Assembly (NCBI RefSeq): GCF_023159225.1
Contig: NC_063171.1
Span: 5,437,501 to 5,501,500 of the forward strand
DNA: 64,000 nucleotides
Origin: Perognathus longimembris pacificus
Taxonomy: Eukaryota; Chordata; Mammalia; Rodentia; Heteromyidae
Direction: 5' to 3'
Shown here: in pieces, positions 1 through 64,000 of the stretch
Layout: each line of letters opens with the position of its first letter
Position numbering within the stretch: position 1 is the first letter of the stretch
Made by a program: the position numbers and the translations under genes
The notes under the pieces: model-generated
Told to the model about the DNA's origin: nothing
Databases searched by the model: none
What the model saw: the letters and a program-made list of their open reading frames with translations, nothing else

Positions 1-36
1 AATTTATTTATTTACTTGTTTACTTGCTTACTTATT
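1..36. repeat. Low-complexity TTTA/TTAC run
   Basis: The window opens in an imperfect TTTA/TTAC tetranucleotide run. It may be the tail of an element lying to the left of the window. Confidence 0.6.
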
Positions 37-334
37 GGTACTAGGAAAGAAATAAAGCATTCTATCACTGAATTCCATCCCCAGCTCTCTTTTATTTTTT
101 AAAAGTTTTAAGGAGGACTTTGGGTTCATTCATTTGGAAGTAGTCTGTTTTACAGTCTTCGTGAACTTATTGGCATTTTCATTTTCCATCTATTATTCTC
201 AGCCATTTATGCTTGATCTGCTTATTGGAAATGTTTTACATTAGCTTTTTTTTCAGGCTTAAGTCAATTTTCCAATGGCAATAGAGAGCTCTCATTCTTT
301 ATGTGTATTATCTTTGTCTATTTTAGGATGGTTT

Positions 335-575
335 TTTTATCGTGGTTTTTTTGTTTGTTTGTTTTTGTTTTTGCCAGTCCTGGGGCTTGGACCAGGGCCT
401 GAGCACTGTCCCTGGCTTTTTTTTGCTCAAGGCTAGCACTCTACCACTTGAGCTACAGCGCCACTTCTGGCTTTTTCTGTATATGTGGTGCTGAGGAATC
501 GAACCCAGGACTTCACGTATGTGAAGCAAGGACTCTACCTCTAAGCCACGTTCCTAGCCCTTTTATCGTGGTTTT
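335..575 (-). mobile_element. IDL-Geo dimeric SINE with 15-bp TSD
   Basis: Read on the minus strand, this is an ID-like left half (box B near the GAATCGAACC complement) followed by the Geo half and an A-rich tail, which is the T-rich stretch at 350-375. It is flanked by perfect copies of TTTTATCGTGGTTTT at 335-349 and 561-575. The right copy is followed by AAAAC, matching the L1 endonuclease TTTT/AA cut site, so L1 machinery mobilised it. The body is about 210 bp. Confidence 0.9.
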
Positions 576-589
576 AAAACATCATTTGT

Positions 590-800
590 AGCTAGGCACT
601 GGTAGCTCATGCCTGTAGTTATAGCTAGTCAGGAGGCTGAAGTCTGAGGATTGTGGTTCAAAGCTAGTCCGGGATAAAATTTCCATGAAACTCCATTTCT
701 AATTAGCCATCAAAAAGCCAGACTGGAGACATAGCTTATGTGGTAAAGTACCAATCAAGGATGCATGAGGCCCTGAGTTCAAACTCCAATACTTATGCAA
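590..800 (+). mobile_element. B1-headed composite SINE (B1-like + Geo-like tail), diverged
   Basis: The 7SL/B1-like head (GGTAGCTCATGCCTGTAG, then TCAGGAGGCTGA) runs into an ATTAGCC linker, a tRNA-like module with a box-A-like stretch and an AGTTCAAACTCC box-B-like end. It is more diverged than the IDL-Geo copies. The same head-tail arrangement recurs many times in this window. Confidence 0.7.
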
Positions 801-1504
801 TCAGTTTTTCTGGACCAAAATATTTTTCCCAACATAAAAAGGAAGAAATGAAAGATCAACATTATCCTACTTAATGGCTAAATGATGCACCTACAGTGGT
901 AAATCCTACAGTTGAAATAAAATAATCAGAAAACTAGTAATAATAAATACATAAAATATCAGTAAAAAATTATGAAGTCTCTGAAGAAAGTCTACAAGTT
1001 CTACAAGTGCCTAGTTAATAGATAATTATTCCGTAAATCCAATCTTTATTTGCAATAAGTGTCCCTACTCAAATGTGGTGATTTGTGGTAGGAAGATGAA
1101 ATGGTCACAAGAAAACATCTGCAGACAGCTGAGGGAGTGTCCAAGAGGGGCTGAGGAGAGAAAGTGGAGACCGGCAGAAATAACAATGGCAAGGGCACAA
1201 TCAAAGAAACCAGACTCCAAAGAGCAGTCTTTTGCTGTGCTAAGAACTTTTAGAAAATATCTGCATCTCAGTTTCCAGAAAGCATAACTCCTGGAGCCCA
1301 CCAGAGTAGGCCTGATGGTCCAGAGACACATTGTAGGAAAACTTCACCAGAAGAGCAATAAGCCCTGAAGAATTCAAAGTTCTTACAGTCTACAGGGGTA
1401 CTGTTCTGTGTTCTTCAATGTATTCTGTTCATAGAGCCTAAAAAACAAAATATTTTATTACAAAGTAATATGTAAAGTATACTTGAAATACAGACAGAAA
1501 GAAA
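801..1504. other. Non-coding, nothing recognised
   Basis: A/T-rich sequence. Two overlapping open frames of 70-88 codons on opposite strands (1065-1331) show no recognisable domain. Confidence 0.5.
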
Positions 1505-1692
1505 AAAAATGTATAGCATTTAAACTCAGGCCCTCATTCTTCACTTAGGCATGTACTCTACTGTTCAGCTATGTCTCCAGGTTACTTTTGAGAAGTCCTC
1601 TCTCACTGCTTGGAAGCACACTTGGACCACAATCCTCTTATTTCTCACTATAGCTGAAATGTTACTATGTGCCACCGTGCCCAGCTTCATCC
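1505..1692 (-). mobile_element. Old composite SINE fragment
   Basis: Minus-strand tRNA-like module (AACTCAGGCCCTC, ACTCTACTGTTCAGC) followed by a B1-like end (TGCCACCGTGCCCAGC). It is strongly diverged. Confidence 0.5.
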
Positions 1693-1844
1693 ATTAGCAT
1701 GGAGTCACAAGGACTTTTCTACCGTGGCTGGCCTGGATCTGCAGTCCTCTCTCTCTCAGCCTCATGTCCACCATGTCTACCTCTTAGTGATCATGATGTG
1801 GGGTGGGGGGGTGCTCACAAACTTTTCTGCTCATATTTTCATAA

Positions 1845-2138
1845 AAATTCTCCTGATCTCAATCTCCCAAGTACCTAAGATTATAGGCATATGCCACAGC
1901 TAGCTGTCTGGGCTTGAACTCAGGGCCTAGAACTGTTCCTGAATTTTTTTTTCTTCTCTCAAAGTCAGTATTCTACCACTTGGACCACAGCTCTGCTTTC
2001 AGCTTTTTGCCAGTTAAATGGAAGTAAGAATCTTGAATTTGTCTGCCCAGGCTAGCTTCAAACCTCAATCATCAGATCTCATCCTCCTGAGGATCTAGGA
2101 TTACAGGCATGAACCATTGATGCCTGATTTTGTTCATA
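1845..2138 (-). mobile_element. B1-headed composite SINE, with a second B1 fragment beside it
   Basis: On the minus strand, 1905-2138 has the whole composite layout: Geo-like tail (TTGAACTCAGGGCCTAG, CTACCACTTGGACCACAG), linker GTTAAATGGA, and a B1-like head (CTCCTGAGGATCTAGGATTACAGGC). A separate B1-like end (ATTATAGGCATATGCCAC) abuts it at 1848-1904, so two SINEs are stacked. Confidence 0.65.
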
Positions 2139-2445
2139 TCCTTAAGGTTTAGTTTGGAGATATAAATAAGCTTAATGGTGTTCATGTTGTGGCTATATGT
2201 TGAAGAGTATTTTAATGGGCCTCTAAAATACATAAATACTTTTACATTACCTTTATGTAACCTAAATTGACAAAGATTTCATTTATGTATAGGTGAGCAT
2301 AAGTGTATGTCAAGCATACTGTTAATGACATTTTTTAAAAGCCACTGTAAGATTAACAGCAAAAGATTACTGTTTTCGTGGTGGGGTGGGAGGGCAGGAA
2401 TGTGTCCTCAACCTCTAGGCAGGTTCTAATAACTCTAACCTTTAG

Positions 2446-2534
2446 AAAACAAAGCAGTGAAACTGTAGCCCCTTTGTACATCACTTTGACAATAAAGAAA
2501 CAAATTTTAAAAAAAGAAATAAAACAAAGCAGTG
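2446..2534 (+). mobile_element. Ultra-short L1 3'-end insertion with 14-bp TSD
   Basis: About 61 bp matching the 3' end of the L1 family seen elsewhere here (ACTGTAG-CC-CTTTGTACATCA-TTTGACAATAAA, then an A-rich tail) lie between perfect copies of AAAACAAAGCAGTG at 2446-2459 and 2521-2534. The same tail ends longer L1 pieces at 39.30, 52.08 and 60.83 kb. The upstream junction TTTAG/AAAA is compatible with L1 endonuclease. Confidence 0.8.
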
Positions 2535-4936
2535 GCTTTATCTAAGGGAGATCTGAACCAAGACAGCTCACTGTGCTGAACTAAAGCTGAGAGCTGTGAA
2601 CTGGGCAGGGCCTCAGGCTTTGCAACCTCTGACATTGACCTGAATCTCTTTTCTTCTTGTTACTATCAAATGTCCTTTCCTTTTGGCTGAGTTTCCCTTG
2701 GATCTTTTTCTTTTTAATTTCAAAATCTCTAATAGCTACACCTCTACTTTATTGTGCATATTGGAAACTATCGGTCATCAAAAGCATGCTCCCAGTCATA
2801 CTGAATACCTCATAAACTCTATTACTGTCATTTGTTCAAGGGTTTCAACTTCCTAATTGCTTAATATAACAAGGAAGAATAAAATCTAATGGATTTGAGC
2901 TAAACACAAAGACAATTTTCATTGAAGAATCTATGGAGGATGGAAGTAGTTTCCTTCCTGGAATATATTCTCTTATACTGCTAATTAGACAAGGCCTATG
3001 ACTCATTTTTGTGATTCCCTGGGCTTAACGTGTAAGCCTCTCTAATTGTTTGAAATTCAAACCACCATATAAGCTCCTTGTCTCTTTGTAATAATGTATT
3101 TTTACATTCCAGACCTAGTTCATAATGGATTCCGGCATGACTGAAAAGATGAGTTACTTTTTGTGTATTAGGAACTCCATAGAAATCTCTTCTGGAAATC
3201 GTTTTCCTGTCCTTTGCCAGATAGCCCTCTATTGCATATGTTGCAGGCCCTCTTCTATCAATTTCATCTCCCCAAGCCAATTCTAAGGTTCTTGAAAATC
3301 AAACCATGGCTTTGTCTTGTCTGCTTTCCCTCCCCCTTCCTTCCTCCTTCTCTCCTCATCTGTAAGACAGTAATGGATGTTGGTTAAAGAGTTAGATCAA
3401 AACTAGGGGTCTCCAGGCCACAAAACATGCCCATCGCATTGGGCAGTGAGCTGAGAGGCTGAGAAGAGTGAGGGCTTACATCCTGTGAGCCACAGACAAT
3501 GTGTAGAATGTGGAGAGAGATAATAACCAAGCAGACCCCATGACAGAAAGGGCAGATGCTTGGGAGTCGGTACAGCTTTGAGCTCGTGGTCACTCTACAT
3601 TGGCCAAGAGTGTACTTCATTTTAAAGGCATCTCCATAAATGTACAGAAATTTCTGCCTCAACAATGGAACTGATACTAAAACATGAGCTGATCAACCTG
3701 GAAGATCTTGCAATGTACAGGACAAACATAGAGACACTACTCTAAATAGTCTTCAGAGAAAAGCTTTGCTTTTCCAGCAACCAGATAACCTTGAGGAAAA
3801 GTAACTTTGCCCAAATAATCTTTCTTCCCTTCAGTACCTAGGCGATTTCAGTTTCAACTCAAGCTAATTTTAAAGACAATTTCCTAAAACAGTTTTCAAT
3901 ATGGCAAGATTGGGATCAGCCAGTTGCTGTTTTACATTGTGCAATAAACATGCTTGACATCAGGGAGGGAAAATATTGTATAAATGGATAGATAAATACA
4001 GCAAAATTGTATTGCAAACATGAGGTTTAAGTTGAGGGAACAAATAGCACAGGCCACTAAGGATATTACTGCCTTCATGCATACCTGCACACCTGTATAT
4101 ACAAAGGTAAAATACAGGTTTTTTTGGGGTTAATTGGATCACAAAGTTAAAGTTATGCTTTACTAATATGAGAACTACAATGACATTTTAAATCTGTTGT
4201 GGGTCATTTGCCTTATGGATCAGATTAAGAGAAAATTAAAAACCCAGCCTACTAGAAATTTTCTTTAAAATATCCTAAGAACTCAAAATTTACATTAAGA
4301 GAATACCACAAAATATGTATGGGCCTACCCTGGTTTAAACACAAACAAAAGTCATCGTTATGATATAAATATGGCTTCAAAATCTATAATACAGAACAGA
4401 AGTATGTCCCAATACCCACAATTATAGAAAGTCCACTCTTACTACCCCTTAGTCATGAACATTTATGATTGAGAATGTATAGTTTTACCTGTTTCCAGTC
4501 ATTAAATTCTGAGGTTAATTTCTTTAGTGATAAAACAGACTTGTGCTTATCATTTAAAAAGACAGAAAAGGAATCGTAATGAAGATGTCTGACATAGGAA
4601 CTGTCACAACCAAACACAGACCTTTCTAGATGTAATTAATTTTTTCAAGATAATTTATCTCATTAAAATATGGTAATGTATTATGGTTTCAAGTTATCTG
4701 AAACCTTCCTAAGGGTAAAAGCTAATGTTAATTTTCTTGCAATAAGCAGTGTAATTTGAACCTAAAGGGATCAAGCACATAAAAACAGAAATTGTTCATT
4801 TGTGTTTAAAGTTCTTACAGGAACTTCGTTGTGCCCAGGAGTCCACATATGGATGGCTTGGTATTAGGGCAGAAAAGGGGGCCCAAACAGAGGATAACTT
4901 TCCCAACTGAAACGGCCCAACATTTTCCTTTTAGTG
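2535..4936. other. Non-repetitive-looking A/T-rich DNA
   Basis: No SINE, L1 or coding exon recognised over about 2.4 kb. Open frames of 60-94 codons on the minus strand (2996-4142) carry no known motif and are unremarkable for A/T-rich sequence. Confidence 0.5.
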
Positions 4937-5222
4937 TTCTTTTTTTTTTTTTTTTTTTTTTTTGGTGTGTGTGTGAGCATGCATATGCATGTGCACCAGT
5001 ACTGAGACTTGTACTCAGGGCCTGGGCACAACCCCTTAGCTTTTTCACTCAAAGCTGGTACTCTATCACTTGAGCCACAACTCTACTTTTGGCTTTTTAC
5101 TAGTTAGTTGGACATAAGAGTCTCAGGGTCTTTCTCGCCCTGACTGACTTCAAACTGTGATCCTCAGATCTTAGCCTCCTGAGTAGGCAGGATTGTAGGT
5201 ATATAGCTTCTGGTGGTGTTCT
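4937..5222 (-). mobile_element. B1-headed composite SINE with long T-tract
   Basis: Minus strand: a T-tract (complement of the A-tail) and GT-rich bases are followed by the Geo-like tail (CTCAGGGCCTGGGCAC, TATCACTTGAGCCACA), the linker TAGTTAGTTGGA, and the B1-like head (AGCCTCCTGAGTAGGCAGGA). Confidence 0.75.
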
Positions 5223-6071
5223 TGTCTGATTAAGGACTTCAGAAGAAAACTCTTGCACAAAAATCAGCTACTGACATTGTTATGTCCAATTCAAACCTCA
5301 GTGCAACTGGAGGTTTAATGAGGCACTTTGTTATTCTCTGAAGTAAAAATGAAAAAGTAGAGACAGAGTTCTTCAGGCTTAGTTACCACATCTGTTATTA
5401 GGCACTTCACCGTGATTGACTGGAGTGTATGTTGGACACAGTGCCAAAAATCTTCCCCATAAAAGCAACTTCCCACTCCCTGCCCGAATGGCATTGGCCT
5501 ATCCAGCCAGGATTTCCATGGTGGACAATAATGCCCAGTGCCCACCAGCCCTGGGCCAGCTGAGGGCACTTCTTCCTGGGGTCAGTGCCCACTCTGACAT
5601 CTCCCACCCTGAGTCTCACCCACAGGGCTCTGAAGCCCATGATAAGGATGGGCATTGCACAGGGCAAGGAGCAAAGCAAGCCAGGAGAGGCCAAGCTGCG
5701 TTTGTCACAATGTCAACTATTTACAGATGTGAGTTAGAACAGAATGGAGCAGATTAAAAGCATTTTCTAGCTCCTGAGTGATGACTTTAAAATACTGGTA
5801 CATCAAGAAAACTGATTTCTTTGGATACCCAACCTCATGGAGTTCTTAGGCCCTATGAATAAAAGAGATGATTTAAAAGACCAACCACCAAGTGATATTT
5901 CAGAAATTTAACATTGCTTCTTCATTACAGAAACTTGTTGCTACCACTCATTATCTTCAATGGATTAGTCAATGATTCCGTCCAGCCTATAATGTGGTCT
6001 CAGAGAAGACATGCTGGTTAAACTGCACTTCATTTGCAACACATTATTTTCATATCATGTGTCATCATTCA
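5223..6071. other. No gene recognised
   Basis: The stretch contains a 113-codon plus-strand open frame (5416-5757) overlapped by open frames on the other strand. There is no recognised domain and no splice context I can defend. Confidence 0.45.
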
Positions 6072-6178
6072 ATTTTTTTGTAGCACTAGGATTTGAACTC
6101 AAGGCCCATGCTTGCTTAGCCTTCTGAACATAGTCACTCAGCTGATGCTGAACCAATTGAGTCATGGCTCCAGGCCAA
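6072..6178 (-). mobile_element. tRNA-like SINE fragment
   Basis: Minus-strand remnant with the SINE tail pattern (GTAGCACTAGGATTTGAACTC and ATTGAGTCATGGCTCCAGGCC). Confidence 0.5.
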
Positions 6179-6179
6179 C

Positions 6180-7135
6180 TTTTTGCTGATTATTTTGAAG
6201 ATGGTCTTTAAGTGTGGTGAGGATGTAGAGAAATTGGAACCTTTGTGCACTGCTGATGGGAATGTGGAATGGAGCAGCCACCATGACAATGTGATAGTTC
6301 CTCAAAACAATGAACAAACCTGTTACCATATAATGCAAAAGTCTCACTCCCAGCTGTTCACTCCAACAGAACTGAAAGCAGAGACTTGAACAGGCTTTTG
6401 TACACCAATGTTTACAACAGCAACAATTTGCAGTACTGAAAGGTAGAAGCTGGACACAGTGTCAAGCTTATAATCCTGGCTATTTGGTTCACGGAGGTTG
6501 GGGGATGTTGGTTTGAGGCCAGCCTGAGCAAAAAAATTCCTGAGACTCTATTTCAACCAATGGCTGAATTCAGTGGCATGTGGTGGCATGTTGCTACCAC
6601 CACAGCAACAAAGGGAAGAACAAATAGGGGAATTGTGGTCCAGGACAGCCAAGCATAAATGAGACTCAAAACATAACTAAAACAAAGAAAGACCAGCAGA
6701 GTGATTTAAGTGGTACAGTGCTTGTCCAGCAAGCAAGGGTCCCGAGTACCCCCAAAAAAGGTGGGAGGGGATGCAAACAATACAAGTGAGTGAATAAATG
6801 AGCAAAGTATGATAGGTACTTTCAGTGTGGGATATTAGTTGGCCTTTAAAAAGGAAGAAGTTCTGACACTTGGGATGGCATGGATAAAGCTTGAAGTTCT
6901 CATATAAGTACCAGCCACAAAAAGACAGATACTGTGTGACTTGATTTCAGTCATCAGATTCAGAGACAGATGTGGACTGGTAGTAGCCAGGGTCTGGTAA
7001 GAAGGAATGGGAGCTGCTATTTAATGGGCACAGAGTTTCAATGTGGAGATGAAAATGCCACAGAATCATACACTTAAAAATGGGTGAATTGTATGTTGTT
7101 GTATTTTACCCTAGTACCAAAAAATATAACTAAAA
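6180..7135 (+). mobile_element. Ancient L1 3' fragment, split by a SINE
   Basis: The left part has a decayed L1 ORF2 C-terminal pattern (GGTGAGGATGTAGAGAAATTGGA, ACTGCTGATGGGAATG). After an inserted SINE, the element resumes and ends in an old L1 3'UTR style (CACTTAAAAATGGGTGAATTG, TTTTACC). Frames are destroyed, and the age is well beyond that of the L1s at 39-46 kb. Confidence 0.55.
6440..6768 (+). mobile_element. Degenerate composite SINE nested in old L1
   Basis: B1-like head (CTTATAATCCTGGCTATT, GAGGCCAGCCTGAGC) and tRNA-like tail (GTGATTTAAGTGGTACAGTGC) with an extra roughly 80-bp middle. It interrupts the ancient L1 and so post-dates it. Confidence 0.5.
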
Positions 7136-7239
7136 GCAAGCCAAGCTTTAAGAAGTTGCCAATGTCTTCCCCAAAGGCAGCCTTCTTACTCTCTTCTTTT
7201 CACCACATATCTATATAACTGGAGCAGACCTTAGATCTC

Positions 7240-7274
7240 TCTCTCCCTCCCTCCCTCCCTCTCTTTCTTTCACA

Positions 7275-7321
<47 letters not shown>

Positions 7322-7325
7322 CCCA
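7240..7325. repeat. (CTCC)n/(CA)n microsatellite
   Basis: A CTCC/CTTT run passes directly into a (CA)n array with a few interruptions. Confidence 0.9.
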
Positions 7326-7499
7326 CATACACACCTACAGTAGGAGGGAAAACACATCATGAAGAATGGATCCAGCTGGCCCCATCACTTCCTCCTCCCT
7401 CACACTATTCCACCCTTAGAGAGCTTGGAGTCCATGGCAATCTCTCCACAGCCCAGTCAAAGGATCCCAAAACCAGCTGTGTAACTCTCTCTTAACTTT

Positions 7500-7825
7500 A
7501 AGCAAATTAAAACTGTAATGTCCACAACTGGGAGGGCTCCATGCAGATACCCCTGCCTGTCTAAAGTCTCTGCCCAGTACCCGCATTTCCTAGGTAACTG
7601 GCATACCTAGAAGGAACCACCTCCAGTCACCTGGCCACACCTCCCACCCCTGCCCTAGATAAGGCATGGGGGGGGGGGTGTTGTCACCCTTCTCTCCCTC
7701 CATGCCTAACTCAGCCACAGGCCAGCAGTTCAGGGACAAACTTGTCTCTCCTGCCTGAATACCACATGGTGTTCTCCTTTATCAGCTACCTACTTTAATA
7801 AACCTTACAAAAACCAACAGGATGT
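7500..7825 (+). mobile_element. Possible solo LTR
   Basis: C-rich, compact sequence with an ATAAGGCATG stretch near 7660 and a TTTAATAAACC polyadenylation signal at about 7794-7804. Overall style resembles the short LTR 3' end at 35.90-36.11 kb. A plausible TG start lies near 7514 and a CA end near 7818. No TSD was established and no family is assigned. Confidence 0.3.
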
Positions 7826-8690
7826 CCAATGTTCTGAAATTAGGTTTGAATTCCAGCTCTCCTCCACTGCCTGCTGGAGTTCTAACTTTGACTTGATTGT
7901 TGTACTTGGAAGATCTTAGGAATCCAGGCACATTTGCTCCTTACTTTCTTAGAAAAGTTCTAAGAAATTTGAGGGTTTAAAGGAACGTGTTTTCCTCTAG
8001 TTCTTAATTTTTCCATTTAGATTTTCTGGGTCTGAATAAAGTAACTCTGATTTCCTTCCATGATGGCTGAGGAAATTAGGATTACACAGAGCAGTGATTT
8101 GCTTTGTTAAAGGGGAGGGTGCCTGGTAGGTATCCCCATGCCAGTTGCTATGTATAATACCTATGGGGAGGGCAGAGCTTAAAAGATCAAGTCACACAGC
8201 ACTTTCAACAAGCAGGGCACAGCTGGACAGGGATCTTGAGCAACTGCTCCACCAGGAGACAGCCGCCTTCTGTTTTCCTGCAGGGTCTGCTAGGGTCAAG
8301 GCATGTGGCATGGATTAGAGTTCTGGGCCCTGTCACCCAGTGGAGCTAGCCTGAGATTTACACGCAGCAGAACCAGAACCAAGGCTCTTGTCATCACCTG
8401 ACAATCACACTGGGGTCTCTAAGGAAATAGAAACAGGTATCAAGCTTTACAAAAAAAAATCAATAAATATAGCCAGTGATTTCTTGTTAAAAAGGGGAGT
8501 TGGAGGGGAGAGATTAGTCAAGGGAGCTAAGCCAAGCTCAGAAAGACAAATATCACATACTTTTACTCATATGGAGAACCTAGACTTAAAATAATAATAG
8601 CAATAAAAAGAAGACACATTGTAAAAAGGGAGACTGCTTAAAGAGCCACAGGGTAGAGAGGGAGGGTAATGAAGGTGAGAAGCATAGAAG
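7826..8690. other. No gene recognised
   Basis: Moderate-complexity sequence without convincing repeats or exons. A 68-codon frame at 8388-8594 looks incidental. Confidence 0.45.
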
Positions 8691-8850
8691 ATATAGATAG
8701 ATATTATATGTCTATATATTTATACATAACATACAAATATACAGATATATTTATTTATAATATGTTATATGTAATTTCATTATATGTAATATATAAAATG
8801 TCTATATATAGCATAATGCTTTCATATATAGCATCTTATATATAGTGCAA
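8691..8850. repeat. AT-rich simple repeat (TATA/ATAT)
   Basis: Imperfect alternating A/T tract with repeated ATATATAG and TTATAT units. Confidence 0.8.
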
Positions 8851-8908
8851 AATAAGACCCACTGAAAATTATTTCAAAAGAGGGAGATGAGGAGGACAGA
8901 GGGTAGTT

Positions 8909-8991
8909 AAGAATGAGTAACATAGAACTGTAACCTCTCTGTACATCAGTTTGATAATAAAATTTGAAAAAAGAAAGAATGAGTAACATAG
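8909..8991 (+). mobile_element. Ultra-short L1 3'-end insertion with 17-bp TSD
   Basis: Only about 49 bp of L1 3' tail (ACTGTAACCTCTCTGTACATC, TTTGATAATAAAATTTG, short A-tail) sit between perfect copies of AAGAATGAGTAACATAG at 8909-8925 and 8975-8991. The site reads TT/AAGA, matching L1 endonuclease preference. This is the same tail as at 52.06-52.09 kb. Confidence 0.85.
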
Positions 8992-8994
8992 GTG

Positions 8995-9200
8995 GAGTGC
9001 ATTGGGTGCATCAAAGCAAACTTTAAAAAGTGACATATAAATATGGATTGTTGAGGTTGATTTGGGAATGGGGAAGCGGGAGGGAGAGGTAGTGATGCAG
9101 TGGTGGGTCTGATCAAGGAGCATTGCATGCATAGATGTGCATGCCGAAATGAAACCTCCTGAACCATTCATTGACGGTGACTTTTAAAATGGGAGAAAAT
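8995..9200 (+). mobile_element. L1 3'UTR-like fragment
   Basis: A diverged copy of a family also seen at 26.15-26.33 kb and 56.25-56.38 kb. Shared elements are GATCAAGGAGCATT, a GAAATGAAACC run and CCATTCATTGA. It resembles a rodent L1 3' end, but the family name is uncertain. Confidence 0.4.
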
Positions 9201-10055
9201 GCTGTAATTTTTTAAGGAGTAAAAACGATTCATTTTTGCACATCTTTCCCAAGATGCTTCATGGTAGAGTAGTAGAGTGTATATCCACCAAGGACAAGAA
9301 GTTTCCATTTGGTCTGATCTTCAGTAAATCTTGAGACTTGGTGAAAGGTGTAGTTTAACAGGGAAGGGTGCCACTGACATGAGGCAGTGCAGAGGGAGAG
9401 CACATAATCCACTCAGCTTCTCTGGGCCATGGAGGAGTAGAGAGAGTGGCTCTGTGTTTCCTGTCCACCAGTTGCTGTCTACCTCAAACCAGGCCAAGCA
9501 GCTGCTCCAGACAGAGCTGGACTCTGCTCTGCTCCAGGTGCTGCCAGTGGGCACCTCTCAGTATAGCCCAACCCTGCACCAGGGGCTCCCTGGTCAAGTT
9601 CATGGGATCAGAAGGTACCACTTTGATGTTCTGGTCTTGTTCATAAAGAAGTGGAAGCCTAAAGAACTTTCTTAGGTAACTTGATCAAACAGTAGGGCAT
9701 AGCTAAAACTCAAGGCCAACTCTTTAGGCTAGAGTGGGACAGCTCTTTCTACTACTCTAGGTTGATCCATTGCAGCTCTAGGGGAACCGGAGGTTTTCCT
9801 CTCTCTGGGCACATTGTTTTGTTTCATTCACTATGCAAAGATGAAACAAAACAAATATTTTAAAGGATTAGCAATATCAGCTGGATATTTGCTTCTTAGT
9901 CTATGCTTTTCATTGCACAAGGACTGGAAAACAAAAACATTACTCAAAAGGAAGCAATTCTACAGTGGACAGCTATGCCCATGAGAAATGTTGGAATTTT
10001 CCAGCTTGGGTCATCCCTTCATCCTCTACAACTCAGCATATAGAATATTGCTTGC
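9201..10055. other. No gene recognised
   Basis: A 114-codon plus-strand open frame (9331-9675) is overlapped by other frames and has no recognisable motif. No repeats identified. Confidence 0.45.
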
Positions 10056-10280
10056 ACCAGGAGCCAGTGGCTTATGCCTGCAATCCTAGCTACTCCGTTA
10101 CAAAAGACTGAAATAGGAGGATCATGGTTTGAAACCAGTCTTTCCAGGGAAGTCAATGAGATTCTAACCACCAAAAGCCAGAAGTGGAGCTGTGGCTCAA
10201 GTGGTAGAGAGCCAGTCTTGAGAAAAAATGCTAAGGGTCAATGCCCAACCCCTGAGTTCAAACCTCATACTGGCATTGGT

Positions 10281-10322
<42 letters not shown>
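10056..10322 (+). mobile_element. B1-headed composite SINE ending in (CA)n
   Basis: Head AGTGGCTTATGCCTGCAATC, linker CTAACCACCAAAAGCC, tail AGCTGTGGCTCAAGTGG and CCTGAGTTCAAACC. The tail runs into a (CA)n array at 10280-10322 that replaced the A-tail. Confidence 0.8.
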
Positions 10323-10324
<2 letters not shown>

Positions 10325-11850
10325 GTATGACTCAGTGCTAATTGTGTGCAAGCAACTTCATTTCTCCAACAACTGGACCCTAATGAATGGATGGCAGGGC
10401 CATTTTCCATGACTTTTCCTCTGGGTCACAGGGGCTGGAGCCAGGTAGGAAGTCTTCTCATATCCTCACATCTCAGAGAACCCTTATGGACAGAGCCACA
10501 CAGAGATGCCCAGCACACATCTGCAAAGTCTCGCTCTCCCTAGGAGAAGGTGTTTGCTTGCTCACTGATGGAGTCAGTGCCTATAGCACCATTGGGAAGC
10601 TCCTTTGTCTTAAAGCTTGGGCCTGAGTGACATGCTTGTTCTTTTTTCACTACCTAATACTTTTCTCTGGAAAACCACGTGGCAGGTACAGGTTCCATCC
10701 TTCTCAGCCATGCACATTTAACAATAAAGGAGACAGAAAGCACATAGTGAGCCACTAACCCAGAAAATCACCACCCTCCATTACTGTATGAAAGTGAGTC
10801 TACATGCCATCCTGGTTCTAATTGAATGGCCTCACTTTTACAAACAGTACAATCTGGCCAGGAAAGGAAAAATTCTCTTCCAAATCCTCCGTAGATAGAT
10901 GGGATACTCTTAGGCATGCGAACTAGAAATCTTCTTTAAATGGAGAGAGCTAATGTCTCATCTAAAATAGTCTAGACAGATCAGAGCCCTTTCCTACACA
11001 TTCACAAATGCTTGAAATTCTAAAAGCTAGCTTACTCAGAAGGTCCTTTCTAGTAGGCCTTTGGACTTCATAACAATACAGTCCTCCCAAGCAGACAATT
11101 ATTCTAGGAGGTGGCAATGGGACTAGAGGTTTAGCCCATAGGACAACCATGATCATAAAAATTAAACTGCCCAGCAGTGCTGAGCTGTAGAGAGGTTGCT
11201 TGAAATCCCTGAGGCACGGTACAAACAAACTCCAAAGCATCATTTACGTATTGGTTGGAAAGGCAAAGGATTGTTCCAGCCTTAGCTTGGAAGATCTCCA
11301 TATACAAATGTTGGTTTTGTTTTGGTTGATTTTTTTAATGGTAGAAGAAAAGTGGTTTTGATCCAGGTTGATGTCCCCTCAAATAAAAGGCATTCATCGA
11401 GTCCCACTGTACACGGAACTCTCTACACTGGCACCCGTGCCTGGGCAGATGTAGTCCACGCCCTTCTGGAAGGACTGAGCATTCTCCCTGTGAGGTTCCT
11501 GTCACTTCTCCTGGCCAGGTGAAGTGCTGCCATGCTGGCTGCTACTCCTCTGCCTCACCACTCCCAGGCACAGTCTGGCTGCACCCACAGGAAGAATAGC
11601 TACAAGGTAACTTGTTCATAAAACTAAGAGTCCAAGGTCCAAACTCTCCAGGCTCTTGCTGTATCTCAAAGGAATCCAAAATGGTTCTCACTTTATTCTC
11701 TGTCCCTCTTCATCAGCACTTCTTCCTCTTCTAGAGGAAAGATGGTCACAATCATCAAGCAATGATGTAATTGGTCAGCCTTGCCAGTGTGAGGAAGAAG
11801 GTAAGTCAAGCTTGTCCATGTGAATGAGAATAGGATAAGAGTTCAGTTTA
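10323..11850. other. No gene recognised
   Basis: About 1.5 kb without recognised repeats or exons. Short frames overlap on both strands (10346-11522) without domain signatures. Confidence 0.45.
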
Positions 11851-12082
11851 CCTGCCAGACACTGGTGGCTCATGCCTGTAATCCTAGCTACGCAGGAACC
11901 TGAGATCTGAGGCTCTCTCAGTTTGAAGCCAGCCCAAGCAAGTAAGTCCATGAGACTTGTATCTTTAATTAAGCACCAAAAGAGCTTCTGGATCCAAGAG
12001 GTAGTGTTTTAGCCTTGAGTAAAAACACTCAGGGACAGCACCCAGGCCCTGAGTTCAAGCCCCATGACTGATAAAAAAAAAG
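11851..12082 (+). mobile_element. B1-headed composite SINE
   Basis: Complete head (ACTGGTGGCTCATGCCTGTA), linker (TTAATTAAGCACC) and tail (CCTGAGTTCAAGCCCCATGACTG) ending in an A-run. Confidence 0.85.
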
Positions 12083-12099
12083 TTTAGTTTTTCATATTA

Positions 12100-12340
12100 T
12101 CCCACAGTTGTTGTTGTTTTTTTTTTTTTTTGGCCAGTCCTGGGCCTTGAACTCAGGGCCTGAGCACTGTCCCTGGCTTCCTTTTGCTCAAGGCTAGCAC
12201 TCTACCACTTGAGCCACAGCACCACTTCTGGCCATTTTCTGTATATGTGGTGCTGGGGAATTGAACCGAGGGCTTCATGTATACGAGGCAAGCACTCTTG
12301 CCACTAGGCCATATCCCCAGCCCCTCCCACAGTTCTTTTT
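12100..12340 (-). mobile_element. IDL-Geo SINE with TSD
   Basis: Full minus-strand dimer: T-tract, CCAGTCCTGGGCC, GCTAGCACTCTACCACTTGAG, GAATTGAACC box-B complement, and CCCCAGCCCC 5' end. The TSD core TCCCACAGTT is at 12100-12109 and 12325-12334. The right copy continues CTTTTTAA, a typical L1 endonuclease site. Confidence 0.88.
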
Positions 12341-13009
12341 AATCTAAGATTATTAATTTTGAAATTAGGCGCACACCGTTCTGTTTTGTTTTTTCTAAGT
12401 TTTGTTCTATTGGTGTTGATCTGAAAGATTTGTTACAGGAATACACCACAGAAGGGATGGCCTGAACAACAGAAATTTGCTCCTCAGAGTTCTCCAAGAG
12501 CTAGATTAAAGCACCAGCTGCTGTGGTTTCTAGCAAAGGCTCTTCTCTGTGTCCTCAGCCTTCAGACAGAAGGCTGCTGGTCTTCCTCCACTTACCAGGC
12601 CATCTCATCAAATAGGGCCCACTCTTGTGACTCCAGTTAACCTTTGCCACCTCGTCACACACCCTATTTCCAAATACCTTGAGGGCTCTATGAATTTGGC
12701 AGAGGGCAAGGAACAATTGAGTTTATGGCACTATGCTTGAGCATTTGGCAATGGGAAGGAAAATACCAAAGATGTTCTATGTCTGAAGAACTTGGCTTCT
12801 AGAATCGATGTAAACTATTGAGAGAAGGGCCTTCAAAGTTTATGCAGTTTCATCACAAAAGCTCCAAGCATCCTCTGAGATGCTCTCTGCTTCTCAGAGG
12901 TGGCTTCAACCCCCACAGCATGTGGCTGAGTATTCCTCCTCATTTGAGGAAAGAAGCAGAGAGCTGAGGCCTTGTGATGAGGGAACACTGAGTCCTTTCA
13001 TTTGCTCCA
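12341..13009. other. No gene recognised
   Basis: No repeats or exons I can support. Confidence 0.4.
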
Positions 13010-13217
13010 GAACTCAGGGTCTGGTCACTGTCCCTAAGTTTGTTTTGCCCAGACTGGTGTTCTACCACTTGAACACAGCTATACTTCCAGCTTTGGGCTG
13101 GTTAATTGGAGATAAAATTCTCACAGACTTTCCTGCCCAGCTTACTTTTGAACCGCGATTCTCAGGTCTCAGCCTCCTGAGTAGCTAGGAATACAGATGT
13201 GAGCCACCCATGCTCAT
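13010..13217 (-). mobile_element. B1-headed composite SINE
   Basis: Minus strand: AACTCAGGGTCTGG tail end, linker GGTTAATTGGAGATAA, head CTCAGCCTCCTGAGTAGCTAGGA and GTGAGCCACCCATGC. Confidence 0.8.
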
Positions 13218-13680
13218 TTTAACCTCACTGTTGAGCCATCATGACCATGATCATTAACACTAGAGCTTTAGAACGTTCTTATTCACCCCAAAAGGAAACC
13301 AAATACCCATCTGCTCCATTCAATTGCTTCCTTCCCCCAAGCTCCTGAAAACCATTAATCTACTTGCTGTGTGTATAGATTTATCACTTCTAGATATCTG
13401 ATATAAAATGAATAATTTGTTTTAGGGACTCTCCTGTCTACCTTCTTTTACTTAACCATATAGCGTCAAGATTCTTTCATGTTGTAGCATGTATCACAAT
13501 TAATTCCTCTTCATGGCTGCATAACATTGCAGGGTATGATATGTCACATTTTATTTATCCATGCATTGGCTGATGGACATGTGGATTCTTTCTACTACTC
13601 TACCGAGAAAACCGTTTTGGTAATTTCGAACAGTGCTCCTATAAATATGTATTATACAAGATTTGGTTTGAATTTAAAAC
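13218..13680 (-). mobile_element. Ancient L1 3'-end fragment
   Basis: Contains strings typical of antisense old mammalian L1 3' regions: CGTCAAGATTCTTTCATG, TTCCTCTTCATGGCTGCAT, TTATCCATGCATTGGCTGATGG. Frames are decayed. Confidence 0.6.
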
Positions 13681-15125
13681 ACTTGCTTTAAATTCTGCTG
13701 CTATCTTAAAAGAACCAATTAATTTACTAGCAGCAGCTAATTCTATAGTCAAGATATATTTTTCAGCAAAATGCTATCTTCATTTTAAAACATCTATGCT
13801 CATGAGTATGTGTAACTGTGGTTAATTCCAGAATATCTTATTGTAAATTGCAACTGATATCAGACACTATACTTGTAAATTCTGTGCTTAATTAGTAAGA
13901 TATTATTTATAAGAATCATTTATAAGATGCCTAAACAGAACTAATTCCTAGATATGTAAATTACTCTTTCTTATCTTAACATCATCTGGTGTTAAAATCA
14001 TAGTTAGTGGTGTTTATTTGAAAAGTACCTCCATGCTGACTGCAACACTTTGAATCATATACTACTATCATTCACAGATAATGAGAAAAGAAATTCTTAA
14101 TAGTTTTTTCTAATTCACGAAGTTTTAAAGAGTAGGAATGAATCCAAGCCCAGGTTTCTACATTCACACTGAATGACTGAACCAGAAGTAGACCAACACA
14201 ATCCATTTATATTTATATAAATCAACACTTGACTGTTATGTCCAATGCCAAAAATAAAATCTATGGAATAGATGCTCACACTGCTTATATGTATGACAGG
14301 CCCATTTCAAGCCAAGGGGCCCAAACTCTCCTTTGGAAAAGAAATTGCTCCTCTTTTCTCTATTTGGGTTTATCAGCTGCACGTGTAAGATTAGTCCCTC
14401 TCTAAGCAGCGACTCACTGTACAATCCATGCAGCCATGCTGAGACAGGGATGGCAGTCCAGGCTGCTCTAGGGCTGGAAGCATCATTTGTCACCTGGGAA
14501 GGCTCCACCTTCACTGATGAAACCCCAGGGCTCACTGATGAGCTCAGCAGTAAGAGCAAGGAGGCAAGCAACCTGCAGTTCACATCCCTGTATCTCAGTG
14601 AGGAATAGACAGGAGGGAGAGGTATGAGCAGGAGGCATTCCAGTATTATAGTTCAGGAGAGCAAAACAGAGGAACTCCATATCCATAGTTATTTTCCACC
14701 TTGCCCTGTCAGATTCTAAGAAGGAGTAGGATGGAAAGTGAGAAAGAAATTGGGGTGAGCTGCTTGGTCAGTGTGGAGAGGTACTTTGCCTTATACTCTG
14801 AAGACCTGAGATCTACTACCTCTCTTGACCTCTCAGGCACAGGACCTGCTACCTAGAGAAGAAACACCATTACCTATCATGATGCTTTATACTACTAGGT
14901 TCTAGGTTCTTCCAGCTATGGAAGTAAAATGGATATAATAGATATCTAAAGCTCTGTACCCTTCCAATTATGAGCCACAAATCAAAACTGAACAGCTAAG
15001 TCATTTGCACAAGTTGAACATACCATATAACTAGTACCTGATTGGACACAACAATGGCAGCATCTCAGAACATCCTTGTGGGCAGAACTTTTATTCTGAC
15101 AGAAAATCAAGTCCCAATAAAAAGG
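13681..15125. other. A/T-rich non-coding DNA
   Basis: No repeat recognised. The 13.68-14.1 kb part is A/T-rich with several TAATTA/TTAATT motifs. Frames at 14236-14686 overlap on both strands and are not credible exons. Confidence 0.4.
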
Positions 15126-15292
15126 CAAGGATGGAGGAGGAGAAAAGGGAGAAGGGGGAAGAAAAGAAGGAGAAGGGGGGGAGGGCAAGGGAGGGGGAAG
15201 AGTATGAGAAGAAGAAAGAAGTGGGGTAAGAGGAAGGGAACAAAAAGAAAGAAGAAGAAGATGGTAAAGAAGGAGAAAGAGGAGGAAAGACA
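15126..15292. repeat. Purine-rich (GGA/GAA)n tract
   Basis: About 165 bp almost entirely A and G on the plus strand, a low-complexity polypurine tract. The open frames crossing it on both strands are compositional artefacts. Confidence 0.85.
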
Positions 15293-17725
15293 ATCTATAG
15301 CATTCCTATTGTTTTGTGGTTTCTGTTATTTTCTTTTCAATAAGCAGAATTAGAGAACCACAAGCCATGTGTAGCATTCTTCCTTCAGAGCACCAATTGG
15401 CAAGCTTCTCTGAAGAACACCAACACAGCCAAAGGAGCAGGCCTAATCACAATGAATCGAAAATTAATTAACTAATCAGACTAGTGTTTAGTACAATTTT
15501 TTTGCCACCTGTAAAGTCTCCTCTTCCCCTTTTCCACTTCAGTGCCATCTCTATTAGAGAAAAAAATCAAATACCCACTTAGTAAAATATAAACAAACAA
15601 AGGGAAGAAGGGAGAGGAGGAAGATAATGACAAAAAAGCCACTTGGCCTCCACAATCCACTTGCATCTCCTCCTTTAATGGATCTACAGTGATCAGCTAT
15701 AATCAAGGGACACAGACAGACTTAATTAAAAGGAGCTCTAAGTGACATCATGCAAGTCGTATATTGCTCTCTCCTGGGTACAAGCCTACTTAAATGTATG
15801 GTCAGGAAATCTCTTATGGCAGAGACAAAAGGATTCCTACTGGTCCAGAAGTGTCAGCTCCTGGACACTCCATGGAGATGGGCTCTCCAGAGCCCATTAT
15901 GTGCACACACAGGCACGCACACACGGCTCCTACACTATGCTCCCCCCAAATTTATATTCTGTGTGTAATTTTTAAAAACGTAAGGAAGATAAAGAAACCA
16001 AAAAGAAGACATCTGCAAGTATGCATAAGAACTACAGACTAGGACTCATTTGAAAGAAATCCAAAGGCAAGGTCTGAATGAATGACATGCTTTTCATAAA
16101 GGAGAAACAAGCTGGAAGAACAATTCTGTTTGAAAGTCAATGACCTTTGCAAAGGCTGTGACTTTGAATTTGAATCTTCCTGACATTAGAATGTGTCCAA
16201 CTGGGAAGCCTAGGATTCCATCCCCACAGGAAGTTTGCAATGCGGCCCTGAGAGCAGGGGTTTAAGGGCAGGACTTACACAGCACCGCCTCCTAACTGCC
16301 CAGGCCAATCAAAAACCTCCTAAATGACTTGACTGTATTCCAAGCTAAAAAAAAAATTATCAGCTTTAATACTGCTGTCTAAATCTAGATCTTGGGAGGA
16401 ATTATTAATACTCTCAGTACAATCATTAATGAGAGCAAAGAATCTTTCTGAGACCACAGCTTGAATTTAAAGAAGCTTTCAGATTGAACACCTGTCTTTG
16501 ATAAGCCTGAGGAAAGAGGCTGGGCAGTGAGCCTTAGCCTATCATGAACAAAGAAAGAGCCTGTTAGCCTTCACAATGATAAAACTCTTCAGCCCAGTAA
16601 GTCAGTAGAACACAGTGGAAAACAGTTCCTCCTTGGGCAAAGGCCTACTGGGGTTCCCATAGACTTGTGTTCTCTCATGATGTGTCTGCTGCTCCAAGCC
16701 CAGATGAATGATATTTCCATGGAATTCCTTTTTCCCTTCCCAAATTCTACATCTGACACATTGCTGCAAGTAGCTTTGTTGCCGAAGGCCCTGACCTCCT
16801 TTCTTTGTCTCTGATTCAAGTGCGTCTGTTTCCTTGGGCTCCAAGCAGAGCTGCAGCGGCAGCCAGCGCTCACTGGAGCATCAGCCAACCTTCCAACAAT
16901 GAGCCCCTTTCTCTGGCTGTCACATGAACAGCGTTGTGTTGCAGCCATTGTCCCCCCAAGCAGGGAAGAGAGGCCCAGCTTCTCACAGGCCCTGTTTTCT
17001 GTGACCCTTCTGGCCAAGTCACTAAAATTTTAAAAAGAATAAAAGGGAACAGCATTTGAATGGGTGCTGTAACCTAAACAAAGACCCATGCACCCTGCAC
17101 CTCAGTAGATCTTGCTAAGAATAGACATCTCTGGGCTACCACACCCCTAGCATATCAAAATCTAGAGAGGCGCCTCTACCTGCAGGTCATTCTCTACCTT
17201 AGAGGTTTGAGACAGAAGGCTGAAAAGATGAAACGCCTCTAGCAGCTCTAACATTACTCACCAGTGACTTGACGTTGTACCACTGTTTAAAGCATACACT
17301 AGAAGAGAGGAAAGTAGGGTTTTACACTATGAATGTATCAAATCTTGGTTATCACATCTTAATGATGGAAGCAAACATGCCTGGGAAGAAGGCAAGTGAA
17401 AGATGAGGGCACCAAGGAATGTGGGGAAAGGGGACAGGGAAATGCTTTAAATGTCAATGGCTGTCCAGACTATCAACAAAGATCATTGTTTATAAACCCA
17501 TTTGTTGAAAGGCAACACCTAGAAGATAATATAAGCATAATTTTTTAAAAGAGAGAAGGAAATTAGAATTGAGGAAGTGGATCATGGATGAGCCAGTGGA
17601 GGGGAGGGCCAGAGGGCGTGGAAGGGGGAGCCACAACAGCCTGGTAGGGGCTGAGAGCTCCAGAGAAGGCTACACCAGGAGGAAGCTTCGCTGGCAAGAT
17701 GAACTTTGTAAAAGCAGGCATGTTG
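15293..17725. other. No gene recognised
   Basis: About 2.4 kb without recognised repeats. A 142-codon minus-strand frame (16589-17017) is the longest but has no identifiable domain and overlaps other frames. A TGACCTTTGCAAAGG stretch near 16140 resembles a nuclear-receptor DR1-like site but is unsupported. Confidence 0.4.
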
Positions 17726-17885
17726 AGCTGCAGATGCAGCTCAGTGATAGAGCACTTGCCTTTGTGAGGGCTCAGATTTGACTTGAGTTTGTTTGATCAC
17801 CAGCAACAAGGAAAGAAAGAGAAAGGGGAAAGGGGGCAGGGAGGGAGGAAGGAGGGAAGAAAGGACAGAAGGAAGGGCAAGAGAC
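17726..17885 (+). mobile_element. ID-like SINE fragment with GGAA-rich tail
   Basis: ATGCAGCTCAGTGATAGAGC is a good ID/tRNA-Ala box A region. The 3' part is diverged (GATCACCAGCAACAAGG). It continues into a purine-rich GAAA/GGGA tail to about 17880. Confidence 0.65.
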
Positions 17886-19112
17886 ATAACTTCTTCTGTA
17901 GTCCTAAAAGTTAAAGCTAGCTTCCAAAGCCATATGGCTGGTGGCTTCTTATGAAGAGAAGAAATCATCATGACATCCATGGTGACTTCATGTGGAAAGT
18001 GCTGTGGTATGACAAAGTAATCTTTAAACTGCTTAAGGGCAAATATAAATTCAGATTCTGATGGTACCAGGAAAAACATGAACCTTATCCTCATCCCTAC
18101 CCTTAAGAATCCCACAGTCGTTGAAATGGTTAGGTTTTTCCATCTTGTACCTTAAGGAATGGGGCAGGGAGCTAACCAGTTTTTGTCTGAATTTCAATAT
18201 GGTGCCCCAACTACATGTGACATATTATAATGCAATTGCAGGGTCATAAGAAGGATTTTTTAAGGCACAAGCAGAATGGGTGAGATCCAGTCCTAGAATT
18301 CCATAAGTGGTTATCATTACAAAGGTGGACTTATTAAAATACAGAAGTTTTGGAAGGTAAGAACTTCTTGGTACTCCTATCATTCATCATTTTATCATTG
18401 TACCCTATCTACCTAATAAATATTTGGTGAAGAAAGACCTACAACTCAAACCTATTCCTCTTTTAAAGAACCAAAATCATACCTTATCATCAAATCCTCA
18501 TCCAATAATATATATCCAATAATGTATATATATATTACAAGTGTATATTTTTTAAATGATAGAGGGATTTAAAAGATCTCTCATAGGAATCACCTCCTGT
18601 GGCTAGGTTTTACAACAAGCCAAGTCTGCACAACTCATTTGAATCAGACCAGATATTAACAACAAGAGAGTGGGTTGGCCTTACATGGGACCTCCTGGCT
18701 TCCAAAGATAAGATGTTTTTAACAGATGCTAATATCCTGCACATGTACCTGTCAAGATGAGGCTTTGCATGTGGAAATAAAATTTTCTTGGTCTTAGAGA
18801 GAAATAATTTATTGCCCTCTGGGTAGGAAATTTAAGTAGTTAGAATATTTCACATAGTTTCTTTATCTGGGACAATAAATTACTAGAAATGAAGCAGAAG
18901 AAGAAATTGATAGAGATAAGTAGTGACAATAAAGGATATGTCATTGCTTCAAACTTACAAGTGGCTAATGGCAGAGGGTATGGGTATGCACCACCGACTA
19001 AAACCCACATTGCAACTTGCAGTCCTACAAATAAAATAGCATTGTTCTATGTCTTATTTTTCCTCCTAGTGTGATACATGCATTTTATTACATCATATAA
19101 ATAATGTGTATG
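17886..19112. other. No gene recognised
   Basis: A/T-rich DNA, with a short TATATA stretch near 18515-18535. No exon or repeat supported. Confidence 0.4.
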
Positions 19113-19331
19113 CTCATGCACCAGTACTAGATCTTGAACTCAGGGCTTGGGCATTGTACCTTAGCTTTGTTCCTTAAGGCTGACACTACACCACTAAGCC
19201 ATACTTTCTGCTCCAGCTTTTTAGTGGCTACTTGGAGATCAGATTCTCAAAGACTTTCCTGCCTGGGCTGGCTTTGAACCTATATTCTCCTGTGTAGCTA
19301 AGATTACAGGAGTATGACACCTCACAACAAT
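19113..19331 (-). mobile_element. B1-headed composite SINE, diverged
   Basis: Minus strand: CTTGAACTCAGGGCTTGGGC, a linker region with GGCTACTTGGAGAT, then TGTGTAGCTAAGATTACAGGAG. Confidence 0.7.
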
Positions 19332-19996
19332 GTTTAAAAAGAATAATAATTATCATAGTGAACTAATCTTTAATGGTGAAAAAAGAGAGAGGAGAGATAT
19401 GCCTAAAATATGGGGAAAATTTAATAGAGAGTAGGTAAAGAAAATGGGTAGATGAATGACAAAGAAACAAAAAATGTGCAAAAGTTCAGACAAAATAATA
19501 AATGGTTCAGACTTATAGCAAAGTAAAAATAAGTTCTTTTTGGAAATAGAATTGAAAGAGAAGGCAAATCAACAAAACTTGCTGAATCTTACATTAGTTC
19601 TTAAAATCAGGCTCCTTTTTAAATTAAATACTGGCATGCACTTGGAGACCAAGAGTACAGGCAGTCTTGAAGAGTGTGGTGTTTGGGGGCCAACAATGTT
19701 GGGTGTTGTGCTACATTTCCTGATGCTGCAGGCCCTCCCCTGTGTCCCAGTGATGCTCATACACAGCTGGCAAATGCATGTTTCTTCTTGTTTATTTTAG
19801 CGTGGTGGGCACTGTCCTTCAGCCATCAGTTCAAGTTTTATAGCAGCACCGATTTTGTTGTTACACTAGAAATTATTCATTCACCTACTGAAATGTTTTT
19901 GCATATTTCATTATTGTACAAATGAATGAGAAATGGAAAAACTTAAAACCTGATAGGAGATATAGTTTTCCTCATGAACTTATGAGACAAGGATGG
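19332..19996. other. No gene recognised
   Basis: An 86-codon and an overlapping 83-codon plus-strand frame (19540-19925) show no known motif. Confidence 0.4.
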
Positions 19997-19998
19997 AA

Positions 19999-20044
<46 letters not shown>

Positions 20045-20130
20045 CATATATATACACACACATATACATGTATAAATGTAACACTAAGTATATATGTATT
20101 ATATGTGTCTATGTATATATGCAACATATG
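19997..20130. repeat. (TA)n microsatellite and flanking TATA/CA-rich DNA
   Basis: Pure (TA)n at about 19999-20039 followed by mixed TATACA/TATGTA repeats. Confidence 0.9.
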
Positions 20131-20389
20131 TGTGTTACATAAAGTTTAGTAGAGAGACATAAAAAAATTCAAACTTTTTAAGGAGCATGCAATGAATACT
20201 GTGCCCACATGACAAGGTATAATAATAATATGCTTTCTTTTCAAGGGCCAAAATCTTTCATAACATGTAGGCTTTTCATAGTCTTCATATCTACTTTCAA
20301 GAATGCACCATTGCAAGAAGAAAACAAAAACAGTGTGGACTAATCACCATGTTTGTAATCAAATGCAAAAAATGCAGGCTAAAGAGTTT

Positions 20390-20482
20390 CACATGCGAGA
20401 AGTATGGCTCAAGTGGAAAGTAACTGCCTAGCATACTCCAGGCCCCTGGGCTCAAGCCTCAGTAATGTGAGAGAAGAAGTGT
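20390..20482 (+). mobile_element. Geo-like tail fragment
   Basis: AGTATGGCTCAAGTGGAAAG, then CCCCTGGGCTCAAGCCTCAGTA. Only the 3' tRNA-like module is visible. Confidence 0.55.
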
Positions 20483-21954
20483 TTTATACACTGTCAAGCA
20501 CAGGGCACAGTTGTTTACTTGGACTGGCACTGGCTTATCCATGCCAGTGCCACCATTTACAACCTTAACCATTCCACATTATAAACACAACTGTTTTATT
20601 GTATACAGAGCCCACCATGATATTAAATATGTAACAGTAATTGAATAGTATTTTGTGTTTCACATGTACACTAGGGATAGTCTGTTTTGTCATTGTTTTT
20701 ATTCTACTACAGGCTATTAACTGTGTAGATGACATTTAGCCAAAAAGTAAGTACTGGCTTTCTACAACTTTTAACATGATGGCTGTCTAGAATACATTGT
20801 GCTAAGAAACTATCAATGTTCATACATCCCTTTCCCCACATCCTATACACATTTTTTAATGTAGTTACTATTATGGGTCTGAACTTAATAAAGATTTCTA
20901 ATAAGAAATAATGAGATCACCAATCTACTGGGAATAAATATTTGGATAACAATGAAATAGTTATTATATGAAAGCTACCCATAAGAATGACTGGAAACAC
21001 ATAGGAGATGGCATTACATTTATGTGAGAGATTTAGGAAAAGCTTCAGAGGGAAAGTCCAAGAACTTTCCAGACTGTGAGTCATGAAAAATTAGTGAGTA
21101 GGTAGTTGGTTACATGAAAAAAAAAAAAAGGAGCAAAGAGGTTGCCAGCAAAGGAAGGAATATACACAGGTAGGTCAGACAATGTCTTTGGGAAACAATG
21201 ACTAGATTGAAATGGGTGAGGGCTGGTGAACTGGGGAAACGAACAGAGAAATAACCCAGGGGGGACTGTTGAAAGGTGGTTTTGCATACCGACATCAAAG
21301 GCTTGGTGCTCTAAGCCTAGGTTTCTCTCAATGTCATCTGACGACACCTTCATGAGGTTCACTAGGAGATGTGCTCAGAATGCAGAAGGACAACTCTGGA
21401 ATGAAGACCTAAATCTGTGACAGGGAAGTCCACCATCGCGAGAGATTTCTAAGCCAGAGGATGACATGCTTGGGTTTGTATTTTAGAGAAACACACAGGA
21501 GTGATAGTGATCAAGATTCATTGTATTCCTATACTACTTTGTTGAATGGCAATTCCTTTGACCAACTACGTAAAGATAAAAATAAAATAAAATAAATATG
21601 CTATTGGGCCAAACAATTTTGAAGCAGATACACTATGGCATTACACCATTAAGATTTTAGAACAGGGAGGAAGACCAAAATTATTTAGCTCTTCTTCCAC
21701 CTTTTCAACACAAGCTTATGCATCAGCGATCAGATGCCTATATGGAGAGGCAGTCTATTTGCATTTATACCAAGTATTTCATTTAATTTCTGCAGCCTGT
21801 GCTTTTATACACATTTAAACAAGTGTGGAAATCACTGTAGTTAAAATATGTTTTAGGTTTACTTTTGAAAGTCCCAGTCATAAAAAGGAGGTACTCTGAA
21901 CGTACTTGCTATGTATGAGCTGGACGTGGCCAGAAAACAAATACTTATTATAGC
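20483..21954. other. No gene recognised
   Basis: A/T-rich sequence. Small open frames near 21081-21420 lie on both strands and lack motifs. Confidence 0.4.
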
Positions 21955-22060
21955 CATATTTAAAATGCTGCCAGCTACCTTAAATAATACAAAACCCAGA
22001 AAAGCACTTGAAATGCAATAGATGCTTAATAAATTACTGAATGATAATTGAAATAATAAA
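21955..22060 (+). repeat. MIR-like segment, copy A of a local duplicate
   Basis: Contains TACAAAACCCAGAAAAGC, CACTTGAAATGC and TAGATGCTTAATAAATTACTGAATGA, the last resembling the conserved MIR 3' region. A very similar segment lies about 580 bp downstream (22.54-22.62 kb). Confidence 0.5.
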
Positions 22061-22439
22061 TTCATTGAGTGAGTGACTGACATCTAAAAACTAGGCTAAG
22101 GCATATTAATGTGAAGTGACTGATTCTAAGGGACTGGTTGGTTGTGAACTAAATGTAGATGTCTTAGCTACTCACTTGTTCCCATCAGTCTTTGGTGTTC
22201 AGCCATGACCCAAACTTTGCAAATCCTAGTCCTCCTAAACACATCTTCTTGTCCAGTGGGAGAGCCAAAGAAAGAGCAGTACACATGTCATGTTTGAACT
22301 TTGTTGAACAAACCATTATGTTGTATTTCATAGTGAAGCACACACAAGCACAGCCTTCTACACCCCTCCAAATGAGATTGAAGACAAACACCCACTGATG
22401 GCTAATAAAAGTGACAGTGCAGCAATACAACAGTTAATG

Positions 22440-22800
22440 CTACTTCAATAATAAGATAGTAGTAATTGCTAATATTCGCCTCCTGTGTGTCAGGCCCATT
22501 AGGACTTCACATATAATAGCATTTAAAGTCCTACAAAAGAACTTCAGTAATACAAAACCCAGAATAGCACTTGAAATGTAAGAGATGCTTAGTAAATTAT
22601 TGAATGATAATTTATTATGATTTGTGATCATAGAAGAATCAGTCCTTTTAACAACCCTCTGGAGTAAGAACTATTACCATGGTGATTTTATAGATGTAGA
22701 CAGAGGTTAAGTAACACAAAACCACACCATGGCAAAGCTGAGTGGGGAACACAGATGTCCATCTGGGAGCTCACCCATGGAACCCTCTGACACTGCAGTG
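22440..22800 (+). mobile_element. MIR element interrupted by copy B of the local duplicate
   Basis: A MIR-like left part (CTGTGTGTCAGGCCCATTAGG, 22.47-22.53 kb) and right part (TTAACAACCCTCTGGAGTAAG, GACAGAGGTTAAGTAAC, GGCAAAGCTGAGTGGGG, 22.64-22.75 kb) are separated by about 110 bp resembling 21955-22060. GTCCT occurs at both edges. Confidence 0.55.
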
Positions 22801-23689
22801 GCAAAACAAGCAGTGCCCTGCTCCAGGACGCTTGGAGCGCTCCAGGTAGGGTGGTGCCACATCTCAATAATGGCAGTTGATCTATCCATAAGGAACAAAG
22901 CACTTTTATTTGGGAAGCTTACACACCAAGTGTGACCCAGGACACAAGCAAGCAAAATCAGAGGCAAGAAGGGCTGCCTGCCCGGCACAGCTGCCGGAAA
23001 ACAGTAATGCTTGCTAATTTGTGTGGTGTGTTTTTTTTAATTCCAGACTTTTAATGTCCCCTTAAAAAGGTGACTGTTGATGTGGGATTATTTTTTAAGC
23101 AGCAAAAATATCACAAGGATTTCATTTATTCAATAATGTTTTGTAAACAATACTTCCCGGAAGCAAAATGAAAACGAAATATTTTCCTAAATGAAAGGTG
23201 AAAAGTCCCAGATACCAAATAGAAGGGATTTAAAAGAAAAAGACTACCACAGATAAGTCTCTTAAATAAGTTTCTGTGGCTTGAAGACCTGCCTCTTCCA
23301 GGATTCTCCAAGACCCAAGCACTGACAGGACCTGCGGGTCTGTCACTCACCCTGGAATCCTAGGGCCCCTCTGAAGGAGGAAAGCCAGGGGCGAAAGGGG
23401 GCGTCCCACAGGTACAGGAGCTAGCTGCAGTCTGAATATCAAGTACTAAAGAAAGTAAAGTTGAGAAATGAAGTCAAGTTTCCAGAGAAACGAACCAAAT
23501 CTGAAAAGCAGGACACAACCTAAACAGCTTTTCCTTCTGGGATTCCTCCCCCGATCTCCCTATATCGATCAGATCAACAGATAATAAACCCAAGCCAAGG
23601 CAGAAAAAATAAACAAAATTACATGCCTGAAGAGGATAAAGACTCCCGAATTCTCTACGCAGCCCCAGATATCAAAACCAAGTGCACGG
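22801..23689. other. Unique DNA leading into the CpG island
   Basis: No repeats recognised. GC content rises toward the right. A TTTGTAAACAA forkhead-like motif near 23140 is noted only as a short string match. Confidence 0.4.
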
Positions 23690-23857
23690 GACAATACTAA
23701 TGCCCCCCCACCCTCCCTCACAGCACCTCCGCCGCTGCCCAAGGCACCCCCCACTGAGCCCAGCGCCCACCTCGCGCTGCGCGGGGGTGTCCGGCCCGCC
23801 AAGGGGCAGCTCCCCGCAGCCCACCAAATCCAACGGCCACCAGAGCTGAGTGTGCTC

Positions 23858-23873
23858 AACTCTTACCCAGGTC
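23858..23873 (-). other. Candidate 5' splice site, minus strand
   Basis: On the minus strand the sequence reads ACCTGG|GTAAGAG, with the exon end at 23867 and the intron start at 23866. It is close to the U1 consensus (G|GTAAGA). Its position at the edge of the CpG island is where a first-exon donor would be expected. No cDNA support is available here. Confidence 0.4.
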
Positions 23874-25154
23874 TTGAGGTCGAGAGATTCGCAGCGCAAT
23901 GCTTTCCCCTCCAGTCTTCATCCAACTTCAGCCAGGGTGTCAAATCTGTGGCCAGCAGCTTCCAGGAAGGGTCCCCGGAGAAGCCCCTGTGTTTGGGGTG
24001 CTGGGGACGCGGGGCGGAGGCGGGTCTCCACGCTGTTCCCGACCCTCCGTTTTACACACGCGGGAAGAGAGGACTTGCTGCGAACTCCAGCAAGGTTTCC
24101 CGGTGGCGGGGATGACGGAGGAGGGAGAGAAACCGGAGCTGGGGCGCCGGGATGCGTGCAGTTGCTGCAGCTGCTCCGCCCGGACTGGGAGCTGGGAGGG
24201 GAAGGTGTGGGGTGTCTCTTGGCGGGGCTCGCAGCCCCCAGTGTAGCCCGCTGGATTTCCCTCCTGAAGCGCTGCCCGGAGTGACCCCGCCAAGGGCACG
24301 GTGACAAAGTTAGTCCCTGGCAGGGCTGGACAAAGCGGTGGCCGGACCCGGGCTTATTGTGAACTCCTCACCAAAGTATCCGGGTGCGAAGCCCTCTACA
24401 GATATCTCGGGGATGCAGCCAGCGCTGGAGCAACGGACTCGAGAGGACAGGAGCCCCCGTGATGCGGGGGCCACTGGGGGGCGGCGCAGATGTGGGGCGC
24501 AGGAGGAGGGGCGAACCAGCCGGGGCAGCGGTGGCGAGGTAGCCGAGAACAGGGGCTGGGGAGTGAGCGCTCCAGAGGCGGGGCCAAGAGGAGACCCGAG
24601 GACACCCAGGGCCCCGGCCCGCGGTGAGGCCTGCTGGCCATTTCTTGGGAAATGGCTCCCTCTGCCGATCGCCGACGAGGCCCCGGGAGACCGCGGCGCA
24701 GAACTGTTGGCGTGAACTGGCCACGGGCTCCCCGAAGACTCCCTGCGCCCTGACCTTGCAGGAAGAGGCAAGCTCTCTGCCACGCGCATCTCCTTCCTCA
24801 CGCCGATTCCACTGCTCCCGGCGGCCCACGTCCCTTCGCCATCATCTGCACTGTCCCCATCGTCTGCTCCGTCCCCGCTCGTCCTAGAAAAAGTTTCTAT
24901 GCGTCCTTGCCTTCGGGGACAGCAACTCGCTCTCGATGCGGACTCCAAAGCACGCTCCCGGTGACTTCACGACGGCGAGGAAGACAGCCATGCGCTCTGT
25001 CTGAACGAGGATGCGTGGGGGGAAGCCCCTCGCCACCCCCGCTGCGCTGCCCCCTGGAAGCTCCGGAATAGGAAAGCACTGGCTTGTCAGCGGGGTGGCC
25101 AGTCCATTGGGTTCTGCAGGGCTCTGGTCACAGCACCGCTGCTCATCTGCAAGG

Positions 25155-25215
25155 GATGCCCAGCACAGGCAGCCCAGCACAGCTACAGGCAGCCCAGCAC
25201 AGGCAGTCCAGCCAG
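25155..25215. repeat. Short minisatellite, AGCACAGGCAGCCC-type units
   Basis: The motif CCCAGCACAG(GCAG/CTACAGGCAG) is repeated about three times at the right edge of the CpG island. Confidence 0.7.
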
Positions 25216-25593
25216 CCACAAGCAGCCACACAGAGCCGGTGGCAGGGCCAGGCAAGATGGCCCTTCTGTGCCCTTGCTCGAAGTGGGTGCCTGATCACAG
25301 CTAAGCCCAGACCTGGCCAAGAATTTGAACTTCGGTCCTAGCAGCAACAAACAAATAGACAAACAAAAACAAGAAAAAACAACCCATCGGATTGTTCTTT
25401 GTGGATGTTTCCCAAATACTCTAGGCATTTTCTTAGACCACTTATTCTCTTATTCTGGATGCTATCTTGTTATGTTGTGGGAAATATGCTACTCTACTTC
25501 CTCCAAATAATTCAATCAGCTTTATTGAGAGATAACTCAAATTTAGTATATGATTGCAGTCAACTGAAGTGTTCTGTGAGATGAGGTCTGAGT

Positions 25594-25645
25594 TTTTGTT
25601 TTGTGCTGGTACTAGGGCTTGAACTCAGGACCTCACACTCTTGGT
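25594..25645 (-). mobile_element. Short SINE tail fragment
   Basis: GTACTAGGGCTTGAACTCAGGACC is the minus-strand end of the tRNA-like SINE tail. Confidence 0.5.
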
Positions 25646-25649
25646 TTTT

Positions 25650-26080
25650 CTACCTTTCCTTGTTAGTTGATTAAATTAATCTTCTTTGAAACATTTTTTA
25701 TCTTACTGTTATGAAGTGGCTGCATAAAAGGGTTACAATTCCCTAAGTCAGGTTATAAGTACAATACTTCACAATGTTATCCCATTCTCTGTTCCCCCTC
25801 CTTACCCACAAGTTCCATAGTTTTTTGTTTTGTTTTTTTTTTTTTCAGTGGTGGGGCTTGAACTCTTCAGTTCAAGGCTAGTGCTCTACCACTTGAGCCT
25901 CAGTGCCACTTGAAGCTTTTCCTGTTTATGTGGTACTGAGGAATCAAACCCAGGGCTTCATGCATACTAACTAGGCAAGCATTCTACCATTAAGCCACAT
26001 TCCCAGCCCTGCATAGTTCATTTTTTTTACATAATGTATATTGAGTACAAGAGCATTTGCTCACCCTTTAAAGCCTACTT
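25650..26080 (-). mobile_element. L1 3'UTR fragment carrying a nested IDL-Geo
   Basis: The flanks of the IDL-Geo (25.68-25.82 and 26.01-26.08 kb) together match the 3'UTR pieces at 32.30-32.52 and 39.46-39.64 kb: GGGTTACA, CTAAGTCAGGT, AAGTACA, then TAGTTCATTTT. Confidence 0.55.
25816..26018 (-). mobile_element. IDL-Geo SINE, nested, 7-bp TSD
   Basis: Minus-strand dimer: GGTGGGGCTTGAACTC, CTCTACCACTTGAGCC, GAATCAAACCCAGGGC, CATTCCCAGCCC. CATAGTT flanks it at 25816-25822 and 26012-26018, inside the L1 3'UTR fragment. Confidence 0.8.
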
Positions 26081-26149
26081 GGTCAATGGGTATTGAACGT
26101 TTTATATATTGCCTCATTAAATTTGCTGAAATTTTGTTCAGAATTTTGG

Positions 26150-26335
26150 CCTATATGCAGGAGGAATATTGGTCTGTATTTTTATTTTCTTGTCATGGTT
26201 AAGAAAGAGATGGAGTGAATTTGATCAAAGAACATTACATGTGTGTAGATAAATATCACAATGAAACCTATTTGTACAATTGATTTCTGCTAACAAAAGA
26301 AGAAAACTTTTAAATAATGAAAGAACGACACCTGA
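26150..26335 (+). mobile_element. L1 3'UTR-like fragment
   Basis: GATCAAAGAACATTACATG, CAATGAAACCTATTTGTAC and TGATTTCTGCTAACAAAAG follow the 3'-end pattern also seen near 9.1 and 56.3 kb. Confidence 0.45.
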
Positions 26336-26525
26336 ACATCAGATTTTCTGCCCTTAAACATAGAAAAGCAATAAGGTAAGTTGATATTTTCCTAGTAATT
26401 TTATAGAACAATTTATTCAGCTCAATGAAATTCTACTTTTCCATGCAGTTCACATTTAAAAATTGTTTGAGATGTTGATGGAACAAATTCTTGTCTCATT
26501 GTGTTAGCTCAAAAAATGATAATGA

Positions 26526-26716
26526 TTTTTTTTTTTGCCAGTCCTGAGCCTTGAACTCAGGGCCTGAGTGCTGTCCCTGGCTTCTTTTTGCTCAAGGCTA
26601 GCACTCTGCCACTTGAGCCATAGAGCTACTTCTGGCCATTTTCTATATATGTGGTGCCGAGGAATCAAACCCAGGGCTTCAAGCACTCTTGCCACTAGGC
26701 CATATTCCCAGCCTGA
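26526..26716 (-). mobile_element. IDL-Geo SINE
   Basis: Minus-strand dimer with T-tract, CCAGTCCTGAGCCTTGAACTC, GCTAGCACTCTGCCACTTGAG, GAATCAAACCCAGGG and ATATTCCCAGCC. A roughly 15-bp deletion falls in the ID half. The TSD is unclear. Confidence 0.85.
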
Positions 26717-26936
26717 TATTTAAAATTTTAACAATCATAATTCCTTTGGGCAAATAGTTATTAAACAAGCAGCAGAAGTCAAAGCATATTCTAACATACT
26801 TTTTACTCTGTTTGTATTTGATCACACCCTGTAGCATGGTCATTCATTCAACCACTTAAAAAGCCTACAATTCTATCACACCCAGCTTTTTGTTTTCATC
26901 TGGTCCACAAGGATTTCATGGAATTTTTTTCTGTTA

Positions 26937-27177
26937 TAAATCCAGATATAGGGCTGGGAATATGGCCTAGTGGCAAGAGTGCTTGCCTCCTACACCTGAA
27001 GCTCTCGGTTCGATTCCCCAGCACCACATATATGGAAAACGGCCAGAAGGGGCGCTGTGGCTCAGGTAACAGAGTGCTAGCCTTGAGCGGGAAGAAGCCA
27101 GGGATGGTGCTCAGGCCCTGAGTCCAAGGCCCAGGACTGGCAATAAATAAATAAATAAATAAATAAATACAGATATA
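26937..27177 (+). mobile_element. IDL-Geo SINE with (AAAT)n tail and TSD
   Basis: Well-preserved dimer with intact box A (TGGCCTAGTGGC) and box B (GGTTCGATTCC). The A-tail has expanded to (AAAT)n at 27144-27168. TAAATNCAGATATA flanks it (core CAGATATA at 26943-26950 and 27170-27177). The body is 26951 to about 27163. Confidence 0.92.
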
Positions 27178-27384
27178 TTTTAACTTATTTATCTGTCTAT
27201 TAGTATTTCTAATAAAGGCAATCTAATTGGCCTATTTCTACCCTTTTGCAAACAAGATGAGCTTCTACCTATTACTTTTCTTAGTGCTTTCAAACCATTT
27301 TAAGACTATAATTTAAATGCTTATTTAGTTATAATAAACCAGGATTCACAGAATTTACTTTCTTCACATTTACAAAAGAATAGG

Positions 27385-27520
27385 AAGGAGCACTATGATT
27401 GTTACTGTTTTTGGTATAACGGTACGAGGAAAAAAGACTCAGAAAGATCAATTAGCATCCATGATTACAAACCTGGCAAGAGGCAGAGGTGGGACTGACC
27501 CAGGTCTGACTTCAAAGCTT
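27385..27520 (+). mobile_element. MIR fragment
   Basis: A decayed MIR pattern: ATAACGGTACGAGGAAAAAAG, ACTCAGAAAGATCAATTAGC, GGCAAGAGGCAGAGGTGGGAC and GACCCAGGTCTGACT. These correspond to the conserved MIR stretch around 'gaaactgaggcacagag...gctgggattcgaaccc'. Confidence 0.6.
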
Positions 27521-28030
27521 ACTGTCTCTACAACTTCCCTGCCTTTGAACTTTGGTCTTCTGTTTGCCAAGCATGGTTCCTCAAAGTTCACCAAAGCATT
27601 ATATTTAAAAAATATTTTCCCAAAAGACTTGAGAATCTGTGAATTTTTGTTTTTTGTTGACTCCCTACTCAGGAGACCTAGATCTCTTGGGTAAACACAC
27701 CTTCATGACTTCCTACAAGTGCAATCATCTTTGGGCAAACTTGTGTGATTGGAAAAGTAGACTTTCTGAGCTGTAAGTGTCCTCTCAAACATCTTCATTT
27801 CACCTCCTTCCTCTGCTTAAAATTTTTATGTCCCCTTCTCAAAGCTGATGCCTGTCTGTTTGGGTTTTTTTTTTTAAGACACTGGAAAAAAGGAGAGGGG
27901 AAAGAGCAATGGGTAGGGAAACCACAGTCGCATCACTTGACCCTGTGCTAAGAGTTAGAGAAAATGTTCTCTTTTTAATGTCATTAGAGATGTGAGAGTT
28001 GTGGTTTTCTTTCCTTTTCTTTTTTTCTTT
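27521..28030. other. No gene recognised
   Basis: A 99-codon plus-strand frame starts inside the MIR (27395-27694) and has no known domain. Confidence 0.4.
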
Positions 28031-28352
28031 TAGCTGATCCAGTGGTGGGGTTTGAATTCATAGCTTGACATTTACTAAGCAAGTGCTCCACAACCAAGCC
28101 AGTCAGCCAATCCCTTTGTTGCACTATTATTTTTGAGATTCTACAATGTCTCCCTTTCTGCCAAGGTAGGCCTAACTTCTGTGTGGGCTTTCCTTTGGTA
28201 TTGAGATAATTGCATGCATTCAATATCTGTACCCAGACATTGGTTGAGATGAAGACTAGGAGACTTGTGAGCTTTTATGCTCAGGATGGCCTCAAATCTC
28301 TGATTCCCAAGTAGTTAGGACTACAAGTTTGAATCACCAAGCCAAATTCTGG
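28031..28352 (-). mobile_element. Two diverged SINE fragments (tRNA-like, then B1-like)
   Basis: 28.03-28.12 kb reads as the minus strand of a tRNA-like SINE (GGTGGGGTTTGAATTCATAGC). 28.22-28.35 kb is B1-like antisense (GGATGGCCTCAAATCTCTGATT, AAGTAGTTAGGACTACA). Together they may be one decayed composite SINE with an insertion. Confidence 0.5.
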
Positions 28353-30180
28353 TACTCTTATTTTTCTTAAGGCAACAACAAGATTTCAAAACCCAGCTGT
28401 TTATTTTACCTAGCTCAGTTTTTAAAATTAATACAATAAGAAGTACATTTATCAGGATGAATGTCTTATGTTTATATGTACATGATTAGAATAAGTTTTA
28501 AGAAACAGTGCTTACTATTTACTATATACTGTGATGCCTTGTGCACCAGTGTATTTTACATTTTACTGTGCAAGTTAATCAGGTAGGGATTTTGTTAAAT
28601 ACGCATGTCTGATTGAGTATCTAGGGATTTGTATTCAGCAAACTGGCACTCCATTGCTTCTGTTCCTGGGACTGAACCTTGAGGAGCAAACTTCTGTTTT
28701 GCTTTATTTTATTGAAGTGTTAAATTACTCTTATGCATGCGGACTGGCAGTTTGTAAAAACATTGCCAGTGAGCATTCTGGGCAGTTCTGGAGCTGACAG
28801 CATGCCTATCTGGGATATTTTTGCAAAAGTTGATTTCCAGACACCAAGGCCAAAAGGATGATAGAGGAATGTGAAGGGCAGGCTGGCACTGCTGTTTTAA
28901 AGGGCAACATTTGACATAAAGATGAATTGATTACAATTTGGGATAAACTTAAGCATTCTGCATAGTGAGGATTCCCACAACTGTGTGTGTAAAGTTTTCA
29001 GGAGATAATTGAAGATGACTTGACAATGATATCGTATATATAATTTAAAAGCACCTGTGGTGTCCTCTCCTTTGGTCTGCAATACAAATACTTTCTGTGT
29101 CAGTCAGAGTTCTTGTTTTCAAGTGACAGAGGCCAACTCTGTCTGCTCTCATAAAAACAAAACCAGGTGAGGTTTGGGAAGGGTCCTTGAAGGGTGGGCA
29201 GCTGTGGAACCAAATTTAACACTGAGAAAGAACCCCTTTAGGACAGGGAAGGAGGAATCACAGTCATGGCCTTGAGCTGCAGGATCCTGGTCAGTCTGCC
29301 CTCGGTGAGATGAATGAACTTGAGTCCTTTCTTCCATCACATTCTCAAGATCAAAGTCACAGGAGAGAGCAACCATTAGTCTGAACTTGGGTTTCATATT
29401 CCCTCATGGCCATTTGGAAAACACAAAGATTGTAGCCCTTCAATTTCCACAGTGAGGCAATGCCTGCTATAACAATTTCCCACAGAGTATACAAAATATG
29501 GGGATGAAATGCCACAAAGTAAGTAAGGGAGGCACTGGGCAGAGGAAATGGATGGTAAGCTATAGATCATCTGTATTGCACAAAGCCCTGGACTGTGACT
29601 ATTGGACTGGGAGTGAGCCAGGGCTCTTATTGTAAGTATAACAAGGTGGTGAATAGGAATTGCCAGTTCTGTGGGAACCATGGCTGTTGTGTCAGAGCCA
29701 AGAAGACTCAATGGCCCATATTCTAAGAGTGGATCCAAATGCAACCCTGGAAGACTACATCAAAACCCAGCTCTGAGAGCAGAAGCAGGCACTAACAACT
29801 TTCTGCCCTAGCCTCCATTTCTTCCTTCCCTCCTGCCATGGCAAGCTAATTAATGATGGAGGGAAGCAAGGGAACAATCACAGAGAGGAGTGTGAGCAAG
29901 AGGGGAAAGCTGACATCTCCATCTCTGGTTGACTTCTGCTCATGGAGAGCAGCAGATTTTTTTCTTAGCATTTGAACAGGAGGAAAGTGACTAGAAACAG
30001 ATGAGAGAAGCTCCTATTCTCATTGTTTGGTGAAGCAAGAGCCTGAGCTTTCATAGGGCAAAATGGACACCCCTGGAAGTATCTGGCCTTCATCCATCTT
30101 GTTCCTATTGCTACATCTGAGAGGCTAGCCTGCCAGTAGAGGACACAGCCAAAGGGCAGGAGCTGAAAGGGCAGGGACAG
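28353..30180. other. No gene recognised
   Basis: About 1.8 kb. A 116-codon minus-strand frame (29394-29744) is the longest. No repeat or domain identified. Confidence 0.4.
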
Positions 30181-31480
30181 ATGAACTCAGGCTGTGGTGT
30201 GACACTGGTATCAAAGGCCCAGGCAACTGGGCCCCTGAAGGACTTTCTGGAAAGCCCAGCCAATTATGCCACTCTGCTGACTCCAGACAGCTCAGACAAT
30301 GAAGTTGACCAACCAGTGTGGACCATAGCAGCCAAGTGTGTGTCCCTGTCTTTGCCCCGTCCTCCTCCAGATTTTATCACTCTGCAAGAAAGAAAACATA
30401 CCAGTTCAATAGGTAAAAGAAGAGAAGGAAGTGAAGATGAAAAAAAGACAAGAAGGTGGGAAAGAGAGGAGAGGAAGGAGAAGGAGCAGGAAGCAGAAGA
30501 GGAGGAGGAGGGAGAGAAAGAAGGAGAAGGAGGAAGAAGGGGAAGGCGTGGGGAGGAGGGGGAGAGGAAGAGGAGGAGAAATGCAAGCACTCACAATTCC
30601 TCAGGACAAGGACAAGGCTATTGGCTAAAGCTGGAGCAGGACGAGAGGGAAATGGAAATGGATGAGATCCAAGCTGCACTTAGATCCAACTGGCATTGGC
30701 AGTAGAGTCAGAAATGCTGCAGGAGACTCCCCAAATGCTATGAAGGTGCAGAAAACAGCTCCACATCAAATCATGCCTGAAAACCATTGTAGAGAAATAA
30801 AAGGTCATCAGGTTCGCGTCCACTGAGTCAGCTCTCCAAGAAACTGGCTCCACTGCAAAGGAAACTGACTTCCAGTAGTTTAAGCAATAAAAACAATTCA
30901 CCGAGAAGCCACTGGGAGTTCAGTGTGACTTCAGGAAAACGGAAGGTCTAGGACAGGATGGAGCACAGGAACATAGTAATGGTCTGCACTCAGAGCTGAA
31001 TCAGTCCTTGGAACTGGTGCACCGCACCATCAGCACCTCCAGCCTGGATGCTGAGCCATGCTTCTTCACCTCCACTGCCTACCATCTGAATCCAAAGTCC
31101 ATGGTAGGTATGCCAGACTGAGCAAGCCTCTGGCACACACCAAAGGTCCAGGTGCAATGCAAGCTCTTGTTCTGTTTTGCTTCTTTCCTGTGAGGAAGGC
31201 TCTGCCATTCATCAAGTCTCAGGAGCCATGGGGAAGACTAGAAGCCAGTGCTCAGTACAAATCATGTCTCTCTCAGCAAAATTAGAAAAGCCTTTCCTTT
31301 CTCTAGTGTCTACAGACCACTGTCAGGATGAAGGACTGGCAAAGCATACGTGGTTTGCAGGCCCCAGATCCTTCTCTGCTGAGAGCCTGGGCTCAGGGCA
31401 CACACTGAACCACTATCTGCACAGCTCTGTTAATGGTGGGAACCATTTTCAAACCCATATGAGCAGCAGCTGGAGATAGC
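30181..31480 (+). pseudogene. Possible degenerate protein-coding remnant, unrecognised
   Basis: Protein-like reading continues through several pieces in shifting frames. A 174-codon frame at 30181-30705 is inflated by a purine tract. A coding-looking stretch at 30.71-31.10 kb needs a frameshift near 30.81 and has stops near 30.88; it includes the reading LELVHRTISTSSLDAEPCFF. A 100-codon frame lies at 31177-31479. Composition away from the purine tract is richer in S/T/E/H than random A/T-rich frames. No introns are evident, so a processed pseudogene is one option; chance is the other. I do not recognise the parent protein. Confidence 0.22.
30412..30595. repeat. Polypurine (GGA/GAA)n tract
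   Basis: About 180 bp nearly free of pyrimidines on the plus strand, with AGGAGGAGGA and GAAGGAGAAGG motifs. It is responsible for the Glu/Arg/Lys-rich frame on plus and the Ser/Pro/Phe-rich frames on minus. Confidence 0.9.
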
Positions 31481-31564
31481 AGAGCAGGGCTGGAGGTACA
31501 CTTCCAGAAGACAGATGAGCAGATAGCTTGATGAAGATCAAGGGAGTAATGCCGGTCTTTCTAA

Positions 31565-31692
31565 ACAGAGAGCCAGCCATGGCAGTGTGTACCTGCAATC
31601 TCAGCACTTGTGAGGCTGAAGCACGAGGCTCAGAAGCTGGAGGCCAGCCTAGCCAGGAAGAGTTTGTCTCAGAAAACAAAAGCAAAAAGTAG
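31565..31692 (+). mobile_element. B1 SINE, monomeric
   Basis: 7SL-derived layout: GCCATGGCAGTGTGTACCTG, CAATCTCAGCACTTGTGAGGC, GGAGGCCAGCCTAGCC, and GTCTCAGAAAACAAAAGC as the A-rich end. Confidence 0.75.
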
Positions 31693-31899
31693 TCAAAACA
31701 AGAGAACAAACGTAGGCAAAAATTGGACTGTCACATAATGTAAAACTGCACCACCATGGTGAGGTGGCCCCACCTCTGTGTCTTGGGGGAATTTGGCATC
31801 TATGGTACTGATGAGGGGACATAGTTAAATTAGTAATGGTTGATGGATGTAGAACATTAAGATTTATGTCAACTCTCTTCCTGGTTTAAGAAACAATTT

Positions 31900-32137
31900 C
31901 CAACTTGGCACCAGCAGCTCACATCTGTACTCCTAGCTACTCAGGAGGCTGAGACCTGAGGATCATGATTTGAAGCTAGCCCTGGAAGGAAAGTCTATGA
32001 GTCTCTTATCTCCAATCAACTAACAGAAGTGAAGCTATAAGTCAAGTGGCAAAGCACTAGTCCTGAGCAAAAAGAGCTAAGGAATAGTGCCCAGGTTCTG
32101 AGTTCCCCAGGACAGGTGTGCGCGCGCACAGACACAG

Positions 32138-32168
<31 letters not shown>
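31900..32168 (+). mobile_element. B1-headed composite SINE ending in (CA)n
   Basis: Head AGCAGCTCACATCTGTACTCC and ACTCAGGAGGCTGAGACCTG, linker ATCTCCAATCAACTAAC, tail AAGTCAAGTGGCAAAGCAC and TTCTGAGTTCCCCAGGAC, then GCGCGCGCACAGA and (CA)n. Confidence 0.82.
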
Positions 32169-32170
<2 letters not shown>

Positions 32171-32294
32171 CCGTGTTTAACAAAAATAAAATCTATGAGA
32201 ATATTTTTCTATTTTCTTATTAAAATTAACATTCCTATATCCCCAATTATTACATAAATTTAGCCAAGAGTTTGTGGAATAAAAAATTGGACAT

Positions 32295-32545
32295 TATTTT
32301 TTAATTGTTATTATAAAGGTGATATACAGAGAAGTTACAGTTACATAAGTCAGGTACTAAGTACATTTCTTTTTGAAGTGTCACCTCTTCCTTTGTTTTC
32401 TCCCAGTTTTTCCCTCTCTACCCCCCAAAGTTGTATAGTTCATTTTCAACATAGTGTCTAGTGTGTATCACTACTGCTTTTGTTCACTCTTTGTCCCACC
32501 ATTTCTGTGCCTCCCCTACCCTTCCCAAAACAGAAACATTTACAT
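32295..32545 (-). mobile_element. L1 3'UTR fragment
   Basis: Antisense copy of the same 3'UTR seen at 39.46-39.64 kb: AGAGAAGTTACAGTTACATAAG, GTCAGGTACTAAGTAC, CTTCCTTTGTTTTCTCCCAG and TATAGTTCATTTTCAACA. Confidence 0.6.
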
Positions 32546-33074
32546 ATAAGACAAAAGGTATAGAAAACAAAATCAGTGACAAAGGATCCGCATCGGCACT
32601 ACCCATTTAGAAGTGAACACTACTAAGTTGCTATTTTCATTCTTAAAATAACAGAAAGAGGAAAAACAAGCTGACTGATCTGTATTTGATGTGACTAATT
32701 GGGGTGTAGATTTAACTTGTTTACATGATGTGTCCACACCCCACCCTGCTTCCAATCAATTCTATGGAGAGTATATTACATAATCAATGCTTTAGGGTTG
32801 GTTGGGAATAGACATTCTGTCTGCAGTTTCTGTAGTGGCATACAGGCTGAAATCTAGTTGGCGAGGGCTAAGGACAGAATAGATGAAACAGCTGGATAAA
32901 GTGAGGAAAGCAAAATTTGGCAGAAGGAAAGCTGTGCTTCCCTTTTCACATAAGGGCATTGAATATAAGGCCTTGGCTTTTCTTCAAACATGCCAGACTT
33001 AATTCCACCTCAGAGCCATTGCTCTTCACTGCCTGGAAGCTTTGGCCTGCTGCCTAACGTGCTGCATGGCTAAA
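32546..33074. other. No gene recognised
   Basis: No repeat or exon supported. Confidence 0.4.
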
Positions 33075-33450
33075 GTATTGTGTTTATTTTCTGTCGCTGT
33101 AATAAAATACCTGAGGTAAATCAACTTAAAGGAATAGGGAGTTGCTTTGGCTCACAGTGGCAGAGGTTCAGAGTTTCAGGGCCCATGGCCACAGGGCTGC
33201 ATTGTTTGTGGGCGGTGACAGAGCCACGTGTGGAGCAGAGCTCTCACTTCCTGGTAGCTGGGAGGCAGAGGGAGGCTGCTGCTACAGCTTGCCTCCCCAG
33301 CCCATCAATGTCAGCATTAGCAAATGGATTGAGCCTACAAGAAACCAGAGCCTTCATGTTCCAGTCACTTCCCAAAGACTTCTGCTCTGAACACTGCTGC
33401 ATGGGGGACCACAGCTTCAAAACAGAAGCTTTGGGGGTACATAGGTACAA
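33075..33450 (-). mobile_element. MaLR-type LTR (antisense)
   Basis: On plus the start reads as the complement of a MaLR (MST/THE1-like) LTR 3' end: GTCGCTGTAATAAAATACCTG, then GGCTCACAGTGGCAG and a run of G/C-rich LTR body. No gag/pol-like sequence is attached. The subfamily is not determined. Confidence 0.5.
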
Positions 33451-34494
33451 GCCCTGGTGTTTTATTTTCTTAGTGATCCCTTCTTTTCTGTACTGCAGCT
33501 GACCGTCATTTCCCCAGATACCCAGTCTCTTTCTCCAGGCTCATTGTCTTTTTTGAAAACATATTTTTCACCATCTAATGTCCTATATGAATTATCTATT
33601 CATTGTGCATATTGTTTGGTTTCTGTCTTCCTCCAGCAGAGCATAAGCTTCTCAAAGGCAAAGATCTCTTTCTGTTTAGTTTAGCTCCTCATCACAGGCA
33701 CCCATAGGGCCCGGGTACCTAGTAATTCTCTAATAGAACCAACAGATTTTAAGCAGAAGTTTTATCACTCCATAGAGGATTTTTACTTTCCACTTGGAAG
33801 TGATCTTTTCTAAGTAGGAAATTATTTTTAAAAGAGTCTCCGAACATGATTTTTTAAAAATTCATTTAATACATGTTCCCAAAACACACAGTTGGCCAAA
33901 CACAGCTCTCAGTAGGCTCAAGTTTATCCCTCTGATTCTAATCCCTACCTTACTCCAGCTAGAAGAGCAAAGAAAGGGAGGAGGTGCTGCAGATAGAGGA
34001 GTAATTAATTAGGGTGGTAACGTTTCTGGAACTCCAGGGAATTTCTGTCAACCTGCTAGCATTATCCTCTGCAATAAGAGCAATGTGCCCAAAATTCTCT
34101 ACCTTCCAAGTTTTTCCTTGCACACCTATACATTCATTTACATTACTGTCTACATGTCCTGAAATATTGTTCACAATAACATGACAACAGACTCTTTAAT
34201 TGAAATAACAGGCTTTGAGCCTTCTTCATGGCAGGCTGGGATGCTGGAATGGCCACTGGGGAAAACAAGGACACTAAGCAGGACAAGGTTTCCCAGGCTG
34301 CCTAGGCTGCCTCACCCCACCCCATTAGTTAGGCAGCTCTGGGGGATCCGATGAGATCAGGAAGTTTATTCTTACCAAGAAGTGGGCAAAACCAATTCTC
34401 CATGACAAACATGGTTTACAACTTCAAATGTTTCCTTCACCCAATCATCTTACATGATTTTATATAGGTTCAATCTTTCAAGCCAACAATGCCT
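33451..34494. other. No gene recognised
   Basis: About 1 kb of non-coding-looking DNA without recognised repeats. Confidence 0.4.
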
Positions 34495-34855
34495 TAGTTT
34501 TGGGGGGTTTTTTGAAACTAAGGTTTGAATTCAGGGTCATGTGTTTGCTGAGCAGGCACTCTACCACTTGAGCTATGCTCCCAGCCTTTTGGTTTTTGGG
34601 TTTCATTTTTGTCTTTAGTTAATTTTCAGATAGGTTCTTGTGTTCTCACCTGGCTTAACTTGAACTGCCATCCTCTTATTTAAACTTTCCAAGTAACTTA
34701 CATGGCAGGCATACAGCTTCATACCTAGTTTTATTAAGTAAGGTAGGGTCTCACTAATATTTTTGCCCAGATTGATCTCCAACTATGATCCTCTTAATCT
34801 TCTGCTTACTTTTAGCTAGGGTTATAGGCTTGAGCCACCATGCCCTCCCACCTTA
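34495..34855 (-). mobile_element. Composite SINE plus adjoining B1-like fragment, diverged
   Basis: 34.50-34.73 kb carries the minus-strand composite (AGGTTTGAATTCAGGGTC, CTCTACCACTTGAGC, TTAGTTAATTTTCAG). 34.74-34.85 kb is a second B1-like antisense end (GGTAGGGTCTCACTAAT, TTATAGGCTTGAGCCACCATG). Confidence 0.6.
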
Positions 34856-35082
34856 TGAATTAAAAAAATAAACATGAATACTTTCCTATTAGAAAATTGT
34901 CTACTGACAACCACTGTACTTTATAAAATTTTCTCTCATCTTTATCTTGCAGAGGTGGGAAGCTTGACAACTCTATTTCTCTGATGCCCTAACATCTGTC
35001 TTACAAACAAGCTCACATGTTTGATAGACAACTGATAACAGAGCTCATTCTTCTTTCTCTGGCAGCAGTAGAAAAATGCAAT

Positions 35083-35152
35083 GTGGGTCCCAGATGTAAC
35101 TCAGCTGTAGCTCAAGCCCTAAGTTCAAGTCCCAGGACTGGCAAAAAAAAAA
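35083..35152 (+). mobile_element. Short tRNA-like SINE (Geo-type end)
   Basis: CCAGATGTAACTCAGCTGTAGC, CTAAGTTCAAGTCCCAGGAC, TGGC and an A-tail. Only a short element of about 65 bp is present. Confidence 0.6.
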
Positions 35153-35232
35153 TCTTTGTTTGTGAAAATTTTTTCTAAGTAGATGCCAAAGCCAAAATTC
35201 ATTTTAAAATGTAAATTCTTCAAATCATCTTT

Positions 35233-35468
35233 TTAAACTGGGTTTGTTTTTTTGGTTTTTTGTTTTACCAGTCCTGGACCTTGGACTCAGGGCCTGAGCA
35301 CTGTCCTTGGCTTCTTTTTGCTTAAGGCTAGCACTCTGCCACTTGAGCCACAGCACCACTTCTGGCCCTTTCTATATATGTGGTGCTGAAGAATCGAACC
35401 CAGGGCTTCATGTATACAAGGCAAGCACTCTACCTCTAGGTCATATTCCCAGCCCTTAAACTGAGTTT
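35233..35468 (-). mobile_element. IDL-Geo SINE with 13-bp TSD
   Basis: Complete minus-strand dimer. TTAAACTGNGTTT flanks it at 35233-35245 and 35456-35468, with one mismatch. Confidence 0.88.
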
Positions 35469-35867
35469 TTAAATGTATTAAAATTGGACACAAGAGTACC
35501 TGCCTCGTAACTTAGCAATTTTTCCCACTGGGACGTACTTATTCTTTTCCTCTCCACATTGTCTCTTCTATTCCAAAGTACATTTTAAAATATTGTGACA
35601 TTTCACTTCTAAGTGAAATTTAAGTGCTTTAGCATGAATCTCCAAAACTTGAACTATGTGGGATACAAAAACACAATACCTTTATTACGAAGCAAAACTG
35701 AAAACTCCAAATATCATCTAATACCTAGTTTATTTTCAAATGCTCTTGGAAAGAAAAATAAACAATTGAACAATATCTGGACAATAAGCAAATGTTTCAT
35801 TTGGGTGTCATCTTGTCTTCTACCTTTTTTTTTAGGCTAGTTCCAACTAGACTCACTTTCTTTTCCA
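35469..35867. other. Pre-insertion flank, no gene recognised
   Basis: A/T-rich sequence immediately left of the U6-chimera TSD. Confidence 0.4.
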
Positions 35868-35902
35868 TAGCATTGACTTTTCTTTTTTTTTTTTTTTTTT
35901 TT

Positions 35903-36116
35903 GAAGGTTCATAAGGAGGTTTATTAGTGGGGCTATAGTTCCCATGGAAGAGGGAGCTACATGGCGTCTGCACCTTATCCAGGTGGCAGCTTCTCTCTCT
36001 GGGGGTAAAGGGGGAAGAAGGTAGTGAGTAGGAGTGGCTCATTAGGTATGGGTGGATCTGGGGGCTAGTGGGAGGAGCTGAGGATCTGAGGCTAGGGAAA
36101 TGCTAACATTCCCCCA
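35903..36116 (-). mobile_element. LTR-like 3' end (polypurine tract + U3-R) in the chimera
   Basis: On the minus strand a GGGGGAA purine tract (36115-36109) is followed immediately by TGTTAGCATTTCCC (LTR-type TG start at 36108). A C-rich segment and AATAAA (35925-35920) follow, then the A-tail. U3-R is only about 206 nt and no U5 is present, as expected for a polyadenylated RNA end. The family is not assigned. Confidence 0.5.
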
Positions 36117-36967
36117 TTTGTTGTTTATTAATTACAAAGGAGGGGTACCAGGCTGGGAGTATGGGTAGAGTTTGTTTCTTCTGGAACTACTTCCTGCTGA
36201 AAAGGGGCGAAGTAGTCAGGGGTCCCTGATTCGTCATTTGGCCTGGTACCGTCCAGTTTGGTTGGTAAAAGTCCTCATCATTTCCACGAGAATGGTTATC
36301 AGGGCCAATGGGTGTCATGGTCTCCTCTGGCTACCTCTTGCAGCTTGGGCACATCAAGGAGTCACTGGGTCTGGGGTCTTCAGGGTCCATATCTGTGCTG
36401 GGCAGAGCAGTGTAGTAAGAGGATGGCCTTGAACTGCAAGTTCCCAGGTGGCATCCTGGGTGAGGGATGTTATCCTGTTAAAAGAGACTTTTGAGAAGGT
36501 CATGCAAAAAGCTAACAAGTTCACAGGACCAGGTAACATAAACAACATGGGAGAACACACCCTGGGCACAAGCCAGAAAAGTTCCATTTGGAACATAAAC
36601 CCAATTGTGGCCCATTACAAGGAAGGAGGAATAACTAGACTGGGGGCAGGAAGGAAGTGTTTAGGGCTAGTGGACTGGTTGGGAGTTAACCAGTCAGAGG
36701 CATATATATGTAGCAAGTAACAAAGGCAAGAATGCAAGTTTCTGTCCAGATGGAAAATGGACAGGTATGGACATTAGGTGAGTAAACAACTATTCCTCTT
36801 GATCTCCTGGCTCTGATTAATTTTGGAAGGGCAAGTTTAAATTGACTCCATTTAAGATGAGATTTCATCTCCTCTTGCTCGTCTCCATAGTTCCTCATTG
36901 TCAGGATAGACCTCGTCCTGAAGGTCTAGGTGCTCATTGCTTGGATAGCTTGTCCCAGTTGGCATTC

Positions 36968-37137
36968 ACGGGATTTGAACTCAAGGCCTGGTCACTGTCC
37001 CTGAGCACTTCTGCTCGAGGCTAGTGCTCTACCACTTGAGCCACAGTGCCACTTTCAGCATTTGGCTGGTTCTCTTGAGCCATGCTTCCAGTCTGGCTCT
37101 TTGCTGGTTAGTTGGGAGATGGAGTTTTAGAGGAATA
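36968..37137 (-). mobile_element. B1-headed composite SINE fragment within the chimera
   Basis: GATTTGAACTCAAGGCCTGGTC, GCTAGTGCTCTACCACTTGAG, and GGTTAGTTGGGAGATGGAG. The B1 head is missing. It either inserted later or was part of the source RNA. Confidence 0.65.
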
Positions 37138-38539
37138 TTTTTTTTCCCAAGGAGTCTTAGCCATAAAGCCCTTTATGGTTCCAATTAAAGCAACAGGAGA
37201 ACAATAGGAGTAGAGCGTACCTGTAACTTGTTGAGAATTGGCCAATACTTGCCAGAGTTCTGCTGTAATACTTAGAGAACAGCAGACTGAATGAGATCCA
37301 TATGTCATCAAATCAAGTCATATCATTTAACCTTACCAGCAGGTGGAAGAGAACACAAATGAATGACAATCAAGAGGACAAAGGGTCAGGACAATGTAAA
37401 AGTCTCAGCTTCAGCGGATCCGAAGTGGCTGTGTCTTCCATCCTGAATCAGCAGGTTTTGTTAGTCATGTGTGATGGAGGCAGGCAGGAGAGATGAGTTG
37501 GATCTGGGTGAAGCTGTAGTAGCATCTCTCAGAGTCCCCTGGATAGATTGTCACACCTCCTGCTGGGTTGCCTGCAAAATTCTACACAGACTGGTTAAAG
37601 ACATTTGAAATCTCCCAGTGTTCCCTGGTTGCTTACTCTGAGTATTCTGGTTTTTGTAGGCTGGTGCCCTACTGGTTTAAGCAGGGTGACAACTTTAAAA
37701 AGATTTTAGAAGGCTTGGGCCTTTAACCATCTTCCTAGTCACAAAATCCACACAGACTAAAGGCCAACCAAGTCTGCTCTCTGCAGCAGCAAAGACAGTT
37801 TCTGAGGCATGGAGAGGGAAGATACTAATGCTTCCTCAATGCAACCCTGTGGCCACCAAACACAACTCTGATGTTTTTAACCTTGGAGTAAGTCTCAGTT
37901 GCAACTCTGTCATCTTAGGCCTGCTATAAACCCAACTCTAACCTGGGGGGTGGGGGGTAGAGCCAGGGCAGGAGCACTCTGGGCCTGTCAAAATCTTCAC
38001 AGGAAGATCACCAGTGACTCCTAGATTCCCTGAGCAGTTTTGCAAGAGAGAGAGAATAAGGAATCACTAGTAGTGAAACCATGCAGTTTGGGAGCAGACT
38101 GTGGAGGCAGCTTCCTGTAGCCATGGACCGCCACAGTCCAGGCAACTAGCACACATGTCCACAGTCCATGCAGCTAGCACACATGTCGACCTGTATTCTA
38201 TAAAGCAAAATATTAATCCTGGGTCAGGAAAATCGAGGTTAGCAGCCACACTCATTCCAAAATGACTCTGGTCCCTTGATCTTAAAGAGTTTATGAGAGT
38301 ATAGGAGAGAAAAATGGAGAAGCAAAATCTTAGTCTATACGAAAGAATTGTCAGTATCAGATGTACACTTGACTTTCAGCATAGATGAACATAAAGAATA
38401 ACACTTGGTTTTACATCATTGTATTTGTACCACATGTTGTATATTTGAACCTTTTGGAGTTTTTTTTTAAAGACACATTTGCTTGCACCCAAATATGATC
38501 ACTTTTGGTTTAAAACCTGGGTTTTGTTTTTTTTTTTTT

Positions 38540-38586
38540 AATATGGAACGCTTCACGAATTTGCGTGGCATCCTTGCGCAGGGGCC

Positions 38587-38637
<51 letters not shown>

Positions 38638-38643
38638 GAACAC
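38540..38643 (-). pseudogene. U6 snRNA pseudogene (full-length)
   Basis: 104 nt on the minus strand match vertebrate U6 from nucleotide 1 (GTGTTCGCTTCGGCAGCAC) through the AAGGATGCCACGCAAATTCG region to CCATATT. I count two differences from the U6 I remember (C to T at position 4; A to C in GATGACACG). No U6-type upstream promoter (TATA at -30 or PSE) is visible in the A/T-rich host flank, and an A-run replaces the T4 terminator, so it is a retrocopy rather than a working gene. It is the 5' part of the chimeric insertion. Confidence 0.9.
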
Positions 38644-38783
38644 TAACATTGACTTTTCTAAGCAAGAACTTTTTAAAAAAAGAAAATACCACATTGTGAT
38701 CTGGTCATTTCTTCATACTGTTACTTACTGTGATTTAAGATCATCAGATCTATTCTAAGAAAAGGGAGGGAATTGAAACATAT

Positions 38784-39016
38784 AAGAGGTCCAAAAATGG
38801 GCTGGGAATATGGCCTGGTGGCAAGAGTGCTTGCCTCATATACATAAAGCCCCAGGTTCGATTCCTCCAGCACCACATATATAGAAAATGGCCAGAAGTG
38901 GCACTGTGGCTCAAGTGGTAGAGTGCTAGCCTTGAGCAAAAAGAAACCAGGGACAGTGCTCAGCCCCTGAGTCCAAGGGGTCCAGGACTGGCAAAAGAAA
39001 AAAAAAGAGGTCCAAA
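38784..39016 (+). mobile_element. IDL-Geo SINE with 12-bp TSD
   Basis: Full dimer (GGGCTGGGAATATGGCCTGG, GGTTCGATTCC, AGTGGTAGAGTGCTAGCC, CCAGGACTGGC, A-tail). Perfect AAGAGGTCCAAA lies at 38784-38795 and 39005-39016. Confidence 0.93.
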
Positions 39017-39035
39017 GAGATCCAATCCATTGGAA

Positions 39036-39316
39036 ACTGATCCATTGGAAACTGTATATACTGGTATTAGAACTAGGGAAGTGAAAGGAATATCAAAATC
39101 GAGAGACAAAGGATAAAAAGGCAAACGACTCCAAAAGCAATACTTGCAAAACCATTTGGTATAAATCAACTGAACAACTCATGGGGGGAGAGGAAACGGG
39201 GGAGGGGGGAATGAGGGAGGAGGTAACAAAGAGTACAAGAAATGTACCCGAGGTCTAATATATGAAAATATAACCTCTCTTTACATCACTTTGACAATAA
39301 ATAGGGGGAGGGGGAA
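39036..39316 (+). mobile_element. 5'-truncated L1, 3'UTR only
   Basis: The sequence ATTAGAACTAGGGAAG, ATATCAAAATCGAGAGAC, CAATACTTGCAAAACC, AATCAACTGAACAACTCATGG and TAACCTCTCTTTACATCAC, TTTGACAATAAATA parallels the 3'UTR of the L1 at 60.8-61.1 kb (opposite strand). Its right end abuts the second copy of the long direct repeat. Confidence 0.75.
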
Positions 39317-39436
39317 AGAAAATATCACATTGTGATCTGATCATTTCTTCATACTGTTATTTAATGTGATTTAAGATTATCAGATCTATTCTAAGAAAAG
39401 GGAGAGAATTGAAACATATAAGAGATCCAAAGAGAT

Positions 39437-39658
39437 CCAATGGAAGGTTCTTTGATTTTTTTAAGCTTCTTTTAATTGTAATTTTTTATTGCTATCATAA
39501 TGGTGATGTACAGAGGGGTTACAGTTAAGTCAGGTAATGAGTACGTTTCTTTTTGAACAGTGTCATCTCTTCCTTCGTTTTCACCAAGTTTTTCACTCCT
39601 GATGCCCCTCCCCAACAAGTTATATAGTTCATTTTCAACACAGCCAATGGAACTTTCT
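39437..39658 (-). mobile_element. L1 3'UTR fragment with 15-bp TSD
   Basis: Antisense 3'UTR (ATTGCTATCATAATGGTGATG, GGTTACAGTTAAGTCAGGTA, TATAGTTCATTTTCAAC) lies between CCAATGGAAGGTTCT (39437-39451) and CCAATGGAACTTTCT (39644-39658). The body is about 190 bp. Confidence 0.7.
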
Positions 39659-39942
39659 ATGTAGGTGAAAACAGTTTTGTCTATTTTTTATTGACTTAGC
39701 CATTAGTCATGTGGTTATCCCACTCTTTTTTTTTATTAATTGAACATAAATTTTTTTACAAGGTGTTGTGCAAAGAGGGTGCAGTTACATAGTAGGGCAG
39801 TGTGTACATTTCTTGTGATATCTTACGACCTGTTTTTCTATCCCTTGTCTAGGTCAGGTAGACATCTATGCAATATAAAATGTATCAAGAACATATACAG
39901 TATTCACAGACTTGGTCTCTACTGTCTCTTCGTCTCCCTTTG

Positions 39943-42900
39943 TTAACAGTCATATATCAGGGAGATCATGCCCCTTTGTTTTCTGTGTTCTAGGTTTCTC
40001 TCACTCAACATTATTTGTTCGAGTTCTGACCATTTCCCTGCGAATAACAATATTTCACCATTCCTAATCGCTATGTAGTATTCCATTGTGTATAAGTACC
40101 ATAGTTATTGGATCCATTCATCGCTGGAAGGGCATCTGGGTTGTTTCCATATTTTGGATATTGTGAATTGTGCCGCGATAAACATGGAAGTACAAATGTC
40201 TTTTTGATATCTTGGGTTTTGCTGTTTAGGATAGATGCCTAGGAGTGGTATGGCTGGGTCATAGGGTAGGTCTATATTGAGCTTTTTGAGAAACCTCCAT
40301 ACTGTTTTCCAAAGTGGTTGTACTAATTTGCACTCCCACCAACAGTGGAAAAGGGTTCCTCTTACCCCACAGCCCCTCCAGCATTTGTTGTTTCCTGAGT
40401 TCAGAGTATAGGCCATTCTAACTGGGGTGAGGGTTGTTTTTATTTGCATTTCCTTTACTAGCAGGGATGTTGAGCATTTCCTCATGTGTTTCTTTGCCAT
40501 TTTTATATCTTCTCTTGTGAAGTCTCTCTTTAGCTCTTTTGCCCATTTCCTAATAGGTTTATTGGGCTTGGAGGGGCTTAGTTTTTTGAGTTCTCTGTAG
40601 ATGACCGATATCAGGCCTTTGTCTGGTGCTGTGCTGGTAAAGATCCTTTCCCATATCATTGGCTGTTTTTCTATTTTGGTGGCTATGACCTTAGCTGTGC
40701 AGAAACTTTTTAATTTGTAGTAGTCCCATTTGTCGAGTCTTTCCCCTATTTGTTGTGCCCCTGGGACTCTATTCAGGAAGTTCCTTCCTGTGCCTATAAG
40801 TTCTAGCTTCTTTCCTACTCTGTCCTTCAGTAGTTTCAAGGATTCAGGTCTGATGTTGAGGTCCTTGATCCATTTTGAGTTGATCTTGGTGCATGGTGAT
40901 AGGCTTGGGTCTACTTTGAGTTTTCTGCATATGGTTGCCCAGTTCTCCCAGCACCAGTAGTTGAAGAGGCTCTGTTTTTTCCATTGTATGTCTTTAGCTC
41001 CTTTGTCGAATATCAGTTGGCTGTAAGAGTGCGGTTTTATTTCTGGGTCTTCAATTCTAATCCACTGGTCTTCGGATCTGTTTTTATACCAATACCATGC
41101 TGTTTTTGTTATGATGGCCTTGTAGTAGAGCTTGAAGTCTGGTATTGTGATAGCTCCTGCACTATTTTTTTTTGCCTAGAATTGCTTTGGCTATTCTAGG
41201 TTTTTTGCTGTTCCATATGAGTTTATGGATTGGTTTCTCTATTTCAGTGAAGAATGTGGCTGGGATTTTGATAGGTATTGCATTGAATTTGTATAACAAT
41301 TTGGGCAATATGGCCATTTTCACTATATTGATTCTGCCTACCCATGAGCATGGGAGGTCTTTCCATCTCCTTGTGTCTTCTTTGATTTCCCTTATTAGAT
41401 TTTTGTAGTTTTCATTGAATAGGTCCATCACATCCTTGGTTAAGTTGATCCCTAGGTACTTTATTCTTTTTTTGCTACTGTAAATGGAATTGTTTCCATA
41501 ATTTCCTTTTCTGTTTGTATATTGCTGGTGTACAGAAAAGCTGCTGATTTTTGTGGATTGATTTTGTATCCTGCTACTTTGCCGAATTGGTTTATTAGGT
41601 GTAGGAGTTTGGGTACCGAGTTTTTTGGGTCCTTCACATATAAGATCATGTCGTCTGCGAATAGGGATAACTTGATTTCTTCCTTGCCGATGTGGATCCC
41701 TTTGATGTCCTCCTCTTGCCTTATTGCTATGGCTAGGGATTCCAGCACTATGTTGAACAGAAGTGGGGAGAGTGGGCATCCTTGTCTTGTTCCTGAGTTT
41801 AGGGGGAATGATTTAAGTTTCTCTCCATTTAATATGATATTAGCAGTTGGTCTATTGTATATGGCTTTTATTGTTTTGAGGAATGTTCCATCTATTCCTG
41901 TTTTCTCCAAAGCTTTTAATAGGTATGGATGTTGCATTTTGTCAAAGGCTTTTTGGGCATCGACTGATATAACAATGTAATTCTTAATTTTAGATCTGTT
42001 TATGTGGTGAATTACGTTGATTGATTTACGGATGTTGAACCATCCTTGTAACTGAGGGATGAAGCCTACTTGGTCATGATGTATGATTTTCTTGATCAGT
42101 TTCTGGATCCTGTTAGCTAATATTTTATTGAGGAGCTTTGCGTCTGTGTTCATTAGTGATATTGGTCTGTAGTTCTCTTTTTTTGTTGGATCTTTGCCTC
42201 ATTTGGGAATGAGTATGATATTAGCTTCGTAGAATGAGTTTGGGATTTCTCCCTCTGTTTCTATTTCACGGAAAAGTTTGAGGAGTATTGGTATTAGCTC
42301 CTCACTAAAGGTTTTGTAGAATTCGTTGGTGAATCCATCTGGGCCTGGGCTTTTCTTAGTAGGGAGGTTCTTGATTACCTCCTGTATCTCACCGTAAGTT
42401 ATTGGTTTATTTAGTTGATTTATTTCTTCTTGGTTCAGATTGGGTAGTTTGTACTTCTCTAAGAACTGATCCATTTCTGTAAAATTATTGTTTTTTGCTG
42501 AGTAGAGGTTTTGGAAATAGCTCCTTATGATTGTTTGAATATCGTGTGTACTTGTTGTAATTTTTCCTGTGGGGTCCCTGATTTTACATATATGAGTCTC
42601 TTCTCTTCTTTTTTTTGTAAGTCTTGCAAGGGGTCTGTCAATTTTATTTATTTTCTCAAAGAACCAGCTTTTAGTCTTATTTATTTGTTGAATGGTCTTT
42701 CTATTTTCAATCAGATTTATCTCTTCTTTAATCCTTGTGATTTCTCCCCTCCTAGTCGTTTTAGACTCTGTCATTTCTTTTTCTCCAGTTGTTTTAGTTT
42801 CATCGTGAGGGTATTCACCTGCTCTGCTTCCATTCTTTCAATGTGGGTGCTGTGTGCAATGATCTTGCCCCTCAGTACTGCCTTAGCTGTGTCCCATATG

Positions 42901-43756
42901 TTTCTTTGTGATGTGTTTTCTTTGTCATTGTGGCTTATGAATTCGTTGATTTCATCTTTAATTTGGTCTGTGGCCCAAGTGTTGGATAGCAGCGTGGTGT
43001 TTAGCCTCCAAGAGTGTGTATAGCCTCTGTGGTATCCTTTGTTGTTGAGGGTTACCTTTAATCCATTGTGATCAGATATAATACATGGGATGATGCCAAT
43101 ATTTTTGTATTTGCTGAGGTTCTTTGTGTGGGCTATGACGTGGTCTATTTTGGAATATGATCCATGGGCTGCTGAAAAGAAGGTGTATTGGGTCTCTGTA
43201 GGGTGAAAAGTTCTATATTGGTCTGTTAGATCCATTTGGGAAATGGTGTTATTTAGGTCCTCAGCTCCCTTACTAATCCTCCGGGTGTTGGATCTGTCTC
43301 TTGGAGAGAGAGGAGTATTAAAGTATCCACTATGATTGTGTTTGCGTCTATCTTGCTCTGTAATTCTGTGAGAATTTGCTTGACATATGTAGGGCCTCTT
43401 TTGTTCGGTGAGTATACATTTATCACCGTGATTTCTTGATTCTGGATTTTTCCTTGTATTAATATGTAGTGTCCTTCTTTGTCTTTTTGAGTGGACTTTA
43501 ATGAGAAGTCCAGCTTGTCTGAGATCAGAATGGCTACACCTGCCATTTTGGTGGGTGCATTTGCTTGGTAGATCTTGCTCCATCCTTTCATTCGAAGCCT
43601 GTTTTTGTCCCTTGCTGTAAGGTGGGTCTCTTGTAGACAGCAGATGTCAACTTTTTGTTTGTGAATCCATTCTGCCAGTCTGCTCCTCTTTATCGGGGAG
43701 TTTAAACCATTTATATTTAAAGAGATCAAGGATAAGGGTGTTTTTTCTCCTTCCAT
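39943..43756 (-). pseudogene. L1 ORF2 (endonuclease-reverse transcriptase), broken
   Basis: Encodes the L1 enzyme that nicks DNA and reverse-transcribes L1 RNA. Start: MEGEKTPLSLISLNINGLNS. Endonuclease motifs seen: QETHL, INVYSPNK, SKIDHV, and SDHNGLKV near the domain end. RT motifs: [21 protein letters not shown] and FADDM (41.6-42.4 kb). The C-terminal Cys motif region (CWRGCG...HCWWECK) is at about 40.3 kb. Damage: frameshifts near 43331, 42775, 41470 and 41170 and in-frame stops at 42199-42201 and 40105-40107. The frame then continues to a normal-looking stop at 39943-39945. At the first frameshift the catalytic GDFN motif also reads Tyr for Asp. Length is close to a normal ORF2 (about 1,270 codons). 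Confidence 0.92.
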
Positions 43757-43803
43757 TTTCTTGTTGGGCTCTTTTTTCCTCTTTTTTTCTTTCTTTCTTG
43801 TCT

Positions 43804-45012
43804 TTAGTGAGCTGTTCTTTCTGTTGGACTTTGGGTATTGAAGTTTCTTTCTGATTCTGTCTGTGTGTCTTTTATGATCTCTGTTGGGTGGGGCTCCCCT
43901 CTTAGAATTCGCTGTAGGGCTGGTTTTTTATTCACATACTCCTTTAGCTCTTCTTTGGTGTGGAAAGATCTGGTTTTCCCTTTGAATGTTAACTCCAATT
44001 TTGCTGGATATTTGATCCGAGGTTGCAAATTGTTAGCCTGAAGTACTTGGATGGTGTTCTTCCACTCACTTCGAGCTTGGTAAGTTTGTGTGGATAAGTC
44101 AGATGTTATTCGAACCCTTTTCCCATTGTAGAAAGTTTCCTTCTTCGCTTTGGCTGAATTCAGAATTTTCTCTTTAATTTTGAGGTCTGTAGTCTTGAAT
44201 ATTATGTGCCTTGGGGTGGCTTTCCTGGGGTCTAGCCTGCCAGGTGTCCTATAGGCTTCGGTTACCTGGATGGGGTCCCTTGTGAGATTGGGGAAGTTTT
44301 CTGCAATAACTTTATTGAGAACATGTTTAAACCCTCTGCTCTGGTATTCGGCTCCTTCTTCTATTCCAATTATGCACACATTATATCTCTTGTCATTGTC
44401 CATTAGTTCCTGGATTAGTCTGACCTGAAGCTTCACCTTTTCTTGGAGTGTGGTCATTTTCTGGTTGTTGTCGGCTGCATCATCGTCCAGGCGAGAGATT
44501 CTGGATTCCATATGGTCCACTCTTTGTGTTATGGTTTTAATTGCGGAGTTTATGGATGTCGGAGAGCTATTTATGGTTGTCATATCAGCTCTGATCGTGG
44601 AAATTTCTTCCTTTAAAGAGTTTCATTTTAAATCTATTTTTTCATGCATTTCAATTCTCAGGATGTGGAGATTTTCTTTAAAGGAGGCTTGCATTGTATC
44701 CATTTTTGCTTCCATTTCTTTCTTGGCTTCCTGGGTGTCCTTCCAGATTTCCACTCTAAACTCCTGGAATTGTTTTCTGATTTCATTTCTGACGCTTTCG
44801 ATCATTCCTGTTAACATGGCCTCATTTGCTTTTTTAGTCTCCATCTCCTCTTCAGTCGTGCTGCTTTTTGGAGCTGGCGAGTTGGCTTGCCCTTTGATGA
44901 ACTGAGTTATGTTTCTTTGTGATTTGCCCATCTGGAGGTCTGTGTAGATCTTCCCTCCCTCCTGTGTAGGCGTGTCAATGGCAGCAGGTGCTGTCGCTGT
45001 GGCCCCGCCCAC
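43804..45012 (-). pseudogene. L1 ORF1 (RNA-binding chaperone), one premature stop
   Basis: ORF1p coats L1 RNA as a coiled-coil trimer. Starting at MGGATATAPAAID, the frame is 403 codons with a single in-frame TGA at 44623-44625; the frame is unchanged afterwards. The Glu/Lys-rich heptad stretch (about 44.6-44.9 kb and 44.45-44.6 kb) suits the coiled coil. Downstream are RRM/C-terminal features typical of L1 ORF1p (YNVCIIGIEEG, RTPGRLDPRKATPRHIIFK, ARSEWKNTIQVLQ). The break could be CpG decay of a CGA codon. Confidence 0.9.
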
Positions 45013-46125
45013 CAGTGCAGGGTACGCCTACCAGAGTGGGCGCTGTCGCCGGGGGCCCCGCCCTCCTGTGCACTGTGCGTCTACTACAACAGGCACTTTA
45101 GCTGGATATGCCTCCCAGAGCAAGCCCCGGGTTGTTGGGTTGTGCTTGCGCCCTCCTGCAAGTCCTTTGGCTGGGGGCGGTATGTGTGGGGTCCAGTGGG
45201 ATCAACTGTCCGGGTGTGGCTTGGCACCCTCAGACCTCACCTCCGCTGCGAGAGGGGGATGTGATCAGGCTCAGGTGACCCTGCTAGGCTGGTATTGCCC
45301 ACCAGCGCCTGTGATTTTAGTTGTAAGAGTCTGCGAGGTCCAGGCACCTCGGGTGGGGCTTGCCCTGCCGGCCGTCCCCCGGCCCCTGTTCGGAAGGGGG
45401 CGGGACCGGTTCTGCTAGTTCAGGAACCTGTGGGGCCTTGGGGCTGCTCAGCCCTTTCCCTGCTAAACTGACTTCCCAGTGCCTGATGGGGGCTCCCCGC
45501 CTGATTTGGGGGTTCTTTGTTCCCACGGGGTGGGGAGGGGGAGGGAGGGAGATCTAGCTTCTTTGTCGGGCTTGGGTCTCTGATAGCTGGTCTCCCGTTG
45601 GGGGAGGGGGTAATGGGGGACTCACTTTTGCTGCTTTGTGTGTGTGTCCCGTGCAGCTGTTGGCCCTTCAGGGGTTGGCGAAGTGTTGTGGTGGCTTCCC
45701 CGGTTCCCTCTTTCTGCTGCGCTGGGTTCCCTTGTCCGAACCCGGTGTGGACCCGAACTTCTCGTCGCTGCCGGTGTGTGTCTTGGTCCGCACCCTGCCT
45801 TGTGACCGTGGGGTCTCCCGCTATATGGATTCTGCACTCCTGGCAGCCTGTCTGCCGATCGCCGGGTTCCCCTTTCCCGGTCTGGCCCTGTTTGGGCCAG
45901 GGTCGGCTGCTGGGGGGAGGGTGCCCCGGAGATTCTCCGGTTCCGTGTAGGTTTTCGGTTCTTCTTTTTTGCTCCTTTTTGTTTTCCTGCGTTTCTCCAC
46001 TGCTTCTGGCTGCTGGTTTTGCTGGGTTCTTGATGGGGTTTTGGGTGTTGGAGTTCCCAGCTCGCTATTCAGTTGGAGCAAGTCGGGGTGCCTCCCTATT
46101 CTGTCGGCGCCATCTTTCTCGCCTC
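45013..46125 (-). promoter_or_regulatory. L1 5'UTR with internal promoter and YY1-type site
   Basis: G+C- and CpG-rich 1.1-kb leader upstream of ORF1. Near the 5' end the minus strand carries AAGATGGCG (46116-46108), the YY1 core that sits at the start of many mammalian L1 promoters and sets the start site. Plus-strand frames of 104-208 codons across this region are compositional. Confidence 0.8.
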
Positions 46126-46179
46126 CCCACTCTTGAAATGTAGTTTTTGTGCCTGAGGAACTAAATTTACTTTAATCTT

Positions 46180-46422
46180 TATTAAAATTTTATGCTCACA
46201 TGGGTCTTGAACTCAGTGCCACATGCTTTGGCTTGGCTTGCTTCCTCACGGCTGGTGCTCTACTACCTGAGCCATGCTTCCTGCCCAGATTTTACTGGGT
46301 AATTGGAAATGGAGTTTCATGGACATTTTTTTTTGCCTATAGTGGCTTCAAATTGTTTTCTTCCAGATGCCCAGCTCCTGAGTAACTAGGATGTCAAGTA
46401 TGATCCACCAATTCTCAGGTAA
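46180..46422 (-). mobile_element. B1-headed composite SINE, diverged
   Basis: GTCTTGAACTCAGTGCCACATG, GTGCTCTACTACCTGAGCCATG, GGGTAATTGGAAATGGAG and AGCTCCTGAGTAACTAGGAT. Confidence 0.7.
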
Positions 46423-46880
46423 TTAATTTAATTTTTAATCTTAAGTAGACAGTGCTACTGTGGCTAAATGCTTGCTAAATCATTCACATACTATAAACAA
46501 GGGAATAAGGGTATATATTCTGCCTTTGCATAAGTAGTCGTTTGATAACTTAGTTCTTCAGTCTTCCAAATGTATTTGAAAGAAAGTACACTATAAAGTG
46601 CATTGCTATACAGATGCAAACTCAATTGTGTGTTTGACGTTATGATGTGGCTGAGACCTTTTCAACAGCATAGAAGTAAAGGTCTTCTGCTTATTTCAGG
46701 AATCTTCCTAAACAACACAGATCACTGTAATCATCTGGGTTCATGATCTCTATGAGTAATACTTCACAAATAACACACTGATTCTGCAGTCTATATTTTA
46801 ACATGTATACCTAAGTCAAAAGTATTAGATTTCATCTTTTCTGAAGCACTTTTCCTATGTGCTCTTTAAAATTGCTTTAG
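46423..46880. other. No gene recognised
   Basis: A/T-rich non-coding DNA. Confidence 0.4.
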
Positions 46881-47087
46881 ACTAACAACTATGGACGCTA
46901 AGATAAGAGGATCAAAGTTTAAAGCCAGCCTAGGCAAAAATTTCTAAGGGACTCCAGCTTCAATTAATTAGCAAAAAGTAGGGCTGGTGGCATATCTCAA
47001 GTGGTAGAGTATCAGCTAAGCCAGAAAGTTTAGCAAGGTATGAGGCACTGAGTTCAAGCTATAGTAGTGGTACCAAAAAATAAATAG
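46881..47087 (+). mobile_element. B1-headed composite SINE, diverged
   Basis: AAAGCCAGCCTAGGC, linker TTCAATTAATTAGCAAAAAG, tail ATATCTCAAGTGGTAGAG and CACTGAGTTCAAGC. Confidence 0.65.
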
Positions 47088-47236
47088 TTTATAGCCTGAT
47101 TTCGTAGACCAAGCCAGTAAAATGAGGTTCAGTACTTAGAAGGACTTAGGTTCCAACTTGGAAGGACAATTCTCTTTTTCTATACAATTGAAGCTGAAAA
47201 TATGAAAACTGGATCCCATCCAAGATTGCCTGAGAG

Positions 47237-47320
47237 TAAGCACAACACAGTACAAATTAGAAGAAAGCAGACCTAAGGTAAGCACAACACAGTACAAATT
47301 AGAAGAAAGCAGACCTAAGG
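47237..47320. repeat. Perfect 42-bp tandem duplication
   Basis: The 42-bp unit beginning TAAGCACAACACAGTAC and ending GCAGACCTAAGG at 47237-47278 is repeated without change at 47279-47320. It is not part of a recognised repeat. Confidence 0.95.
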
Positions 47321-48644
47321 CATAATAGAGAGAAAGAATTTTGTTATGCCTTGGATCGAATCATGTCTACAAACAATGCTAATTGCCATAATCATGTTAT
47401 ACTATTGAGTTTTATGAGCCAATATGTTTCTTAGTTTTCCTAAACTAATTTGAATTAGGAGTTTGAATAAATGCTGTCAAAATGTCACAAATAGAAGAGC
47501 ATAGAATTTGGAATTCAACAAAATGTTTCTAATACATCTCAGATCCAGTTTTCACATCTAACAATGCCTTCCTCTGAGGCCTGCCCTGAGCACTAAATGA
47601 GATGCTATGTTCCATATGTTGGAGATTCTCTAATTATGCTGGTTCCTTTTTTATTGAATTTCCCTTGGGATGTAGATTGGTACGGCACCCAGGAATTCCC
47701 AGTGTCCCTTCTGTGCCTTTCATTAAAAGGTCTCCATTGACCCATGTGTGATGGGAGAGCACTGGGGGTTTAATTTGGAAATGGAAGGAGTATTTCCCAC
47801 AGCTGATAACAAAATATCTCTCACCCAGTGTCACACAGTTGGGAAGCACTAACATTTGCTCGTAATAATGGTGTGAGCTATGGTGGCTCTTCCTGTGGCC
47901 TGTGCTTCTTGCTGCCTGTCAGCAGGATAGTGAAGATTATACTATGCATGCTCTGGTCACATGATGCTGTCCCCTTGGTCTTCTCAAACAAACTGTGTGG
48001 AATCTCCTCCATCGGCACTGAAGATTTACTTGCTTTTTCTGATCATAGTGGATTTACGTTAAGCAGCTTAATAATCAGACTGAATATAATTAGCTAATCA
48101 TTTGTAGGATTATCAAGGCTAAAAAATCGACACAGTGAAATACAGTAAGTATGTTTCTGACTATCTAAATATCTGTATTAATAGAAGTGACCAGATTATA
48201 CAATTCTAATGTACTTTCAAGGAAATATCCCTGGCATGAAGGATTAGAAATACGTTTAAGCTAAATTTAGAATTCAGGAAAAGTAATCTTACAGCTTACT
48301 TTCTCTTACTTTTTGCTTTAACTAAGCTTTTAAGCTGAATAAATTCAAGATGTTTAAACAGTTGAGTCTATATTAGTATGCTATGGTTCATTATAAAATA
48401 CAGCTGTAGAATCATTGTCAAATTGCCCCTGAATACCTGCTTAGTCATAATGAGAAATCTCTAACAAAGGCAGGAATGTCTTTCTTACCTATTAAATTTT
48501 AGTTCTTTATCTATATTTATCTTCCTTTACCAAATCCTCAGCCCCATCTCTGACACATTGTGTTGATTCATGAAAACATCTTAATCTCCCCAGCAAAGGG
48601 CTACTTTCTATTGTCCACTAAGCTGTGTATAAAATAATCTTTTC
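47321..48644. other. No gene recognised
   Basis: About 1.3 kb of unique-looking A/T-rich DNA. Homeodomain-type ATTAGCTAATCA lies near 48085, but this is only a string match. Confidence 0.4.
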
Positions 48645-48868
48645 CAGTGTCAAGATTTGAACTCAGAGCCTCACACTTGTGTTTACTTGCTCAGCTGGCA
48701 CTCTAGCACCTGGAGTCACTACCACCACCTCCAGCCCGACTTTTTGCTGGTTAATTGGAGATGAAGTCTTATGAACCTCTTGCCCAGAGTGTCTTTGACC
48801 CATGATCCTCCAGATCTCAGCTTCCTGAATAACTAGAATTACAAAGATGAGCCACTGGTACCCAATTC
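48645..48868 (-). mobile_element. B1-headed composite SINE
   Basis: AAGATTTGAACTCAGAGCC, GGTTAATTGGAGATGAAGTC, and CTCAGCTTCCTGAATAACTAGA. Confidence 0.75.
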
Positions 48869-49014
48869 AAACAACCTCTTGTAACTTTAAGATTTTCTTT
48901 CACTCATTGAAAAGTTTATTATAGTGTGCTTCAAAATGCTCCAAAATGGAGATTGTAATACACTGTATTAGTCCACCCATATAACTTTTAGACATTTCTT
49001 AAGCAGTTGGAATT

Positions 49015-49104
49015 TAGGAGAGGAGTTCTAGGAGTCAAACCCAGCATTTGTCTATACTAAATATACTCACACACTACCACTGAGCTATACTCATGGGAAA
49101 TCAA

Positions 49105-49173
<69 letters not shown>

Positions 49174-49421
49174 CTCTGTCTTTCTCTCTCATATGCTTGT
49201 CCTAAGGCCTGGGCTGAGCACTGTCCCTCAGGATTTTGTTGTTGTTAAAAGCTAGTGCTCTATCACTTGAATCACAGCTCCACTTCTGGCTTTTTTCTTA
49301 GCAGTTAATTAGAGATAAGACTCTCACAGACTTTACTGCCCAGGCTGGCTTTGAACTGTAATCCTCAGATCTCAGCCTTCTGAGTAGCTAGGACTACAGG
49401 TGTGAAACATGGGCAGCCAGA
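49015..49421 (-). mobile_element. ID-like fragment, (CT)n microsatellite and composite SINE
   Basis: 49.02-49.10 kb is an antisense ID-like unit (AGGAGTCAAACCCAGC, CACTACCACTGAGCTATAC). A (CT)n run at 49104-49168 follows. 49.20-49.42 kb is a full antisense composite SINE (GCCTGGGCTGAGCACTG, AGTTAATTAGAGATAAGAC, TGAGTAGCTAGGACTACAGG). Confidence 0.75.
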
Positions 49422-50070
49422 TTCTCTTTCTTGTCTTATTAAATACTATAAGAATTTGCCCCACCTACCCTCCCCTCATCTCTGTCTCAGCCCTGATAGT
49501 GCAAGATAAACTGTCAAAAATTACTTGTTGCAAAAGTTTCTGCATCTCTACCAAGTCTCTCTTCTTGAGAGTAGGTGTTTCACTTAAAGATTATTTATAG
49601 AAGAGATAGACCTAAAAACAAATGTCAGTAAAAACAGAAATACCAGAAAGATAGGTGACAGTTTTTCTTACTATCAATTTCACAATTCTCTTGACTAGGG
49701 AAGGAAATAATAGAGATGAGAAGAATCAAGTAAGACAGGTTTGGCCCTACCCCTCCTGCCTGCCATGATTTTTGAGTGATAAAAAACACCTTTGATAGGG
49801 TTAGGATCTTTCAGTAAAGGGAGGTTTGTGGCCTGCTTTTTGTCTAGACATCCCAGAGGCAACAAATCCTCAGAGGGCTGTTTTTTTTTTTTATGTTGAT
49901 GTGTACTGGGGACTTGGTTTCTACTCCTTGAAGTTCTCCCTTGAATCTCAATGGTTATCATTTGGAACTACATGTCCCAGTGTGCCTTGTCAGTCAGGTT
50001 TCTGCTCAGGAGCTCCTAGTGGAAGGGGCTTTTGGGAGATCGTAAGGAAATGTTGGATAATAAGTATAGC
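49422..50070. other. No gene recognised
   Basis: Open frames at 49695-50077 overlap on opposite strands and lack motifs. Confidence 0.4.
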
Positions 50071-50290
50071 AACATGAAAAAGAATGAAGCTGGACCGCTC
50101 CCTCACACCATGTTCACTTAAAAATGGATCAAGACTGAAATGTACCTACCAGAACTATAAAATTCTTTAAAGAAAATGTAGATTAGAGGTAAATCTTCAT
50201 GATCTTAGATTTGGAAGTAGAATCATTGAAACAACACTAAAATCTCAAGCAACAAAAGAAGTTGAAGAGAAATTGTGCTTCATCAAAATT

Positions 50291-50509
50291 AAAAATGGTG
50301 GGGCTGGGGATATAGCCTAGTGGCAAGAGTGCTTGCCTCGGATACACGAGGCCCTAGGTTCGATTCCCCAGCACCACATATACAGAAAACGGCCAGAAGC
50401 GGCGCTGTGGCTCAAGTGGCAGAGTGCTAGCCTTGAGCGGGAAGAAGCCAGGGACAGTGCTCAGGCCCGGAGTCCAAGGCCCAGGACTGGCCAAAAAAAA
50501 AAAAATGGT
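50291..50509 (+). mobile_element. IDL-Geo SINE, well preserved
   Basis: Dimer with box B GGTTCGATTCC, the G-rich variant GCGGCGCTGTGGC and GAGCGGGAAGAAGCC, and an A13-type tail. AAAAATGGT lies at 50291-50299 and 50501-50509. It sits in the old L1. Confidence 0.92.
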
Positions 50510-50624
50510 TATGCACCAAGACCACATAATCAAAAAGTAAAAAGACAGCACACAACCTGGGAGAAAATATTTCATAATCATATATCTGGTAAGGGACTTG
50601 TATCTAAAATATGTAAGTGGTAAA

Positions 50625-50858
50625 CCAGGCATTGATAGTTCACACCTATGATCCTAGCTACTCAGGAGGCTGAGATCTGAGGATTCCAGTTCAAATCCAA
50701 CCTGGGCAGGAAAGTTCACAAGACTCTTATGCCCATTAACCACTCAAAAGCAGGAAGTAGAGCAGTGACTCAAGTGGTAAAACACTAACCTTGAGAAAAA
50801 AAAGATTAAGGCCAACACCCAGGACCAGCACAAAAAGAAAAAAAGAAAGAAAGAAAGA
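50625..50858 (+). mobile_element. B1-headed composite SINE
   Basis: GATCCTAGCTACTCAGGAGGC, GAGATCTGAGGATTCC, linker CCCATTAACCACTC, tail GTGACTCAAGTGGTAAAAC and CCAGGACCAGC, ending in an A/G-rich tail. Confidence 0.8.
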
Positions 50859-50945
50859 GGGGCTGGGGATTTAGCTCAGTGGAAGAGCGCCTGTCTGATG
50901 AGCGCATGGCCCCGAGTTTGGTCCTCAGCTCTGGAAAAAAAAACA
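50859..50945 (+). mobile_element. Classic ID SINE monomer
   Basis: GGGGCTGGGGATTTAGCTCA followed by GTGGAAGAGCGCCTG and GTCCTCAGCTCTGG plus an A-rich tail. This is close to the rodent ID consensus derived from tRNA-Ala/BC1, and it shows the ID lineage without the Geo half. Confidence 0.9.
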
Positions 50946-50969
50946 AAACAACAACTATAAAAGACAGAC

Positions 50970-51175
50970 AGAGAGGCTGGGGATATGGCCTAGTGGCAAG
51001 AGTGCTTGCTTCCCATACGTGAAGCCCTGGGTTCAATTCCCCAGCACCACATATACAGAAAACGGCCAGAAGTGGCACTGTGGCTCAAGTGGCAGAGTGC
51101 TAACTTCTGAGCAAAAAGAAACCAGGGACAGTGCTCAGGCCCTGAGCCCAAAAGCCCCAGAACTGGCACAAAAAA
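50970..51175 (+). mobile_element. IDL-Geo SINE
   Basis: Full dimer (GAGGCTGGGGATATGGCCTA, GGTTCAATTCC, GTGGCTCAAGTGGCAGAGTG, CAGAACTGGC, A-tail). It leads into the purine microsatellite. Confidence 0.9.
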
Positions 51176-51180
51176 AAAAG

Positions 51181-51236
51181 ACAGAAAGAAGGAAGGAAGG
51201 AAGGAAGGAAGGAAGGAAGGAAGGAAGGAAGGAATA

Positions 51237-51303
<67 letters not shown>
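51181..51303. repeat. (GGAA)n/(GAAA)n microsatellite
   Basis: (GGAA)n then (GAAA)n, about 120 bp, probably expanded from the A-tail of the preceding SINE. Confidence 0.95.
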
Positions 51304-51344
51304 CCCAATAACAAAACAGACAAATTAGTCAAGAAGTTGAAAAG

Positions 51345-51540
51345 CTCTGGGCTTCAGTACCTTACGCTGATATTATCCTACCTACTTGGCAAGTGAAGAT
51401 CTGGAGGAGGATTATAGTTTAAGCCAGCCAGAGGAAGAAAAGTCTTCATCTTCACTTATACAACAAATTAGTCAGGCTGAAAACATGGCTCAAGTGATGG
51501 AGCACCAACAAAGCAAATAGGACAAGCAAGCAAGGAGGAA
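51345..51540 (+). mobile_element. Diverged composite SINE
   Basis: CCTACCTACTTGGCAAGTGAAG, AGTTTAAGCCAGCC, then ATGGCTCAAGTGATGGAGCAC. Confidence 0.6.
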
Positions 51541-51861
51541 GGGGAATGGAAAAGAAAAGAGAGGAAAGGAGAGGAAATTGAAAAGCATTTGAAGAGCTAT
51601 AACCCAAAAGAAGATATGCACATAGCCAATAAACATAAGAAAAAATTCTCCACAGCATTAGCCATCGGGTAAATGCAAGTCAGAGTCACAATGGAATGTC
51701 ATTTCATACTTACTAAGAAAGCTTCAATAATAAAAGGTGTTTAAGGACAAACAGTTAATAAGTGTTCATGAGAATGTGGAGAAATCAGAAGAGTCTTACA
51801 TCACCCTCAAAATGTAAACTTGTGTAGTTGCTTTGGAAATCAGCATAACAAATCTTCAAAA

Positions 51862-52158
51862 AGTTAACCTTAACTTAAAGGGAATACCAAAATCGAGAGA
51901 CACAGTGTAAAAAGACGAACAACTACAAAAGCAATACTTGCAAAACTGTTTAGTGTAAATCAACTGAACAACTGATGGGGGAAAAGGGAAAGGAGGAGGG
52001 GGGATTGAGGGAGGAGGTAACAAACAGTACAATAAATGTATGCATTGCCTAATGTATGAAACTGTAACCTCTCTGTACATCAGTTTGATAAAATGTTTTT
52101 AAAATTTTATTGATATTGTAATTAAACTTATAATAAAAGCAAAAAATAGTTAACCTTA
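51862..52158 (+). mobile_element. 5'-truncated L1 3'UTR with 11-bp TSD
   Basis: GGAATACCAAAATCGAGAGAC, AATCAACTGAACAACTGATGG, ACTGTAACCTCTCTGTACATC and TTTGATAAAATG, plus about 45 bp of A/T-rich end. AGTTAACCTTA lies at 51862-51872 and 52148-52158. It is inserted in the old L1. Confidence 0.8.
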
Positions 52159-52227
52159 GAGTTTTTATATTACTCAGATTCCATCTCTAAATATGTTCCT
52201 GACCTATAGACTTCCGGTCAAAACTCA

Positions 52228-52254
52228 TGTGTATGTGTGTATGCATATGTGTGT

Positions 52255-52306
<52 letters not shown>
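52228..52306. repeat. (GT)n microsatellite
   Basis: Long GT array with a few early interruptions. Confidence 0.95.
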
Positions 52307-52720
52307 TATTGGAAATTAGGCTTAAGACCTTGTACATGCTCTCAAAAAGTTTTACCTTAATGGTAAAAGTATAGCCAAAAAGTGGAAATATCCCAAATAA
52401 CTATTTGGTAAGTGGATAAATAAATTATGATAACTAAAAAACAATTCAATATTATTTAGCAAAACAAATGAAATTATGACACCTTCTGCATGAATGGATT
52501 ATAATGTTGGAAGCATTCAGCTGAGTGAAAGAATCCAATTACCAGTGACCAAAATTTTGAGATTCAATATATTTTACATGATACTTACATTTACATGTAT
52601 ATGTATATATATAGTGTAGGCAAATTTAGAAAGATTTAAAAAACAATTGCATGGTTGCTCAAGACTGGGAGAAGGACTAGGGATTAAGGATGAAAGCAGA
52701 AAGAACTTCTTTAGGGGTGT

Positions 52721-54413
52721 AATTTAAACATTCTTAAACTTTATGTGGTGCTGGCTTCCTCTCTGTAAAAACACTGAAGGCATTGAATTCTACGCTGTAA
52801 ACAGATGCACTGTGTGGCTCATATGCTATGTCTCAGTGCGTTTGTTTCAGCAAGTCTGAAGTGAAGGAGGGAAGCTGAGACACAGCCTTTGGCTCTGGCC
52901 CCAGGGATCTCTAGGAAAACACTGGCCTTGCAAGGCAAAAACCACAGGTTTGCCAGAACCAGGAATGGCCCGGTGGGTGTGGTTTTCTACCATATCAGTA
53001 GTAGTTTCTCAAAGTCCCTGGACCTGGACCAGCTTCATCATACCTCCTCTTTTTCTCTTTATCATCCTCTCCAATGATTCTTTAACTTTGTCCCCTCAGT
53101 TAAACTCCACTCTGATTCAAATCCTAAAGTGCTTTGTTTTCTAAAGTAAAAATCCTGATTGATTGTCTGGCAGGCATCCAGCTTACTTCTGTGTGCTCTG
53201 CCTAACACATTATTTATTCAGGCACTCATCCCTCTCCCCAATAACCAAGAAAGGAAAAGAACAGTAATTCCTCCCTCAACTTCAGTCTGATTTTGATCAA
53301 AGAGTAATCTTATTCTTTATGCTGAAAATTGCTTCAGAAATGGGCATGTGACTCAATTACACCAATGAAAGAAGAGAGTATTTTTTCCCAGACTTTTGGA
53401 GCACTCTGTTCCATTCTTAAGAAGCATGAATAACTTGTTGGATATAAAAAGGACATGCTAGTTGCTGATAGCAACTGTCATACAATCCAACCTTGTCATG
53501 AAGGTGGCTGGATAGAGTCAAGACTGGAGTCTTAACTTCCATCAGGAACCACTGGGTCTACACAGCCTGCAGCCCAACTGACCTCTTGAATTTACCTGAC
53601 CAGGTAAAAATCACATCTTGATTCTTTGGGCCACCATGGTTTGTCACTGTCTCTAGAGGGAGAAGACTTGAGAAAATGCCCAAGTTTTCTTATAGCCTCA
53701 GAGTGGCACAAGACATCATCCAAAATGATACCTAAAAGCTGAAAACTGTGAGAGGGACCAGTGCACCTAGAGGAAGCTTGCAGACATGACAAGAGGATAA
53801 GGAAGCACAAGCAACAACCAGAGACCTCATAGGAATATGGATGTGACAGCTGACTCCACAAGAGGAGACTGACCCAAAACCATGTGGTACCACCATCACC
53901 ACAAATGCATGGAGGACAATGATATCCAGGTGACACACTCTTCTCCCTTGACATTTCAATGCAGTTCAGGATCCTGCCCTCATTTCTCACACCTTGGAAA
54001 GGTAGTGAATTGATTCTGCTGATTTTCCACCATCAAATGCAATAGAAGTGTAAGATAAGGATACTCAGATCATAGAAAAAATAAATAGAATTATAGCTGA
54101 AAAAATTATAACCCTAGGAGTGTATATCCAATCATGCAGGACTTCTTAGGCCAGGTAGGAGCCATGGTTGTTTTGGTCATCTTCAGTGTCCTCGACCCAT
54201 CCTGTGCTTGCCAGCCCTGCCCTCAGAGAGAGCCGGAGCCATCCTCACTGCCTCCTCCCCAACAGCCAATGCCCATCTGGAATTGTTCACTGCAGTCTCA
54301 CACCTTCTCTTCTGCAGGTTTTATACTGAGATGGGGGTGGGTGTAGATCTGGCTCCTCAGCCAGCAGTAACCCTTCCCACCATGGTCTCTATCCAAATAA
54401 AGATATGTAGCTA
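52721..54413. other. No gene recognised; possibly ancient repeat debris
   Basis: About 1.7 kb. GGGCATGTGACTCAATTACACCAATGA near 53345 resembles strings found in old mammalian interspersed repeats, but I cannot assign it. A 132-codon minus frame (53592-53990) has no recognised domain. Confidence 0.35.
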
Positions 54414-54414
54414 G

Positions 54415-54770
54415 ATGTCTTAGTCCTTTTTGTGCTGCTGTAACAAAAGAACACCGAGTAATTTGTGACCAATGTATTTTCCACACCTTTGATTCTATGA
54501 GGCTAGCAGTCCAGGGGGTAGTAGTTTGCAGAGGCCTTCTTGTTGTGTCATCACCTGCCAGACGGACAGAGAGAAGGCACGAGAGGGTGTGTGAACTCAC
54601 TGAGTTATAACAGTCCACCCATGAGGGTGGGACCCTTCTAAGCTAAACACCTCATGTATCCTCACAGTGGCGGTTAAAGTTCAATGTGACTTTGGGAAAG
54701 AACCAATGTTCAAGCATTGCTATAGGCAAGAGAAATGTAGAGACATGCCCCTAAATTCTCATCTTCAGAC
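54415..54770 (-). mobile_element. MaLR-type LTR (antisense)
   Basis: CTTAGTCCTTTTTGTGCTGCTG followed by TAACAAAAGAACACCGAGTAA is the complement of a MaLR LTR 3' end. The rest has the expected ACCCATGAGGGTGGGACC-type stretch and a decayed GGTTAAAGTTCAATGTG segment. No internal region is attached. Confidence 0.65.
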
Positions 54771-54837
54771 CTATTCTTCCTTACACATCTTCCAAAGTCT
54801 TACTGTTCTAAATCTGATGTAAAGAATACATCTTAGG

Positions 54838-55042
54838 GGCTGGGAATATGGACTAGTGGCAAGAGTGTTTGCCTGATATACATGAAACCCTGGGTTTGAT
54901 TCCCCAGCACCACATATATAGAAAATGGCCAGAAGTGGCACTGTGGCTTAAGTGGCAGAGTGCTAGCCTTGAGCAAAAAGAAGCCAGAGACAATGCTCAG
55001 GCCCTGAGTCCAAGGCCCAGGACTGGCAAAAAGAAAAAACAA
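54838..55042 (+). mobile_element. IDL-Geo SINE
   Basis: Full dimer with box A region ATGGACTAGTGGC, GGTTTGATTCC box B and CCAGGACTGGC end. The TSD is not obvious. Confidence 0.9.
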
Positions 55043-55184
55043 CAACATTTTAATAACAACTGGTGGATAATGTTCAGCTCACAGTTGGTCTCACTTGGCA
55101 CACTACAAGTTTTTGTAAGTGCTCTAATGTAGTTGGATGTAGGCAAGTGCAGCACTCAACACAATTGCTTTCACAGAGGGTTCC

Positions 55185-55492
55185 TTTTTCTTTTGTTTGG
55201 ACAATAGGCTTCGAATTCAGGGTGCACTTGCTAGGCAGCTACTTTACCACTTGAATCATGCCTCCAGCCCACTTGTTAAAGTTACCTTTTCATTGTCTGC
55301 CATTCTTGCCAATCTAGATAACAACTCTTATATTTGTGTCTCCCATCTGGCTAGGACAACAGGTGTGTACCACTTCATTGGTTGATGTGGCGTTGTACAG
55401 ACATTTTGCTCAACTGGACTTGAATTACAATCCTCCTAACCTCATCTTCCCAAATAGCTAGGGTTACACACCTGTGCCACCATGCCCAGCAT
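55185..55492 (-). mobile_element. Diverged SINE pair (tRNA-like tail + B1-like)
   Basis: TTCGAATTCAGGGTGCAC, TACCACTTGAATCATGCC, then after about 100 bp GACTTGAATTACAATCC, AAATAGCTAGGGTTACACACC and TGTGCCACCATGCCCAGC. Confidence 0.6.
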
Positions 55493-55829
55493 CATTCCTT
55501 GTTTCTTAACTTTCATTTTCCTTGTTTGTATTATAACATCTTAAAGCAAATTCCATTTTCTCAATGCTGTTATAGATTAGCCAAAGGAGAAACAAACTGA
55601 TGCTAATTCAAATGCCTCAGTCCTGAGGATAAGAAATGTCCATATTTTGTTCCAGAAGAAAGAAATCACTATGAAAACAAGAATACTGAACAGAATAGAA
55701 AAATAAAGCTAAATATCAGATTGATGGGTTTGTATTTGACTTCTATTATTACACTTCTATTAAAGATGTCTAAATCCATTGTCTTACAGAAAATAATTTC
55801 ATCTTTACATCACCATGAAGCTGGTTAAA
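55493..55829. other. No gene recognised
   Basis: A/T-rich DNA. Confidence 0.4.
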
Positions 55830-56395
55830 ATTGGTTTGGGAAGGGGGAAAGGAAATGAGAGAAAGCGATGGAAGGGCTAAGTCTGATCTAGGTATATTGA
55901 AAGTATATGTGGATATACAAATATTCAAAACAGTACTCCCTTATACTACTGATATGAATAAAACTGTAGCTTCGCATTTTCTCTCATATGTGAAAGCTAA
56001 AATTAGTTTATAAACACATAAGTAAATTTACTGGATGATATACAAGTGTATACAAATATATTAACTTAAATACAGTAAACTAAGGGGGAAATGCAGTGTA
56101 GACCCTTAGAAAGGCAAAATAAACACCAAGAAATGGGAACTTGAAAGGGATATATGGAGCTCAAGCAGAGAGGGGTACATGAATGAAGAGAAGGGAAAGA
56201 GAATGCACTCAACAAATTCAATATATAACCTACAAAATTAATAAAAGTGAGGGAAGGGGGTGTTGGGAGGGATTGGTGAGAATGTTGAGAGGGGTGACAT
56301 TGATCAAGATGAATCATATTCATAAACTGCATGGTTGGATGACAACTCCATTGACAATTTTAAATGTAGGAAAAAATTAAAGATATTCTGTAACT
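55830..56395 (+). mobile_element. L1 3'UTR-like sequence, diverged
   Basis: GGAAAGGAAATGAGAGAAAGC, TATTCAAAACAGTACTCCC, then GATCAAGATGAATCATATTC and CTCCATTGACAATTTTAAATG echo the 3'-end family near 9.1 and 26.2 kb. Confidence 0.4.
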
Positions 56396-56796
56396 GACCA
56401 TTTGCTAGAAAATATTACTGAAAGAAAGCGATCAATGTTTACTAAGTTCCCAAAACGTTCAATTGTTTATTTCTTTTTTTTTTTTTTACAAGTTCACATG
56501 GCATGTTGAGAATAATTACAGCAGTGGTATAACTCTTGTTTCCATAACGTGGAGTTCATTTCACTTGACATCTTCTTATGTCATATGGATGTAGCTATTG
56601 GGGTATTTTGGTCTTCTACCACGACTAGCCTATTCATGTACTAGCTATTCTCTATGAGGGACACCATAGGGTTTATGTTTCTTTGGGTCTGGGTCACTTC
56701 ACTTAGTATGATTTTTTCCAAGAGCTTCCATTTCCTTACAAATGGGGCAGTGTCATTCCTTCTGATGGAGGCATAGAATTCTATTGTGTATATGTA

Positions 56797-57903
56797 TCAC
56801 ATTTTCCTGATCCACTCATCTACTGAGGAGCATCTAGGTTGGTTCCATGTTTTAGCGATGACAAGTTGTGCTGCGATGAACATATTTGTGCTGGTGGCTT
56901 TAGTGTGGTCTTGCTTGTAGTTTTTTGGGTAGATGCCCAAAAGTGGGGCTTCTGGGTCGTAGAAGAGCTCTATGTTTAGCCTTCTTAGGAACCTCCATGC
57001 TGCTTTCCAGAGGGGTTGAGCAAGTTTGCATTCCCACCAACAATGTACTATGTAGTGGAATTCCCTTTTGGCCATATCCCCTACAGCATTTGTGTTATTA
57101 TTAGATTTCCTGATAATAGACATTCTTACTGGGGTGAGGTGGAATTTCTATGTTGTTTTGATTTGCATTTATTTTATAGCCAGTGATTATGCACTTTTTC
57201 ATCTGACTCTTGGCCATTCTCATTTCCTCTTCAGAGAAGTCTTTTTTTTAGGTCTTTAGCCCATTTGTTGAGAGGGCTGTTGGTTCTTTGATTGTTTGTT
57301 TTGGAGGAGTTTAACTTTTTGAGTTCTGTGTATACTTTAGATATCAGGCCTTTGTCCATTGTATGGCTGGTGAAGATCTTTTCCCAATCTGTGAACTTTC
57401 TATTCATCTTTGAAGCTATATCCGTTGCCCTGCAGAAGCTCTGCAGTTGGATACAGTCCCATTTGTCCAGCCTTTCTTTGATTTGTTGCATTTCTGGGCC
57501 TTTGTTTAGGAAGTTTCTTCCAGTGTCAAGGAGTCCTAGAGTTTCTCCTGTTTCTTCTTGTAGAGTTTTCAGGGTGTCTGATTCTATTTCCACATCTTTG
57601 ATCCATTTGTAGTTGATTTTGGTGCAGGGTGATAGATAGGGGTCTAGTTTTAGTTTGCTACAGGTGTTGACCCAGTTTTGCCAGCACCATTTGTTGAAGA
57701 GGCTGTCTTTGTTCCAACCTATATTTTTAGCTTCTTTGTCAAAGTTTAGGTAGCTGTAGGTCTGTGGGTTCATTTCTGGGTCTTCAGTTCTGTTCCATTG
57801 GTCCTCAGGCCTGTTCTTGTGCCAGTACCAAGCTGTTTTTTATTACTATAGCTTTGTAGTACAATTTAAAGTTTGGTGTTGATATTCCTCCTGCACTGTT
57901 CTT

Positions 57904-57934
<31 letters not shown>

Positions 57935-59008
57935 GGCCAGTCCTGGGCCTTGGACTCAGGGCCTAAGCACTGTCCCTGGCTTCTTCCCGCTCAAGGCTAG
58001 CACTCTGCCACTTGAGCCACAGCGCCGCTTCTGGCCGTTTTCTGTATATGTGGTGCTGGGGAATCGAACCTAGGGCCTCGGGTATACCGAGGCAGGCACT
58101 CTTGCCACTAGGCTATATCCCCAGCCCCTGCACTGTTCTTTCTATTCAGGGTTTTTTATTGTTCCATATGAATTTCTGAATTGCTTCCTCTATTCCATTG
58201 AAGAATGATGTTGGGATATTCATGGGCATTGCATTGAATTTGTAGATAGTTTTTGGTAATATAGCCATTTTCAAGATGTTAATCCTCCCAATTCAGGAGC
58301 ATGGGAGGTTTTGCCATTTCCTTAGTTCTGCCTTAATTTCCTTTTTTAGGTTTTTAAAGTTCTCATCATAGAGTTCTTTTACTTCTTTGGTTAAGGTATT
58401 TTATGTTATTTGAGGCTATTGCAAAAGGTGTTGCTTTTCTGATTTCAGCCTCGTTCTTCAGGTATTTAGCATATATAAAAGCCATTGATTTTGAGGATTT
58501 ATTTTATATCCTGCTACTTTGCCAAAGTTTTGGATCAGCTCTAGTAGCTTGGGAATAGAGTCTATGGGGTTCTTTAGGTATAGGATCATGTCATCTGCGA
58601 AGAGAGAAAGTTTAACTTCATCTTTTCCTATTTGGATCAAACTGGATTCATCCCAGGGATGCAAAGTTGGTTCAATATATGCAAGTTAATTAATGTAATC
58701 CACTACATCAACCAGAGCAAGGTAAAGAATCAAATGGTTATATCTCTAGATGCAGAAAAGGCATTTGATAAAATCCAGCACCCATTTATGATAAAAGCCC
58801 TGGAAAAACTGGGATTCCAGGAAACATTCCTGAATATAATAAAGGCAGTCTATGACAAACCAACAGCAAGCATAATTCTAAACAGTGAAAAGCTAAAACC
58901 ATTCCCTTTAAAATCAGGAACAAGACAGGGATGTCCACTCTCTCCTCTCCTCTTCAACATAATACTAGAATTCCTAGCCAGAGCAATTAGGCAAGAAGAA
59001 AACATAAA
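56797..59008. pseudogene. L1 ORF2 fragment (two orientations), broken
   Basis: Minus part: RT FADDM motif (about 58.59 kb), thumb and C-terminal domain, with CWWECK near 57.03 kb and DEWIRKM at 56.80 kb. Plus part: [10 protein letters not shown] and [14 protein letters not shown] (58.75-58.95 kb). Frames are interrupted by stops, small indels and the IDL-Geo. Confidence 0.85.
57890..58143 (-). mobile_element. IDL-Geo SINE with perfect 17-bp TSD
   Basis: Minus-strand dimer with a long T-tract (A-tail of about 28). CCTGCACTGTTCTTTCT occurs at 57890-57906 and 58127-58143 without mismatch. Little decay plus a perfect TSD indicates a young insertion into the L1 ORF2. Confidence 0.97.
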
Positions 59009-59022
59009 TCTATTTACTTCTT

Positions 59023-60325
59023 GTGCTAGCTATTACAATGTTCTCAATCGATACATAAATAGCAATTATGGACCTACCTATTACAAAGACATTTAAGTTA
59101 AAATTATACTTATTTAATATGATGTCAGCAAAAACTTCAGTTTCTGCATAGGTTTGTTTCCTAATAATAAATTTTTCTCTCACTATTTGAAGGTTAATTG
59201 CAGTTTACAGAATGTTGACTAAACTTGCTGTCCAACTGTTTGTCATTGGTTGGTATTACTAAAGGAAGTATTACTTGTTAAAGATGGAAGGGACATTCTG
59301 ATTCAAAGGGCAGCAGGCAGGACTGTGGCCTCAGAAGTATCACTCCAGTCTCTTGCAGTGAGGCAGTGAGGATGAGCTCAACTCTAAATCCAAGCAGGAC
59401 AAGGGGTGCTTTGTAACCAAGGAGCATGGTGCATGCTGGTGGACAGAAAATGTTCAGAGGAAGCTTCCGGGAAGCAGTTTCCGTAGGCTGACTTGACAGG
59501 ATTGTCCCTGAGGAAGAAGAGTTGAGCAACTGCCAGGATGGCCAGATACCCACTGTGGGGAATTTTCTCTAAATGGACATCACAGCATTCTTGCTCAGAG
59601 TGGCTTCCACCAGCACTGGGAAGAAAACTCAGTCAAACCTAGCCAAGCAGAGGCCTCAGAGCAACCTGACTGTCTTGAACAAACCCAGAAAAAGCAAGAG
59701 AAGGGGCAACACTGCTGAAAAAGAAATGCACTCATTACCTGATTTACATTACCCCTCACCTTTACAATAACAATAAAAATAAATAAATATGAAATAATTG
59801 CAAGAAAAGAGTTTTGTTTCTCCTTTTATTATATGTGCTAGAATGATTTTTTTTAATCCACATATGTTAATTCTATTTACAAGGTTTGTCATAACAGGCT
59901 GATTTTACCTAACAACATAATGAGAGTTAATCAATTCAGACACCACTTGATTGAGCCCAAATTATTCCAACCTGTGTTGAAAGTAATGGAAGATATTTTC
60001 TTAAATCAACCTACCTTAACATTTGAATCATAACTTGTATAGATGTATTTAAATAGACAAGTCTAACAGATTAATTTTAAAATGCAGTGTCAGGTAGAGT
60101 TTCTGACATGCAGGTGCAGATAAATGCAGAGGTTTCTGGGCTTCAGGAAGGCTCTGATGGAGCACGGATTCCAGAAAGCTATAGGTGGTTAGCACGAAGA
60201 AGAGAAGGAAGCAGACATGTGTGTCCACAGCTTTCTCTAGTACCTGGCTGGGCACTACAGCCCTAGGCTCTACTAAAATACTAATCACAATCCAGATTAT
60301 AAAATGTAAACAGAAAGATATGGAG
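59023..60325. other. No gene recognised
   Basis: About 1.3 kb without recognised repeats. Frames at 59278-59770 and 60049-60333 have no known domain. Confidence 0.4.
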
Positions 60326-60555
60326 TCAAGCACTGGTGTCTCACATCTATAACTCTACTCAGGAGGCTGAGATCTGAGGATCATGGTTCAAAGCCAGCCC
60401 AGGCAGGACAGTCCATGAGACTCTTATTTACAATTAATTACCAAAAAGCCAGAAAAGAAGCTGTGGCTCAAAGTGGCATAGCACTAGTCCTGAGCAGAGA
60501 AATTCAGAGATAGTGCCTCGGCCCTAAGTTCAAACCACAGGACCAATGTACACTA
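60326..60555 (+). mobile_element. B1-headed composite SINE
   Basis: ACTCAGGAGGCTGAGATCTG, GGTTCAAAGCCAGCCCAGG, linker CAATTAATTACC, tail GCTGTGGCTCAAAGTGGC and AGTTCAAACCACAGGACC. Confidence 0.82.
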
Positions 60556-60790
60556 AAACATACTATATCTTCAGTATGATAATGAAGGAATGTCCTGAAG
60601 CATGCAGACAGAACATGTAGAGAGTAACCAGTCCCTGTGGAGTGGAAAGATGATGTGGGCTACATAGTGGCAAAATCAAAAATCTTTTATTAGATTTTCT
60701 AAAGTGCTTGACTATATTGAGAGGTTCTTTCATTCTCTCTTTACCTTTCAACTGTCTCTCATACATGCACAGACACAGACACATCAATAG

Positions 60791-62558
60791 CAAAGAAACT
60801 TTTTATTTTTTATATATGTATTTTTTATTATCAAACTGAATTACAGAGAGGTTACAGTTTCATACATTAGGCATTGGATACATTTCTTGTACTGTTTGTT
60901 ACCTGGTCCTTCATTCCTCCTCCCTCTTCCCCCTTTCCCTTCCCCCCCCCCCATGAGTTGTTCAGTTCATTTACACCAAACAGTTTTTCAAGTATTGCTT
61001 TTGTAGTTGTTTGGTTTTTTTTACCCTGTGTCTCTTGATTTTGGTATTCCCTTCCAACTTCCTAGGTCTAATAGCAGTATTCCCGGTTTCCAATATACCC
61101 AGATAAGATACAGAGAAAGTGTAGGTACAACCACAGGAAGGTGATACAAGATCATCAATAATAGAGGCTACAATTACATATGGCACGTTGAAAGTAGTTA
61201 CAACAATCGTTTCCATAACATGGAGTTCATTTCACTTAGTATTATCTTACGTGTTTGTAAGGGTATAGCTATTGGGCTCCTGTGATCCTCTGCTGTGACT
61301 TGCCTAAATCTGTGCTAATTATTCCCTATAAGGGAGACCATAGAGTCCATGTTTCTTTGGGTCTGGCTTACTTCACTTAGTATAATTTTTTCCAGGTCCT
61401 TCCATTTCCTTACAAATGGGGCAATGTCATTCTTTCTAATAGAGGCATAAAATTCCATTGTGTATATGTACCACATTTTCCTGATCCATTCATCTACTGA
61501 GGGGCATCTGGGTTGGTTCCAGATTCTAGCTATGACAAATTGTGCTGTGATGAACATTGTTGTGCTGGTGGCTTTAGTGTGATTATGTTTGTGGTCTTTT
61601 GGATAGATACCCAAAAGTGGGGCTGCTGGGTCATAGGGGAGTTCTATGTTTAGCCTTCTGAGGAATCTCCATACCACTTGCCAGAATGGCTGAACCAGTT
61701 TACATTCCCACCAACAATGTAGTAGGGTTCCCTTTTGGCCACATCCCCTCCAACAGTTGTTATTGTTAGTTTTCTTGATATAGGACATTCTTACTGGGGT
61801 GAGATGGAATCTCAATGTTGTTTTGATTTGCATTCCTTTTATGGCCATTGATGTAGAGCACTTTTTCATATGTCTCTTGGCCATTCCCATTTCCTCATCA
61901 GAGAAGTCTCTTTTTAAATCTCTAGCCCACTTGATGAGGGGGCTATTGGTTCCTTGCAGTTTTGTTAGCAAAAACAATCCTAAGCAGAAAGAACAGTGCT
62001 GGAGGAATTACAATACCCAACTTAAAGCTGTATTATAAAGCTATAGTAATAAAAACAGCTTGGTATTGGCACCAGAACAGGCTTGAAGACCAATGGAACA
62101 GAATTGAAGACCCAGAAATGAACCCACAGAACTACACCTACTTAATCTTTGATAAGGAAGAAAGCCTCTTTAACAAATGGTGCTGGCAAAGCTGGTTCAA
62201 CACATGCAACAAACTAAAACTAGATCCTTATATATCACCCTGCACCAAAATCAATTCCAAATGGATCAAAGACTTAGAAATCAAAACAGACACCATGAAA
62301 ACACTAATCAAAGGAGTAGGAGAAACACTTGGGCTCCTTAGCACAGGACAGAACTTTCTTAACAAAGACCCAGAAAGGCTACAAATCAAAGAAAGGATGG
62401 ATAAATGGGACTGCATCAAACTGCAGAGCTTCTGCAGGGCAAAGGACATAGCTCACAAGATAAACAGAAAATCCACAGATTGAGAGAAGATCTTTACTGG
62501 CCATTCAATGGACAAAGGCCTCATATCTAAAATATATGCAGAACCAAAGAAACGTTTT
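60791..62558 (-). mobile_element. L1 copy with inverted 5' segment (twin priming), 14-bp TSD
   Basis: CAAAGAAACTTTTT (60791-60804) and CAAAGAAACGTTTT (62545-62558) flank the copy with one mismatch. The right copy is followed by AA, the L1 endonuclease site. Minus-strand sequence from about 61960 down to 60805 holds the ORF2 C-terminus, a roughly 500-nt 3'UTR and tail. 61965-62544 holds the immediately upstream ORF2 part on plus, ending LISKIYAE. The halves are adjacent in L1 but head-to-head here. Confidence 0.93.
61315..62544. pseudogene. L1 ORF2 C-terminal region in two orientations
   Basis: The minus frame 61315-61977 is open for 220 codons and retains [19 protein letters not shown] and a natural-looking stop after VSLIGNN. 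The plus frame 61962-62483 (173 codons) retains [15 protein letters not shown] and CTKINSKWIKDL and then meets a stop. Both are good quality for a truncated copy, so the insertion is fairly recent. Confidence 0.9.
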
Positions 62559-62654
62559 AAAGTATAGAATTAACAGATACAGTGACAAGGAGATAGAAGG
62601 AACGAATGTTAGTGCTCTGTTGACAGTAGGGTGATTACAATTAACAGGAATGTG

Positions 62655-62875
62655 GATGAGGCCTGGTGATACATACCTGTAAATCCAGCTACTCAGGAGG
62701 CAGAGGTAGAAGGATGTTAGTAAAAGACTAGCTGGGACAATAGCATCACATTCTATCTGTAAAACAAAATAAAAAGACAAAAGGACTGGGGATATGGCTC
62801 AAGTGGTAAACCACTTTGCCTAGCAAGAACTAGGCCCCAAATTCAATCACCAGTACCACAAATAAAAAAAATAGT
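62655..62875 (+). mobile_element. B1-like plus ID-like SINE
   Basis: GGCCTGGTGATACATACCTG, CCAGCTACTCAGGAGGCAGAGG (B1), then GACTGGGGATATGGCTCAAG, TGGTAAACCACTTTGCC and CAATCACCAGTACCAC (ID/tRNA-like). The layout resembles a B1-ID dimer. Confidence 0.65.
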
Positions 62876-62898
62876 GATGTACTGTATATTCCAAAGTA

Positions 62899-63135
62899 CC
62901 TACTAAGATTTTTTTTGTTTTTGTTTTTGTTTTTTTGGCTGGTCCTGGGTCTTGGACTCTGGGCCTGAGCACTGGCCCTGGCTTCTTTTTGCTCAAGGCT
63001 AGTACTCTACCACTTGAGCCACAGCGCCACTTCTGGCCATTTTCTGTGCTGGGGAATCGAACCTAGGGCTTCATGTATGGGAGGCAAGCACTGTTGCCAC
63101 TAGGCCATATCTCCAGCCCCTACTAAGATGTTTTT
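62899..63135 (-). mobile_element. IDL-Geo SINE with TSD
   Basis: Minus-strand dimer with a small internal deletion at the module junction. CCTACTAAGAT plus T-run lies at 62899 onward and 63119 onward. Confidence 0.9.
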
Positions 63136-63379
63136 GAATTCTCTTATAACAACAAAACCATAAGTGTACAATAGTCCTGTTTTTTATCTTAATTTGGTTA
63201 TTATATATAATTATCATTTGTATCCTGTAAGTATATACAATCATTATGCATTAACTAAAAGAAGTAAATTATAACTCCTGGCAAGTTAAGTTACATATGA
63301 AAAAATTGTAGGATACTGTGAAATATACCTGTGAATAATACTTACATAGACATCCTAATTTTAACATTGGATATTGCTA

Positions 63380-64000
63380 GAACTAAAATATGGCCAGCAA
63401 AAGGGAACCCTACCATACTGTTGGTGGGAGTGCAAACTTGTTCAACCACTCTGGAAAAGAGTATGGAGATTCCTCAAAAGGCTAAACATAGAGCTCCCTT
63501 ATGACCCAGCAACCCCACTTTGGGGCATTTACCCAAAAGATTACCATACTAAAGCTACCAGCACAACCATGTTCATTGCATCACTATTTACCATAGCTAA
63601 AATATGGAACCAACTTAGATGCCTCTCAGTAGATGAATGGACCAAAGAACTGTGGCATATATACACAATGGAATTCTATGCTTCTATCAGAAAGAATGAG
63701 TTATACTCATTCATAAGAAAATGGAAAGACTTGGGAAAAAAAATCATACTAAGCAAAGTAAGCCAGACCCACAGAAACATAGACTCTGTGGCTTCCCTCA
63801 TTGCTAATTAGTTTATGTTTAAGATGTCCTAGCAGATGATCACAATAGCTCAGTAGCTATGTACATATGATCATGTAAGATGAAGCTAAACGAATGAGCT
63901 TCCCAGTTATGAAAACAAGCGATTTATCATTGTTATTATTATTTCTAACATACTATATGAAATTATTTATTTTCCTTTTGTTTATCTTCCCTATGGTTTA
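63380..64000 (+). mobile_element. 5'-truncated L1 running off the right edge
   Basis: The last roughly 140 codons of ORF2 are open from 63374 to a stop at 63809-63811. Landmarks are [22 protein letters not shown] and [12 protein letters not shown]. The following 3'UTR is alignable by eye with that of the 60.8-61.3 kb copy (CTATGTACATATGATCATG, ATCATTGTTATTATT). The window ends before an A-tail. Confidence 0.88.

Follow-up and report, generated by a model that had tools for sequence, protein, structure and literature searches.

A full-length U6 snRNA copy joined to an LTR retrotransposon retrocopy in a rodent genome, probably through a LINE-1 template jump

In the window analyzed here, a stretch of 64,000 nucleotides from Perognathus longimembris pacificus, a full-length U6 snRNA copy is joined through a run of A's to the 3' part of a polyadenylated LTR retrotransposon RNA, and both lie within a single visible 16-bp target duplication of the LINE-1 (L1) type. 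On a rough weighting, we consider it probable that the structure arose in one L1-mediated insertion, in which the growing cDNA jumped between an A-tract of the element RNA and an A-tail on U6. What the sequences show directly is the arrangement of the insertion, the derivation of the partner from RNA, the L1-type features of its sister copies, and the U-tail class of the window U6. All genomic comparisons were made within one genome, the window's own (G000, 2.2 Gb), whose loci are designated by L-numbers such as L002 and L080.

Results

Structure of the insertion

U6 is the sole Rfam match across the window at curated thresholds (RF00026, 106.9 bits, E 7.3e-27; alignment 38643–38537, minus strand, model positions 1–105). 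Its first base, 38643, immediately adjoins one copy of the target duplication, TAACATTGACTTTTCT (38644–38659); the other, TAGCATTGACTTTTCT (35868–35883), agrees with it at 15 of 16 positions, at a start-to-start distance of 2776. Chance alone would give a 15/16 match at exactly this placement with a probability of about 1e-8 if base frequencies are equal, and with a higher one if the sequence is AT-rich. The nick context at the 5' end of the insertion, GCTT/AGAAAA, is of the L1 type, and a putative empty site would carry the single-copy form CATTGACTTTTCT. On the minus strand, AGAAAAGTCAATGTTA comes first, followed by U6, which begins with its first G and ends in ATATT, then by A13 and CAAAACCC, and by a further ~2.6 kb, with the 3' portion comprising the polypurine tract, TGTTAGC, AATAAA, AACCTTC, A19, and AGAAAAGTCAATGCTA. 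A sequence-only reading had described a full-length minus-strand U6 touching a 16-bp duplication, a matching copy beyond an AATAAA (35925–35920) and an A-tail (35902–35884), and a purine tract (AAATGGGGGAA, 36119–36109) followed by a TG-starting LTR-like end (TGTTAGC at 36108). All these are borne out, and the length of the duplication and the nick site are L1-like, as its proposal of L1 mediation had supposed. The features, from the 5' to the 3' end of the insertion, are as follows:

38644–38659, minus strand: 5' copy of the target duplication, minus-strand sequence AGAAAAGTCAATGTTA (repeat comparison)
38540–38643, minus strand: full-length U6 snRNA copy ending in ATATT, with one T beyond ATAT (Rfam RF00026)
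38527–38539, minus strand: A13 run at the U6/element junction, the exact break being undefined within the run (compare A11 in L002 and A12 in L003)
35903–38526, minus strand: copy of an apparently non-coding LTR retrotransposon RNA, 3' part only, truncated at the 5' end and unspliced (genome matches; U5 missing)
37581–37582, minus strand: approximate 3' splice site used in the poly(A) copy L106, unspliced here
36959–37070, minus strand: SINE-like stretch within the element, limits approximate (inverted-repeat and BLAST matches)
36474–36475, minus strand: approximate 3' splice site used in the poly(A) copies L100 and L102, unspliced here
36109–36119, minus strand: polypurine tract AAATGGGGGAA preceding the 3' LTR (sequence; adjoins the LTR start)
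35903–36108, minus strand: U3-R part of the 3' LTR, TGTTAGC...AACCTTC (LTR matches in L021, L028, and L030)
35920–35925, minus strand: AATAAA polyadenylation signal (sequence)
35884–35902, minus strand: poly(A) tail, A19, or A20 counting the first base of the duplication (sequence)
35868–35883, minus strand: 3' copy of the target duplication, minus-strand sequence AGAAAAGTCAATGCTA (repeat comparison)

A SINE with an A-rich end adjoins the insertion at window positions 38799–39006 and resembles a stretch inside the LTR element. The window U6 differs from a gene-like copy, L080, by two substitutions in 103 nt. Of the 57 U6 copies outside the window, 46 align without gaps, and neither variant is present in any of these.

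The partner is an LTR retrotransposon

Searched against its own genome, the segment 35903–38520 recovered at least 57 matching rows (best 40 of 8151 candidates scored), and these many matches identify the partner as a large repeat family; the best other copy among the matches listed stands at 96% to the window segment. The LTR matches in L021, L028, and L030 begin, like that of the window, at 36108, while R starts near 35999, where the poly(A) copy L100 begins. Proviral copies extend beyond AACCTTC into about 60 bases ending in GCTTTCA, which constitute U5. A matching 5' LTR is present in all seven upstream pieces, that of L037 being split in two, and it is followed by a TTGGTGCCGAAACCCGGGA-like primer site, which we take to be a tRNA-Phe primer-binding site (PBS). 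The LTR-to-LTR length of L002 is 4460 bases, and its 3' LTR has 269; the LTR pairs of five copies diverge by 4–6%, and proviral target duplications are of 5 bp in L003, L010, L012, and L013, and imperfect in L002. The partner thus has two TG..CA LTRs, a PBS, a polypurine tract, and a short target duplication, and is best read as the 3' part of a repeated LTR retrotransposon of about 4.5 kb with a 269-bp LTR and 5-bp duplications. A cellular mRNA was considered as the partner and rejected in the face of a repeat family with LTRs.

In a search for gag or pol domains that would place the element in ERV1, ERVK, or ERVL, no Pfam family was detected in 10 ORFs of the window segment, and four ORFs of L002 gave only Pfam matches below threshold, on which grounds the element looks non-autonomous and, apparently, non-coding. 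The SINE-like stretch at 36959–37070 probably predated the retrocopying, since contiguous matches in other copies run through it. L002 and the window copy have 14 derived sites in common. As a direct parent, L002 was not accepted in view of conflicting LTR sites: both its LTRs hold two changes that the window copy is without, and two other sites, one of them also found in L012, unite the window with the 3' LTR of L002 against its 5' LTR. We regard it as the nearest relative.

The window copy and its sisters derive from RNA

Two positions in the window are telling of its origin: where proviral copies carry U5 it has poly(A), and where they continue into the leader it has U6. Because the provirals run on at both points, the window segment is an RNA copy of the element. 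The earlier claims that an LTR element was the partner and that its polyadenylated RNA had been copied hold up, the first by the LTR-bearing family in its own genome and the second by the poly(A) in place of U5.

Allowing up to two mismatches, the genome has 104 places that match the R end followed by A10, and none that match the reversed control. The 100 places listed (including those in loci L038–L041, L099–L106, and L108–L133) contain 26 exact ones, the window among them; they do not all represent separate L1-type copies, as L040 accounts for two of them and L133 is bounded by LTRs. Fifteen exact places were read at both ends, and 10 of these (L100, L101, L102, L103, L104, L106, L127, L128, L130, and L132) are flanked by 13–20-bp target duplications whose two copies differ at one position at most. 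The duplications of L101, L102, and L104 were read by eye and then checked, and that of L128 is A-rich. With both ends read, no target duplication was found in L105, L129, and L131; L099 is without a clear one and has a possible 5' inversion. The 10 duplications show that L1 has repeatedly copied the RNA of this rodent LTR element, as in HERV-W. Three of the 15 (L100, L102, and L106) begin at or in R and appear spliced. The window copy is uninterrupted through both 3' splice sites, from which its template RNA can be read as unspliced at those two sites.

The locus L133 (reverse strand, ~2866–4015) shows a 5-bp duplication, GGCAA, a left end made up of U3-R, A18, and internal sequence, and a full 3' LTR at its end; perhaps retroviral reverse transcription jumped onto a poly(A) tail there. 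A single perfect 15-bp duplication, AAGAATAGCTGTCTG, in L040 (reverse strand, 226–357) encloses a tandem pair of element 3' ends, both about 30 nt long and both followed by an A-run. We weighed this locus as a precedent for serial jumps, and found that local tandem duplication or nesting fits it too. L107, which extends L041, displays an element poly(A) end followed by what is presumably an L1-like 3' end, itself interrupted by another insertion; it is possibly an element/L1 chimera, too nested to read.

Position of the break within the A-tract of the element

In 23 of 29 other loci, homology to the element extends at least as far as 38525. At the junction, the nearest relatives read CCAAGCC, then A11 (L002) or A12 (L003), then C, where the window has A13; in most other copies the A-tract is shorter and interrupted. 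This context was found in 16 of the 29 loci, the remaining pattern rows being off-target or absent. Since sister copies have an A-tract at the same position, the break must lie somewhere inside the element's own A-tract, and the notion that the run 38539–38527 is necessarily a U6 tail or spacer was rejected on the same grounds. L002 holds only four A-runs of at least six in 4092 bases, and the break falls in one of them.

Among 76 loci not selected for U6, a U6 copy was found only in the window's own, so that, for the loci read, the earlier question whether other copies of the partner lack U6 is answered in the affirmative. When the 58 U6 places were set against the 100 poly(A) places listed, the window pair was the only one within 50 kb.

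Two forms of U6 3' end

We located 58 exact U6 3' ends and compared the 57 outside the window, with short flanks (L042–L098), counting the T's after ATAT and then the A's, at intact 3' ends only. The copies fall into two groups, one with a short U-tail followed by A's and one with a long U-tail (at least four T's) joined directly to other sequence. In the 16 copies with at least five A's, the T count is one to three in 15 and four in one; of the 41 without such a run, 37 have at least four T's, the exceptions being L046, L081, L092, and L080 (Fisher p 2.6e-9, with cut-offs set after the data were seen). A target duplication of 8–18 bp directly follows the tail in 13 of the 16 A-tailed copies, with those of L052 (8 bp) and L073 (two mismatches) being weak, and L048, L049, and L086 being ambiguous. 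Of the 41 copies without an A-run, 31 resemble another copy over 40 nt or more of the 3' flank; many of these flanks are presumably L1 3' ends. L080, with three T's after ATAT and a TATA-like sequence upstream, may be a U6 gene. In L081, U6 is followed by a ~16-nt segment of no assigned origin, ~20 A's, and a 14-bp duplication, and could represent a very short U6 chimera with another RNA.

With its single T and A13, the window U6 departs from the 37 of 41 non-A-run copies that have at least four T's, and by this form it belongs with the A-tailed class rather than with the U6 of direct chimeras. No A-tailed U6 recognizably fused to a partner was seen among the 57 other copies. As described in a 2025 paper (PMC12811392), TUT1 lengthens the U-tail of U6, so that the mature RNA ends in an extended U-tail with a 2',3' cyclic phosphate, and adenylation inhibits the uridylation of Pol III RNAs. 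These processes suggest that the short-U, A-tailed form stems from immature or decay-bound U6, an origin that Doucet 2015 (PMC4476161) proposed for polyadenylated snRNA pseudogenes; an alternative model in the same paper is an early switch from the L1 poly(A) tail to U6.

Discussion

One insertion with a template jump, or two nested insertions

In the reading that we consider probable, the L1 endonuclease would have nicked the target at GCTT/AGAAAA, and ORF2p would have reverse-transcribed the poly(A) tail and then ~2.6 kb of the unspliced, non-autonomous LTR retrotransposon RNA. Once synthesis reached the A-tract inside the element, which is A11–12 in the closest relatives, the cDNA would have ended in a T-run and jumped to a U6 RNA, most likely a short-U-tailed one with an oligo(A) tail pairing to the T's; U6 would then have been copied through to its 5' end, and joining of the chimeric cDNA to the target would have produced the 16-bp duplication. 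We infer the jump, its A:T pairing, and the status of the whole as one event. A single duplication brackets both parts, and U6 directly abuts its 5' copy. The location of the break in an A-tract that belongs to the element makes one event the better reading, as a break in one of the four L002 A-runs of at least six is expected if T:A pairing guided the jump. Further support comes from the poly(A) in place of U5, the continuation of sister copies past the junction, the restriction of U6 to the window's own locus among the 76, the frequency with which L1 has copied the RNA of this element, and the single T of the window U6, a form typical of A-tailed copies. The earlier proposal of one insertion with a jump to U6 is partly supported: the single visible duplication on which it leaned is not proof, because an all-A nested duplication would give the same final structure.

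That structure would also be left by two nested L1 insertions, a less probable but serious alternative: a U6/poly(A) pseudogene with the 16-bp duplication would have been made first, and the element RNA inserted later at ATATT/AAAA, where the U6 A-tail begins, the second, all-A duplication being invisible and the outer one seeming to bracket both. The ATATT plus A13 of the window U6 resembles the A-tailed copies (one to three T's in 15 of 16) and is also the form of a stand-alone U6/poly(A) pseudogene, which counts against one event, and 13 of the 16 A-tailed copies have a duplication directly after the tail. No further case of the proposed jump turned up in the 57 U6 copies outside the window, and no other A-tailed U6 here is fused to a recognized partner. 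ATATT/AAAA suits the L1 endonuclease, whose site is given as TT/AAAA in Law and Burns 2026, and microhomology could favor a break in the A-tract under nesting too. The right-hand A20 exceeds the A-runs of 29 other poly(A) places (9–18), a slight lean toward nesting, where an extra A-duplication is expected. Against this, the second duplication must fit within 13 A's, whereas 16 of 23 duplications were read at 14 bp or more; the truncation of the element must have hit its own A-tract by chance or microhomology; and the tails of the 13 A-tailed U6 copies that could be resolved are all free of nested elements, although we would expect L1 and SINE insertions far to outnumber those of the LTR element. 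Relative dating of U6 and element gave no resolution: U6 plus duplication show 3 differences in 119 positions and the element 18 private changes in 1900, which are indistinguishable (p 0.12), so the ages do not decide between one event and two.

Within the one-event reading, a more specific proposition, which we put forward tentatively as a real possibility, is that the nascent cDNA, at an internal A-tract of a retroviral RNA, paired through its T's with the A-tail of an oligoadenylated and under-uridylated U6, which the L1 reverse transcriptase thereby captured. Were this true, there would be two U6 routes with readable scars: mature U6 would leave five or more U's and a direct junction, and decay-bound, adenylated U6 a short U-tail and an A-run, such that U-tail length at mammalian U6 copies would report the route used.

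Ligation and retroviral routes

A second alternative, in which U6 and element RNA were first ligated by an RtcB-type activity and then retrotransposed as a single template, is improbable. Such a ligase requires U6 with its mature, cyclic-phosphate end. In favor of ligation, a complete U6 lies 5' of its partner and is oriented like it, which is also true of U6/LINE-1 chimeras, where ligation counts as one of two published routes (Law and Burns 2026). However, the mature U6 carries an extended U-tail along with the 2',3' cyclic phosphate (PMC12811392), and the window U6 has fewer T's after ATAT than L080 encodes (one against three) and stands at an A-run, unlike the 37 long-U-tailed of the 41 copies without one. 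Finally, packaging of U6 with the element RNA, followed by reverse transcription and integration by a retroviral enzyme instead of L1, finds some support in 2004 work cited by Doucet et al. (PMC4476161) and in an odd LTR-bounded recombinant with an internal A-run in the same element family (L133), but is highly implausible given the poly(A) tail without a U5 end, a 16-bp rather than 5-bp duplication, and an L1-type nick site.

Comparison with known chimeras and retrocopies

U6/L1 and U6/pseudogene chimeras, as well as U6/poly(A) pseudogenes, have been published (Doucet 2015, PMC4476161, with Buzdin 2003 and Garcia-Perez 2007 as cited therein for U6 chimeras), and Giles et al. 2004 is cited in the same source for snRNA copies near LTR elements. 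In the literature searched, with incomplete journal coverage, we found no U6–ERV retrocopy of the present structure. Like U6/LINE-1 and U6/pseudogene chimeras (PMC4476161), the window insertion has a full-length 5' U6 in the same orientation as a 5'-truncated partner derived from a polyadenylated RNA, one bracketing L1-type duplication, and an L1-like nick. It is distinguished from the U6/LINE-1 chimeras by its LTR-retrotransposon partner and A-run junction, and from most partner-joined U6 copies of the same genome by its short U-tail, which falls below the four T's that we used to delimit the latter (a measure of our own and not a published definition). The A-tract at the U6 3' end and the L1-type duplication and nick recall instead the U6/poly(A) pseudogenes (PMC4476161), and the short U-tail is shared with 15 of the 16 A-tailed U6 copies of the same genome; yet, where in such pseudogenes the duplication directly follows the A-tail, here the A-run is followed by the 2.6-kb element and a second poly(A). 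Two explanations have been named for how L1 chimeras acquire U6, RNA ligation and template switching (Law and Burns 2026). A chimera whose U6 end would not readily arise by ligation is a test case for template switching, and the contrast of a short U-tail with an A-run and a long U-tail without one can be counted in any mammalian genome, making the question testable from sequence.

The copies of the element itself parallel the processed pseudogenes of HERV-W, the sole human ERV group so mobilized according to a 2017 review (PMC5537654). Like these, they are numerous and L1-made, end in U3-R and poly(A) without U5, start in some cases at R-U5, and have TT/AAAA-like sites and short duplications, of 5–15 nt in HERV-W and 13–20 bp in the sister copies of the rodent element. 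The rodent element is a different and apparently non-coding one, with 3 of 15 copies looking spliced and the window copy accompanied by U6 (PMC5537654 for HERV-W). A rodent LTR element whose RNA has repeatedly been copied by L1 thus adds to the HERV-W case.
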